Assembly: GCA_019748155.1 (NCBI GenBank)
Contig: JAIEPY010000019.1
Location: forward strand, 1-52,380
DNA length: 52,380 nucleotides
From: Burkholderiales bacterium
Lineage (GTDB): Bacteria > Pseudomonadota > Gammaproteobacteria > Burkholderiales > UBA11063
Direction of reading: 5' to 3'
The position numbers and the translations under genes are program-made. Below are positions 1 through 52,380 of the stretch, in pieces; position 1 is the first letter of the stretch; every line of letters starts with the position of its first letter. The notes below the pieces were generated by a model. The model was not told where the DNA came from, did not search any database, and was given only the letters and a program-made list of their open reading frames with translations.

Positions 1-69
1 GGATTTTTTTAAAATCACCATTTCTTCAGTGGGCTGTCACGCCCCATCAAGTGACATTTCTATTTCGGG

Positions 70-1212
70 TTAACAAACATATTTCAAGATACTTTCAGGT
101 CGTGCCCAATTCTGCAGCATCTTCTTTTTTATTGAATTAACTTTCTTGCCATATGGTTCAATTGGTTTTAAAAGTGCTAATGCCATCTTCCTAAACCAAG
201 CAAAATTTAATGCCGCAGTTTCATCTCTAATTCGGCAGTCATCTTCTTTAAAAACAACATCTAATGTCCAATGCACTTTATTTTCAATGCCCCAATGCAA
301 TCTAGCCGCGCTTCCAATTCTTTGTACTTCTCGGTGATCAACTGAAGAAATAAAATAACGATTTTCAACCGTGATTTCACCTTTTTTATTTTCTGCCCTA
401 CGCTCTATTTTTACTACACTTGTGATTCCAAGCCATTCCTTGGGATCTATTGCATGCACTACTGACTTTAACGGCAAAGTAGTAGTAAATCTCTCTTCTA
501 TTTTGCCATGACTAGCCTCAATCTTATCCTCAAATTTTTGTAGCGGCATTTTGTCGCCATACTCTTTATTCTGAGCTAATGCAAAGACATCAGATATTGT
601 TTCATAAAGTTCTTTTTGATTTTCCTTAACTGCTATAAGGTAGTCCGCTTTTTGTTCAATAATCACTTTAGTGATTTCTTTCTGGCAACCCATCGCGTCA
701 ATAGTTACAATTGCCCCAGTAATTGCGAGTTGTTTAATTAATTCAGGTATTACCGTAATTTCATTGGTTTTTCCATCAACTTTTAATTGACCTAATGATA
801 GCCCATTAGCACACGAATACGCACTTAATACATGCAGAGCTCTAAGCCCCTTTCCTCTTGAATGAGAACCTTTCATTGTTTTTCCATCAATTGCAACTAC
901 ATTTTCCGCTACTAATCCCTTAATTTTACTAATCCAGATGATGAATCCACTAATTAATTGTTGATGATCTAAAAACCCCAAAACTCGTCGTATCGTATCG
1001 TGTGACGGTATGCCGTTTGGTAGTAACAAAAACCCTTTAAGCCACTCAATATGAAGCTTACCAAACTGTTCAATCTCTTCAAACGTTTGCGCTCCAGACA
1101 TTATAGAAAATAAAATTAAGACTATAATATCCAATAGATTATGAGCCTTTGTTCGTTCAATTCGTTTATCTTTTATCTCACCAAAACAACTAATGAAAAT
1201 ATTTCGATCCAT
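70..1212 (-). CDS. ISAs1-family (H-repeat type) DDE transposase
   Basis: This 380-residue protein is a full-length DDE transposase that would catalyse cut and strand transfer of its own element. The N-terminal ~90 residues form the ISAs1-associated helical domain (NLLDIIVLILFSIMSGAQTF). The catalytic domain follows, with the first Asp in VVAIDGKTMKGS, the second in IVTIDAMGCQKEI, and the Glu in WGIENKVHWTLDVVF. These are the usual ISAs1/H-repeat motifs. The frame has no stops or frameshifts, so the enzyme may still be active. It starts at ATG 1212, and about 108 bp of IS leader separate it from the proposed element end. It is transcribed in the same direction as the cas9 gene it interrupts. 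Confidence 0.93.
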   Translation of the reverse strand: MDRNIFISCFGEIKDKRIERTKAHNLLDIIVLILFSIMSGAQTFEEIEQFGKLHIEWLKGFLLLPNGIPSHDTIRRVLGFLDHQQLISGFIIWISKIKGLVAENVVAIDGKTMKGSHSRGKGLRALHVLSAYSCANGLSLGQLKVDGKTNEITVIPELIKQLAITGAIVTIDAMGCQKEITKVIIEQKADYLIAVKENQKELYETISDVFALAQNKEYGDKMPLQKFEDKIEASHGKIEERFTTTLPLKSVVHAIDPKEWLGITSVVKIERRAENKKGEITVENRYFISSVDHREVQRIGSAARLHWGIENKVHWTLDVVFKEDDCRIRDETAALNFAWFRKMALALLKPIEPYGKKVNSIKKKMLQNWARPESILKYVC

Positions 1213-1300
1213 TGAAAACCTCGGCTAATGTTACTGTAGCCATTATATTACTTAACTTTTAATAGACGGTGGGGATTTATTAGCCTTTTGTTCTCAATGG

Positions 1301-1320
1301 ATTAAGATGCGTTTACCCTG
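1301..1320 (-). repeat. Putative terminal inverted repeat of the ISAs1 element
   Basis: Read on the minus strand from 1320, the end begins CAGGGTAAACGCATCTTAAT. Two things support it as the IS tip: its resemblance, as I recall, to ISAs1-family ends that begin CAGGG, and the abrupt end of Cas9 homology at the same place. The cas9 stop codon TAA (1313-1315) is inside it. The partner repeat is not in the window. Confidence 0.55.
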
Positions 1321-4201
1321 ATAAATAAACTGGTACAATATAATTTTTACCATCTTTTGTAAAAATATCAATTCTAACCATTCCGCCATTATCGGCTATT
1401 CCATGATTTACCTCAACCCCTGTATTTTGTGCTTGAATTACTTTAATAGTTTTAATTTGGTGCTCACTAGGTGTTCCATCTTTGCGAGGGGCTAATAATG
1501 GCTTAGCAAAGGCTTTTTTTGCGTCATTATCATGTTTTTCAAGACGCTCTTTTAGTAGTTTATAGATATTAGGATTATGTTGTTTGTAAGTCGGGCAAAG
1601 AGTTGGGATTTCATCATCTTTATCTAATTTAATGCCACTTTCAGATAAGCGCTTGCTAATTGTCGAAAATGGTTTACCATTGTTATATTCTGCGACTGGA
1701 TTATCAACATATCTTTTGGAGCGAATCGTGTCTAAGTGAACTTGTCCAGTTACGGTACGCTTTGGCATCCGTGAGACAAATACCTGATTAACTTTCTGTA
1801 AAAGTTGTGTCCTAAAGTTAATGTTTGGCATCGGGAATCTATCAAATACTTCACCACTTTCTGGATCTGTATAGGTAGCATCTTGATTTTTACCATAGCT
1901 TTTAGCCTGCATAAAAGCAGTGATTCTTTGCTGCATACTAGTGGTTACAGCAGCAATCACGCAGGCATCTTGTGCATGATGAAGGTCATTTTCCTCACGT
2001 GATTTTGCTAGTCCCCAATGCGAACGGATAAATGCGGTAGCTTGTCCAGTTAGCACCCGTACACGTCGCTTATTTTTATCACCCAACTCAGCAAAGTGTA
2101 AATTATTTTCTAGATAATTTTTGCAAAAACTAGAGATATATCGAGTATCATTTAGGTTGCGTTCAATAAATTTGTCTTGATCAAATTTTTTAGTCAGTAA
2201 TAATTGATATTTTTTATAGCTAAACCCAGCTTGTCTACCATGTTTGAGTAAGTTTTCGCAATGTTCCTCAAAAGTATGCCATTTTTGTTCAGCAATATAT
2301 TCATAGGGGGTTTGATTCCCTTTTCGTTGATTCTCGGCAGTTAAGCATAATACTTTATTACTTAAACTATCATCAAAACTACGTGAGAATGGAATAATAT
2401 GATCAATCTGTGTTAAATTTACGCCATGGCGAATTTCATCTAGATTGATTGATTCACCACTATAAATACAGTGCCCATTTTGTTGTTTCCAGAGTTTGTA
2501 CTTGGTGAGCTCATCTTTGGCAGGATGGCGCTTAAAGTATTCTGTAAACTGTGCAACCATCTTTTCATTACTGGCTTTATTTTCTTTTTGAAATTTACTT
2601 ATTTCATTGCGCTGTTGCGCAGTTTTACCTATATCACGAGCTAATTCAATATTTATTTGATACGGAGAGCCATAAATAGCAATAATTGCGTTAATAACTT
2701 TGCGTACTTGACTAATTGCTCTGATTACAACTGGATTAGTTAATTCCTGATCTAAACCCAACGCTTGAATAGTTGGTAATTTTATATTTCGCTGTGATTG
2801 TTGCGCACTATGATTGTAACCTGCAGATGCACAGGCTTCATCATAGCGTTGTCCTAATTCTAAAAATGGGATAATCTTATATAGCGCGAGTAGAGAGAGG
2901 CTAATATTTTTGTCAAAGCTTATACCGTCATCAAGTAACGCACTAATAATTAAAGTCTGTTCTTCTATTTGGAAATTATGTGGATGTTTGGTAAATGATT
3001 TAGCTAGTGCTGCACTTATCGTTTCATCTGTTTTATTATAGGTAAGAGAGATGGCAATTTCATCTATAAGAGCAACGTTACTGCTTAAATTACTCCAAGT
3101 TACGTCTCCAATATGATTACTAATGGAAGTTTTTAATTCATGATAGGCTTTAAACTCTAACTCCTTGATTTTTTCCTTTTTTTCACACTCCAAAAAATCA
3201 TTATTGGAATTATATTTCACAAAATTAAAACGGGCTTCATCAGAGATATCTAGTGCTTTACGAATATCAGCGAATGTAATATTAAATGATTTTGTTTTAC
3301 GTGCGATTGCTAAATCATAAATGTGTTTAATTTCAGATTGACTAAGCCAATGCTCTATTGAGTCAAGTGTGTAATAGATATTATTTAGTTTTGATAAAGC
3401 AATAAATTTTTCACTGCTGAAGCAAGCTTTTGGTGCGCGCTTTTCTGCTTTTTCAAATTGACAGCTTCCGACCATCTCAATAATGTTACCTCGCCAGTCA
3501 AATGATTTTTGCCAATTAAACATCTTTAGATAGTGTTCAATAAATCCTGTAGAAATGAGTTCGTTTCCTAGCTGTTGCTGACGTTCTAAAATTATTCTGG
3601 CTTCGTCTTCAATATCAGTACGCTGCAGCATTACACGGTATTCGCCAAAACGATTGCGACGATTGGTAGAGAAATCATCATCTTTATAGAGCATTTCACC
3701 GATAGAACGATAAGATTTATCAATTAGAAGCTGATGGTTTTCTTTTAGTTTATTATTTATCTTACCATCAACAGATTTATCATTTTTACGATTGGATTTG
3801 AACCCACGATGTTTTGCTAAGTGGATCAAAATTTGTGCTAATTGGGTATTGGTTAATTGGTGATCAAGTGCTTGGTAACGCAGTTCATAAACGTCATATC
3901 TGGAGGATTTTGATGGTGTTTTTTCTGGAGAGATAAATAATTTGGCTAACTCATCTTGTGTAAGCAAGCCAGACTGAATTAGATATTCTTTTATTTTTTC
4001 CATGCGATAAGCGCGGCGTCTAATTCTGCGCCTTTGTCCGCGAGCTAATCGCCGTGGTGTCGCGAGTGATTCCTTTGTTTTAGGATTTTCTGCGGCATCA
4101 AATAGACGAACCCCACACTTTTCAATAGTTGATTTATCTATATCATAAATAGCCCAGCCAATTGAAGCGATTCCTAAGTCAAGTCCTAATACATAGCGCA
4201 T
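1313..4201 (-). CDS. cas9: Type II-C Cas9, C-terminus truncated by the IS
   Basis: This is the RNA-guided DNA endonuclease of a type II-C CRISPR system, 962 residues long. The nuclease residues are intact: RuvC-I Asp8 (LGLDLGIASIGWA), the Arg-rich bridge helix near residues 50-70, RuvC-II Glu519 (NIELARD), HNH His601 (QIDHIIPFSRSFDD), and RuvC-III His742 and Asp745 (LHHAQDACVIA). The protein ends ...GGMVRIDIFTKDGKNYIVPVY-LSG. Neisseria meningitidis Cas9 continues from the equivalent VPIY for about 117 residues that hold most of the PAM-interacting domain. The last codons (TCA GGG TAA) run into the adjacent IS end, so this is an IS-disrupted gene. It starts at ATG 4201 with GAGAGG eight bases upstream. 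The protein may still fold and bind RNA, but normal PAM recognition is unlikely. Confidence 0.92.
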   Translation of the reverse strand: MRYVLGLDLGIASIGWAIYDIDKSTIEKCGVRLFDAAENPKTKESLATPRRLARGQRRRIRRRAYRMEKIKEYLIQSGLLTQDELAKLFISPEKTPSKSSRYDVYELRYQALDHQLTNTQLAQILIHLAKHRGFKSNRKNDKSVDGKINNKLKENHQLLIDKSYRSIGEMLYKDDDFSTNRRNRFGEYRVMLQRTDIEDEARIILERQQQLGNELISTGFIEHYLKMFNWQKSFDWRGNIIEMVGSCQFEKAEKRAPKACFSSEKFIALSKLNNIYYTLDSIEHWLSQSEIKHIYDLAIARKTKSFNITFADIRKALDISDEARFNFVKYNSNNDFLECEKKEKIKELEFKAYHELKTSISNHIGDVTWSNLSSNVALIDEIAISLTYNKTDETISAALAKSFTKHPHNFQIEEQTLIISALLDDGISFDKNISLSLLALYKIIPFLELGQRYDEACASAGYNHSAQQSQRNIKLPTIQALGLDQELTNPVVIRAISQVRKVINAIIAIYGSPYQINIELARDIGKTAQQRNEISKFQKENKASNEKMVAQFTEYFKRHPAKDELTKYKLWKQQNGHCIYSGESINLDEIRHGVNLTQIDHIIPFSRSFDDSLSNKVLCLTAENQRKGNQTPYEYIAEQKWHTFEEHCENLLKHGRQAGFSYKKYQLLLTKKFDQDKFIERNLNDTRYISSFCKNYLENNLHFAELGDKNKRRVRVLTGQATAFIRSHWGLAKSREENDLHHAQDACVIAAVTTSMQQRITAFMQAKSYGKNQDATYTDPESGEVFDRFPMPNINFRTQLLQKVNQVFVSRMPKRTVTGQVHLDTIRSKRYVDNPVAEYNNGKPFSTISKRLSESGIKLDKDDEIPTLCPTYKQHNPNIYKLLKERLEKHDNDAKKAFAKPLLAPRKDGTPSEHQIKTIKVIQAQNTGVEVNHGIADNGGMVRIDIFTKDGKNYIVPVYLSG

Positions 4202-4300
4202 AATGAGTACCTCTCATAGATAATAAGTGAATGAATAAAACTGTTGGTTAATCTAGTGTACTATTCCATGCTTCCGTAATTGAGTCTGATTTTATCGTTT

Positions 4301-5749
4301 TTAGGTATTGCTCTCTATCATATTCAAAGATTCCAAACTATCAGCAAAAAATTGTTTGAAGGTTTGTAACTCGGCTTTGCCAGTATCGCCACGACTGCTC
4401 CCATTAGCCAAGAATGAAATCGCATAAACATGACCATTACGAGCATAGAAATAACCCGAATAAGCTTTGGTGTCAGATAGTGAACCAGTTTTGGCATGCA
4501 GCTGGGTTTTATATCTACCAAATTCGGTTTGCAGAGTACCAGATTCGCCAGGAGTTGGGAGACTGTTAATAAAGTTAGCGGACTCTTTGTCATGATACAT
4601 TGCATAGAGTAATGCTGTCATATGCGTTGCAGATAGCTGCTCATAGCGTGATAATCCCGAGCCATTTTCTACTTTAAGTTCTGGAAAGTTTAGACTCTGA
4701 TTAAATGTTCGGTAGTAGATATTTTTAGCATTTTCATATGTCGCATCATTTGCTGAGCGGTATGCACCTAGAGAAAGTAGCATACTCTTGGCATAGAGGT
4801 TATTACTTTGTTTATTCATCTGCCACATCACTTGTGCTAAAGGTGGCGAGCTTATTTCAGCAATAGGTGTAGTTGAAGCTGGGGCATTTTCTATCAAGAT
4901 TTTACCTTTGAGTTTGATATGCTGCTGTTTCAAAATCAGCGCAACAAGCTGTCGATTGTATTGATCGGTGTCTAAGAGGTAGAAATTAATATTTTTTCCA
5001 TCACAGCTAGCTGGTACATTACCAGTTAAAACAAAATCACTAGTTTTCTGTTTTTTAGATTTTGAAGCCGTAGTCCGTGATTTATTAATGTTGACATAAT
5101 TACTTAAATCATTACAAGCGAATTTAGAGCTAATTAATTTCAATTGGTTATCAAATTTTAATTTGCCACTACGATATGTATCAAAAGTAATTTTATTAGC
5201 TTTAATATGTAAGGCCAGAGTAGAGATGTTTTCATCAATTATCAAGGATTTAGGATCTACAGAATAACTGGCATATGGCTCAGGATAGAGTTCGCTACTG
5301 GGAACATTTTGGTTAAAGATATGAGTATCTAAAATCAAATTTCCTTGGATCGTATTTATTCCATTATGTTTTAACGTCATAAACAGATTAGTTACTGATT
5401 GTGTGCTTAGCGTTGGATCGCCACCACCGATTAGATAGAGGTTACCATCCAAATTATCTTGTTTAACTTTGCCGTTGTAACTAAGCGTTGTTTTCCATGT
5501 AAAATTAGCCCCAAGGCTTTGTAATGCGACATAACTGGTTAATAGCTTCATATTTGAGGCTAAGAGCATTGGAGTTGATTCACGGTAGTGATAAATAACA
5601 TCTGCATTCGCGCTATCAATTACGCTAACCGCAACTTTATTTTTTAATGCATTGGGGATTGTGGGTAGAATTTGCGGTGCAGCGAAGCAGGGAGTGGTTA
5701 AAAGGAATAATGTGGTGATAAGTTTGATTTTAATTTTATTTGCGTGCAC
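4301..5749 (-). CDS. dacB: D-alanyl-D-alanine carboxypeptidase/endopeptidase (PBP4, peptidase S13)
   Basis: This is a periplasmic serine hydrolase that trims and cleaves peptidoglycan cross-links. An N-terminal signal peptide ends near CFA-APQ. The three penicillin-binding motifs are SNMK (Ser67-Lys70, counted from the TTG at 5755), SNN (from Ser317) and KTG (from Lys422), with the large insert between motifs 1 and 2 that is typical of S13 enzymes. I chose GTG 5749 as the start because AAGG lies seven bases upstream; a TTG at 5755 would sit almost on that ribosome site. The start overlaps the end of rnfH by 14 bases. This is the last gene of tolQ-ubiG-ratA-rnfH-dacB. The 99 bp between it and cas9 show no array or clear terminator. 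Confidence 0.93.
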   Translation of the reverse strand: MHANKIKIKLITTLFLLTTPCFAAPQILPTIPNALKNKVAVSVIDSANADVIYHYRESTPMLLASNMKLLTSYVALQSLGANFTWKTTLSYNGKVKQDNLDGNLYLIGGGDPTLSTQSVTNLFMTLKHNGINTIQGNLILDTHIFNQNVPSSELYPEPYASYSVDPKSLIIDENISTLALHIKANKITFDTYRSGKLKFDNQLKLISSKFACNDLSNYVNINKSRTTASKSKKQKTSDFVLTGNVPASCDGKNINFYLLDTDQYNRQLVALILKQQHIKLKGKILIENAPASTTPIAEISSPPLAQVMWQMNKQSNNLYAKSMLLSLGAYRSANDATYENAKNIYYRTFNQSLNFPELKVENGSGLSRYEQLSATHMTALLYAMYHDKESANFINSLPTPGESGTLQTEFGRYKTQLHAKTGSLSDTKAYSGYFYARNGHVYAISFLANGSSRGDTGKAELQTFKQFFADSLESLNMIESNT

Positions 5750-6011
5750 GCTCAAGCCTTTTTTGATTTGGGGTTTTATTTAGGGGGCGATATATCTCGA
5801 TGCGATCACCATGTTTTAGCTGATATTGTTCGGGGTTAAATTGACGTTTGCCAAAGATGCCAACTGGTAAACTAAGTAGGTCATAATCAGGGAAGAAATC
5901 CTGGATTTGTGAACGTGCAATAGCATCAGCAATTGAGCAGGGTAGCTCAACCTCGAGAGCTACAATTTTTTGTAAGGAGTAGGTTGCAAAAACAACCTCA
6001 ATTTTAATCAT
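5736..6011 (-). CDS. rnfH: RnfH family (UPF0125) ubiquitin-like protein
   Basis: This 91-residue protein has the RnfH pattern: IEVVFATYSLQKIVALEVELP at the start, then VGIFGKR in the middle and HGDRIEIYRPL near the end. The fold is predicted to be beta-grasp, like ThiS/MoaD. Its biochemical role is unsettled. In many proteobacteria it sits next to ratA, as here, where the two overlap by four bases (ATGA). The tail is basic (QKRLERARK). Confidence 0.9.
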   Translation of the reverse strand: MIKIEVVFATYSLQKIVALEVELPCSIADAIARSQIQDFFPDYDLLSLPVGIFGKRQFNPEQYQLKHGDRIEIYRPLNKTPNQKRLERARK

Positions 6012-6442
6012 TTACGGTAAATCTCATGAGCTTTTTTAACGAAACTATCAACGATATTTTTAATTACAAATTCAAAAACAGTACCAATTACTTTTTCAAT
6101 AATGATATTGCTAAATTTGTAATCAAGCTTAAATTCAACTTTGCAGCCAGATTCGCCAAGAGGAGTAAATATCCAATGACCTTTAAGATGCTTAAATGGA
6201 CCATCAACCAGACTTAAATCAATTTTTTGGTCTGGGGTATTGATGTTTTCGGTGGTAAAGTGAGCTTTTACTTTTAGATAAGAGATATCAACCCGAGCAA
6301 CAACTCGATTGCCTTCACTTTTAAGAACCTGTGAACTAGGACACCATGGTAAATAATGTTTATAATTAGCAATATCACTAACTAATGCGTACATTTGTGC
6401 TGGTGTATATGGAGTAATGACTGATTTCGTAATTGTTAGCAT
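6008..6442 (-). CDS. ratA: RatA / COQ10-like START-domain protein
   Basis: This is a 144-residue SRPBCC/START-fold protein, recognised from ALVSDIANYKHYLPWCPSSQV near the start and the conserved WIFTPLGESGCKVEFKLDYKF region. E. coli RatA has been described as blocking association of ribosomal subunits, while the homologous COQ10 binds ubiquinone. The gene next door is ubiG, which favours a quinone-linked role here (inference from context). It overlaps ubiG by seven bases and rnfH by four, so translation of the three is probably coupled. Confidence 0.9.
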   Translation of the reverse strand: MLTITKSVITPYTPAQMYALVSDIANYKHYLPWCPSSQVLKSEGNRVVARVDISYLKVKAHFTTENINTPDQKIDLSLVDGPFKHLKGHWIFTPLGESGCKVEFKLDYKFSNIIIEKVIGTVFEFVIKNIVDSFVKKAHEIYRK

Positions 6443-7128
6443 ATTTTTTGACAGGCTACCATATAGTTAATACTTGTATCGGTACTAAGCGCCGCAGTTT
6501 GACTGATTGGGTGATAAGTCATTCCACTAAGGGCGACTAATTCAAATCCAGCTTGTTTGAGCATATTGCGTAATTCTGCAGGTTTGATGAATTTTTGATA
6601 ATCATGCGTACCTTGTGGGACAAGATTTAAAATATATTCTGCAGCAACCACACCAAGTGCATAACTCTTAAAATTACGATTCAACGTCGAAAAGAACGCC
6701 ATCCCGTTTGGTTTTAATAATTTAGCACACTCTTGAATAATGTAAGCAGGATCAGGAACATGCTCGAGCATTTCCATACAAGTTACTATATCGTAACTCT
6801 CCGCTGACTGCGCTGCTTTAGCACCAACTTCAATACACTCATAGTTAATTGACAAATTACTTTCATAAAGATGGAGCTTGGCAATTTCAATTGATTGCGG
6901 AGCTAGGTCAATAGCGCTAACTTGTGCGCCAAGCTTGGCCAGAGCTTCGGATAAAATTCCGCCACCACAACCAACATCAATCAGCGCCTTATCACGGATT
7001 TGACTATGTTTTTGGATGAACTCACAGCGTAGCGGATTGATTTGATGCAAGGTTTTAAATGCGCCATCTAGATTCCACCACTCATGAGCTAAATCATTAA
7101 ATTTGTCAATTTCGGCTTGAGAATGCAT
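6436..7128 (-). CDS. ubiG: Ubiquinone biosynthesis O-methyltransferase UbiG
   Basis: This SAM-dependent methyltransferase carries out both O-methylation steps of ubiquinone synthesis. The 230-residue length is usual for the family. Motif I reads DVGCGGGILSEALAKLGA and binds SAM. The N-terminal EWWNLDGAFKTLHQINPLR and the later TCMEMLEHVPDP are characteristic of UbiG. Its stop overlaps the ratA start, and its ATG lies three bases after the tolQ stop. Confidence 0.95.
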   Translation of the reverse strand: MHSQAEIDKFNDLAHEWWNLDGAFKTLHQINPLRCEFIQKHSQIRDKALIDVGCGGGILSEALAKLGAQVSAIDLAPQSIEIAKLHLYESNLSINYECIEVGAKAAQSAESYDIVTCMEMLEHVPDPAYIIQECAKLLKPNGMAFFSTLNRNFKSYALGVVAAEYILNLVPQGTHDYQKFIKPAELRNMLKQAGFELVALSGMTYHPISQTAALSTDTSINYMVACQKIC

Positions 7129-7131
7129 TTT

Positions 7132-7821
7132 TTACATATCCTGATTGCTGGTTGCAGATAGTTTGCGATTAATTAAGTTTAAAAACTCATCACCAAAGCG
7201 GTTCATTTTTTTCTCAAGCATTTCTATATCTGCCGTAAATTTATTATAGCCCATATATGCCGGAATTGCGACAAATAAACCAATTGCGGTGGCAATTAGT
7301 GCTTCTGCAATACCTGGTGCAACTGAAGCAAGGGTAGCCTGTCCCGTATTACCTAAGCCGATAAATGCATGCATAATTCCCCATACCGTACCGAGTAATC
7401 CAATGTACGGACTAACTGAACCAAAGGTAGCTAAGGTTGATAGACGGCTTTCGTAGCTATTTAATTCATCATCAATAGTGGCGGTTAATGAGCGTTCGAT
7501 ATTGCTTGTAATGGTGTCTTTATTGCTAATTCCGCTTTTGCTTAGGCGGTTATATTCGGATAGAGCAGCATAGAACATTTGGCAGGTTGTCGTGCGATTA
7601 GCCGCCGTGCTGATTGAGTTATACAGTGTAGTTATACTTCCGCTATTATGGTATTGGCTCATGAATTTTATTGTTTCTGATTTTGCTTTAGATAATGCAA
7701 TCCATTTGCTGATAATGATACCCCATGAAACTACTGAGAATATTGCAAGCAATCCCATAATTGCCTGTACGGCAAACGATGCATCAGTAATCAGCGATAT
7801 AATTGACATTTGTTGTTCCAT
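7132..7821 (-). CDS. tolQ: TolQ/ExbB-type proton-channel protein
   Basis: This 229-residue inner-membrane protein belongs to the MotA/TolQ/ExbB family and powers a trans-envelope machine with the proton gradient. Three membrane segments are visible: residues ~16-38, and the paired helices around SPYIGLLGTVWGIMHAFIGLG and GIAEALIATAIGLFVAIPAYMGY. The second pair carries the conserved TolQ signature. No tolR, tolA, tolB or pal gene lies beside it; ubiG follows instead. It could be TolQ, or an ExbB working with a distant partner. A second Met at codon 5 is an alternative start. Confidence 0.88.
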   Translation of the reverse strand: MEQQMSIISLITDASFAVQAIMGLLAIFSVVSWGIIISKWIALSKAKSETIKFMSQYHNSGSITTLYNSISTAANRTTTCQMFYAALSEYNRLSKSGISNKDTITSNIERSLTATIDDELNSYESRLSTLATFGSVSPYIGLLGTVWGIMHAFIGLGNTGQATLASVAPGIAEALIATAIGLFVAIPAYMGYNKFTADIEMLEKKMNRFGDEFLNLINRKLSATSNQDM

Positions 7822-7991
7822 AAGTCCTCACATAAATAAGTAATAGATTTTAAGGCTAAATTTTACCACAGATGATTTATACAAAATACATTGAATTGTA
7901 ATTGTAGAGCAATACATAGTTGAAGCAGAAAACTTTGTTATAAGATAATTTATAGTAATAGGCATTTATCCAACAGGCGAGTATATCAAAA

Positions 7992-8453
7992 TTACAGCTC
8001 ATCACTATAATCAGATTGGATAATTTTAAAAATAATCTCCAAACTAAAACCACGGCCAGAGAGGAAGCGTATTTGTTGTGCCTTTTCCTTAGCATTTTCA
8101 GGTGGCTTTCCATGAAATTTGCGTAGCCAAATGGATTGGGCCGTAGCAAACTCATTGATTGCGGCTTGCTGATAGAGGCTATTTACTAATTCCTGATCAG
8201 CAACTTTATTCATTAACTGGTATTTTATACGCTGTGCACCAAATTTTTGACTTTTAGCATTGATATAATTTTCAATATAACGCTCTTCATTAAGATATTT
8301 TTGTTCAACCATTTGGTTTAAAACTTCTTTGATCGCTTCAATATCTTCGCTGTATTTTTGGAGTTTGCTTAGTAGCTCACGATATGAATAATCACGTCTG
8401 GATAGCAAGTCTAAGGCTTTAGCGTAAAGGTTAATTGGCTTTGAGTGGTTCAT
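7992..8453 (-). CDS. recX: RecX, RecA regulator
   Basis: This 153-residue three-helix-repeat protein caps or destabilises RecA filaments. Family hallmarks are ALDLLSRRDYSYRELLSKL at the start, LNEERYIENYINAK in the middle, and the C-terminal IRFLSGRGFSLEIIFKII. It lies directly downstream of recA, separated by 52 bases that contain a hairpin (8467-8497). That arrangement would let only part of the recA transcript extend into recX. Confidence 0.92.
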   Translation of the reverse strand: MNHSKPINLYAKALDLLSRRDYSYRELLSKLQKYSEDIEAIKEVLNQMVEQKYLNEERYIENYINAKSQKFGAQRIKYQLMNKVADQELVNSLYQQAAINEFATAQSIWLRKFHGKPPENAKEKAQQIRFLSGRGFSLEIIFKIIQSDYSDEL

Positions 8454-8466
8454 TGATGCGCGGTTT

Positions 8467-8497
8467 AAAAAGGCGTAGTTTTTAATTACGCCTTTTT
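8467..8497 (-). terminator. Hairpin between recA and recX (terminator/attenuator)
   Basis: AAAAAGGCGTA (8467-8477) pairs with TACGCCTTTTT (8487-8497) across a nine-base loop. On the minus strand the stem is followed by a U-rich run, so it should work as an intrinsic terminator after recA and give partial read-through into recX. The stem is symmetric, but no gene reads into it from the left. Confidence 0.8.
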
Positions 8498-8505
8498 CTA
8501 TTTAG

Positions 8506-9561
8506 TTAAACTTCTTCAGCATCGGTGCTAGCGTCAATTTCACGCTCATTGGTAGGCACATCTGCTATAGCTATGTTAGATAAAGCACGAACTTTTCCTT
8601 CAATCTCCGCAGCGAGCACTGGATTCTCTTTGAGGAATTCTTTGACATTCTCTTTACCTTGTCCAATTTTTTGTCCATTATAGCTATACCAAGCACCAGA
8701 TTTCTCTACGATGTTATTTAGTACGCCTAATTCAATCACCTCGCCATTACGTGAAATTCCTTCACCGTACATAATTTCAAATTCAGCTTGTTTAAATGGT
8801 GGCGCAACTTTATTTTTAACGACCTTAACTTTGGTATCGCTACCAATGATCTCGTCACCTTTTTTAATATTACCCGTACGACGGATGTCTAAGCGAACCG
8901 ATGCATAAAATTTAAGCGCATTACCACCTGTGGTTGTTTCAGGTGAACCAAACATCACGCCAATTTTCATGCGGATTTGGTTAATAAAGATAACTAAGGT
9001 ATTAGTACGCTTGATATTACCAGTCAGTTTACGCAGAGCCTGAGACATTAAACGTGCTTGTAAACCCATATGGCTATCCCCCATATCGCCTTCTAATTCT
9101 GCTTTAGGCACTAATGCAGCGACAGAATCAACTACTATTAGATCAACGCTACCGCTACGAACCAGCATATCAGCAATTTCTAGTGCTTGTTCACCAGTAT
9201 CTGGTTGAGAAATCAACATTTCATCAACTTTTACGCCAAGTTTGCGCGCGTAGATCGGGTCTAGTGCATTCTCAGCATCAATATAGGCACACGTGCCACC
9301 CGCTTTTTGCATTTCCGCCACTACGTGTAAACATAGCGTAGTTTTACCTGATGACTCAGGACCAAATATTTCAACCACCCGTCCGCGTGGTAAACCACCA
9401 ACGCCAAGAGCTAAGTCAATTCCAAGCGAACCTGTTGAAACTACTTGGATATCATTTGCGACCTGTTTGTCGTCCATTCGCATGATAGAACCTTTACCAA
9501 ATTGTTTTTCAATTTGTGCGAGAGCTATCTGGAGTGCTTTTGCTTTATCGTTATCTGCCAT
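8506..9561 (-). CDS. recA: Recombinase RecA
   Basis: This 351-residue ATP-dependent strand-exchange protein drives homologous recombination and triggers LexA-type self-cleavage. The Walker A motif is [11 protein letters not shown] and Walker B is [12 protein letters not shown]. The L1/L2 DNA-binding region includes [15 protein letters not shown] and [26 protein letters not shown]. The ATG lies only 29 bases after the pcm stop. I see no LexA-type operator (CTGT-N8-ACAG) there, so recA is likely transcribed with the upstream dsbA-pcm genes or from a promoter inside pcm. Confidence 0.98.
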
Positions 9562-9590
9562 TTAATTTCTTTCTACTATTATTATTTTAT

Positions 9591-10241
9591 TTAAAACTTG
9601 AATCCGCGAGGAGCTGCGCTGGATAGCGGCGCTACTGCTGTTTCAAATAGTTGAGTTTGTTTGTATTCGTTATCACTAATTTTTTCAATAACCACCGCGT
9701 GCATGATCGGGGCTGTGCCTTCAATACCAACTAAGATTCCGCCTACTTTAAGTTGCTTTTTTAGTTCATGACTAATTTCTAGCATAGCTCCACCGACAAA
9801 AATTTTGTCAAAAGGTGCTTTAGCTTCTAAGCCATTCATTCCGTCTGCTTCAATGATACTAACATTTTTAATTCCTGCACGAGTGAGGTTATCAACGGCG
9901 AATCGTTTGTTCTGTTCATTTATTTCTAAACTATAAACGAAATCAGTTAGTTTTGCTAGCAAAGCAGTCACATAGCCGCTACCAGTTCCAATTTCCAATA
10001 CCTTGTCTTTTTTACGTAACTTTAATTCTTGTAACAAACGTGCTTCCATCCGAGGGAAGAGCATTTTTTGTTCGCCGGGCAATGCTAGTTCAACGTCTGA
10101 TAAGGCTAGGTTACGTAATGACGGGCTAACAAACTCCTCACGCTTGATTGTGCCGAGTAATCCAAGCACTTTTTCATCAAACATATTCCATGGACGAATT
10201 TGTTGCTCAATCATATTAAAGCGTGCTAATTCAAAGTTCAT
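9591..10241 (-). CDS. pcm: Protein-L-isoaspartate O-methyltransferase
   Basis: This 216-residue SAM-dependent enzyme repairs isoaspartyl residues in aged proteins. Supporting motifs are MIEQQIRPWNMFDEKVL at the start, the SAM loop VLEIGTGSGYVTALLAKL, and IFVGGAMLEISHELKKQLKVGG. The family form is shorter at the N-terminus than E. coli Pcm but complete. It lies nine bases after dsbA and 29 before recA in one minus-strand run. Confidence 0.85.
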   Translation of the reverse strand: MNFELARFNMIEQQIRPWNMFDEKVLGLLGTIKREEFVSPSLRNLALSDVELALPGEQKMLFPRMEARLLQELKLRKKDKVLEIGTGSGYVTALLAKLTDFVYSLEINEQNKRFAVDNLTRAGIKNVSIIEADGMNGLEAKAPFDKIFVGGAMLEISHELKKQLKVGGILVGIEGTAPIMHAVVIEKISDNEYKQTQLFETAVAPLSSAAPRGFKF

Positions 10242-10250
10242 GAGAGATCC

Positions 10251-10889
10251 TTATTTGATTTTTTGTTCTTTTTTAACTTTATCTACTAATGCTTGAATAA
10301 CTTTTATCAATTGCTCAGGTTGTGCTGGACTAGTCACATATTTATTACCAACGATAAAGGTAGGTGTTCCAGTAATATTGTAAGCAGTTGTATATTGAGC
10401 ATATTCTTGTGGTTTAGTGCTCATGGTAAAAGAATTATAGCTTGCCATAAATTTCTTAGGGTCTACAATTGATTTATTGGCATTTAAGAATGCTTGTAAT
10501 TGAGTCTTATCTTCCAGATTTTTATGTTCGGTCATCGTAGCATTAAAAACCTGCTGATTAAATTTAGTGCCTAAATTTAATGCTTGGGCTGTAGCGTTAA
10601 TTTTTGCATATCCACTAAAATTATTTTCCCAGACTACTTGAATGCGATTTAAATCAACATTTTTTGTCCCGGCATACCATTTATCTAAAGTTGGCTCTAA
10701 AATTGAGCAATGAATACAAGCATATGAGTAAAACTCAGTAACATTTACTCTACCAGCTTTAGCAGGAAGCGGTTTACTAATTGGTCCAGATAAAACCGTA
10801 TAGTCAGTGCCTTGTTTAATTGCAATATTATCAGCAAAAGCGTGACAAACTATTGCAGAACTTAGTATAGCGATTAAGGTTTTTTTCAT
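10251..10889 (-). CDS. dsbA: Thiol:disulfide interchange protein DsbA
   Basis: This periplasmic oxidant introduces disulfides into exported proteins. The signal peptide is MKKTLIAILSSAIVCHAFA. The active site is Cys58-Ile-His-Cys61 in FYSYACIHCSILEP. The cis-proline loop is GTPTFIVGNKY. At 212 residues it is of normal length. It follows the SPOR-domain gene by 12 bases. Confidence 0.93.
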   Translation of the reverse strand: MKKTLIAILSSAIVCHAFADNIAIKQGTDYTVLSGPISKPLPAKAGRVNVTEFYSYACIHCSILEPTLDKWYAGTKNVDLNRIQVVWENNFSGYAKINATAQALNLGTKFNQQVFNATMTEHKNLEDKTQLQAFLNANKSIVDPKKFMASYNSFTMSTKPQEYAQYTTAYNITGTPTFIVGNKYVTSPAQPEQLIKVIQALVDKVKKEQKIK

Positions 10890-10901
10890 ACAAATATCCT
10901 T

Positions 10902-11450
10902 CTAGTTGGAGTTGTTAATAAGAGTAGCATTAATATCTTGTTGCTTTAACTGAGCAATTAAATCATTTGCTTCAGCTTCAGTGGTAAATTGCCCGATGAT
11001 TACACGGTTTATAATTTTACCATTAATTTGTTGTGATTTAATTTTAGAGCTAAATCCTAACAATGCCAATTTAGCCTTCATATTATTAGCCAAATCCGGC
11101 TCGCTAAATGCTCCAGCTTGGACAATAAATGATGGTGTAGCAGCTTCAGACACAGAGGAAGCAGTTGGTTTTGGGTTAATATCCTTTTTGCCTTGCAACA
11201 CATCATAAAAGTCATAACTAGGAGTTGAAGCTTCGGGTTTATTCTGTGCGGTTGGTGCAGAGCTGGCTTGCTGCATTTTTGTACCAGGAGCTAAGATTAA
11301 CGGAGCAGAGCTAACTGGTGTGCTCGTAGTTAAATTAACTCCATTGTTATTAAAACCTTTATCAACAAACGGGTTTTGTGCTTTATTCAAATAGAAAGCT
11401 ACCGCACCGGCAATTCCGATACCGATTAATAATCCAATAAAAAACTTCAC
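10902..11450 (-). CDS. SPOR-domain membrane protein
   Basis: This 182-residue protein has one N-terminal membrane helix (FFIGLLIGIGIAGAVAFYL), a Ser/Pro/Ala-rich linker of about 85 residues, and a C-terminal SPOR domain. The domain runs from FIVQAGAFSEPDLANNMKAK to EANDLIAQLKQQDINATLI. SPOR domains bind denuded glycan strands at the division septum, so a cell-division or envelope role is likely (family knowledge). The family is FtsN-like in layout, but I do not call it FtsN. It lies 15 bases after comM. Confidence 0.88.
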   Translation of the reverse strand: MKFFIGLLIGIGIAGAVAFYLNKAQNPFVDKGFNNNGVNLTTSTPVSSAPLILAPGTKMQQASSAPTAQNKPEASTPSYDFYDVLQGKKDINPKPTASSVSEAATPSFIVQAGAFSEPDLANNMKAKLALLGFSSKIKSQQINGKIINRVIIGQFTTEAEANDLIAQLKQQDINATLINNSN

Positions 11451-11465
11451 GCTTATTCCTAAATC

Positions 11466-12974
11466 CTAAATATTTCGTTTATACTGGCTTGCTAGTGCCA
11501 GATGAGCATTGGTAATTTCTTGATCTCCTGCCAAGTCGGCAATTGTTCGCGCGAGCTTAAGCTGTCGATAGTAACCTCGGGCTGATAATGAGTTACGCTC
11601 AATTAATTGCTGCATTAAAATTTTAGCATTATCATTTAAGGCACAATAACGTTCAATCTCATCATTTGATAGTTCATAATTTAACTTATTCTGGCGTTGG
11701 AGCTGAACCCTACGGGCGTTGATAACCCGTTGCTTAATTTGCTCAGAGTCTTCACCATTAGGTAGTTGCTGCAACTCGTTAGTATTTAATGATGGAACTT
11801 CAACTACAATATCAATCCGATCCAGCAGCGGTCCCGAGATTTTAGCACGATAGCGATTTATCTGCTCAACTGAACAGGTGCAACTTTGTTGTGGATGCCC
11901 TGCATAACCACAAGGGCAAGGGTTCATTGCCGCAATTAACTGGAAATCAGCTAAGTATTCTACACGATGATTTGCTCTGGCGATATTTATTTTTTTTGCC
12001 TCTAAGGGTTCCCGTAATACTTCCAATACTTTACGGTCAAATTCGGGAAGCTCATCTAAGAACAGTACTCCATTATGTGCAAGGCTAATTTCTCCGGGTT
12101 TAGGATTACTTCCACCACCGACTAAAGCAACCGCTGATGTGCTGTGATGCGGGCTACGAAAAGGAACTTTTCCCCAGTTTTGAAGTTGAAAACCTTGGTT
12201 ACTGAGTGATTGAATTGATGCGCTTGCCATAGCTTGTTCGGTATTTAGTTGCGGCAATATGCTGGTGATCCGGCTGGCTAACATTGATTTACCACAACCA
12301 GGGTTACCGATCATTAAAAGTGAGTGTCGTCCTGCCGCAGCAATTTCTAAAGCTTTTTTGGTGCTAAACTGTCCCTTTACCTGCTGAAAACCATTTTGAT
12401 TATTTTCAAGACAATTAATTTGCTCAGCAATATTTGCCATGGTGATTATTGGTAGCTCTTGTGAGCTAGTGAAGTGAGTAACAACCTCTTGTAATGAATT
12501 AGCCGCACGAATGTGAATATCTTCGACCAAAGCCGCTTCCTCGGCACTTTGTGCGGGTAAGATTAACTGACGCTTACTTTGGCTAATCCCATAAGAAATT
12601 GCTAATGCACCTTTGATTGGGCGTAGGGCTCCATCTAAAGCTAATTCACCAGCAAATTCAAACTCTTCAATGTTTTGCCGCGTCTTGATTAAACCACTGG
12701 CAAAGAGTATCCCCATTGCAACAGGTAAATCGTAGCGGCTAGAATCTTTAGGTAAATCTGCAGGCGCCAAATTAACCGTAATTCTTCTGGCCGGAAAATC
12801 AAATCCTGAATTCTGAATTGCCGAGCGAATTCGATCGCGACTTTCTTTGATTTCGGTATCTGGTAGTCCAACGATAGAGAAGCTGGGCAATCCACTCGCA
12901 ACATGAACTTCAACTACGATTTGTGGGGCATGCATGCCGCTGAGTGCCCGCGAGTAAAGTTTAGCAATACTCAT
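11466..12974 (-). CDS. comM: YifB/ComM-family Mg-chelatase-like AAA+ ATPase
   Basis: This 502-residue AAA+ protein belongs to the ComM group, which promotes branch migration during natural transformation. The N-terminal domain is Lon-protease-like (SIVGLPDTEIKESRDRIRSAI, VNLAPADLPKDSSRYDLP). The ATPase core has Walker A IGNPGCGKSMLASR, Walker B LFLDELPEF, the zinc-like segment MNPCPCGYAGH, and sensor and C-terminal helices ending SLSARGYYRQLKLARTIADLAG. The start ATG overlaps the ubiK stop by four bases. With pilT-pilU in the same window it hints at DNA-uptake ability (inference). Confidence 0.93.
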   Translation of the reverse strand: MSIAKLYSRALSGMHAPQIVVEVHVASGLPSFSIVGLPDTEIKESRDRIRSAIQNSGFDFPARRITVNLAPADLPKDSSRYDLPVAMGILFASGLIKTRQNIEEFEFAGELALDGALRPIKGALAISYGISQSKRQLILPAQSAEEAALVEDIHIRAANSLQEVVTHFTSSQELPIITMANIAEQINCLENNQNGFQQVKGQFSTKKALEIAAAGRHSLLMIGNPGCGKSMLASRITSILPQLNTEQAMASASIQSLSNQGFQLQNWGKVPFRSPHHSTSAVALVGGGSNPKPGEISLAHNGVLFLDELPEFDRKVLEVLREPLEAKKINIARANHRVEYLADFQLIAAMNPCPCGYAGHPQQSCTCSVEQINRYRAKISGPLLDRIDIVVEVPSLNTNELQQLPNGEDSEQIKQRVINARRVQLQRQNKLNYELSNDEIERYCALNDNAKILMQQLIERNSLSARGYYRQLKLARTIADLAGDQEITNAHLALASQYKRNI

Positions 12975-13213
12975 TGCGCTTGCTTTTGCTCCAGAGTTTT
13001 GATTATTTGTTCTAATTCATCAAGTTTATTGCGAGTATTGATTAATACTTTTTGCTGTGTTTCAAACTCTTCGCGAGTTACCAAATCCAACTTTTCTAAA
13101 CTAGCCTGCAAAATAGCTTTGAAATTATTTTCTAGATCATTTAAAGGATTTATTTTGGCAAAGTTAGCCATTTGATTAGATATTTGATCAATAATTTGTT
13201 GTTTTAACATCAT
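12971..13213 (-). CDS. ubiK: UbiK/YqiC ubiquinone biosynthesis accessory factor
   Basis: This is an 80-residue helical protein of the YqiC/BMFP family that assists the aerobic ubiquinone biosynthesis complex. The signature ENNFKAILQASLEKLDLVTREEFETQ is visible, followed by a heptad-like coiled coil to the end (LINTRNKLDELEQIIKTLEQKQ). Coupling to comM by a four-base overlap is common in related bacteria. Confidence 0.88.
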   Translation of the reverse strand: MMLKQQIIDQISNQMANFAKINPLNDLENNFKAILQASLEKLDLVTREEFETQQKVLINTRNKLDELEQIIKTLEQKQAQ

Positions 13214-13283
13214 GAAACTTTCTAAACTATATTAGGACGTATTTTAATCTATATATTATATAGCCGGTAGAAATTTTGCTCAC

Positions 13284-13314
13284 GAAATAAAAAAAGCTAC
13301 GAAATTCGTAGCTT
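13284..13314 (-). terminator. rpsU intrinsic terminator
   Basis: AAGCTACGAA (13294-13303) pairs with TTCGTAGCTT (13305-13314). On the minus strand the stem is followed by a run of U interrupted once, which gives a strong terminator seven bases after the rpsU stop. Confidence 0.88.
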
Positions 13315-13321
13315 CTCAATC

Positions 13322-13534
13322 TTAGTGACCGCGTTTTGGTAACATTTGCGATCTAATTTTTTTATAATGACGCTTAACGGCAGCTGCCATTTTACGTTTA
13401 CGTTCTGTAGTCGGTTTTTCATAGCACTCACGTGAGCGTAGCTCAGTTAAAGTACCAGCTTTTTCAACAGCTTTTTTAAAACGACGAAGAGCTACTTCAA
13501 AATATTCAGTATCACGAACTTTAATTTCAGGCAT
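13322..13534 (-). CDS. rpsU: 30S ribosomal protein S21
   Basis: This 70-residue basic small-subunit protein is recognised from [42 protein letters not shown], close to the family consensus and of the usual length. It sits near the mRNA exit and anti-Shine-Dalgarno region in initiation. It is a single-gene transcript with its own terminator. A possible extended -10 lies about 140 bases upstream. Confidence 0.97.
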
Positions 13535-13838
13535 AAACCCATCCTTTAAATTTTATTTTTGTATTTATTAACATTGGTTTTTTCTAAGATATTCTATTTT
13601 GGAACAGCTTATTTTCTGAGTATTTAGTACGCTTTCTCAGTTAGCGCTTATTCGAATCACCCCCTCGGTGTGCATTTTATAGCAAAATTTGTCTAAGGCG
13701 CGATTTTACCTGATTACATTACTATTCGTCAAGCGGACTATATAAAATTAACAATTAGTTTGTTGTGCATCGCAATGTAATGAATCACAGTGTAGTATAA
13801 TATAGTTTCATTTGGGCTAATTCATAAGGAAAAATTAT
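13535..13838. promoter_or_regulatory. Divergent promoter region, rpsU / permease
   Basis: These 304 bases lie between two diverging genes and hold no convincing ORF. For rpsU the minus strand shows an extended -10, TGCTATAAA (complement of 13676-13684), giving a leader of about 130 bases. For the permease the plus strand has TATAAT at 13796-13801 with a weak -35. An inverted pair CTGAG...CTCAG lies near 13616-13640. Nothing resembles a known riboswitch. Confidence 0.45.
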
Positions 13839-15803
13839 ATGCACTTTTTGCGATTGTTGAAAAATATCATAATTGGTAAACCTCTAAATGCGGCGAGTCC
13901 GCAAGTGAAAGAGCATATCGCTTTGATTGCGGTAATCGCTTGGATTGGTCTGGGCGCAGATGGTTTATCTTCTTCCGCGTATGGTCCTGAAGAAGCTTAT
14001 TTAGCTTTAGGACACCATACTGGAATTGCAATATATTTGGCATTTGCAACCGCTTTTACGGTTTTTTTAATTTCTTTTGCCTACAACCAGGTGATCGAGC
14101 TTTTTCCTTCAGGGGGTGGTGGCTATAAAGTGGCTACTCATTTGCTTGGTCCAAGTGCTGGTGTAATATCTGGTAGTGCTCTGATTATTGATTATGTACT
14201 TACTATTGCTGTATCAGTTGCCAGTGGTGTCGATGCCGTATTTAGTCTGCTGCCAACCTGGTGGTTAAATTATAAACTTGAAGTTGAAATCTCTGCAATT
14301 GTATTATTGATGGTGCTTAATCTACGCGGGATGAAAGAATCAATTCGGATACTGATACCATTATTTCTTGGGTTTTTGCTTACTCATTTGACAGTTATTC
14401 TAGTTGGGATTTTATTTCATGTTAATAATCTGGCTAGCATATTACCAAACGCTTCTGCTGAAGCCAGCAGTATGTCTGCTTCAATGGGTATTTTTGCAAC
14501 ATTGGCAATTTTTCTAAAAGCTTATTCACTCGGTGGTGGTACTTATACTGGGCTTGAAGCGGTTTCTAATAATGTAAATATGCTGGCAGAGCCACGGGTG
14601 CGTACAGGTAAATTTACTATGTTGTATATGGCGTTGTCATTATCATTTACCGCAGGTGGAATAATCATCTTGTATTTATTATGGCATGCGGAGCCAGTGT
14701 TTGGGCAAACTTTAAATGCGGTGGTATTTGACAAAATTCTTGCAGAGGCTGGGTTTAGTCATCATTGGTTAGCTATAATTTTGTTTTTTGAAGCAGCATT
14801 ACTTTTTGTGGGCGCTAATACCGGCTTTTTAGGCTGTCCGGCGGTTATGGCAAATATGGCTGTTGATAAATGGTTACCTCGTCAATTTCGTGAGTTATCA
14901 GGACGTTTGGTAACCCAAAATGGGGTTTTGATTTCGGGTATTGCGGCAATAGTTATTTTACTTTGGGCTCGAGGTAGGGTTTCAACATTAGTAATTCTTT
15001 ACAGTATCAATGTATTTTTGACATTTTCACTGTCTTTGCTTGGTTTATGTGTTTACTGGCTACGCGTGCGTAAAGAAAAGCCTATTTGGTGGCGTAAATT
15101 TATCGTCGCTGTAGTTGGGTTTGTGGTTTGTGCATCAATTTTGGTTGTCACAACCGTCGAAAAATTTACCGAAGGTGGCTGGTTAACGGTTGTTATTACG
15201 GCGTGTACTATCGGTGTGTGTTTTCTTATTCGTAAACATTATCGTGAAGTTGGTGCACAGCTTAAAGATGCGGATCACCTTTTTGCTTCACATTTTAAAT
15301 ACACTGATTTGGATAGTGCTAATTTAATACCCGTTGAGAACAGCGAACTTAAGACGGCCGTATTTTTTGTGACTAAACATTACGGTGCTGGTTTGCATAC
15401 TTTATTATGGGTACAAAGAATGTTTCCTGGAGTATTCAAGAATTTTGTATTCGTTACTTCCGGTGAGATTGATTCCGAAGCATTTGCTAATGAAGATGTG
15501 TTTAAGAAAAAATATCGTCAAGATCTTAATCGTATAATTGAAGGTTATCGTTATTTCTGTAGTATGCATGATTTGCCATCATCTGGTTATTTTAGCTATG
15601 GAGTAAATGGTTTGGATGAATTGATTAAATTATCCGAACAAATTCAAATTGACTATCCTGATTGCGTATTCTTTGGTGGCAAACTGGTTTTCGTTGATGA
15701 AAATTGGTGGACTCGTTTATTGCATAATAACACGGTTAATTTAATCCAGCGTCAGCTTCATTTGCGCGGTATGCAAATGGTTATTTTACCAATGAAGATT
15801 TAA
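13839..15803 (+). CDS. APC-superfamily permease, KimA-like
   Basis: This 654-residue inner-membrane transporter has about 12 membrane segments (to ~residue 460) and a soluble C-terminal domain of about 190 residues. The N-terminal GKPLNAASPQ and WIGLGADGLSSSAYGPEEAYLAL match the potassium importer KimA group within the amino acid-polyamine-organocation superfamily, so K+ or an amino acid is the likely substrate. The cytoplasmic tail (FFVTKHYGAGLHTLLWVQRMF, FVFVTSGEID) resembles the KimA regulatory tail. The family assignment is firm; the substrate is inference. The stop codon abuts the ATG of the next gene. Confidence 0.8.
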   Translation: MHFLRLLKNIIIGKPLNAASPQVKEHIALIAVIAWIGLGADGLSSSAYGPEEAYLALGHHTGIAIYLAFATAFTVFLISFAYNQVIELFPSGGGGYKVATHLLGPSAGVISGSALIIDYVLTIAVSVASGVDAVFSLLPTWWLNYKLEVEISAIVLLMVLNLRGMKESIRILIPLFLGFLLTHLTVILVGILFHVNNLASILPNASAEASSMSASMGIFATLAIFLKAYSLGGGTYTGLEAVSNNVNMLAEPRVRTGKFTMLYMALSLSFTAGGIIILYLLWHAEPVFGQTLNAVVFDKILAEAGFSHHWLAIILFFEAALLFVGANTGFLGCPAVMANMAVDKWLPRQFRELSGRLVTQNGVLISGIAAIVILLWARGRVSTLVILYSINVFLTFSLSLLGLCVYWLRVRKEKPIWWRKFIVAVVGFVVCASILVVTTVEKFTEGGWLTVVITACTIGVCFLIRKHYREVGAQLKDADHLFASHFKYTDLDSANLIPVENSELKTAVFFVTKHYGAGLHTLLWVQRMFPGVFKNFVFVTSGEIDSEAFANEDVFKKKYRQDLNRIIEGYRYFCSMHDLPSSGYFSYGVNGLDELIKLSEQIQIDYPDCVFFGGKLVFVDENWWTRLLHNNTVNLIQRQLHLRGMQMVILPMKI

Positions 15804-16499
15804 ATGAGCATAAATTGTCATCTAGTAAACATGATTAGATTTAGAGCCTTAATTGCGTGTAGTGCTATGTTATTTAGCATGGTAGCACACGCAGGGAATC
15901 AAAAAGAGGAAAAGCTTTCTGCAGACGTTCAGGCGTCGCTACATTCATCAATTATTAATCCGATTCAGCCACATCTGGTCTTTGCTACAGCAGAGAAAGC
16001 TGATGCGTGGTTAGATGATATGTCGAATCGTTTAAAAAAAGTTGCTCCCAAGAATCCATTAGTCCAAGATGATTTTATGCGTAATCGCTTGTTGGTAACT
16101 ATTCAATATGAGGCTATAAGAGCAGGGCTAGACCCTCAGTTGGTATTAAGTGTTATTACGGTAGAGAGTCGTTTTAATAAATATGCAATTTCAAGTGCTG
16201 GTGCCCAAGGTATTATGCAAGTAATGCCATTTTGGCTAAGGCAGATCGGTGCTTATGATCAGGATTTATTGAATGTACAAACTAATATTCGATTTGGGTG
16301 CACCATTTTGCGGCATTATATGCAATTAGAGCATGGCGATACTTTTTATGCGCTAGGGCGTTATAATGGTAGTCGAGGTAAGCCTGATTATCCAAACTTA
16401 GTTTTTAATGCCTATAATCGTTATTGGCAACCTGCAACAGTAATGAGTATTGCTAAAAATGGTCAGGCCAGATATATAAATTATTCTTCGGTGGACTAG
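15804..16499 (+). CDS. Periplasmic lytic transglycosylase (SLT domain)
   Basis: This is a 231-residue peptidoglycan-cleaving enzyme. The SLT fold shows LVLSVITVESRFNKYAISSAGAQGIMQVMPFW with the presumed catalytic Glu121, then ILRHYMQLEHGDTFYALGRYNGS. The first ATG directly follows the permease stop, but Met10 (15831) begins a cleaner signal peptide (MIRFRALIACSAMLFSMVAHA) and may be the real start. A bidirectional terminator follows at 16536. Confidence 0.88.
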   Translation: MSINCHLVNMIRFRALIACSAMLFSMVAHAGNQKEEKLSADVQASLHSSIINPIQPHLVFATAEKADAWLDDMSNRLKKVAPKNPLVQDDFMRNRLLVTIQYEAIRAGLDPQLVLSVITVESRFNKYAISSAGAQGIMQVMPFWLRQIGAYDQDLLNVQTNIRFGCTILRHYMQLEHGDTFYALGRYNGSRGKPDYPNLVFNAYNRYWQPATVMSIAKNGQARYINYSSVD

Positions 16500-16535
16500 T
16501 ATCTTCCGGAGTTGTTGAACTGACGAACTATCGTA

Positions 16536-16571
16536 AATTAAAAGAGACCCTATAATGAGTCTCTTTTAATT
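16536..16571. terminator. Bidirectional terminator between convergent genes
   Basis: AATTAAAAGAGAC (16536-16548) pairs perfectly with GTCTCTTTTAATT (16559-16571) over a ten-base loop. It lies between the convergent transglycosylase and permease genes. A/T runs on both sides would serve both strands. Confidence 0.9.
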
Positions 16572-16573
16572 TT

Positions 16574-17761
16574 TTAATTATATATTGGAAATACTGAAAA
16601 ATCATCTAAAATTTGCGATAAAATTATCAGGGAACCAAGAATTAGCATGATTAGTGGCAGTGCTGAATTTAGTTTGTGTTTTTTATTGTAAACGTAAGCT
16701 GCTGTTACGGGAATTAAAGCTGCAGCAATTTGGAACATATTAGATTGTTGATAAATAATAACAAATGCTTTAGGAAATAAAAGAGCAACTATAACTGGCA
16801 AAATAAACGAAATTAACGTCGCTATAAAGCGGGTTTTGGCAGTTTCTTGCCACTTTAAAGCATCAATTACAAATGCTACTAGTGCAAACCCGATTGATAA
16901 AAACGCTGTTAACACAGTAATTGCAGCAAAAACTCCAACTAATGTTGAAATTGTGGTTGGAACTCCTGGTTGATTTAGTGCAAAGTGCATAACATCTCCA
17001 ATTGTATCAAGATGTAAGAACTCTTGGCGCGAAACCAATGAGAAAATCAGCATTATCCAGCCAACATATGCCGATGCAGGGATTATCATTCCAACTAATA
17101 CAGCCTTTTTGGCTTTAGCCGGACTCCAGTCGTTAATCTTTAGTACTAATGGTAATACCATATGCATCATCCAGATACAAAACATGGTTGAAGCACCTGC
17201 ACCCAAGTATTTTACTCCGGAAGGAATAAACTCAAAGATACTTCCATTAATGAGTTTTATGCCCAAAATAATTCCTGAAATCAAGCAAATGAATTTTGTT
17301 GTGAATATTATTCCGTTTAAGCGGCTGATTAAGCCTAGCCCCACGGTAAATGCAGGCATAAATACGACAAAGAAAATTATCATGCCAATTTGTGGCGAAA
17401 GATTAATGTGTACTAGTGGTAGTACTGTTTTGACTAATAAATCACCACCTGCATTAACGTAAGCAGCGGCCAGAGACCCCATTGAAAGTACGTTCAAAAT
17501 AGTAGTAATCCAATAGCCTTTTATACCAAAAAAATCAACTGCAAGCGTTGCCGCATTTATGTTGTGATCTTCATAGCGTGCATAGACATCAATACTTGTA
17601 ACCGCCATTAGATATGCCATGATAAAAGTAAAAACAATAAAAATAAAGGTATTAATGAGACCCGGACCGGCCGCCAAAATCGGTAATGCCAGCACCCCAG
17701 AGCCAATTGCGGCACCCGCTACCATAAAAGACGACAGTAGCAGCTTTTTAAAATTTTCCAA
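16574..17761 (-). CDS. Aromatic/hydroxy amino acid permease (HAAAP family, TyrP-like)
   Basis: This 395-residue protein has about 11 membrane segments and imports tryptophan or tyrosine (family-level). The start MVAGAAIGSGVLALPILAAGPG is the family signature and is followed by FIMAYLMAVTSIDVYARYEDHNINA. It is transcribed alone, towards the terminator at 16536. Mtr, TnaB and TyrP cannot be told apart by eye. Confidence 0.85.
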   Translation of the reverse strand: MENFKKLLLSSFMVAGAAIGSGVLALPILAAGPGLINTFIFIVFTFIMAYLMAVTSIDVYARYEDHNINAATLAVDFFGIKGYWITTILNVLSMGSLAAAYVNAGGDLLVKTVLPLVHINLSPQIGMIIFFVVFMPAFTVGLGLISRLNGIIFTTKFICLISGIILGIKLINGSIFEFIPSGVKYLGAGASTMFCIWMMHMVLPLVLKINDWSPAKAKKAVLVGMIIPASAYVGWIMLIFSLVSRQEFLHLDTIGDVMHFALNQPGVPTTISTLVGVFAAITVLTAFLSIGFALVAFVIDALKWQETAKTRFIATLISFILPVIVALLFPKAFVIIYQQSNMFQIAAALIPVTAAYVYNKKHKLNSALPLIMLILGSLIILSQILDDFSVFPIYN

Positions 17762-17918
17762 GAACTAATCTCCTCTAATGTTTATAGTTAAAGCCATACA
17801 TTCTAGCAAGATTTACTAAAAATAGATATATGCAGTGCAATAAATAGACTTGGATTCATGTGTTATAGATTCTTGTGTTAAAATATGGATAAATTTTATG
17901 GCTATTAAAGATAAACAT

Positions 17919-20126
17919 ATGAATAAATCGCTTACGTTATTAGATGGGTTAAATTCAGAACAACATACCGCAGTTACTTATACTGCAGGTTCATTATTAG
18001 TTTTAGCTGGTGCTGGGAGTGGTAAAACCAAAGTTCTAACTACTAGGATTGCGTGGCTAGTACGCAATGGTTTTTTGGGTGTCAGTGAAATTTTGGCGGT
18101 AACTTTTACTAATAAAGCAGCCCGTGAAATGCTGGGGCGAGTTGGTAAATTACTTGAAATTGATACTAAATATATGTGGGTCGGAACATTCCATTCCATC
18201 GCATTAAGAATCTTACGTTTGCATTATCAAGAAGCTGGCTTAAGTGCTAGTTTTCAGATAATTGATGCTGGCGAACAGCAAAGCTTAATTAAGCGCTTGA
18301 TTAAACTTAAGAATTTAGATGAAGATCGTTATCCTCCACGGGAAATTCAAAATTATATCAATCATCAAAAAGAGCTTGGGCTACGTGCATCACAATTAAC
18401 CCCTGAAGGCTTGCGAACTAAACATTGGATCGAACTCTATCAACTCTATGAAGAGGTGTGTAACCGCGATGGCTTAGTCGATTTTACAGAATTATTACTC
18501 CGAAGTTTTGAACTACTGGCGACTCATGATGCTATTTTACAGCGCTATCAGCGTCAATTCAAGCATATTCTGGTCGATGAATTCCAAGATACTAATCAAC
18601 TGCAATATAAATGGTTGCAGATTTTAGTTGGACAAGGTGGATCAATTTTTGCCGTTGGTGATGATGATCAGTCGATTTATTCATTTCGTGGTGCTAAGGT
18701 TAGCAATATGCGTGCGTTTATCCGTGATTTTAACGCCCCAGAAGCATTGAAGTTGGAGCAAAACTACCGCTCGACACCAATAATTTTAAAAGCCGCAAAT
18801 ACGATCATTGGTAATAATGGTGAGCGGATGGGTAAAAACTTATGGACACAAAATACTCACGTTGACAAAATCAGGCTTTATGAAGGCTATACTGAAGAGG
18901 ATGAAGCTTATTTTGTAATTGACGAAATTAAGAATCTACATAATAATGGAGTTGAGCTGCATGATATGGCTATTTTATATCGCTCCAATGCTCAGTCACG
19001 CGTATTTGAGCAGCATCTTTATAATCGTGGATTAGCCTATAAAGTATATGGTGGCTTACGCTTTTTTGATCGTCAGGAAATTAAACGCATTTTAGCTTAC
19101 TTGCGGCTAATAATTAACCCACACGATAATGAAGCTTTTTTACGGGTGGTGAATTTTCCGGCGCGTGGCATTGGTCCTAAAGCTATTGAGAATATCCAAG
19201 AGTTAGCTAGCTTAAATCAAGTATCTCTATTTGATGCGGTTGAACTACTTGGTGGTAAGGGGAGGATTACTGCGAGTAAATTTACCGATTTAATTCGCTT
19301 GATGCAAATCGAAAGTAAAGTACTAAATTTAGCAGAAACAATTAGTTATGTGATTGAAGTGAGCGGGATTCGCGAACACTTTGAAAATGATCGCAAAGAG
19401 GGTGAAGAGCGCCTTGAGAATTTGAACGAATTGGTAACTGCGGTAACGGGCTTTGTCGCTGAAGACAATACCAATCCTCTGGTTGAGTTCTTAGCCCATG
19501 CGGTCCTTGAATCAGTGGATAATCAGGCACAAAATTTTGAATCAGCGGTGCAATTAATGACGGTGCACTCAGCAAAAGGGTTGGAATTCAAAGTCGTTTT
19601 TGTGGTTGGCTTGGAAGATGGTTTGTTTCCACATGATAATTCGCTGCAAAATGCACGAGACATTGAAGAAGAGCGGCGCTTAATGTATGTCGCAGTAACC
19701 CGTGCGCGTGAAAAATTATATCTGCTAAGAGCGTGTAGCCGCTTACTATGGGGTAAACGTTTATCGGCGCCAATTTCGCGCTTTGTCAATGAAATTCCTG
19801 AAGAGTTAATTTTGAATATTTCCGGGGTAAGTAAGATTGGCTATAGTCAGTTAAGTGAATATGCAGCTCCAAGTGATTATAGTTTTAACTCGATGCGTAA
19901 TTTAGATAGTCAGATTGATAACCCAGAGAGTAAAACCTCTCGGATTGCATTGAAAGATAAAGACGTAACAGTGAAAATTGGCGATATGATCCGTCATGCT
20001 AAGTTTGGCAACGGTAAAATATTGCGCTTAAATGCCGATGGTAAAAAAATGACCGCTGAAATTTTCTTTATCGGCATTGGTAAAAAAACATTAGATCTTA
20101 ATATTGCAAACATTGATAAGGTATAA
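17919..20126 (+). CDS. uvrD: UvrD-type superfamily 1 DNA helicase
   Basis: This is a 3'-5' DNA helicase for excision and mismatch repair, about 735 residues. The SF1A motifs occur in order: [12 protein letters not shown] (I), [10 protein letters not shown] (Ia), [11 protein letters not shown] (II), [15 protein letters not shown] (III), LEQNYRST (IV), [26 protein letters not shown] (V), [21 protein letters not shown] (VI). A Tudor-like C-terminal patch ([15 protein letters not shown]) supports UvrD/PcrA over Rep. The frame is open from 17850, but homologues begin at ...LDGLNSEQ, so ATG 17919 is preferred. ATG 17898, with GGA upstream, is possible. hemL follows after eight bases. Confidence 0.93.
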
Positions 20127-20134
20127 AGGTAAAG

Positions 20135-21412
20135 ATGAATCAACAACAAATTTTTAATCAAGCATTACAATATATTCCTGGAGGGGTTAATTCTCCGGTG
20201 CGTTCGTTTAACTCGGTAGGGGGCACACCATTTTTCACAGCACGTGCCAAGGATTGCTATCTTTTTGATAGCGATGGGAAACAATATGTTGATTATGTTT
20301 GTTCATGGGGTGCAAATATTGTTGGGCATGCTAATGATGAAGTTATTGAACGTGTAACAGCAGCCTTACACAATGGTTTTTCGTATGGCACACCGACTGA
20401 ACTCGAGGTCGAATTTGCCAAACAAATTACACAGTTATTACCAAGTATCGAAAAATTTCGTTTAGTAAGCTCTGGTACGGAAGCTGTAATGTCCGCAATT
20501 CGTCTGGCGCGTGGCTATACCAATAAAAAATATATTATTAAATTTAACGGCTGCTATCATGGGCATAGTGATTGCTTATTGATTAAAGCCGGTTCAGGCT
20601 TACAAACCTTTGCTAATCCAAGTAGTGCCGGAATCCCTGAAGAAGCGGTGCGCCACACTTTAGTTTTGGAATACAATGACGTAGCTGGGTTAAATGAAGC
20701 GTTTAAATTATATCCAGATCAAATTGCGGCGGTTATCGTTGAACCTTTTGCTGGTAATATGAATCTGGTACGACCTAGCACAGAGTTTATGGCCACTATG
20801 CGTAGCTTATGTAGCTCTCATGCTAGCGTGTTAATCTTTGATGAAGTTATGACGGGATTTAGAGTTGGTTTGGGTTGTGCACAAGAAATATTAGGAATTA
20901 AACCGGATTTAACCACTCTGGGCAAAGTTATTGGTGGAGGAATGCCACTAGCTGGTTTTGGTGGTAAACGTGAAATTATGGATGCATTAGCTCCTATAGG
21001 TAGTGTTTATCAGGCTGGCACATTATCCGGTAACCCGATTGCAGTCACTGCAGGGCTGGCAAATTTAGAAATTATTCAGGGTAATAGTTTTTATGATGAG
21101 TTAAGTACAAATACTCGTGAATTAGTAAACAATTTGAATCTTTTGGCGCGTGAGGCTGGGATTGAATTTTGTAGTGATAGTGTTGGTGGCATGTTTGGTT
21201 TTTATTTTAGTGCAGAAATACCTCGAAGTTTTGAAGAGGTCAAAGCAGCTAATCAGGAACGTTTTAAACGCTTCTTTCATTTGATGTTGGCTGATGGTGT
21301 ATTTTTAGCTCCGAGTATGTTTGAAGCTGGGTTTGTCTGTATCAAGCACGATGCGCAGGCCTTAGAGCAAACCTTGGTCAGTGCTAAACGAGCTTTTGCT
21401 GCTTTAATCTAA
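20135..21412 (+). CDS. hemL: Glutamate-1-semialdehyde 2,1-aminomutase
   Basis: This PLP enzyme converts glutamate-1-semialdehyde to 5-aminolevulinate in the C5 haem pathway. The 425-residue length is normal. Motifs are [18 protein letters not shown] at the start, [30 protein letters not shown], and [15 protein letters not shown] with the PLP lysine at residue 264. The C5 pathway fits a beta- or gammaproteobacterium rather than an alphaproteobacterium. Confidence 0.96.
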
Positions 21413-21417
21413 GTTGC

Positions 21418-21708
21418 ATGTTTCAATTAAAATCAGCGAGTGAACTAATTGTCGAGATTTATGTGCAGCCTGGCGCAAAAGTCAGTCAGATTGTTGGGTG
21501 TCACGGTGAACGACTAAAAATCAAAATTAGTTCGCCTCCGGTTGATGGTAAAGCTAATCAGGAAGTGTTAGCGTTCTTTGCCAAGTTTTTTAGCGTTACT
21601 AAAGCCAATGTAGAGCTAGTCGCTGGTGAAAAGTCTCGTAATAAGCGAGTGCTGATTAGGGGCGATGGACAATATTTTATAGATAAATTGAAAGAGTTAA
21701 TTAAATGA
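21418..21708 (+). CDS. yggU: YggU family (DUF167) protein
   Basis: This 96-residue small protein is recognised from IEVQPGAK-type IYVQPGAKVSQIVGCHGERLKIKISSPPVDGKANQEVL and VELVAGEKSRNKRVLI. The function is not established. Its stop overlaps the next start by four bases (ATGA), and it lies five bases after hemL. Confidence 0.88.
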   Translation: MFQLKSASELIVEIYVQPGAKVSQIVGCHGERLKIKISSPPVDGKANQEVLAFFAKFFSVTKANVELVAGEKSRNKRVLIRGDGQYFIDKLKELIK

Positions 21709-22376
21709 GTAAACTTGAAACTAAAATTGTATTAAATAAGCCGAATGAAAAACCAATTGGAGCAGTGATCTGGCTGCATGGTCTTGGTGCAGATTATAAT
21801 GATTTTGTGCCCGTAGTTAATGAGCTTCAATTACCAATTGGTCTAAAGTTTGTGTTTCCTAATGCGCCAGTTATTCCGGTAACGATTAATAATGGCTATA
21901 AAATGCGAGCATGGTACGATATTCTTGATTTTAGCGATTTACACCGTGAAGTTGATAGTGATGGAATTATTGGCAGTGTTCGCCAAATAAATGAATTAAT
22001 TGAAGAACTGATAGCAGAGGGGTTTACTTCGGAACAAATTATTATTGCAGGATTTTCACAAGGTGGAGTAATTAGTTATTATAGCGCATTAACTAGTAAT
22101 TATAAATTGGGTGGGTTAATGGTATTATCCAGCTATTTACCAGATATTTCCCTGCTGGATGCAGCACAAATCCAACATAAGTCATCATTGCCTATTTTAG
22201 TTTGTCATGGGGCAAATGACCCGGTAGTAAATATTAAAATGGCACATATTGCAACAAAGCATTTGCAGCAATTTAACCTAAAATATGAGTGGCACGAGTA
22301 TCCGATGGAGCATAGTATATGTTATGAAGAGATTGTTGCAATTCAACAGTGGTTGTTACAAATTTTTGCCAAATAG
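21705..22376 (+). CDS. Alpha/beta-hydrolase carboxylesterase (acyl-protein thioesterase-like)
   Basis: This 223-residue serine hydrolase belongs to the phospholipase/carboxylesterase family. The oxyanion region is IWLHGLGADYNDFVPV, the nucleophile elbow GFSQGGVISYY, the acid CHGANDPVV, and the catalytic His lies in YPMEHSICYEEI. It is probably cytoplasmic (no signal peptide) and acts on short-chain esters or thioesters. It ends the uvrD-hemL-yggU run. Confidence 0.88.
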   Translation: MSKLETKIVLNKPNEKPIGAVIWLHGLGADYNDFVPVVNELQLPIGLKFVFPNAPVIPVTINNGYKMRAWYDILDFSDLHREVDSDGIIGSVRQINELIEELIAEGFTSEQIIIAGFSQGGVISYYSALTSNYKLGGLMVLSSYLPDISLLDAAQIQHKSSLPILVCHGANDPVVNIKMAHIATKHLQQFNLKYEWHEYPMEHSICYEEIVAIQQWLLQIFAK

Positions 22377-22378
22377 GA

Positions 22379-22408
22379 TTGCTAAAAAATACACTGCTTG
22401 TGTATAAT
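22379..22408 (+). promoter_or_regulatory. Predicted sigma70 promoter of the OmpA-like gene
   Basis: TTGCTA (22379-22384), an 18-base spacer and a perfect TATAAT (22403-22408) lie about 35 bases before the OmpA-like start. This marks an independent transcript after the esterase stop at 22376. Confidence 0.65.
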
Positions 22409-22443
22409 ATTGTGAGCTATTTTTGATTGATTTAGAGGGTATG

Positions 22444-23178
22444 ATGATTAAATTTAATTCATTATTACTAGCATTAGTAATTAGTGGTACTAGCTGTTTA
22501 TTATTTGCTGATGATTCGGGTACAGTTCCTGGCTATGTTTATACTCCGGCATCAGGAGATAGTGTGGTAAAAACCGCATATGGTCAGTGCTTACATAATG
22601 CATATTGGCAGCCCGCATATGGCTTAGATCAATGCGGGGAAGCGCCAAAAGTAACAACCAAAAAATATGTAACAAGAGTAATGTTTAGTGAATCTGGTGT
22701 TAATTTGTTTGCCTTTGATTCAGCTGACTTATCTGCTGCAGGAAAGAAAGAGTTAGCTGGTTTGGTGAGTCATGCTAGAGGTGAGGGCGAGCTTGAAACT
22801 TTAACTAAAGTTATTGTGACTGGTCATACTGATAAGATAGGTACTGAAGAAGAAAATCAGGATTTATCTGTGGCGCGCGCTGCTAGTGTCAAAGATTTTT
22901 TAGTTAGCTTAGGCATTCCTAGTGGTAAAATAACGGCAACAGGTATGGGATACCAAAATTCTTTAGTTTCAGATGCTTGCTTTAAACGTTACAATATAAG
23001 TAATGAAGCAATAAATAAAGCTGCTGCTGTTGCTGAGAATGCGGCGACGCCAGCAGAAGCTAAGCGTTTAAATGACGCCTTTAATAATAAGTATGCAGGC
23101 TTAATTAAGTGTACTTCTGCGGATCGTCGCGTCGAAATAGTTGTGGAACAAACTGAAACTGAGGCCGTAACTGAGTAA
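22444..23178 (+). CDS. OmpA-family peptidoglycan-associated outer membrane protein
   Basis: The protein has a signal peptide (MIKFNSLLLALVISGTSCLLFA), a short Gly/Tyr-rich N-terminal part, and a C-terminal OmpA domain. The domain runs from VNLFAFDSADLSAAGKKELAG through VTGHTDKIGTEEENQDLSVARAASV to DRRVEIVVE and should bind diaminopimelate in the wall. It has about 244 residues. The insert between the two halves of the OmpA domain is longer than usual (Ala-rich, near residues 185-220), and no full eight-strand barrel is evident. I chose ATG 22444 for its spacing from AGAGGG; ATG 22441 is equally near. Confidence 0.85.
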   Translation: MIKFNSLLLALVISGTSCLLFADDSGTVPGYVYTPASGDSVVKTAYGQCLHNAYWQPAYGLDQCGEAPKVTTKKYVTRVMFSESGVNLFAFDSADLSAAGKKELAGLVSHARGEGELETLTKVIVTGHTDKIGTEEENQDLSVARAASVKDFLVSLGIPSGKITATGMGYQNSLVSDACFKRYNISNEAINKAAAVAENAATPAEAKRLNDAFNNKYAGLIKCTSADRRVEIVVEQTETEAVTE

Positions 23179-23203
23179 TAAAGAATATTCAGATTTTCAA
23201 CTT

Positions 23204-23232
23204 CCCACACAGAGCGTGTGGGATTTTTATTT
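23204..23232 (+). terminator. Terminator after the OmpA-like gene
   Basis: CCCACAC (23204-23210) and GTGTGGG (23216-23222) form a stem with a five-base loop, followed by ATTTTTATTT. It lies 25 bases after the OmpA-like stop. It also argues against starting ribF at 23218, which would lie inside the stem. Confidence 0.88.
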
Positions 23233-23244
23233 GTGAATGAGTAT

Positions 23245-24186
23245 ATGTATCGAATTCAATTGAGTACAAAGCCTAAAGAGAGAGAACAGAAAATAATTGC
23301 AACCATTGGTAAATTTGATGGTTTACATTTGGGGCATACCGAACTTTTGGGACAGCTAAGTCAGCAAGCCAGACTAAATAAATCATGGCGAATGTTAATT
23401 ACTTTTGATGTTTTACCACATGAGTATTTTGCCGATAAAAATGGTGTGCTTCGTGCTTCACGTATCGGTTTGTTGCGGGATAAAATTGCTATTCTTCAGC
23501 AAAGTGGTTTGGTTGATGAAGTGGTGATTTTACATTTTAGCGAGCATATGGCAAAGCTTAAAGCGCAAGATTTTATTGACGAAATTTTACGTAACAAGTT
23601 AGAGATTAGCGAAATGATAGTCGGACATGATTTTCGTTTTGGTTATATGGCTAAGGGAACTATTAGTGATTTAAGCAGTAGCGGAATTAAGACTAGCGAA
23701 TTTGCTGAGTTGAAGCACAATAAGATGCGTGTATCGAGTTCTTTGATTCGTAAATTAGCTTCGGAGCAAAAGATTGATTTAATTAGAAGCTATTTAGGTC
23801 GCAATATTCGCTATACGTCGCGAATTGTCAAAGGTAACCAGTTGGCACGGAAGTGGAATTTTCCGACAATAAATCTTAATTTGTATAAAATTTGTCCAGT
23901 ACTTTGGGGAATCTACACGTCTTATGTTTATATTGAAGGTAAGCGTTATTTAGGCGTAACAAATATTGGCAAAAACCCAACGGTTAGTGAAGGTAAGGTC
24001 TATAAGATTGAAACCCATTTATTGGATGTTGATTTAGACTTGTATGGTAAAATTGCCACCGTTGAAATTTTACACTATTTACGCCCAGAACTGAAATTTG
24101 AGGCATTAGAACCGTTATTTAAACAGATGTATAAAGATTTAGATGATGCCCGCGACTTTTTCGCCCGGCTTGACAACAAGGAATAA
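23245..24186 (+). CDS. ribF: Bifunctional riboflavin kinase / FAD synthetase
   Basis: This enzyme makes FMN and FAD from riboflavin. The N-terminal FAD synthetase half has ATIGKFDGLHLGHTELL and the VGHDFRFGYMAKG loop. The C-terminal kinase half has GRNIRYTSRIVKGNQLARKWNFPTINL, GVTNIGKNPTVSEG and the ETHLLD motif. The reading frame is open from 23218, but that codon sits in the preceding terminator. ATG 23245 (with GAG upstream) or GTG 23233 is more credible. It heads ribF-ileS-lspA-ispH, a common proteobacterial order. Confidence 0.92.
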   Translation: MYRIQLSTKPKEREQKIIATIGKFDGLHLGHTELLGQLSQQARLNKSWRMLITFDVLPHEYFADKNGVLRASRIGLLRDKIAILQQSGLVDEVVILHFSEHMAKLKAQDFIDEILRNKLEISEMIVGHDFRFGYMAKGTISDLSSSGIKTSEFAELKHNKMRVSSSLIRKLASEQKIDLIRSYLGRNIRYTSRIVKGNQLARKWNFPTINLNLYKICPVLWGIYTSYVYIEGKRYLGVTNIGKNPTVSEGKVYKIETHLLDVDLDLYGKIATVEILHYLRPELKFEALEPLFKQMYKDLDDARDFFARLDNKE

Positions 24187-24191
24187 ATTAG

Positions 24192-26978
24192 ATGGATTAT
24201 AAAAATACAGTTAACTTATTAGATACCCCATTTCCAATGCGCGGTGATTTGGCCAAGCGCGAACCTGCGATGCTGGATAAATGGAATCAGCAACAACGCT
24301 ATCAAAAATTACGTCAGGTATGCAGTGGACGCGATAAGTTTATTTTGCATGATGGACCTCCCTATGCCAATGGGCAATTACATATTGGACATGCTTCCAA
24401 CAAAATCTTAAAAGATATTATCATTCGTAGTAAAACTTTGGCTGGGTTTGATGCGCCGTATGTACCGGGCTGGGATTGCCATGGTTTGCCAATTGAACTG
24501 AATATTGAAAAACAATTTGGCAAAAACCTTGAGCCGCTGGAGTTTCGCAATAAATGCCGCGAATATGCCAATGCTCAGATTGAGCAACAGAAAGTTGATT
24601 TTATTCGCCTTGGGGTTCTAGGTGAGTGGAATAATCCATATAAAACCATGGACTTTAGCACTGAAGCCGGAATTGTGCGTGCTTTAGGCGAGATTTATAA
24701 ACAAGGTTATTTGTATAGCGGTGTAAAACCGGTGCATTGGTGTATTGATTGTGGTTCTGCACTTGCTGAAGCTGAAGTTGAGTATTACGATAAAGTTTCA
24801 CCAGCAATTGATGTTGCATTTAAAGCGGTTGACTCAGCTGCGGTTGCGAATGTGTTTGGTGTCACGCTTCCTGAGAATAAAGCTATTTTTGCGGTAATTT
24901 GGACTACTACTCCGTGGACATTACCGGCTAATCAGGCGATTTGTGCCGGACCTGAAGTTGAGTACGCTTTAGTTCAAACTGACTGTGATTATGTGCTGGT
25001 GGCTAAAAATTTAGTTGAAGAAGCACTTAAGCGTTATTCTTTTATTACTGAATCTAAAGTCGTTGCAACTGTTACTGGTGATAAGTTAGAACTATTAAAA
25101 TTTGAACATCCATTTTATAATCGTCAAGTTCCATTGATCTTGGGTGATCACGCAACTGATGATGCGGGGACAGGTTTGGTACATACCGCACCAGCGCATG
25201 GTATGGATGATTATCATGTCGGTTTAAAATATAATTTGGATTTACATAATCCAGTTGGTAATGATGGCTGCTATATCAGTACTACCGAGTTATTTGCTGG
25301 TATGAATGTTTTTGATGCGAATGCTAAGGTAGTTGAGGTATTAACTGAAAAACAGCGTTTAATGAATAAAGCGGATATTACCCATAGCTACCCGTGCTGC
25401 TGGCGTCATAAAACCAAAATTATTTTCCGTACTACCGGACAATGGTTTATCGGAATGGACAAAGTGGGCGTAACTGGCAAGACTTTGCGTGAACAAGCCG
25501 AAGTGGCAGTGGATGCTACTGAGTTTTATCCAGCCTGGGGACGTGCGCGTCTGGAAGCGATGATTAAGAATCGCCCGGATTGGTGTGTCTCGCGCCAACG
25601 CCAATGGGGTAGCCCAATGACATTCTTTGTCCATAAAGAAACCGGTGAATTACATCCAGAAAGTTATGAGATTTTACAAGCTGTAGCGCAAAAAATTGAA
25701 GTTAGCGGGATTGATGCGTGGTTTGGGCTAAGTGCCACCGATTTGCCTGAGTTTGATTTGACTGATTATGTAAAATTAAAAGATACTTTGGATGTTTGGT
25801 TTGATTCTGGTACCACTCATTTAACGGTGCTAAACCAACGCACAGCTTTACAATGGCCAGCCGATTTATATTTGGAAGGTTCGGATCAACATCGTGGTTG
25901 GTTCCAGTCATCATTGTTGACAGGCTGTGCAGTGCGTGGTCGCGCGCCATACAAACAGTTACTGACTCATGGTTTCTTGGTTGATGGTGATGGCTATAAA
26001 ATGTCTAAATCCAAAGGAAATATTATTTCGATTCCAGATGGCGTGAAGAAATATGGTGCAGATATTCTACGTTTATGGGTAGCCAGTACCGATTACTCGG
26101 GTGATATTGCGTTCTCGGATGAAATTATGAAACGGATTACTGATTCATATCGCCGGATTAGAAATACCTTGCGCTTCTTGCTGGCTAATTTGAATGATTT
26201 TGATGCGGCTAAAGATAGTGTTGCGCTGAGTGAAATGGTTGAAGTTGATCGTTATGCTTTAGCTTATGCTACACAATTACAGGATAAACTGACTAATCAA
26301 ACTAGCGGATTGTATTCGAGCTATCAATTCCATTTGATCGTGCAAGAACTAGTAACTTACTGTTCTGAAGAGTTGGGTGGATTCTACCTGGATGTTTTAA
26401 AAGATCGTCTATATACTTCTAAAGCTAATGGTCATGCACGGCGCTCTGCACAAACTGCGCTCTACCATATTACTCGTGCGCTGCTGGGGATGTTATCGCC
26501 AATTTTAGCCTTCACCAGTGATGAGGCATGGGAAGTATTGGTTGATGATGCGAGTGATTCAACCTTGTACCATGTTCATCATCAACTTCCACAAGCAGAC
26601 AACGCTAGTGAGTTGCTTGCGAAGTGGTCTAAGATTCAAGAGTTTAGGATTTCAGTTCTGAAAGAACTGGAAAATAAACGTACTGCAGGTTCGATCGGTG
26701 CTTCGCTACAGGCTGAGCTGGTGATTAATGCGGATGCCGAACTTTATACATTGCTAAATTCAGTTGGCGCAGATTTAAAATTTGCTTATATGGTCTCTAA
26801 AATTACTTTAGTTGCAGCAGCTACGACTAGTGTTGAGGTACTTGTAAGTGACCAACAAAAATGTGAGCGTTGCTGGCATTATACCGCAGATGTTGGTAGT
26901 AACTCAGAGCATCCAACGATATGTGCGCGCTGTGTAGAAAATGTAGTTGGTAGCGGTGAAATCCGCCATAACGCTTAA
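24192..26978 (+). CDS. ileS: Isoleucyl-tRNA synthetase
   Basis: This class I aminoacyl-tRNA synthetase has 928 residues, the usual length for the bacterial type with a C-terminal zinc finger. The HIGH motif is [11 protein letters not shown] and the KMSKS motif is [10 protein letters not shown]. The editing domain includes [13 protein letters not shown] and [16 protein letters not shown]. The zinc site is [12 protein letters not shown]...CARC. It begins five bases after ribF. Confidence 0.98.
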
Positions 26979-27002
26979 TTACAAAAAGGTAACATTATAC
27001 AA

Positions 27003-27485
27003 ATGAAAAAAATATCAACTTCGTGCAGAATAGGTTTACTTGGTATCAGTCTTATTGTGATTATTCTGGATCAAATCAGTAAGCATTTTGCGCGTAGCTC
27101 GTTAGAGCTATATCTGCCTAAAGCATTTTTGCCTTCATGGAATTGGACTTTAATGTACAACGAGGGTGCTGCTTTTAGCTTTTTAGGCAATCAAGGTGGC
27201 TGGCAAAAAATCATGTTTGCTGGTTTTGCAATTGTGGTATCTGCGGCATTGATCTACTATATTATGCGTAAATCTTACCAAATGATAGCTGGTGTTGCCT
27301 TTAGTTTTATTTTAGGTGGTGCATTAGGCAATCTGATTGACCGAATCATGGCTGGTAAAGTTACTGACTTTATTGACTGGTATGTTGGCACTCATCATTG
27401 GCCGGCATTTAATCTAGCGGATAGTTTTATCTGTGTTGGAGTTACCTTGTTGGTAATTGAAAGTTTATTTTTTACTAAAAAATAA
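27003..27485 (+). CDS. lspA: Lipoprotein signal peptidase (SPase II)
   Basis: This inner-membrane aspartyl protease cleaves prolipoprotein signal peptides. It has 160 residues with four membrane helices. The catalytic aspartates are Asp122 (GKVTDFIDWY) and Asp140 (FNLADSFICVGV). NEGAAFSFLG is the conserved periplasmic motif. It should process the lipoprotein at 49208. Confidence 0.95.
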   Translation: MKKISTSCRIGLLGISLIVIILDQISKHFARSSLELYLPKAFLPSWNWTLMYNEGAAFSFLGNQGGWQKIMFAGFAIVVSAALIYYIMRKSYQMIAGVAFSFILGGALGNLIDRIMAGKVTDFIDWYVGTHHWPAFNLADSFICVGVTLLVIESLFFTKK

Positions 27486-27493
27486 GGCAATAA

Positions 27494-28423
27494 ATGAAAA
27501 AGATTATTTTAGCCAACCCGCGCGGCTTTTGCGCTGGTGTAGATCGGGCGATTACAATTGTTGAAACCTCATTGGCAAAATATGGTGCGCCAGTTTATGT
27601 CCGTCATGAAGTAGTGCATAATAAATATGTTGTAGATGGTTTGCAAGAACGCGGTGCAATTTTTATTGAAGAGATTAAGGATGTTCCCGAGGGGAGCATT
27701 TTAATTTATTCAGCACATGGGGTTCCTTTGTCAGTGCGTGAAGAAGCGATGGCAAAAAATTTAACCATGATTTTTGATGCAACTTGTCCGCTGGTAAGTA
27801 AAGTTCATGTTGAAATTAAGAATTTGCATAAGCAAAACTATACGATTATTATGATTGGACATCGGGGGCATCCTGAAGTTGAAGGTACGATGGGTCAGGT
27901 TAAAGATCATATTCATCTGGTTGAATCAGAAGCTGATGTTGAAACCTTGCCATTAGACCGCGATATTGAAAAAATTGCCGTAGTTACCCAAACTACTTTA
28001 TCAGTCGATGAAACCAAATCAATCATCGCTCGATTAAAAGAAACTTTTCCTAATTTGCGCTTACCTAAAAATGAAGATATTTGCTATGCCACGCAAAATC
28101 GTCAGGATGCGGTCAAAGAAATGGCGAAAAGTTGTGATGCAGTATTGGTAATTGGTAGTAAAAATAGTTCCAACTCTAATCGCTTGAAAGAGCTGGCAGA
28201 GAATTTGGGTGTAAAATCCTATTTGATTGATTTTGACTATGAAATAAAAAGTGAATGGCTGGATCAGGTGATGAATGTTGGTGTTACTGCTGGAGCTTCC
28301 GCACCAGAGGTTTTGGTTGAGGGTGTAATTAAGCGCTTGCAACAAGAAGGGTTTAATACTACTGAAACCCTAAATGTAGTTGAAGAGCATATGACTTTTG
28401 CTCTTCCTAGTGAATTAAGATAA
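27494..28423 (+). CDS. ispH: 4-hydroxy-3-methylbut-2-enyl diphosphate reductase
   Basis: This is the last enzyme of the MEP isoprenoid pathway, an iron-sulphur reductase giving IPP and DMAPP. The cluster cysteines are in PRGFCAGVDRA (Cys13), DATCPLVSKVH and DICYATQNRQ. The 309-residue length is usual. ispD and ispF of the same pathway occur at 38.6-39.7 kb. The four-gene cassette begins 84 bases downstream, with no terminator seen between. Confidence 0.97.
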   Translation: MKKIILANPRGFCAGVDRAITIVETSLAKYGAPVYVRHEVVHNKYVVDGLQERGAIFIEEIKDVPEGSILIYSAHGVPLSVREEAMAKNLTMIFDATCPLVSKVHVEIKNLHKQNYTIIMIGHRGHPEVEGTMGQVKDHIHLVESEADVETLPLDRDIEKIAVVTQTTLSVDETKSIIARLKETFPNLRLPKNEDICYATQNRQDAVKEMAKSCDAVLVIGSKNSSNSNRLKELAENLGVKSYLIDFDYEIKSEWLDQVMNVGVTAGASAPEVLVEGVIKRLQQEGFNTTETLNVVEEHMTFALPSELR

Positions 28424-28458
28424 TAAACGCGATATGTTTTTATAGCAAGTACTGGAAT

Positions 28459-28473
28459 GTGATCGTATATCAC
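28459..28473. promoter_or_regulatory. Short palindrome upstream of the ATPase cassette
   Basis: GTGAT-CGTAT-ATCAC is a perfect 5-bp inverted repeat, 35 bases before the first cassette gene. It could be an operator or a small hairpin. No regulator gene is present in the cassette, so this is only a candidate site. Confidence 0.3.
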
Positions 28474-28507
28474 CACTTAGGCGACTATTTAAACGAATGA
28501 GACTAAT

Positions 28508-29974
28508 ATGGAAAAAATAAAACACAACGATATTAAATTTATTTTTAAGAATATCGGAGCAATTGAATATGCCGAAGTTCCACTGAATGATTTAACTATG
28601 ATCGTGGGTAAAAATAGCACGTCAAAAACCTATCTGACATATATCATCTGGGGGTTTTTGGATTTTATTTATGAGGATAATTCACTTCCTACTGATTTAA
28701 TTAGAAGCATTATGTTTAATGGTAATGCATTAAAGCAAGAAGTTGATTTAAAGGATATTGAATCGAATTTAATATCTACATTCATACTTTTGTCCGAAGC
28801 TCTATATACTAAACAGCGAGTTTATGAAGTGTTGGCAATTGATGATATAAAACGCTTGGAAAAATTTCAATTCAATGTGAAGGTAGATAATCTTGAACTT
28901 AATCACAATATAAAAGTTGATGACTTTGATGTTAATCAAGTAAAAGTTGTTCCCAGTATTGGAAATGGTATTTTATCATTTAGTCTAATAAAACCAAGTG
29001 ATTACCAAGTGAACGATAATGATCTACAGTTGATAGCTAGTAATTTATTAATGCGTGTTCTGCGTCCATTTATCAAACAAATTTTTCCGCGTCCATTCAT
29101 TATAACTTCAGAACGCACGGGAATTGGTATTTTTCGCAAAGAAGTAGATGGCTATCGCTCTAGTTTTGCTGAGTCTTTAGCTAGAGATTCTACTACTAAA
29201 AAATATAATATGCTTGATAAAAATGTATTGAATAATATCGTTGATCGGGCAATAAATTCAATCGCTCGCTACCCGCAGCCAATATCCGATAATATTAGTG
29301 TGTCCAGAGATTTGTTTGATATAACTACTAAAACTGATTTTGCTATTCCAGCTAAAAAATATATTAAAGATAATTTAACACATGGTGAGTTTGTATTTAA
29401 TAAATCATTAAACGAAGTATTTTACAATCAAATAATAGGTAGTGCCAAAGTGTCGTTACCTTATTATCTAGCTTCGTCAAGTGTTAAATCACATTTACTT
29501 TTAGATAGCTATATTAATTATATCGCACAAACAGGACAGATATTAATCATTGATGAGCCAGAATTGAATTTACACCCTGATAATCTGCGTCATATGGCAA
29601 GACTTTTGGCAATGTTGGTAAATAATGGCGTAAAATTGTTATTCACTACTCATAGTGATTATATTATTAAAGAACTAAATAATCTAATAATGCTCGAAAG
29701 TTTACCAGAAGATGCACGTAATTATGCAATTAAACAAATCAAAAAAGAAACTAAAACTGCATATCAGCCAGAAATGTTTTTAGCTAAAGATAAACTAACT
29801 TGTGTTATTGCTAAACAAGATGAAAAACTTGGTCGTGTAAAAACTGAAATCGCACCAATTAATGAGTTTGGCATTGATGTAGACATAATTGATCGTGAAA
29901 TTAATGATATTGGCGAAACTAGTGATATACTATCAGAGCTTGTTAATGTAAACCATCGATCGATAGGCGAGTAG
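28508..29974 (+). CDS. AAA/ABC-type ATPase with atypical P-loop (cassette gene 1)
   Basis: This 488-residue ATPase belongs to the broad AAA_15/AAA_21 (OLD/RecF/SMC-like) group. It opens with an N-terminal strand and P-loop (TMIVGKNSTSKTYL, Lys40-Thr41) where the usual GxNGxGKS is replaced by GKNSTSKT. Walker B is QILIIDEPELNLHP (Asp349-Glu350), and an H-loop follows in LLFTTHSDYIIKEL. About 310 residues of insert lie between, including SERTGIGIFRKEVD. The C-terminal ~90 residues are charged and unrecognised. No transmembrane segment is seen. The next gene starts three bases after its stop. The ATPase class is visible; a defence role is inferred from the neighbours. Confidence 0.72.
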   Translation: MEKIKHNDIKFIFKNIGAIEYAEVPLNDLTMIVGKNSTSKTYLTYIIWGFLDFIYEDNSLPTDLIRSIMFNGNALKQEVDLKDIESNLISTFILLSEALYTKQRVYEVLAIDDIKRLEKFQFNVKVDNLELNHNIKVDDFDVNQVKVVPSIGNGILSFSLIKPSDYQVNDNDLQLIASNLLMRVLRPFIKQIFPRPFIITSERTGIGIFRKEVDGYRSSFAESLARDSTTKKYNMLDKNVLNNIVDRAINSIARYPQPISDNISVSRDLFDITTKTDFAIPAKKYIKDNLTHGEFVFNKSLNEVFYNQIIGSAKVSLPYYLASSSVKSHLLLDSYINYIAQTGQILIIDEPELNLHPDNLRHMARLLAMLVNNGVKLLFTTHSDYIIKELNNLIMLESLPEDARNYAIKQIKKETKTAYQPEMFLAKDKLTCVIAKQDEKLGRVKTEIAPINEFGIDVDIIDREINDIGETSDILSELVNVNHRSIGE

Positions 29975-29977
29975 CAG

Positions 29978-30547
29978 ATGTTTTCTACTTATTCATTAGA
30001 TGATTTGCTCGATGATAGTTTTAAGCTGTCTTTGGCTGTGGATAATCAGTTTATTCAAGAATGTAAACTGATTGAGTCATCACCAGATACTAAGAATCCT
30101 GAATTAAATGTTCTGATTAATGATATGGCTTGTAAGATGGTTGTGTTTACAGCTGATAAACGACGATTATCAAATAATCAAGAAGATAATATCTTACGGT
30201 ATTTTAATAATGGTATATCTGATCTTACAAAAATTCCTGACTATATTGTGTTTATAGAAGAATGTAATATTGTTGACGCTATTATTATAGAGATGAAATC
30301 TGAAACGTATGAAAAAAGTGACGTTACAGCTAAGTTTAAAAATGGCAAAATTATTGCTCACTATTTGGCAAGTATCACTGATAGAATATTAAATCCACCC
30401 AAATTATTATTGTCATTACCACCAACTAAAAAATCACCTGTAAATAAGGAAAGCCAAGAAAAATTTCGTCCCGATACTAGTAATGGTTGGTATACTATCA
30501 AAAGTAAGAGGTTTAACGCATTAGATTTATTGGCATTGCAACCATGA
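29978..30547 (+). CDS. Predicted PD-(D/E)XK-nuclease-like protein (cassette gene 2)
   Basis: I do not recognise the family of this 189-residue protein. The stretch TKIPDYIVFIEECNIVDAII-IEMKSE has the layout of a PD-(D/E)XK nuclease core: Pro87-Asp88 on one strand, 16 residues between, then a hydrophobic strand ending Glu105-Met-Lys107. A helix with KIIAHYLASI follows, as expected after the ExK strand. This suggests a small metal-dependent nuclease, but it rests on one motif. It is coupled to both neighbours, with a three-base gap before and an ATGA overlap after. Confidence 0.55.
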   Translation: MFSTYSLDDLLDDSFKLSLAVDNQFIQECKLIESSPDTKNPELNVLINDMACKMVVFTADKRRLSNNQEDNILRYFNNGISDLTKIPDYIVFIEECNIVDAIIIEMKSETYEKSDVTAKFKNGKIIAHYLASITDRILNPPKLLLSLPPTKKSPVNKESQEKFRPDTSNGWYTIKSKRFNALDLLALQP

Positions 30548-31686
30548 ATAATAACTTTATCAAACACATTATGCTAGAAAATTATAAATCAATTAAAAAG
30601 CTTGATTTAGAATTAAAATCGCTGAACGTGCTTATCGGTAGTAATGGTGCTGGTAAAAGTAATTTCATTAGTTTTTTTAATTTTTTACAAAATATAATTA
30701 AAGAAAACTTACGTGGATATGTATTGGATAAGGGTGGTTGCGAGACATTTTTGTATTATGGTACTAAGATATCAAGGTCTATAAGTGCAAAGATTATTTT
30801 TATAATTAAAGATGTAGAATATAGTATAGATAATTGTCTTGAGTATGGCTTTAAGTTAATGCCAACCAATAATAATAGCTTTCGCTTTGATTCTGAGGTT
30901 ATTGAAAGTAACTTATTACCTGATGAGATAAGTCGGCTGGATTTAGATAATAAAAGCTATGAATCTGAGCTATCCAATTCCTTTATTGGTAGTGATACAA
31001 ATGTTACTGATATAGATTTGGCTATTAGTGATATATTTTATTCAGATGTGCCAAATATTCAAGTTTTTCATTTTCATGACACCAGCGATACATCGCCGTT
31101 AAAAGCAACAGTTGCAAATAATGATAATTTATTCCTCCGTGCTGATGGGCAAAATTTAGCCTGCATGATTAAACTAATTTATGATAAATACCCAGAATAT
31201 TATCGGGTGATCATAGATACGATTCGTAATATCGTGCCAGATTTTCATGATTTCGTTATTCGCCACAATAGCGAGTTTGTAAGTTTAGAATGGTTTAATA
31301 AAAACAATGTTGATATCCCGTGGAAAGCGCATTATTTATCGGATGGTTCATTACGCTTTATCGCGCTAGCAGTATTGTTGTTAATGCCTAGTGAGCTACA
31401 ACCACCAGTTATTATTATTGATGAGCCAGAAATTGGGTTGCACCCCACTGCATTAAATGTTTTATCTGGATTAATTAAGCGCGCGTCTTCAGAGCGTCAG
31501 GTAATCATTAGTACTCAATCGGCAACATTGCTCAGTCAATTTGAGCCAGATGATGTGATTGTCGTCGATAAAAAAGACAAATATAGCGAATTTAAGCGCC
31601 TGAGTAATCATGATTTGGCAAAATGGTTAGAAAGTTACACACTTGGTGAATTATGGGAAACCAATGTTATTGGTGGCAGACCGTGA
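30544..31686 (+). CDS. AAA_21/ABC-type ATPase (cassette gene 3)
   Basis: This 380-residue ATPase has canonical motifs: Walker A LIGSNGAGKSNFISF (Lys38), an ABC signature-like HYLSDGSLRFIAL, Walker B VIIIDEPEIGLHPTAL, and a switch region VIISTQSATLLSQF where Gln replaces the usual His. The beginning, IKHIMLENYKSIKKLDLEL, is typical of RecF/OLD/RloA-like proteins. It overlaps genes 2 and 4 by four bases each. In other bacteria such ATPases are often paired with a DUF4276 protein, as here. Confidence 0.8.
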   Translation: MNNNFIKHIMLENYKSIKKLDLELKSLNVLIGSNGAGKSNFISFFNFLQNIIKENLRGYVLDKGGCETFLYYGTKISRSISAKIIFIIKDVEYSIDNCLEYGFKLMPTNNNSFRFDSEVIESNLLPDEISRLDLDNKSYESELSNSFIGSDTNVTDIDLAISDIFYSDVPNIQVFHFHDTSDTSPLKATVANNDNLFLRADGQNLACMIKLIYDKYPEYYRVIIDTIRNIVPDFHDFVIRHNSEFVSLEWFNKNNVDIPWKAHYLSDGSLRFIALAVLLLMPSELQPPVIIIDEPEIGLHPTALNVLSGLIKRASSERQVIISTQSATLLSQFEPDDVIVVDKKDKYSEFKRLSNHDLAKWLESYTLGELWETNVIGGRP

Positions 31687-32324
31687 TTAACTTGTGCTTC
31701 GTTGTCGAGGGATATGCTGAAGAAAATTTTGTTAATCATAAATTAAGTGTATATCTGCAAAGTAAAGTAAGTAAGACGCTAAATATTGATGTACAAAATT
31801 TAAAAGGCGGTATTTTGTATAGTGAGCTAATTGATAGGCTGAGAAATATAGCTCCGCAATACAATATTATTACGACACTAATTGACTTAGTTGGTCTTGG
31901 TGCTGCTAAACTAGATAATTATAGCGCAATTATGGCAAGCCGTAACATATCATCACAAGATAAGTCCTTACAGGTTCAACAGTTAATTGCAGATGCTGTA
32001 AGTTGTAGCAATGTAATTCCTTACGTTCAACCACATGAGTTTGAAGCATTATGCTTTGCAGATATTGAAGCATTAGCGCAAAGTGATCCATTGTTGGCTA
32101 AAAATAAAATTAGAATTGAGCAAATTTTGCAGAGTTATGCCTCAAATCCAGAAAATATAAATACAACACCAAGCAAATATCCGGCAAAACAGCTTGAAAA
32201 ATTTGCTTATACCAAAGGAGCAAGTAATTTTGCTTTGTATTGTGATGTAGATAAAATTAAAGCTAAATGTCCACATTTTAATAGGTGGATTAACCAGTTG
32301 TCAGAGACATTGTCATTGTTATAG
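31683..32324 (+). CDS. DUF4276-family, TOPRIM-like protein (cassette gene 4)
   Basis: This protein of about 213 residues begins INLCFVVEGYAEENFVNHKLSVYL, which matches the DUF4276 opening (a VEG-x-TEE-type strand and helix, thought to be TOPRIM-like). It continues with VVQ-type acidic positions such as YVQPHEFEALCFAD and the C-terminal PSKYPAKQLEKFA. I chose the GTG at 31683 because it overlaps the upstream stop (GTGA) and gives the family N-terminus; the frame is open from 31653. TOPRIM partners of such ATPases act as nucleases in OLD and PARIS systems (family knowledge). It ends 10 bases before ffh. Confidence 0.72.
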   Translation: MINLCFVVEGYAEENFVNHKLSVYLQSKVSKTLNIDVQNLKGGILYSELIDRLRNIAPQYNIITTLIDLVGLGAAKLDNYSAIMASRNISSQDKSLQVQQLIADAVSCSNVIPYVQPHEFEALCFADIEALAQSDPLLAKNKIRIEQILQSYASNPENINTTPSKYPAKQLEKFAYTKGASNFALYCDVDKIKAKCPHFNRWINQLSETLSLL

Positions 32325-32334
32325 GAACACAAAT

Positions 32335-33681
32335 ATGTTTGAAAATTTATCATCGAGACTCTCAACAGTAGTTAAAACTTTATCGGGTAATTCACGCCTG
32401 AGCGAAAGTAATATTGCCGATGCTTTACGTGAAATTCGGATTGCTTTACTTGAGGCCGATGTTGCACTCCCAGTAGTTAAGCAATTTATTGCTGATGTTA
32501 AAGAAGAAGCGCTTGGTGAAAAGGTTGTTGGTAGCCTTACTCCAGGTCAGGCATTAATTGATGTGGTTAATAAAAAACTAACCTCGCTGATGGGAGAATT
32601 TAATAACCAGCTGGATTTAAGTGCGGTGCCACCAGCAGTAATTTTGATGGCCGGTTTACAGGGGGCGGGTAAAACTACTACAGTGGGTAAACTTGCCAAA
32701 CGCTTAAAAGATAATGACAAGAAAAAAGTATTGGTAGTTAGTGCCGATGTCTATCGCCCGGCAGCGATTGAGCAGCTAAAAACATTAGCTAAAAGCTTAG
32801 ATGTAGAGTGTTTCCCTTCAACTGAACAGCAGCAACCTAAAGAAATCGCGTTAAGTGCGCTGGATTATGCGCGAAAACATTATTTTGATGTTCTGATCGT
32901 CGATACCGCAGGGCGCTTGAGCGTTGATGAATTCATGATGAATGAGATTAAAGATTTACACAAATCACTTAATCCAGTTGAAACTTTATTTGTAGTTGAT
33001 GCGATGCTTGGGCAAGATGCAGTAAATACTGCTAAAGCGTTTAATGATGCATTGGCATTAACCGGGGTAATTCTGACCAAAATGGACGGCGATGCGCGTG
33101 GTGGTGCAGCATTGTCAATCAGGAATATTACTGGTAAGCCGATTAAATTTATCGGGGTATCTGAGAAAATTAATGGTTTAGAACCTTTTTATCCGGATCG
33201 GATGGCGTCACGAATTTTGGGGATGGGTGATATCCTTTCATTGATTGATGAAGTTAAGGGTAACGTTGACGAAGCTGAAGCTAAAAAGCTTATGGATAAA
33301 GTTAAAAAGGGTAAAGGGTTTGACCTCAATGACTTTAAAATGCAATTTGAGCAAATGAATAATATGGGTGGTATGAGTAAGATATTGGATAAATTGCCCG
33401 GTAATATTGCGGAAAAAGCGCCACAGATTATTAATGATAAAATGATCAGTAAAAATGTTGCAATTATTGATTCTATGACCAAACTAGAACGGCAAAAACC
33501 AGAGTTATTAAAAGCCTCGCGTAAGCGCCGGATTGCGTTAGGGAGCGGTACTTCGGTACAAGAAGTTAATCAGTTATTAAAACAATATGAACAAATCAGT
33601 GGCATGATGAAAAAATTTAGCGGTGGTGGCGGTATGATGAAAATGATGAAAAATTTCAAACATCTAATGCCAAAAATGTAA
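32335..33681 (+). CDS. ffh: Signal recognition particle protein Ffh
   Basis: This essential SRP GTPase delivers membrane proteins to the translocon. The NG domain has GLQGAGKTTTVGKLA (G1), DTAGRLSVDEFMM (G3) and LTKMDGDARGGAAL (G4/5). The Met-rich M domain runs to the end (GMMKKFSGGGGMMKMMKNF). It has 448 residues. The AGGA that probably serves as its ribosome site overlaps the last codon region of the cassette, only 10 bases upstream. No promoter-sized gap exists, so ffh expression may partly depend on read-through of the cassette or an internal promoter. Confidence 0.97.
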   Translation: MFENLSSRLSTVVKTLSGNSRLSESNIADALREIRIALLEADVALPVVKQFIADVKEEALGEKVVGSLTPGQALIDVVNKKLTSLMGEFNNQLDLSAVPPAVILMAGLQGAGKTTTVGKLAKRLKDNDKKKVLVVSADVYRPAAIEQLKTLAKSLDVECFPSTEQQQPKEIALSALDYARKHYFDVLIVDTAGRLSVDEFMMNEIKDLHKSLNPVETLFVVDAMLGQDAVNTAKAFNDALALTGVILTKMDGDARGGAALSIRNITGKPIKFIGVSEKINGLEPFYPDRMASRILGMGDILSLIDEVKGNVDEAEAKKLMDKVKKGKGFDLNDFKMQFEQMNNMGGMSKILDKLPGNIAEKAPQIINDKMISKNVAIIDSMTKLERQKPELLKASRKRRIALGSGTSVQEVNQLLKQYEQISGMMKKFSGGGGMMKMMKNFKHLMPKM

Positions 33682-33837
33682 GTTATTATTTCTGATAAAG
33701 TTATGTTTAATTGGATACTTATAGCTATTAAAAAATTATGATGAAATCCCCATTTGTATTTAACAGTGTATATGTTAAAATAAAAGCTGTAAGGTTTTAG
33801 TATTAACTGTATTTAATAAATGGTAAATAACGTTTAA

Positions 33838-34422
33838 ATGAAAAAATTATTATTACTCTTTATGTGCTATGCTGTAAATTGTTTTGCTATTGAATCAGGA
33901 GTTAGCACTACTATTACAGCAACTAATCAGGGCGAGTCTGGTAAGGTAGTTGCTATTTCTAACTTTGCTATTGATAAATATATGGGCAAATGGTTTGAGA
34001 TTGCCAGATTGCCTGCTTATTTTGAAAAGCGTTGCGTCGCACCGATAACTCTAGAATATGCTCATGGTGGTGATGAAATACAAATTACAAGTAGTTGTGC
34101 TACCGTTTCTGGTGATATTTCAATGCGTAGTGGCGTTGCCTATTTATCTGAAAGTAATCTTAATGGTGATGGTCGATTGATTGTAACTTCGTTCCCAACT
34201 TGGTTACGTTGGACTCATCTTGGACGGAGTGATTATTGGGTGATTTATGCCGATTCTTCCTATACAATGGTAGCAAGTCCGGATACAAAATATTTATGGA
34301 TTTACTCGCGTGAAGAAACACCAGCTCTTGAAGATATTCAAAGATTAATTGTAATTGCAGCTCAACAAGGATTTGATATAAGTAAATTAATTTTTAATTA
34401 TCCGTCTTATTATGCTAAATAA
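33838..34422 (+). CDS. blc: Bacterial lipocalin (Blc-like), periplasmic
   Basis: This 194-residue protein has the lipocalin hallmark MGKWFEIARLPAYFEKRC followed by ITLEYAHGGDEIQITSSC, and the late SDYWVIYADSSYTMVASPDTKYLWIYSR. Lipocalins of this group bind lysophospholipids or other hydrophobic ligands. A signal peptide (MKKLLLLFMCYAVNCFA) is present, but the cysteine context (AVNC) is a poor lipobox, so it is probably soluble rather than a lipoprotein as in E. coli Blc. An inverted repeat TTTAACA-N7-TGTTAAA lies upstream at 33759-33779. Confidence 0.9.
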   Translation: MKKLLLLFMCYAVNCFAIESGVSTTITATNQGESGKVVAISNFAIDKYMGKWFEIARLPAYFEKRCVAPITLEYAHGGDEIQITSSCATVSGDISMRSGVAYLSESNLNGDGRLIVTSFPTWLRWTHLGRSDYWVIYADSSYTMVASPDTKYLWIYSREETPALEDIQRLIVIAAQQGFDISKLIFNYPSYYAK

Positions 34423-34485
34423 GCATACCTTTAAATTTATTGCGAACTAATGCGCCCACCTGTCTTTTTATTATAAGGTTATTCC

Positions 34486-35532
34486 ATGGATATTACTGAA
34501 TTATTGACTTTTGGTGTCGCGAATAAGGCCTCGGACATGCATCTATCTAGTGGATTGCCTCCGATGCTTCGGGTTAATGGTGAAATCCGTAAAGTTAATC
34601 TTCCTCCACTAGATTCGACCGAAGTAAAAAATATGGTGTACGATATCATGAATGATAACACCCGTAAAGTATTTGAGCAAAATATGGAGGTTGATTTCGC
34701 GTTTGAGATTCCGAATGTCTCGCGTTTTCGTGCTAATGTTTTTATGCAAACTCGAGGAGTTGGTGCTGTATTTAGAAGTATTCCATCCAAAATATTATCG
34801 CTGGAAAAACTTAATGCGCCTAATATTTTCAAAGAAATTGCGTCCTATACCAAGGGTATTGTTCTCGTAACAGGTCCGACAGGTTCTGGTAAATCGACGA
34901 CATTGGCAGCGATGGTTGATTATATTAATGAAACTGATTATCAGCATATACTAACTGTTGAAGATCCGGTGGAGTTTGTTCATGTCAGTAAGCGTAGCCT
35001 AATTAACCAACGTGAGTTAAATACGCATACCAAAAGTTTTGCTAATGCGCTAAAATCAGCACTGCGTGAAGATCCTGATTGTGTTTTAGTGGGTGAGATG
35101 CGTGACTTGGAAACAATTCGTCTGGCACTAACTGCCGCGGAAACCGGACATTTGGTTTTTGGTACTTTGCATACTTCATCAGCGGCAAAAACAATTGATC
35201 GGGTTATTGATGTTTTTCCTGCTGCCGAAAAAGACATGGTACGGGTGATGTTATCCGAGAGTTTGCGTGCGGTAATTTCACAGTTGCTTATTAAGAAAAA
35301 AGATGACTCAGGGCGTGTAGCAGTGCATGAGATTATGTTGGTTAATTCGGCGATTAAAAATCTGATTCGTGAAAATAAGGTTTCTCAGATTAATTCAGCC
35401 CTGCAAACCGGGCAGCAATATGGCATGCAAACCATGGATCAGGCATTGATAAAAGCGGTTAAAAGCGGAGATATTTCTGCTGAAGCTGCTTCGGTATATG
35501 CGGTACAAAAAGAATTATTTTTTGATCTATAG
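34486..35532 (+). CDS. pilT: Type IV pilus retraction ATPase PilT
   Basis: This hexameric secretion ATPase depolymerises type IV pili. The N-terminal PAS-like part has ASDMHLSSGLPPMLRVNGEI. Walker A is VTGPTGSGKSTTLAAMVDY, the Asp box TVEDPVEFVH, Walker B CVLVGEMRDLETI, and the His box FGTLHTSSAAKTIDR. The C-terminus carries the PilT-specific AIKNLIRENK. It has 348 residues. pilU follows after about 14 bases. No pilin or pilM-Q genes lie in the window. Confidence 0.95.
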   Translation: MDITELLTFGVANKASDMHLSSGLPPMLRVNGEIRKVNLPPLDSTEVKNMVYDIMNDNTRKVFEQNMEVDFAFEIPNVSRFRANVFMQTRGVGAVFRSIPSKILSLEKLNAPNIFKEIASYTKGIVLVTGPTGSGKSTTLAAMVDYINETDYQHILTVEDPVEFVHVSKRSLINQRELNTHTKSFANALKSALREDPDCVLVGEMRDLETIRLALTAAETGHLVFGTLHTSSAAKTIDRVIDVFPAAEKDMVRVMLSESLRAVISQLLIKKKDDSGRVAVHEIMLVNSAIKNLIRENKVSQINSALQTGQQYGMQTMDQALIKAVKSGDISAEAASVYAVQKELFFDL

Positions 35533-35546
35533 AGAGGTTGTGGCTG

Positions 35547-36713
35547 ATGGCTATTGAAGTTAATATGATTCGTGAGGCTGCAAGCGCCAAACTCTTTATG
35601 GGATATTTGCTAAAACAAGCATTGTTAATTGGAGCAGATGATACTTTTATCATAACTGGTTTCGCCCCTTCTTTTAAAATTGATGGAAAAATGACACCTC
35701 AATTTAATGAGAAATTATCACCAGAACAGTCTAATTTATTAGTTTATTCAATTATGAACGATGCACAACGTAAACAGTATGATGCTGAAAAAGAGCTAAA
35801 TTTTGCAATTGCAGTTGAAGGCGGACGTTTTCGGGTTAATGCCTACCGTGAGCAAAATAAACTGGCAATGGTTTTGCGTAAAATCAATACTAAAGTGCCA
35901 ACGCTGGACGATTTAAAAGTTCCACCAGTTTTGGCTGAGTTATCTATGGAACGCAAGGGTTTGATTTTAGTGATTGGACAAACAGGCTCTGGTAAATCAA
36001 CAACTTTAGCGGCAATGATTGATCATCGTAATAAAAATTCTTATGGACATATTTTATCGATTGAAGATCCGGTCGAGTTTGTTCATCAACATCAAAATTG
36101 TATTGTGTCCCAGCGCGAGGTTGTCGTTGATACCGAATGTTGGCACAACGCGATAAAATCCGCGCTCCGTCAAGCGCCAAATGTAGTTTTAATCGGTGAG
36201 ATTCGTGATGCGGAAGCAATGGAGTATGCTTTACAGTTTGCGGAAACCGGGCACTTGTGTGTAGCAACTATTCATGCGACCAACTGTATGCAAAGTATTG
36301 AGCGGGTGGTAAATTTATTTCCTTCTGAGAAACAACATCAAGTCTATATAAATTTAGCGCTTAATCTAAAAGCGATAATCGGACAACGTTTGATTCCGCT
36401 GGAGGCAGGCAAGGGTAGAGCTGCGGCTATTGAAGTGATGTTAAATAGTTCTACTGTTGCGGATTATATTTTCAAACAAACCATTGATCCGATTCGTGAA
36501 GTAATGATTAAATCGCGTGAGCAGGGGATGCAAACTTTTGATCAGTCGCTATTTGAGCTTTATGAAGCTGGTAAAATTAGTTATGAAGAAGCACTTAAAA
36601 ATGCAGATAGTTTGAATGATATAAAAATGCGGATTAAATTGGATAGTAAACGAGCATCTGCTGAAGGTGTTGGCGCTAAGAATGAAGATGCAGTTCCATT
36701 AAGAATAATTTAA
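35547..36713 (+). CDS. pilU: PilT-dependent pilus ATPase PilU
   Basis: This PilT paralogue assists forceful pilus retraction. Walker A is VIGQTGSGKSTTLAAMIDH, the Asp box SIEDPVEFVHQH, Walker B VVLIGEIRDAEAMEY, and the His box VATIHATNCMQSIERV. The C-terminus is longer than PilT, as expected. I chose ATG 35547 because GAGAGG lies nine bases upstream; the TTG at 35538 directly abuts that site. The pair pilT-pilU is the usual tandem in beta- and gammaproteobacteria. Confidence 0.92.
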   Translation: MAIEVNMIREAASAKLFMGYLLKQALLIGADDTFIITGFAPSFKIDGKMTPQFNEKLSPEQSNLLVYSIMNDAQRKQYDAEKELNFAIAVEGGRFRVNAYREQNKLAMVLRKINTKVPTLDDLKVPPVLAELSMERKGLILVIGQTGSGKSTTLAAMIDHRNKNSYGHILSIEDPVEFVHQHQNCIVSQREVVVDTECWHNAIKSALRQAPNVVLIGEIRDAEAMEYALQFAETGHLCVATIHATNCMQSIERVVNLFPSEKQHQVYINLALNLKAIIGQRLIPLEAGKGRAAAIEVMLNSSTVADYIFKQTIDPIREVMIKSREQGMQTFDQSLFELYEAGKISYEEALKNADSLNDIKMRIKLDSKRASAEGVGAKNEDAVPLRII

Positions 36714-36772
36714 AAACTGATTTAGTAATTTATACTTTACCTTTTATTTGATAATAAAAAGAAAGAAAATAT

Positions 36773-37441
36773 ATGTTAGTTCATGAAGCTTTGGCAGCTC
36801 GCCAATCGGTGCGTAAATTTTTGGATAAGATACCAGCATATGACGATATTGTCAAAATTCTGGAGTATGCTAAGCGTTCTCCATCGGGAACCAATACTCA
36901 GCCATGGCAAGTTGCGGTAGTTAGCGGTGCAACTAAAGCTGCATTGGACCAAAAATTAGTTGAAGCATTTTGTTCGGGTCAAGAGAAAAACCTTGATTAC
37001 AATTATTATCCCGCCAAGCTACCGCGTGACATGCAGCTAAGGCGCGTTGCTTGTGGTATGCAAATGTATCAAACTTTAGGTATAACCCGTCAGGATACAG
37101 ACAAGAGACTGCGACAGTGGGAGCAAAATTATAGTGCTTTTGGTGCTCCGGTAGTTTTATTTTTCTTTACTAATAAAATGCTGGAAAAAGGCTCTTATTT
37201 GGATTGTGGGATGTTTTTACAATCAGTAATGTTGATGGCGGCGGAGCTAGGCTTGGCAACCTGTGCGCAAGCAGCCCTGGCGGAATATCCGGCAATTGTT
37301 AAAGAACATCTTGGCTACTCTGAAGAAGATGATATTTTATTGTGCGGTATGGCGTTGGGTTATGAGGATAAAACTGCGCTGATTAATAGTTATCGTACGG
37401 AACGCGAGGAGCTGGAAGTTTTCACAAAATTTTTTGATTAA
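36773..37441 (+). CDS. Nitroreductase-family flavoprotein
   Basis: This is a 222-residue FMN-dependent NAD(P)H oxidoreductase. FMN contacts are implied by ARQSVRKF at the start and AKRSPSGTNTQPWQVAVV. The later SYLDCGMFLQSVMLMAAELGLATCAQAAL is the usual dimer/FMN helix. The substrate is unknown; the family reduces nitroaromatics, quinones or flavins. It starts 60 bases after pilU. Confidence 0.88.
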   Translation: MLVHEALAARQSVRKFLDKIPAYDDIVKILEYAKRSPSGTNTQPWQVAVVSGATKAALDQKLVEAFCSGQEKNLDYNYYPAKLPRDMQLRRVACGMQMYQTLGITRQDTDKRLRQWEQNYSAFGAPVVLFFFTNKMLEKGSYLDCGMFLQSVMLMAAELGLATCAQAALAEYPAIVKEHLGYSEEDDILLCGMALGYEDKTALINSYRTEREELEVFTKFFD

Positions 37442-37453
37442 AGAGTAAGCATT

Positions 37454-37864
37454 ATGATGTTAGTTATGGAAATTATTGGTGGGTTTATCTTTTTTGGTAT
37501 CTTAAGCTTTTTGAGTTTGATTATTCTACCTAGTCTGTTCGGTTGCTTTGGATTTATTTTGTTTTGGGTGGTTTTACTAAGTCTGATTATCTTTTTTAGT
37601 ATCAATATCGGTTGGTTTTTACTCTTTGCGGTAATTATCTATGCCGCTTTATTAATACGGAAGTATTCTCGCTATAAGAGTTTACCTGATTATGATAGTT
37701 ACTTATTAAATAATCCTAATGCATATCATGATGGTAAAGCGTCATGCAATGTGTGTGGTTCTGAGCATCTTATTCATAGCGGATTATATGGAAATCAATC
37801 TAAGTCTCGCTATTATGTTTGCTTAAAGTGTAAAAGCTGGTTATATAAATTTAAAGTGATTTAA
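37454..37864 (+). CDS. Small membrane protein with C-terminal zinc ribbon
   Basis: I do not recognise a family. The first ~75 residues are strongly hydrophobic, with two or three membrane helices (GGFIFFGILSFLSLIILPSLFG and WVVLLSLIIFFSINIGWFLLFAVIIYAALLI). After a charged RKYSRYKS junction, the cytosolic tail has CNVCGSEHLIHSGL...YYVCLKCKSWLYKF, a Cys4 (CxxC...CxxC) zinc ribbon. The gene lies 12 bases after the nitroreductase and three before dnaQ, so it is co-transcribed. A membrane-tethered metal-binding or partner-binding role is guesswork. Confidence 0.75.
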   Translation: MMLVMEIIGGFIFFGILSFLSLIILPSLFGCFGFILFWVVLLSLIIFFSINIGWFLLFAVIIYAALLIRKYSRYKSLPDYDSYLLNNPNAYHDGKASCNVCGSEHLIHSGLYGNQSKSRYYVCLKCKSWLYKFKVI

Positions 37865-37867
37865 ACA

Positions 37868-38593
37868 ATGGTTAGACAATTATTATTAGATACGGAAACT
37901 ACGGGGTTTGAACCTGGTGAAGGTCATCGGATTATTGAATTTGCTGCTTTGGAAATGATTGATCGTGAGTTAACTGGTAAATCCTTGCATCTTTACTTTA
38001 ACCCTGAACGAGATATTCCCCAAGAGGCAACTAATGTTCACGGCATCAAACTAGAGGATGTAGCGCATGAGCCAACATTTAAAGAGCGCGTGAGTGAAAT
38101 TATTGAGTATATTGATGGTGCTGAATTAATCATTCATAATGCTAAGTTTGACTTGAAGTTTTTGGATCATCATCTTGGTGAGGTTGGTAAAAAAACAACC
38201 CTTGCTTATGCCGCCACTGCTATTGATACTTTGACTATGGCGCGTAATAAATTCCCTGGTGCTAAAAATAACCTTGATGCTTTATGCGATCGTTTTAACG
38301 TTGATCGCTCTAATCGTGGTTACCATGGAGCACTGATTGATTGCGAATTATTAGCACATGTTTATATTGGCTTAACTCGTGAACAAATTAGTTTGTTGGC
38401 AGAAGAAACTAAACAACAGGCAACGTCAAGTAAAGTATTTAGAAATTTTGCTTCTGCAGATTTAAACCTAGTTCCGGCAAAGCTTAGTGATGAAGAACAC
38501 CATGCACACTTTGAATATCTGAAACAATTAGATAAAACCAGTAAAGGTTTTTGTCTGTGGTACAATAAATCTAAAGAGTTTATTGATGAGTAA
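37868..38593 (+). CDS. dnaQ: DNA polymerase III epsilon subunit (proofreading exonuclease)
   Basis: This is a 3'-5' exonuclease of the DEDDh type. Exo I is LLDTETTGFEPGEGHRIIEFA (Asp8, Glu10), Exo II is IIHNAKFDLKFLDHHL, and Exo III is NRGYHGALIDCELLAHVY. It has 241 residues and includes a C-terminal segment for polymerase binding. It overlaps the ispD start by eight bases. Confidence 0.95.
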   Translation: MVRQLLLDTETTGFEPGEGHRIIEFAALEMIDRELTGKSLHLYFNPERDIPQEATNVHGIKLEDVAHEPTFKERVSEIIEYIDGAELIIHNAKFDLKFLDHHLGEVGKKTTLAYAATAIDTLTMARNKFPGAKNNLDALCDRFNVDRSNRGYHGALIDCELLAHVYIGLTREQISLLAEETKQQATSSKVFRNFASADLNLVPAKLSDEEHHAHFEYLKQLDKTSKGFCLWYNKSKEFIDE

Positions 38594-39284
38594 ATTCATT
38601 GCGTTACTGCCATGCGCAGGTAGTGGAAGTCGTTTTGGCTCAGTACTTGCCAAACAGTATCATTCGTTATGTAATAAAACAGTTTTGGACTGGACACTGA
38701 GCGCGTTTGAGACTGTAGCTGAAATTGGTGAGGTATTATTGGTTGCAAGTCCCGCTGATGAGCTGATTGATAAATACGCTACAAAATATAATAAAGTTAA
38801 AATTGCCAAGGTTGGCGGCACAACACGTGCTGAGAGTGTTAGTAACGGTTTACGGGCGCTGGAGTTGATGCCTGATGATTGGGTGCTGGTACACGATGCT
38901 GCGCGCTGTTGTGTTCATCCGGATGATATCCGTAAACTGATTAATCAACTAAAAAACGGAACTAATGGTGGAATTTTAGCCAGTAAGGCAGTGGATACAA
39001 TTAAACAAGCAGATGCTGCTAAACAGGTATTAACAACACTAGATAGACAGTATATTTATATGGCTCAGACGCCACAAATGTTTCGCTATCAGGAACTTAC
39101 TCACGCATTATCACGAGTTGATTTAGCCCAAGTTACAGATGAAGCGAGTGCCATTGAATTAGCTGGTGGAGTTGTGAAGATTATAGAAAGTAGTGCGCCA
39201 AATTTGAAAGTTACATTCCCATTTGATTTACAAATTGCGGAATTAGTTATTAATTCATACTTGCAGGATAGTATCTATGTTTAG
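38586..39284 (+). CDS. ispD: 2-C-methyl-D-erythritol 4-phosphate cytidylyltransferase
   Basis: This is the MEP pathway enzyme that couples CTP to MEP. The N-terminal nucleotide loop is [19 protein letters not shown], and [15 protein letters not shown] and TQTPQMFR-type [12 protein letters not shown] are present. It has 232 residues. ATG 38586 is preferred to the TTG at 38583. It overlaps dnaQ by eight bases and ispF by eight. Confidence 0.95.
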
Positions 39285-39750
39285 AATTGGACAAGGATTT
39301 GATCTACATCGTTTAGTTGAGGGGCGTCCACTCATTATTGGTGGTGTTGAAATTCCATATCATCAAGGTTTAGATGGTCATTCGGATGCGGATGTGCTTA
39401 TTCATGCAATTATTGATGCTTTAATTGGTGCTGCAGCACTTGGTGATATCGGGCATTTATTTCCTGATACCGATCCTCAATATGCTGGCGCGGATAGTAA
39501 AAAACTCTTAGCTAATGTTTATCAATTAATTACTGAGAGTGGCTATGTGGTTAATAATATTGATTCGACAATTATTATCGAAAAACCTAAATTACGTGAT
39601 CATATTGATATGATGCGTGAAATTATTGCTAAATTGTTAAACTTACGCCTAGATCAGGTGAATATTAAAGCAAAAACCAGTGAGAAAATCGGGATTGTGG
39701 GGCGTGGTGAAGCAGCAATAGCGGAAGCTATTATACTGTTGGTTAAATAA
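39277..39750 (+). CDS. ispF: 2-C-methyl-D-erythritol 2,4-cyclodiphosphate synthase
   Basis: This trimeric zinc enzyme follows IspD/IspE in the MEP pathway. Metal ligands are Asp9 and His11 (GFDLHRL) and the His of [34 protein letters not shown] and the C-terminal [18 protein letters not shown]-type segment are diagnostic. It has 157 residues. It is adjacent to ispD, as in many proteobacteria; rpiA follows after 23 bases. Confidence 0.96.
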
Positions 39751-39773
39751 ATAATAAGTAAAGGTGTAAAGAG

Positions 39774-40439
39774 ATGGATCAGAATGCATTAAAAAAATTG
39801 GTCGGTGAATATGTGATTAAATATATTAACGATGACGATATGATGGTGGGAGTGGGAACTGGTAGTACGGTAAAATATTTTATCGATGCATTAGCAAGCA
39901 TTAAAGGACGAATTCAGGGAGCAGTTTCAAGCTCTGAACAATCTACGGCTTTACTTAAATCATACGGTATTGCTGTATATGATTTAAATTCAGTTGGTAG
40001 CTTGGATTTGTATATTGATGGAGCTGATGAAATAGATCATAATTTACATATGATTAAGGGTGGCGGAGCTGCGCTTACCCGTGAAAAAGTTATTGCTGCC
40101 GCATCCAAAAAGTTTATCTGTATTGCCGATGAAAGCAAGTATGTTAAGGTTTTGGGTAAATTTCCTTTGCCGGTTGAAGTGATTCCAATGGCAAGAAGTT
40201 ATGTTGCTCGGGAACTGGTTAAACTTGGTGGAACACCTGTTTGGCGTGAAGGTGTGACTACTGATAATGGTAATTGGATTATTGATTTGCATAATTTACA
40301 AATCTTAAATCCAGTCGAATTAGAGCAAAAAATTAATAATATCGTTGGTGTAGTTACCAATGGTTTGTTTGCAATGCGCGGTGCTAATGAGTTAGTGCTA
40401 GGGCGCAGCAATGGCGTGGTAGAAGTAATAAACTTTTAG
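39774..40439 (+). CDS. rpiA: Ribose-5-phosphate isomerase A
   Basis: This enzyme interconverts ribose-5-P and ribulose-5-P in the pentose phosphate pathway. The phosphate loop is [15 protein letters not shown], the catalytic region [27 protein letters not shown], and the end [12 protein letters not shown]. The 221-residue length is normal. A palindromic repeat starts at its stop codon. Confidence 0.96.
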
Positions 40440-40562
40440 CATAAGCTGCTTCTTTAGTCCTTATACGTCGTCGTAAATCCTTTTCTGGTGCTCATGTACT
40501 TCGTGTACATTCCGCTCCTCAAAGAATTTACTCCTAGTCTAAGAACGAAATAATTGCTTATA
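40439..40562. repeat. Imperfect palindromic element (~124 bp) between rpiA and ppx
   Basis: The ends are GCATAAGC and GCTTATAC, inverted with one mismatch. Inside, TTCTTTAGTC is mirrored by CTAGTCTAAGAA, TAAATCCTTT by AAAGAATTTA, and the tip is TGTAC-TTCGT-GTACA. The whole unit could fold into one long interrupted hairpin. It looks like a dispersed intergenic repeat (REP/MITE type) rather than a simple terminator, since no U run follows. Only one copy is in the window. Confidence 0.6.
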
Positions 40563-40607
40563 CAAAAAGTCTAATAAAGTAAAGTAAAATCCAATCAAGG
40601 GAAAATC

Positions 40608-42125
40608 ATGACTGTTAATTTATTGGCAACAGTAGATCTAGGCTCAAATAGTTTTCGGTTATTAATTGGTAAGATTAATAGTGATGGTACGATAGTGCCA
40701 TTAGACCAGATCAAGGAAACTGTTCGTTTAGCTAGCGGCTTAGATGCAAAAAATAATCTAACCAAAGAATCTCAACTTTTTGCATTAGAAGTTCTAACAC
40801 GCTTTAGTGAACGTTTAAGTAATTTTAAGAAGTCACAGGTACGCGTAGTTGGTACCAGTACGCTTCGGGTTGCCAATAATGCAGCAGAATTTATCACGAT
40901 TGCCAATAAAGCTTTAGGGTTTCCGATTGAGGTTATTTCCGGTAAAGAAGAAGCACGGTTGATTTATATTGGTGCAATGCATTCGTTGGCTTACACTACC
41001 GAAAAGCGTTTAGTGATTGATATTGGTGGCGGTTCTACCGAGTTTATCATTGGGGAGGGCTATGAACCACAAATCATGGAAAGCGTTACTATAGGTTGTG
41101 TTTCATATACTGGGCGCTATTTTACTGATGGGCAATTGACCGAAGCTAATTTTAATAATGCTATCTACGCGGCCAGAAGTAAGATCCAGAGTATGGAGCA
41201 CTTGTTTGCTGAACATGATTGGTTATTGGCAATCGGAACTTCAGGAACTGCTAAAACCTTGTATGATATGTGTGTTGAAAATGGTTTATCGACTCAAATA
41301 AGCTACGACGGAATGTTACAATTAAAGAAAAAGCTTATTCGGGCTAAATCAATTAAAAATATTGCGATTACTGGAATCAAAGATGATAGGCGCGCGGTAA
41401 TCGCTGGTGGTCTATCGATTATGTTGGCTATTTTTGAAGAGCTTGGTATTCGAGAGATGACTATTGCCGATGGGTCACTACGTGAAGGTGTGATGTATGA
41501 TCTGATGGGGCGAAAGAGTGATTCAGATTTACGGGAGGTGACGGTTGTTGATTTAAAAAAGCGTTATGGGCTTGATATAGTTCAAGGTGAACGAGTTGCC
41601 AATTTAGCTGTATACATGCAAAGCCAGTTAATCCGTCCTGAAAAAACCAACCATGAAAATCGTAAATTGTTAATCTGGGCATGTGAGCTCTATGAAATTG
41701 GCTTGACTATTTCACATAACGATTATCACAAGCATGGAGCATATATTTTACAGAATTCAGATTTGGCTGGTTTTTCTAAGCCAGAGCAAACAATTATTGC
41801 AGAGTTAGTAAAAGCACATCGGGGTAGTGTGAGTAAGATATTTTTGAAACTCCGTAAAATGTATCGTGACAAAATTAAAATGGGCGTAGTATTTGCTTTG
41901 ATCTCATTTAGGCTTTCTGTGATTTTAAATCGAGGACGTAAGGATTTTAATTTTATCGAGGTGCTGAAAGTGGACAATGTAAGCAAATCTGGATTTAGTT
42001 TGTTAATGAGTAAAGAATGGCTGACTAATAATCCGTTAACACTATTTTCGCTGAATGAAGAAATTGCTCAATGGCTGCCATTTGGTTATACCGTGAAATT
42101 AATTGGAGTTAAGGAAGATAACTAA
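40608..42125 (+). CDS. ppx: Exopolyphosphatase / guanosine pentaphosphatase family (Ppx/GppA)
   Basis: This is a 505-residue ASKHA-fold phosphatase that degrades polyphosphate or pppGpp. The nucleotide-binding motifs are ATVDLGSNSFRLLIGKI at the start and LVIDIGGGSTEFIIG; GTSGTAKTL is the second phosphate loop. The C-terminal ~200 residues form the HD-like helical domain of long-form Ppx. It appears to be a single-gene transcript. Confidence 0.92.
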   Translation: MTVNLLATVDLGSNSFRLLIGKINSDGTIVPLDQIKETVRLASGLDAKNNLTKESQLFALEVLTRFSERLSNFKKSQVRVVGTSTLRVANNAAEFITIANKALGFPIEVISGKEEARLIYIGAMHSLAYTTEKRLVIDIGGGSTEFIIGEGYEPQIMESVTIGCVSYTGRYFTDGQLTEANFNNAIYAARSKIQSMEHLFAEHDWLLAIGTSGTAKTLYDMCVENGLSTQISYDGMLQLKKKLIRAKSIKNIAITGIKDDRRAVIAGGLSIMLAIFEELGIREMTIADGSLREGVMYDLMGRKSDSDLREVTVVDLKKRYGLDIVQGERVANLAVYMQSQLIRPEKTNHENRKLLIWACELYEIGLTISHNDYHKHGAYILQNSDLAGFSKPEQTIIAELVKAHRGSVSKIFLKLRKMYRDKIKMGVVFALISFRLSVILNRGRKDFNFIEVLKVDNVSKSGFSLLMSKEWLTNNPLTLFSLNEEIAQWLPFGYTVKLIGVKEDN

Positions 42126-42259
42126 ATTTATTCTCTATCGTGGCGCAGAATGAAGTCGATAGTATTAATTTTAGGCGTTTCTTAGTTCGAAGTGACTTTG
42201 GTTATCATGTAAATGGTAAAAGTTGTGTTTGAATTAGAAGCGTGGTAAATTGATTTAGC

Positions 42260-42289
42260 TTGTTATTTTGAGTGGTTGTATGCTATAAT
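42260..42289 (+). promoter_or_regulatory. Predicted promoter of the rimP-nusA-infB operon
   Basis: TTGTTA (42260-42265), an 18-base spacer and TATAAT (42284-42289) preceded by TGC, an extended -10. The expected start near 42296 is only about 18 bases before a strong terminator hairpin. Confidence 0.65.
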
Positions 42290-42313
42290 GACGCCATATG
42301 ATAAATTAAAACT

Positions 42314-42340
42314 AGTGAGCCTCTTCAGGCTCACTTTTTT
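42314..42340 (+). terminator. Leader terminator/attenuator upstream of rimP
   Basis: AGTGAGCCT (42314-42322) pairs with AGGCTCACT (42327-42335) across a four-base CTTC loop, followed by a T run to 42340. This is a canonical intrinsic terminator between the predicted promoter and rimP (ATG 42353), so it probably attenuates the operon. Alternatively it ends a short transcript from upstream. Confidence 0.85.
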
Positions 42341-42352
42341 GTTGGGTAGAAA

Positions 42353-42814
42353 ATGAAGTTACAGCAAATACTGGAGCAAACGATTCCGGGACTTGGTTTT
42401 GAACTGGTGGATATCGAGATTACGCCAGCCAAAATTATTCGAGTGTTTATTGATAAAGAAGGTGGACTTAGCGTAGAGGATTGCGCTGATGTTTCTAATC
42501 ATCTTAGTCGTCTTTTTGTAGTTGAAGAAGTTGATTATAATCGCTTGGAGATTTCGTCACCTGGTTTAGAGCGTCCATTGAAAAAAATTGAAGATTATCA
42601 GCGATTTGTTGGACGTTTGGCTAAAATTAAAACTAATGAATTATTTGATGGTTTAAAGGTTTTTCAGGGGCGGGTTATTGCAGTTGAAGGTAGTGTAGTT
42701 AATCTTGAACTAGAAGATAAACAAATATTTAAAGTTGATTTTGCGAGTATCAGTCGTGGGCGACTAATTTTTGAACCTAAGCCAAAAGAAAGTAATAAAG
42801 GGGGAAGTAAATGA
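42353..42814 (+). CDS. rimP: Ribosome maturation factor RimP
   Basis: This is a 30S assembly factor of 153 residues. Family patterns are GFELVDIEI near the start, RVFIDKEGGLSVEDCADVSNHLS, and LEISSPGLERPLKKIEDYQRFVG. The SH3-like C-terminal domain follows. Its stop overlaps the nusA ATG by four bases. Confidence 0.95.
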   Translation: MKLQQILEQTIPGLGFELVDIEITPAKIIRVFIDKEGGLSVEDCADVSNHLSRLFVVEEVDYNRLEISSPGLERPLKKIEDYQRFVGRLAKIKTNELFDGLKVFQGRVIAVEGSVVNLELEDKQIFKVDFASISRGRLIFEPKPKESNKGGSK

Positions 42815-44307
42815 GTAAAGAAGTATTAATGCTGGTTGATGTACTGGCTAAAGAAAAAAGTTTGGATAAAGAGATTGTTTTTGATAGTCTAGAAAAGGCG
42901 TTGGCTTTTGCTACTAAACGTAGTTTTGAGGGTGAGTTTCCTGAGATTGAGGTCCATATTGATCGCCACAGTGGTAAGTATAAAACTATTCGCAAGTGGA
43001 ATGTTGTAACAGATGTTGATTTTTATGATGATGATAAAGAATTATCTCAATCAGATATCGCTGAGAATCCTGATCGTTACGGTAGTGATGTTAAAGTTGG
43101 CGATGTAATTGAAGAAGAGCTGGAGAATGTGGATTTAGGGCGTGTTTCGGCACAAACGGCACGTAATATTATTGCGCAGCGAATTAAAGATGCCGAACGT
43201 GAGCAAGTGTTGACCGAATATTTATCACGTAATAATGGAATTATTGTTGGTAAAGTACGTAAGTTTGAGCGTGGTAATGTGGTTGTTGATTGCGGAAAAA
43301 TTGAAGCAATTATCATGAAGCCAGACTTGATTGAAAAAGAAGTTTTAAAACCAGGCGATGTGGTAAAAGGATTCTTTGATAAAGCTAATCCAGTTGTAAA
43401 AAATGGTCGTTTAACAATTTCACGTGCTAGCACTGGTTTCTTGGCGAAACTTTTGGAAAATAATGTACCTGAAATTTCGAATGGTCGGATTGAAATTAAA
43501 GCAATTGCACGTGATGCGGGTAATCGTTCTAAAGTGGCAGTTAGTTCTGGCGATGCCAGAATTGATGCTAAAGGTGCAGTGATTGGTTTTAGAAACCAAC
43601 GGATTGACAGTGTAACCAAAGAGTTATTCGGTGAACGAGTTGATGTGGTTGATTATGATAGCGATTTAGCTCAATTTGCCCTTAATGCTTTGGCACCAGC
43701 TGAAATTGATAGCGTGGTAGTTGATGAAGAAAAACGTACGATTGATGTGATTGTTGAAGATGATAAATTAGGCTCAGCAATTGGTCCAGATGGAATAAAT
43801 GTACGCTTGGCGAGTAAGTTAACTAACTGTACGATCAATATTTTTGGTAAAACTGAAGCTAAAGATAAAAAACAACATGAGCGTGCAGACTTAATTACGA
43901 TGTTCAATGATGCATTGGATGTTGATGATGATATTTCCGAATTATTGATAGATAATGGCTTCTCTTCATTGGAAGAAGTTGCTTATGTTGATGTTGAAGA
44001 TCTATTGGTAATTGAAGATTTTGATGAGGATGTAGCTAAAGAATTACAAGATCGTGCCAAAAATAAGCTATTATCTAAAACAATCCGCTATAAAGATAAA
44101 ATGGATAGACTGGCGACTGAATTATCTGCAGTTGTTAAGTTTTCACAAGATGTTTTATTGCAGTTGGTTGAACACGAAGTTTTATCACTAGATGATTTTG
44201 CTGATTTAGCAGGAGATGAATTGATGGATGTGATTAGTATTGATTCCGAGACTGCAAATAAATTAATTTTAAAAGCCCGTGAAGTTTGTGGCTATTTTCA
44301 AGAGTAA
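42811..44307 (+). CDS. nusA: Transcription termination/antitermination factor NusA
   Basis: This RNA polymerase-binding factor controls pausing and termination. The 498-residue layout is an N-terminal polymerase-binding domain (to ~130), an S1 domain (VGKVRKFERGNVVVDCGKIEAI), two KH domains (including IGPDGINVRLASKLT) and two C-terminal acidic repeats (LLIDNGFSSLEEVAYVD and VEHEVLSLDDFADLAGDEL). The acidic repeats are a beta/gammaproteobacterial feature. NusA autoregulates its own operon in E. coli, which fits the leader terminator. Confidence 0.97.
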   Translation: MSKEVLMLVDVLAKEKSLDKEIVFDSLEKALAFATKRSFEGEFPEIEVHIDRHSGKYKTIRKWNVVTDVDFYDDDKELSQSDIAENPDRYGSDVKVGDVIEEELENVDLGRVSAQTARNIIAQRIKDAEREQVLTEYLSRNNGIIVGKVRKFERGNVVVDCGKIEAIIMKPDLIEKEVLKPGDVVKGFFDKANPVVKNGRLTISRASTGFLAKLLENNVPEISNGRIEIKAIARDAGNRSKVAVSSGDARIDAKGAVIGFRNQRIDSVTKELFGERVDVVDYDSDLAQFALNALAPAEIDSVVVDEEKRTIDVIVEDDKLGSAIGPDGINVRLASKLTNCTINIFGKTEAKDKKQHERADLITMFNDALDVDDDISELLIDNGFSSLEEVAYVDVEDLLVIEDFDEDVAKELQDRAKNKLLSKTIRYKDKMDRLATELSAVVKFSQDVLLQLVEHEVLSLDDFADLAGDELMDVISIDSETANKLILKAREVCGYFQE

Positions 44308-44316
44308 GGAATAAGA

Positions 44317-46839
44317 ATGACAATTAAAGAATTTGCTCTTGAGCTCAATATTTCACAAAATGAATTATTGACTAAATTAGCACAAGCCGGAATTAATAAA
44401 ACTCTACAAGATGAACTATCTGCAGAAGATAAATCAGTTTTTTTAGAATTTCTAAGTGGTGCTGCATCTAAACCTAAAAAATTATCGTTAGGTAAGAAAA
44501 AAGACGCCGATGTTGCGCATAAAGAAGAAACTGATGAACAGCGTTCTAGCAATACGATCAAAGTTGAAATTAAACGTAAAAAAGTCATGCATAAAAATGT
44601 TGGCGAAGATGAAAGTGTAACCGAAACTGCTGCTAGTACACCAACGCATAAAGCCGCTGCTTTGGTGGATGCTGCACCAAATGTTACTGAAGTCAAAGAA
44701 GTTATTGCTGCTCCAGTAGTTAAAGAAGTTTTTGTTACTAAAACTGAACGACCGGCAAAGACTAACCATCCTGATGTTAGCAGCAGTAATGATGATAACC
44801 GTAAAGGTGCTAAACCTGCGGTAGCTAAAGTGGCAAAAAAAACAAATAAAATGAAAGTCATCGGTAAGGCTGATTCAAGTCTGGAAGATGGTGTATTAGA
44901 CGATGAATTTACCGATATTGAGACTGTGATTGAAACAGAAGAGGTAGTGGCAATAGAAGAAACTAAGCCAACTCCAACGCCACAGCATCACCATAAAGCT
45001 CCTCATCACCGTAAGCCTGAGCATAAAACTAAAGCGGTGCATAAAATGCCTAAGATTCAAGAGTTCCAGAAACCTGTTAAACAACAAATTATGGAAGTAG
45101 CAATTCCTGAAGCAATTACGGTTGCTGATTTAGCGCATAAGATTTCGGTTAAAGCTTCGGAAGTTGTTAAACGACTGATGAAAATGGGTATGATGGTTAC
45201 CATTAATCAAGCGATTGATCAGGATACCGCAATTTTGGTGGTAGAGGAGCTTGGTCACAAAGCTATTGCATCACAAGCCAATGATCCAGAGAGCTTCTTG
45301 GATGAAGTTATTGAACATAATGCTAGTGAAATGATTCATCGTGCACCTGTCGTTACGGTGATGGGACACGTCGATCATGGTAAAACTTCATTGCTGGATT
45401 ATATTCGTAAAGCAAAAGTTGCCGCTGGTGAAGCTGGTGGAATTACCCAACACATCGGTGCTTATCATGTCGAAACAGATAATGGAATGGTGACATTTTT
45501 AGATACGCCAGGGCATGAAGCGTTTACGGCATTACGTGCACGCGGTGCTCAGTTAACTGATATTGTGATTTTAGTGGTAGCTGCTGATGACGGTATTATG
45601 CCACAAACGATTGAAGCAATTAATCACTCTAAATCAGCAGGAGTGCCAATTGTAGTTGCCATGAATAAAATGGATAAACAAGGCGCGAATATTGAAAAAA
45701 TCAAACAAGAGTTAACCGTCCATGAAATCGTTGCTGAAGATTGGGGTGGTGATGTAATGTGTGTTCCGGTATCTGCGAAAACGGGTATGGGAATTGACGA
45801 TCTCCTTCAGGCGGTATTATTGCAAGCAGAGGTTTTAGAGCTTAAAGCTCAGGTTGATGCTCCAGCAAAAGCGGTAGTTATTGAGTCTAAGCTTGATAAA
45901 GGTCGTGGTTCGGTTGTAACCGTATTGGTACAATCAGGTACACTTCGTAAAGGTGATATCGTGCTTGCCGGTACCTGTTATGGTAAAGTTCGCGCGATGA
46001 TTGATGAACGCGGTAAACCTGTTGATTCTGCGGGTCCTTCAATTCCAGTTGAGATTCTTGGTTTAGCTGATGTACCAAGTGCAGGGGATGATTTGATCGT
46101 AGTTAAAGATGAGCGTAAAGCGCGTGAAATTGCAACTTTCCGCGATGATAAAATGAAAAATGAGCGTTTATTACGCCAGCAAGCAGCTAAATTAGATAGC
46201 TTATTTGCCGCGAATGGTTCGCAAGAAGTTAAGACATTGAATATTATTATTAAATCAGATGTGCAAGGTTCTTACGAGGCGCTTACTCATTCATTACAAC
46301 GCTTATCAAATGAAGAAGTACAAGTTCAGGTAGTTCACGCTGCAGTTGGTGGGGTTAATGAGTCGGATATTAATCTGGCAATCGCATCTAATGCGGTAGT
46401 TGTAGGATTTAATACCCGTGCCGATAATAATGCTAAGAAGCTGGCTGAAAGTAATAATATTGAGATCCGTTATTACAATATTATTTATGAAATAATTGAT
46501 GATGTTAAAGCTGCGTTGTCTGGTTTACTATCACCAGAAAAACGTGAAGTAATCACTGGTAATATTGAAATCCGCCAAGTGTTTACGATTAATAAATCTA
46601 TAATTGCTGGTTGTATGGTGCTTGATGGTACTGTGAAACGTAGTGCGCGTATTCGCATTATTCGTGATAGTATGGTGGTTCATACCGGTGAATTTAGCGG
46701 CTTACGTCGTTTTAAAGATGATGTTAAAGAAGTTAAAGCTGGTTATGAATGTGGTGTCTCAATAAAAGATTATCATGACATTAAAGAAGGTGATATTATT
46801 GAAGCGTTTGAAGTTTCAGAAATACAACGAAGCCTTTAA
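44317..46839 (+). CDS. infB: Translation initiation factor IF-2
   Basis: This GTPase brings initiator tRNA to the ribosome. Residues ~1-50 form the IF2-N domain. A long Lys/Ala/Pro-rich linker with a His-rich patch (near residues 225-245) follows, then a second IF2-N domain ([21 protein letters not shown]). The G domain has [33 protein letters not shown] and AMNKMDK, and domains II-IV follow to the end. It has 840 residues. nusA ends nine bases upstream. Confidence 0.98.
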
Positions 46840-46847
46840 TTAAAAAG

Positions 46848-46869
46848 CTGCTCGGTTTTTACCGGGCAG
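46848..46869 (+). terminator. Hairpin after infB
   Basis: CTGCTCGGT (46848-46856) pairs with ACCGGGCAG (46861-46869) over a TTTT loop. The stem is GC-rich, but the following T run is short, so termination may be partial. That would allow read-through into rbfA-truB. Confidence 0.5.
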
Positions 46870-46870
46870 T

Positions 46871-46980
46871 TATATACTCAAACTGATTCGAAATACTAGT
46901 AGGCGATTTATGACGAAGCCTACAGGTAGTAGGTGGGGAATAAATCAACGACCTAGGATGATGAATCTGGTTGAGTATAC
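46871..46980. repeat. Imperfect palindromic element (~110 bp) between infB and rbfA
   Basis: The ends are inverted TATACTCAA and TTGAGTATA. Moving inwards, GATTC is mirrored by GAATC, CTAG by CTAG, and GATTTAT by ATAAATC, with CCTAC-AGGTA-GTAGG at the tip. The arms align over about 50 bases with mismatches. It sits within an otherwise tightly packed operon. TA beside each end would fit a mariner/IS630-type target, but this is not proven. Confidence 0.65.
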
Positions 46981-47008
46981 AATTAAAAATGAAAGTTTAA
47001 ATAATTAG

Positions 47009-47410
47009 ATGAAAAAAAGTGCTAATCGTGCCACCCGGATGGCAGATCAGATTCAAAAAGACATTATGTCGATTCTACGTGCTAAAGTCAAAGATCCGCG
47101 AATTAGTTGGGTTACGGTTAATGACGTAGAAGTAACTAATGATTATTCATTAGCCAAAATTTATTATTCAGTTTTACAAACAGAACAACGGGATGGAATA
47201 GCCAAAGCTCTTGAAAGTGCAAAGGGTTTTATTCGTTCAGAGTTATCTAAAGGTTTAACTACCTACACGGTTCCACAGTTGAAATTTATTTTTGATGAAT
47301 CATTAGAGCGTGGTTCGCATATTTTAAGCTTAATTAGCAAAGTTGCTGATGAGTATGATGAAGAACCCGAAGCAGAAGACAAAGAAACCAATGAAGAAAA
47401 TCCGCAATAA
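47009..47410 (+). CDS. rbfA: Ribosome-binding factor A
   Basis: This 133-residue KH-like cold-shock 30S maturation factor is recognised from RATRMADQIQKDIMSILRAKVKDPR, VTVNDVEVTNDYSLAKIYYSV and VPQLKFIFDESLERGSHI. The acidic tail (DEYDEEPEAEDKETNEEN) is common in the family. It overlaps truB by 20 bases. Confidence 0.95.
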   Translation: MKKSANRATRMADQIQKDIMSILRAKVKDPRISWVTVNDVEVTNDYSLAKIYYSVLQTEQRDGIAKALESAKGFIRSELSKGLTTYTVPQLKFIFDESLERGSHILSLISKVADEYDEEPEAEDKETNEENPQ

Positions 47411-48314
47411 AATTGACGGTGTTTTGCTCTTGGATAAACCGCTTGGTTTATCGAGTAATCAGGCTATTCAAAAAGTAAAATGGATTCTAAATGCAGAGAA
47501 AGTAGGGCATACTGGTACCTTAGATCCTTTAGCAACAGGCCTTTTACCGATTTGCTTAGGGCAAGCAACTAAATTTGCCGGATATTTACTTGATGGTGAT
47601 AAAGAGTACATTGCTACAGCTCAACTAGGAGTTATTACTGATAGTGGCGATAGTGAGGGAAATTTGCTTGAAACACGTGCGGTGGATACCGATTTAGAGC
47701 GGGTTTTATCTTCATTTGAGCATTTCGTTGGTGAGATAGTGCAAATCCCTCCGATGTATTCGGCGCTTAAACATAATGGTCGTCCATTATATGAGTATGC
47801 GCGGGCTGGGATTAAAATTGAGCGTCCAGCGCGTAATGTTACGATTCATTCATTGTGTTTAGAAAATTATAATCCTCAGTTGCAACAAATTACCTTTATT
47901 GCACGGGTTAGCAAAGGAACCTATATCCGAACGCTAGCGGAAGACATTGGTAATCTTTTAGGATGTGGTGCATCACTAATTGCATTACGGCGAACTAAAA
48001 CCAATCAATTTCAGATCCAAGAAGCAATTACGCTCGATGATTTAGCCGCCAATGGGCTAGATGATCAGCGGCTATTGGCTGTTGATGTTCTAACTGAAGA
48101 GTTACAATCATATGAACTAACTGATGCAGAGTTTGCCGTCGTTAAATTTGGTAATATTGCATCAAGTTTAGAGAATAAATATCCGTTAAATCAAGATTAT
48201 CGCTTATATTTTAAACAACACTTTCTTGGTGTCGGTTATTTTAATGCGATTGAAAATCAGATCTTTCTCCATCCAAAACGTATAATCTCAAACCTAAGCA
48301 CTTTATTAGCATAG
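47391..48314 (+). CDS. truB: tRNA pseudouridine-55 synthase TruB
   Basis: This enzyme forms pseudouridine 55 in the tRNA T-loop. The start GVLLLDKPLGLSSNQAIQKVK and the catalytic GHTGTLDPLATGLLPICLG (Asp of LDP) are clear. PPMYSALKHNGRPLYEYARAG and VSKGTYIRTLAEDIG follow. I use ATG 47391, the first in-frame codon matching the family N-terminus; the frame is open further upstream inside rbfA. The protein has 307 residues. It ends the conserved operon; accessory DNA begins right after. Confidence 0.94.
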   Translation: MKKIRNKIDGVLLLDKPLGLSSNQAIQKVKWILNAEKVGHTGTLDPLATGLLPICLGQATKFAGYLLDGDKEYIATAQLGVITDSGDSEGNLLETRAVDTDLERVLSSFEHFVGEIVQIPPMYSALKHNGRPLYEYARAGIKIERPARNVTIHSLCLENYNPQLQQITFIARVSKGTYIRTLAEDIGNLLGCGASLIALRRTKTNQFQIQEAITLDDLAANGLDDQRLLAVDVLTEELQSYELTDAEFAVVKFGNIASSLENKYPLNQDYRLYFKQHFLGVGYFNAIENQIFLHPKRIISNLSTLLA

Positions 48315-48348
48315 TTTTTTTATTGTGCTAATTCAATGGATTGCTTCA

Positions 48349-48591
48349 ACTGGATTTTGGCACTTTTTTAAATTACACCACATTACAAACATTTATAATG
48401 TAACTGTCTGTGTTGTTTATAACAGTACAGCATAGTACATGTTGTATACAGTTTAGTTACTTTAAAGCTGTAACCTAATAAACTAATTTAAAGAGTCATA
48501 AAATAGCATGACATGCAATAAAATATTGAAAATTTACCAAACGTATTGGTGTTCCAATATTTATTAGATATTAAAAAGTGCCAAAGTCCAG
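48349..48591. mobile_element. MITE-like element 1 (~243 bp)
   Basis: The left end reads CTGGATTTTGGCACTTTTTT. Its inverse at the right end (48571-48591) reads CTGGACTTTGGCACTTTTT on the minus strand, giving about 21 bases with one mismatch and one indel. A possible 4-bp duplication TTCA flanks the unit (48345-48348 and 48592-48595). The interior has no ORF, so any transposase would act in trans. The family is not identified. Confidence 0.7.
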
Positions 48592-48833
48592 TTCATGTAC
48601 CTATCAGTAAAACTAATACTATTATCCGTATTGGATGATTAATCCTAAAAATGGCAGTTAGCCCTGTTGAATACCGAGATATTTTACAATTTTCTATTCG
48701 CTAGAGTTATTAACAATTAACATTTTTGCCACACTTAATTTGGCTTCGCAGCTGCATGTCTTACGGCATATGTGGTTGTTGTTAGTTGTTTGTTTTGTTG
48801 TTGTTTTCCCATGAATTTACTGAAAGTCTATGG

Positions 48834-48905
48834 TAAAATAATGGCCATTGTTAATAAAATGGAAATTTCGTTCTAATTTTTTGCAATTTAATTTTTAAAC
48901 CGTAC
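48834..48905 (+). repeat. Direct repeat copy 1 (~72 bp)
   Basis: It begins TAAAATAATGGCCATTGTT and includes TTGCAATTTAATTTTTAA. It is about 85% identical by eye to 50751-50822. Similarity fades just where MITE-like element 2 is inserted. Confidence 0.75.
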
Positions 48906-48909
48906 TTTA

Positions 48910-49133
48910 CTGAGAACTACACCAATTTTTATTTGACACGTAACATACTGATATAATTCACGTACAAGTGCTGGTTTTATAGAAAAGCTGAGTTTTTGAT
49001 GCCAAAATCTCTAACTTTATGTCAAAAGTGTATTTTTTATGTGGCAAACGCATTTATTCTTAGCCTATTTAATTATGAGTGCATGTGGTTAATATATGTA
49101 TATCAATGTGTTATAGAATTTGTGTAGTTCTCG
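48910..49133. mobile_element. MITE-like element 2 (~224 bp) with 8-bp target duplication
   Basis: The left end CTGAGAACTACACCAATT and the inverted right end CGAGAACTACACAAATT match over about 17 bases with few differences. A perfect 8-bp direct repeat, GTACTTTA, flanks it (48902-48909 and 49134-49141), as expected of a transposition target duplication. No ORF of useful length lies inside. The family is unknown; 8-bp duplications occur in several IS families, including ISL3 and ISAs1. Confidence 0.8.
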
Positions 49134-49207
49134 GTACTTTAAGTAATGATGCAACTATTCGTGTAGCTATTTTGTTATTAACTTTTACTTGAAAGTAATT
49201 AGTATAA

Positions 49208-49561
49208 ATGGGTAAATTAATTATTTCTTTATTTCTTGTTGTATGTATTTCATCTTGTGATAATAAACCGAAAGAGATGAAATCTCAAGTAATGAATAGC
49301 ATTGAGAACATAAATAGCGCAGACTGTTCAGCAATTATTAGAATAGCTGCTGATGCAGCTTCATCAGTAATGGGTATCTGGAGATTAAATTCAACCGGAA
49401 TGATTCCAGCTACCGAAAGTACAATATTGGCTACAGAACAAAATAGTAACGATTATGCTGCATATTTATTGTCTGCTTTTCTCAACAAAAACAATTACTC
49501 CTCCAATGATTTACAATTTTGTATTGAACAATATTCCAGATATCATGATAAACATATTTGA
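49208..49561 (+). CDS. Small lipoprotein, unknown function
   Basis: This is a 117-residue predicted lipoprotein. The signal peptide MGKLIISLFLVVCISSC ends in the lipobox ISSC, so it would be processed by LspA; Asp at +2 suggests retention in the inner membrane by the E. coli rule. The mature part has no family I recognise. The +1 frame stays open past its stop to 49679 and could encode a continuation (FDRNTRIRSNQIFN...), so a frameshifted longer ancestor is possible. The Sel1-repeat gene follows 152 bases later. Confidence 0.6.
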   Translation: MGKLIISLFLVVCISSCDNKPKEMKSQVMNSIENINSADCSAIIRIAADAASSVMGIWRLNSTGMIPATESTILATEQNSNDYAAYLLSAFLNKNNYSSNDLQFCIEQYSRYHDKHI

Positions 49562-49713
49562 TAGAAATACGAGGATAAGATCCAATCAAATATTTAATAT
49601 GGTTATTACTAACTCATATCAACATGAATTAAATAATAACGCTCTTAATTTCACCATAGAAACATACAAGGCTCAGTAAAAATTTAGATGTACTATACAA
49701 AAAGGCATTAATT

Positions 49714-50724
49714 ATGAAAAAATTATTTTTATATTTACTGTTAGGTTATACAAATGCTAACGCTGATTGTGTGATGCTTTGTAAAGACCAAAAATATACT
49801 CTAGCTTACCCAGAATGTTTAAAAGAAGCTGAGGCTGGGGATATTGATGCAATGTATAATGTTGGTCATCTGTATAATGATGGAAATGGTGTAACACAGG
49901 ATCATACTCAGGCTTATACATGGTGGTTAAAAGCAGCTAATCAAGGCAATGTTAAGGCGATGTATAATGTCGGTCACCTGTATTATGATGGTAATGGTGT
50001 TGACCAAGATTATACGAAGTCTTGTAACTGGATGACTAAAGCAGCAAATAAAGGTTTTGCAAACGCAAAAAAAGCAAAAAAGATAATTTGCGCATTAGCA
50101 AAAAAACCATTAATGTCTAAACGAGATTGCATGAAACAATCTATTTATAATATTAATCATGATAATATAAATTTAGGATACAAATTAGATCAAAGAGGTC
50201 GAAACTACTATTATATCTACAGTATTGGACAGTGTCAAGCAATTGATGACTATAAAAATGGAGTAGGCATGAGTGATCAAGTATCATTCCATAAAGTTGC
50301 TTTTCCTAATAGCAAAGAAAAACCAGTGAATACATTAATAGGTAAAATTTACACAAGCGAAGTAGCTTCTATAGCATGGAATGGTTATGCTAACGAATAT
50401 TTTAGGTTAAAAATTCAGGATCCTAAACAACATCAATTTAATAGTAATGAATCAAATAATTATGCAGATTTAATAATAAATACAGTCAAGCCGTTTGTCG
50501 TTATTCCTGAAGATGTTGATGTTAGAGCAAGTGCTACTATTAGAGTAGAATTTAATCCAACTTTGGATATAAAATCTGTTAAGCTGACAAAATCTAGTGG
50601 AAATTCATCATATGACAAAAATATTGAGAGTGCAATTTGGGCAGTTAAAAAGTTTCCGCCTTTACCAAATGGAGCTAATTTTGTTGATTATAGGGTAATA
50701 CAATTAACTTTCCGACCCCAATAA
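49714..50724 (+). CDS. Sel1-repeat protein with TolA/TonB-like C-terminal domain
   Basis: This exported 336-residue protein has a signal peptide (MKKLFLYLLLGYTNANA). Two Sel1-like repeats follow (residues ~45-80 and ~81-116; AMYNVGHLYNDGNGVTQD and AMYNVGHLYYDGNGVDQD). The middle ~130 residues are unrecognised. The C-terminal ~80 residues have VRASATIRVEFNPTLDIKSVKLTKSSGNSSYDKNIESAIW and KKFPPLP, the pattern of TolA/TonB C-terminal domains. No transmembrane anchor besides the signal is seen. The domain pairing is unusual. A periplasmic adaptor is inferred. Confidence 0.75.
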   Translation: MKKLFLYLLLGYTNANADCVMLCKDQKYTLAYPECLKEAEAGDIDAMYNVGHLYNDGNGVTQDHTQAYTWWLKAANQGNVKAMYNVGHLYYDGNGVDQDYTKSCNWMTKAANKGFANAKKAKKIICALAKKPLMSKRDCMKQSIYNINHDNINLGYKLDQRGRNYYYIYSIGQCQAIDDYKNGVGMSDQVSFHKVAFPNSKEKPVNTLIGKIYTSEVASIAWNGYANEYFRLKIQDPKQHQFNSNESNNYADLIINTVKPFVVIPEDVDVRASATIRVEFNPTLDIKSVKLTKSSGNSSYDKNIESAIWAVKKFPPLPNGANFVDYRVIQLTFRPQ

Positions 50725-50750
50725 CTTTATTCGTAACTATCAGCCCTAGC

Positions 50751-50822
50751 TAAAATAATGGTCATTGTTTATAAAATGAAAATTCCGTTTAATTTATTTG
50801 CAATTTAATTTTTAATCCACAC
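50751..50822 (+). repeat. Direct repeat copy 2 (~72 bp)
   Basis: It begins TAAAATAATGGTCATTGTTT and shares TTGCAATTTAATTTTTAA with the copy at 48834-48905. It lies 37 bases before the gene at 50859. The two copies bracket the lipoprotein and Sel1 genes. Confidence 0.75.
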
Positions 50823-50858
50823 TGTGTTAAGTATAAATCAAAAACTAGGAATTTATAA

Positions 50859-51662
50859 ATGGCAAGTCTTTACAAATATTTTACAGAAAAAGATCATATG
50901 GACTTATTTATGGCTGGAAATGTTAGATTTTCCAGTTTAGCATATTATAAACATTTAGAAAATAATGGTACAATCTCAGATGAAAATGAGGGTGAAGCAG
51001 TGTTTTCACCTAAAAAAGAAACTATTGCTAAATTAATACTAACTCCACACGATATAACAAGAAAACCAATAGCACTAAATCCAATAATTCTAGCAAGTGA
51101 TCCAGAGCTCAAGATTCTTCTCCGTGATTATTCTCATTATTTCACTTTTTGTTCTTCACACAAAAATGTTGCAAATGACTTTACTAATGAAAATAACAAC
51201 TATAAATATTTTGTTGAATTTGACAAAGATGATTTCAATAATAAATTTGAGGAACTTATTAAAGAATACAGAAACATATATGAGAAAAACAACCAAGATC
51301 AAAAGCTTAACTTTTCTAAAATAAGCATTAATAATATTGATTATTTACTATTTTGCCGATGGGAAAGCTTACCATATGGGAAAGTTACATATTATGATTA
51401 TAGACAATCATTTATAAAAGATAATCATCCAGCTATGAGAAAAACTAATGATTTTAAGTCACAACAAGAATATAGACACCTTATATATGTAAATTATTTT
51501 AAAGATGATACAACTAAAAGTCATGAGGAGCAATTAATGAATCACAAAAAATATAACAATGTTGATACAGATATAGAAGATTCAGGTTTTTTTAATACAC
51601 TTAATATTGTTATCGAATTAAAGGATTTAAAAATCATTAATTCTGGTAAAATAAGGTCGTAA
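50859..51662 (+). CDS. Hypothetical cytosolic protein (LYKYF...RFSSLAYYK type)
   Basis: This 267-residue, AT-rich gene encodes a charged soluble protein with no signal or membrane segment. The start, SLYKYFTEKDHMDLFMAGNVRFSSLAYYKHLE, recalls a scattered group of uncharacterised phage and plasmid-borne proteins that open 'LYKY...G.IRF..L..YR..ED', related in style to DUF2971; I am not certain. A second recognisable stretch is FKSQQEYRHLIYV. A toxin or effector role would be a guess. Isolated between a repeat copy and an IS remnant, it is likely acquired. Confidence 0.55.
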   Translation: MASLYKYFTEKDHMDLFMAGNVRFSSLAYYKHLENNGTISDENEGEAVFSPKKETIAKLILTPHDITRKPIALNPIILASDPELKILLRDYSHYFTFCSSHKNVANDFTNENNNYKYFVEFDKDDFNNKFEELIKEYRNIYEKNNQDQKLNFSKISINNIDYLLFCRWESLPYGKVTYYDYRQSFIKDNHPAMRKTNDFKSQQEYRHLIYVNYFKDDTTKSHEEQLMNHKKYNNVDTDIEDSGFFNTLNIVIELKDLKIINSGKIRS

Positions 51663-51821
51663 GCGCTCCATTAAGTATATATTGACGTATTGGAGCAACT
51701 TAAAGCATGGTGATGTTTATAGTATTATTGATAAGTCATGGTTAATAAGCGTAGCGTAGGGAATTAAGCTTTTGGTTGGTAATCTAGACCAATATTCCAT
51801 GGCAGGAGTTTTCCATGATCC

Positions 51822-52067
51822 TCAATACTCTGGGGTACGCGCAGTCAAATAACATTCATGTTCCAAAAAGTTTAAATGACGCCAACTCTTCTCAACCGTG
51901 TCATATGCCTTGTATTCACCATCAATTCCGCTAATACCAAATGTAGAACCTTTAACAAAATCTAACATGATGTTTAGCTTTTTCTGTTTAACATCAAAAT
52001 CAATCCTTTTTACAAATCATGGTTTTTCAATATGAAGGGCTGTACTAAAAAGAGTCGAAATATGCAT
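51822..52067 (-). pseudogene. ISL3-family transposase, N-terminal remnant
   Basis: The minus-strand frame from ATG 52067 reads MHISTLFSTALHIEKP, then a TGA at codon 17 where the family has Trp, then FVKRIDFDVKQKKLNIMLDF, VKGSTFGISGIDGEYKAYDT and VEKSWRHLNFLEHECYLTAR, before a second stop. WRHLNF.EHECYL and KGSTF are ISL3 transposase hallmarks. The zinc-binding Cys pair expected after KGSTF is lost (GISGIDG), and the catalytic domain is absent. A possible IS end, GCTCTTTTGAAAAATGAG, lies upstream on the minus strand at about 52144-52161. Confidence 0.82.
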
Positions 52068-52233
52068 AATAAATTAACCCTAAATAATTAAAGATAGCAT
52101 AATTTTAACCATTTATTAATCAAACAATCTAAGTGGTTACCCACTCATTTTTCAAAAGAGCTATTTTTATTTAAATATAATAAATGCTTATGTAATAGTA
52201 CGATTATATAATCTAAATAGTTGCGAAAAATTT

Positions 52234-52263
52234 TTGACAGCTGCTGAAATATTATGGCATAAT
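52234..52263 (+). promoter_or_regulatory. Promoter of tRNA-Gly
   Basis: A perfect TTGACA (52234-52239), an 18-base spacer and CATAAT (52258-52263) lie about 41 bases before the tRNA. It is the best sigma70 match in the window. Confidence 0.8.
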
Positions 52264-52304
52264 AAGCACCTCAACGAAAAGAGGCATCTAGTGCAAGCTA
52301 GTGT

Positions 52305-52380
52305 GCGGGAGTAGCTCAGTTGGTAGAGCACAACCTTGCCAAGGTTGGGGTCGCGAGTTCGAGTCTCGTCTCCCGCTCCA
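52305..52380 (+). tRNA. tRNA-Gly (anticodon GCC)
   Basis: This 76-base cloverleaf includes an encoded CCA. The acceptor GCGGGAG pairs with CTCCCGC. The anticodon stem CAACC/GGTTG carries loop TTGCCAA with anticodon GCC at positions 34-36. The T-arm has TTCGAGT. The window ends exactly at the final A, so more tRNAs may follow. tRNA genes often serve as integration sites, which fits the accessory DNA just upstream. Confidence 0.97.

Follow-up and report, generated by a model that had tools for sequence, protein, structure and literature searches.

Two probable two-gene defence modules stacked between ispH and ffh

The window analysed here is a whole stretch of DNA of 52,380 nucleotides (contig G000:C127, from a genome of 2.67 Mb). 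Between the housekeeping genes ispH and ffh it holds a cassette of four closely spaced genes, which code for two ATPases and two nuclease-like proteins. The initial annotation had put the cassette forward as the best candidate in the window for an undescribed defence system, with four genes expected to act together. The question raised by this locus is whether the four genes do belong to one system or whether two separate gene pairs have come to lie side by side.

Arrangement and composition of the cassette

The positions of the four genes and of their surroundings are listed in Table 1. Analysis of the open reading frames confirmed the spacing first described, one three-base gap and two four-base overlaps: gene 1 and gene 2 are separated by 3 bp; gene 2 and gene 3 overlap in the sequence ATGA; gene 3 and gene 4 overlap in the sequence GTGA, provided that gene 4 starts at GTG 31683. 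This codon is most likely the start, and the longer version proposed by the ORF tool (ATG 31653) is disfavoured, because the homologues of gene 4 start at the equivalent of 'MINLCF'. The alternative frames of the four genes contain 7 to 82 stops each.

Table 1. Positions of the cassette genes and of neighbouring features in the window
Feature	Position	Strand	Remarks
Gene 1: OLD-type ABC ATPase, PD-T4-4_A / PDC-M47A / WonA-like	28508..29974	+	488 aa
Gene 2: PD-T4-4_B / WonB-like putative nuclease	29978..30547	+	189 aa
Gene 3: ABC ATPase, HEC-01A	30544..31686	+	380 aa
Gene 4: DUF4276, HEC-01B, Toprim/OLD-like putative nuclease	31683..32324	+	213 aa, GTG start
Probable lineage-specific insertion with the genes 1-2 module	28423..30546	+	blastn against the G022 locus
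84-bp leader, ispH to gene 1	28424..28507	+	
ispH, flanking the site on the left	27494..28423	+	
ffh, flanking the site on the right	32335..33681	+	10 bp past gene 4

The cassette is AT-richer than its flanks, as had been judged by eye: the GC content was 30.4-33.2% in the four genes, compared with 36.6-41.8% in ileS, lspA, ispH and ffh. A scan for intrinsic terminators and clear promoters at the cassette gave results not usefully above chance. The 84-bp leader occurs as one copy in its own genome, and a search for further copies in that genome found no mobile signature at it; a repeat-mediated insertion via the leader was dropped from consideration on account of this single copy.

The two ATPase-nuclease pairs

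The two ABC-type ATPases proved to be different, with separate matches in PADLOC (PD-T4-4_A for gene 1 and HEC-01A for gene 3). The pattern that had been proposed for the cassette, an ATPase followed by a nuclease-like partner, twice and with unrelated partners, corresponds to PD-T4-4_A/B in genes 1-2 and to HEC-01A/B in genes 3-4.

The product of gene 1 matched the PADLOC model PD-T4-4_A with residues 10-473 of 488 (E=1.8e-82), the model PDC-M47A (8.4e-70) and the Pfam families AAA_15/AAA_21. Its motifs are a Walker A variant, GKNSTSKT (K40), the sequence SERTG (R203), a signature-like SSSVKS, the Walker B LIIDEPE (E350) and the H-loop TTHSD (H382); K40, R203, E350 and H382 were invariant across 5 homologues. 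The match of gene 2 to PD-T4-4_B was weak (E=6.9e-8). Gene 2 carries the PD-(D/E)XK signature expected from the initial annotation, in the form D88...[E/D]105-x-K107, and in a family of 52 homologues D88 and K107 were invariant, with E (40 homologues) or D (12) at position 105. No significant match in the PDB was obtained for its predicted model (pLDDT 76.8; best Foldseek E=0.13), and gene 2 is described here as a putative PD-(D/E)XK protein on the basis of motif and family membership.

Genes 1-2 agree with PD-T4-4 in the full-length match of gene 1 to the _A model, in the match of gene 2 to the _B model and in gene order and spacing. They differ from it in that gene 2 of the window is divergent and in that the Walker A of gene 1 has Ser instead of Gly before the lysine, a replacement common to two congeners.

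The pair is also like WonAB of Vibrio cholerae ('OLD-ABC ATPase + novel REase'), which likewise combines an ABC ATPase showing OLD-type deviations with a separate small PD-(D/E)xK protein. Both WonAB proteins are required, protection is lost in mutants of the ATPase motifs and of the nuclease lysine, and infection is aborted with a shut-down of translation (PMC12137116). The authors of that work counted PD-T4-4 among the related operons, in which inserts and the C-terminal extension vary (PMC12137116). When paired by motif, not by alignment, K34, R182, E300 and H333 of WonA have K40, R203, E350 and H382 of gene 1 as their counterparts, and the lysine needed in the WonAB nuclease has K107 of gene 2, again paired by motif.

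Gene 3 matched PADLOC HEC-01A (E=1.8e-123) and Pfam AAA_21 (1.3e-25). It shows the Walker A GSNGAGKS, the signature LSDGS and the Walker B IIIDEPE, with STQS at the place where the H-loop histidine would stand. Gene 4, first described as a DUF4276/TOPRIM-like protein, fits that description: it matched PF14103 (DUF4276; E=3.7e-29) and HEC-01B (3.6e-39), and the best PDB match of its AlphaFold model (pLDDT 81.5, pTM 0.82) was the C-terminal domain of Xcc OLD (6njx; prob 1.00, E=9.8e-4, TM 0.45). This match, together with E9, D68 and E121, which were invariant in 16 diverse DUF4276 homologues, supports the assignment of gene 4 as a Toprim-like putative nuclease.

HEC-01 is a candidate entry in PADLOC-DB (ABC ATPase plus DUF4276), and genes 3-4 match its A and B models with the customary short overlap; some DUF4276 positions have diverged in gene 4 of the window, and otherwise nothing notable sets the pair apart. 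In the literature searched, no paper was found on HEC-01 or DUF4276 in a defence context, nor a published mechanism for a DUF4276 pair. The dN/dS ratios between the window and its relative G022 were 0.155 for gene 3 and 0.170 for gene 4, compared with 0.009-0.067 for the flanking housekeeping genes. These values point to purifying selection on genes 3-4, as expected of functional accessory genes.

A resemblance to OLD, PARIS, Septu and AbiL had also been pointed out. It holds for the layout but not for membership, the type of partner being wrong in each case. Genes 3-4 share with PARIS (AriA plus AriB) the split arrangement of an ABC ATPase and a Toprim-like nuclease, but AriB is not a DUF4276 protein and the match of gene 3 to HEC-01A is much stronger than that to AriA; membership was rejected since the partner, gene 4, belongs to DUF4276 and had no AriB match in PADLOC. 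OLD, Gabija, Septu and AbiL likewise combine an OLD-family ABC ATPase with a nuclease, either as a separate partner or in one fused protein. OLD was ruled out by the partner type, the fused Toprim being absent from the cassette; Gabija, by the absence from the cassette of both a fused Toprim (GajA) and a GajB helicase; Septu, by a weak PtuA match (4.1e-8) and the lack of an HNH partner (PtuB); and AbiL/RloAB, by an AbiLi match of gene 3 (3e-27) far below that to HEC-01A and the lack of an AbiLii match.

Predicted function of the pairs

By analogy with characterized systems, both pairs are most likely abortive defences built from an ATPase sensor and a nuclease effector. In genes 1-2 a dimer of the OLD-like ABC ATPase would sense infection and license the small PD-(D/E)XK nuclease; if this nuclease acts as in WonAB, translation would be halted and the infection aborted. 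In genes 3-4 the ABC ATPase and the separate DUF4276 Toprim-like nuclease would form a split-OLD layout working like PARIS, the comparison pointing to a sensor and a nuclease of the PARIS type (PMC12839542).

It is unlikely that one or both pairs serve DNA repair, or a toxin-antitoxin-like maintenance of plasmids or prophages, instead of defence. OLD/RecF-like ATPases are found in repair. Stand-alone copies of the pairs, on small plasmids and in a prophage, are also compatible with addiction: pairs of the genes 1-2 type were found on Klebsiella and E. coli plasmids of 4-5 kb, and pairs of the genes 3-4 type on plasmids of Aeromonas (where the pair adjoins WYL and SNF2 genes), Nostoc, Acinetobacter and Piscirickettsia and, next to the repressor, in a Mu-like prophage. 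Scans of viral contigs for the HEC-01 pair gave few loci only. On the side of defence, both pairs are patchily present among the congeners, PD-T4-4 was recovered through a functional selection with phage (Vassallo et al. 2022; PMC9519451) and WonAB is an anti-phage system and no simple toxin-antitoxin (PMC12137116).

The ispH-ffh site and the occurrence of the pairs elsewhere

In seven congeners, more distant from the window than G022, ispH directly adjoins ffh, with gaps of ~18-260 bp, in agreement with the initial description of the cassette as interrupting these two genes. In G022, the closest relative, ispH and ffh are 98% identical to those of the window, and the order of the locus is ispH-gene3-gene4-ffh, without genes 1-2; the gene 3 orthologue at this site shares 84% identity with that of the window. 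The blastn alignment between the two loci extended up to 28422 and resumed at 30547: the window has a surplus of 2,124 bp with genes 1-2, and G022 has 25 bp there. Further out, in G002, gene3-gene4-ffh stand behind an unrelated gene, also without genes 1-2. Genomes G005, G007 and G009 hold unrelated genes between ispH and ffh, which argues for repeated gene gain at this site. The block of four genes was found in no congener.

Since the two pairs have separate PADLOC matches and G022 has genes 3-4 only, the cassette most likely consists of two defence modules of two genes each, independent of one another and stacked between ispH and ffh, where genes are often gained. By sequence, each pair is of an already catalogued kind (PD-T4-4 and HEC-01). 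Genes 3-4 probably occupied the site already when genes 1-2 were inserted upstream of them in the lineage of the window.

Genes 1-2 are also found apart from DUF4276 in the genus. Loci of this type without DUF4276 were identified in G003, G012 and G021 (gene 1 plus partner) and, a further one, in the genome of the window itself (G000:C95), where the locus is ended by the contig end; each of these loci lies just 3' of a housekeeping gene. A homologous partner of ~190 aa was located directly downstream in 92 of 93 gene-1 homologues, and DUF4276 was present in the flank of only one gene-1 locus, on the opposite strand. Among 369 genomes of the class, PD-T4-4_A was found in 14 and DUF4276 in 32, and the two were adjacent in the window only; in G243, from the same sample, a stretch of ~7 kb with unrelated genes separates them. 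Among 398 genomes of the phylum the corresponding numbers were 15 and 59, and in G514, the nearest case besides the window, the modules lie on opposite strands. Genomes with PD-T4-4_A also contained DUF4276 above expectation (9/14 in the class and 14/15 in the phylum), in counts uncorrected for kinship and with the modules unlinked.

The initial proposal of a single undescribed system is not supported by this comparison, in which the four genes co-occur nowhere else in the samples covered. The accompanying statement that no named system with this four-gene order is known stands as far as the order is concerned, which was unmatched elsewhere (the class and phylum samples and the flanks of 80 genome loci yielded no further same-strand case), but each half of the cassette corresponds to a named PADLOC entry.

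A single system, with the two ATPase-nuclease pairs cooperating, is very unlikely. The tight spacing, the ATGA and GTGA overlaps and the common orientation would be in accordance with it, as would the sharing of genomes by the two families above expectation; in addition, no clear ribosome-binding site was found within 20 bases ahead of gene 3, the translation of which may hang on gene 2. These observations are set against the presence of genes 3-4 by themselves at this site in G022, the occurrence of genes 1-2 alone in congeners and at nearly all homologous loci, and the lack of a second same-strand adjacent case of both modules in ~770 sampled genomes. An ancestral four-gene block, from which genes 1-2 were precisely lost in G022 and others, is highly improbable: the four genes look like a tidy operon and a single genome pair cannot separate loss from gain, but genes 1-2 are likewise missing in the more distant G002, where genes 3-4 follow an unrelated gene, the block is absent from the congeners, and more losses than gains would be required.

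The relatives keep states which, if the two modules were stacked as proposed, would be intermediates: an empty site, a site with one pair and a site with two pairs. The ispH-ffh junction in this genus is a place to seek accessory defence genes, and a seemingly new multi-gene defence system could arise when known two-gene modules are inserted one after another into a housekeeping operon.

The two stacked modules are plausibly co-expressed, since the stop codon of gene 2 and the start codon of gene 3 share the sequence ATGA and gene 3 is not preceded by a clear ribosome-binding site. Through this junction the translation of gene 3 may be coupled to that of gene 2 in the lineage of the window. 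That the ATGA has made one coupled unit of the modules, with two nuclease effectors as mutual back-up, is quite unlikely; if it were true, a phage blocking one module would still be faced with the other, made in fixed proportion. Coupling of this kind, though arisen via stacking, need not mean that the modules share their chemistry.

Gene content of the ispH-ffh junction in the genus

Comparison of the ispH-ffh junctions (loci L027, L028, L030-L033, L035, L045, L046, L048, L203 and L204) showed that seven congeners carry no inserted genes between ispH and ffh. Elsewhere in the genus the junction is occupied by unrelated genes: a polysaccharide-type cluster, a six-gene set, a Kelch-repeat protein, or HEC-01, with or without PD-T4-4. 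This alternation of empty junctions and unrelated contents identifies the site as a recurrent spot of gene gain.

The intergenic length was 179-260 bp in three congeners (L027, L031 and L035). A similar intergenic stretch, which looks like a small repeat element, is common to L027 and L035.

Genes upstream of the PD-T4-4-type copies

Five PD-T4-4-type copies were found in the genus: one on another contig of the window's own genome (G000:C95, L050), those at L052, L053 and L054, and the window copy at 28508. All five lie 18-134 bp downstream from a housekeeping gene of the same direction (purL, an RNase-R-like gene, mutL, a DAHP synthase gene and ispH; names as read off the translations), and their transcription may be borrowed from this host gene. 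No integrase was visible at any of the five copies.

Other HEC-01 and DUF4276 copies

The window's own genome contains a second pair of ATPase and DUF4276 genes (L051, G000:C116). After this pair come another ATPase of the AAA type and further large ORFs, so that the locus may be a defence island. At L208 (G003:C193) the gene-3 homologue is broken into two ORFs and the adjoining gene-4 homologue looks intact; this is a HEC-01 copy in decay.

Second AT-rich stretch of the window

A second AT-rich stretch, with a GC content of about 0.28-0.31 and small ORFs, ends at a tRNA-Gly.

Second AT-rich stretch and proteins encoded in it
Feature	Window position
AT-rich stretch	48300-52300
Sel1-repeat-like protein	49714-50724
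267-aa protein	50859-51662
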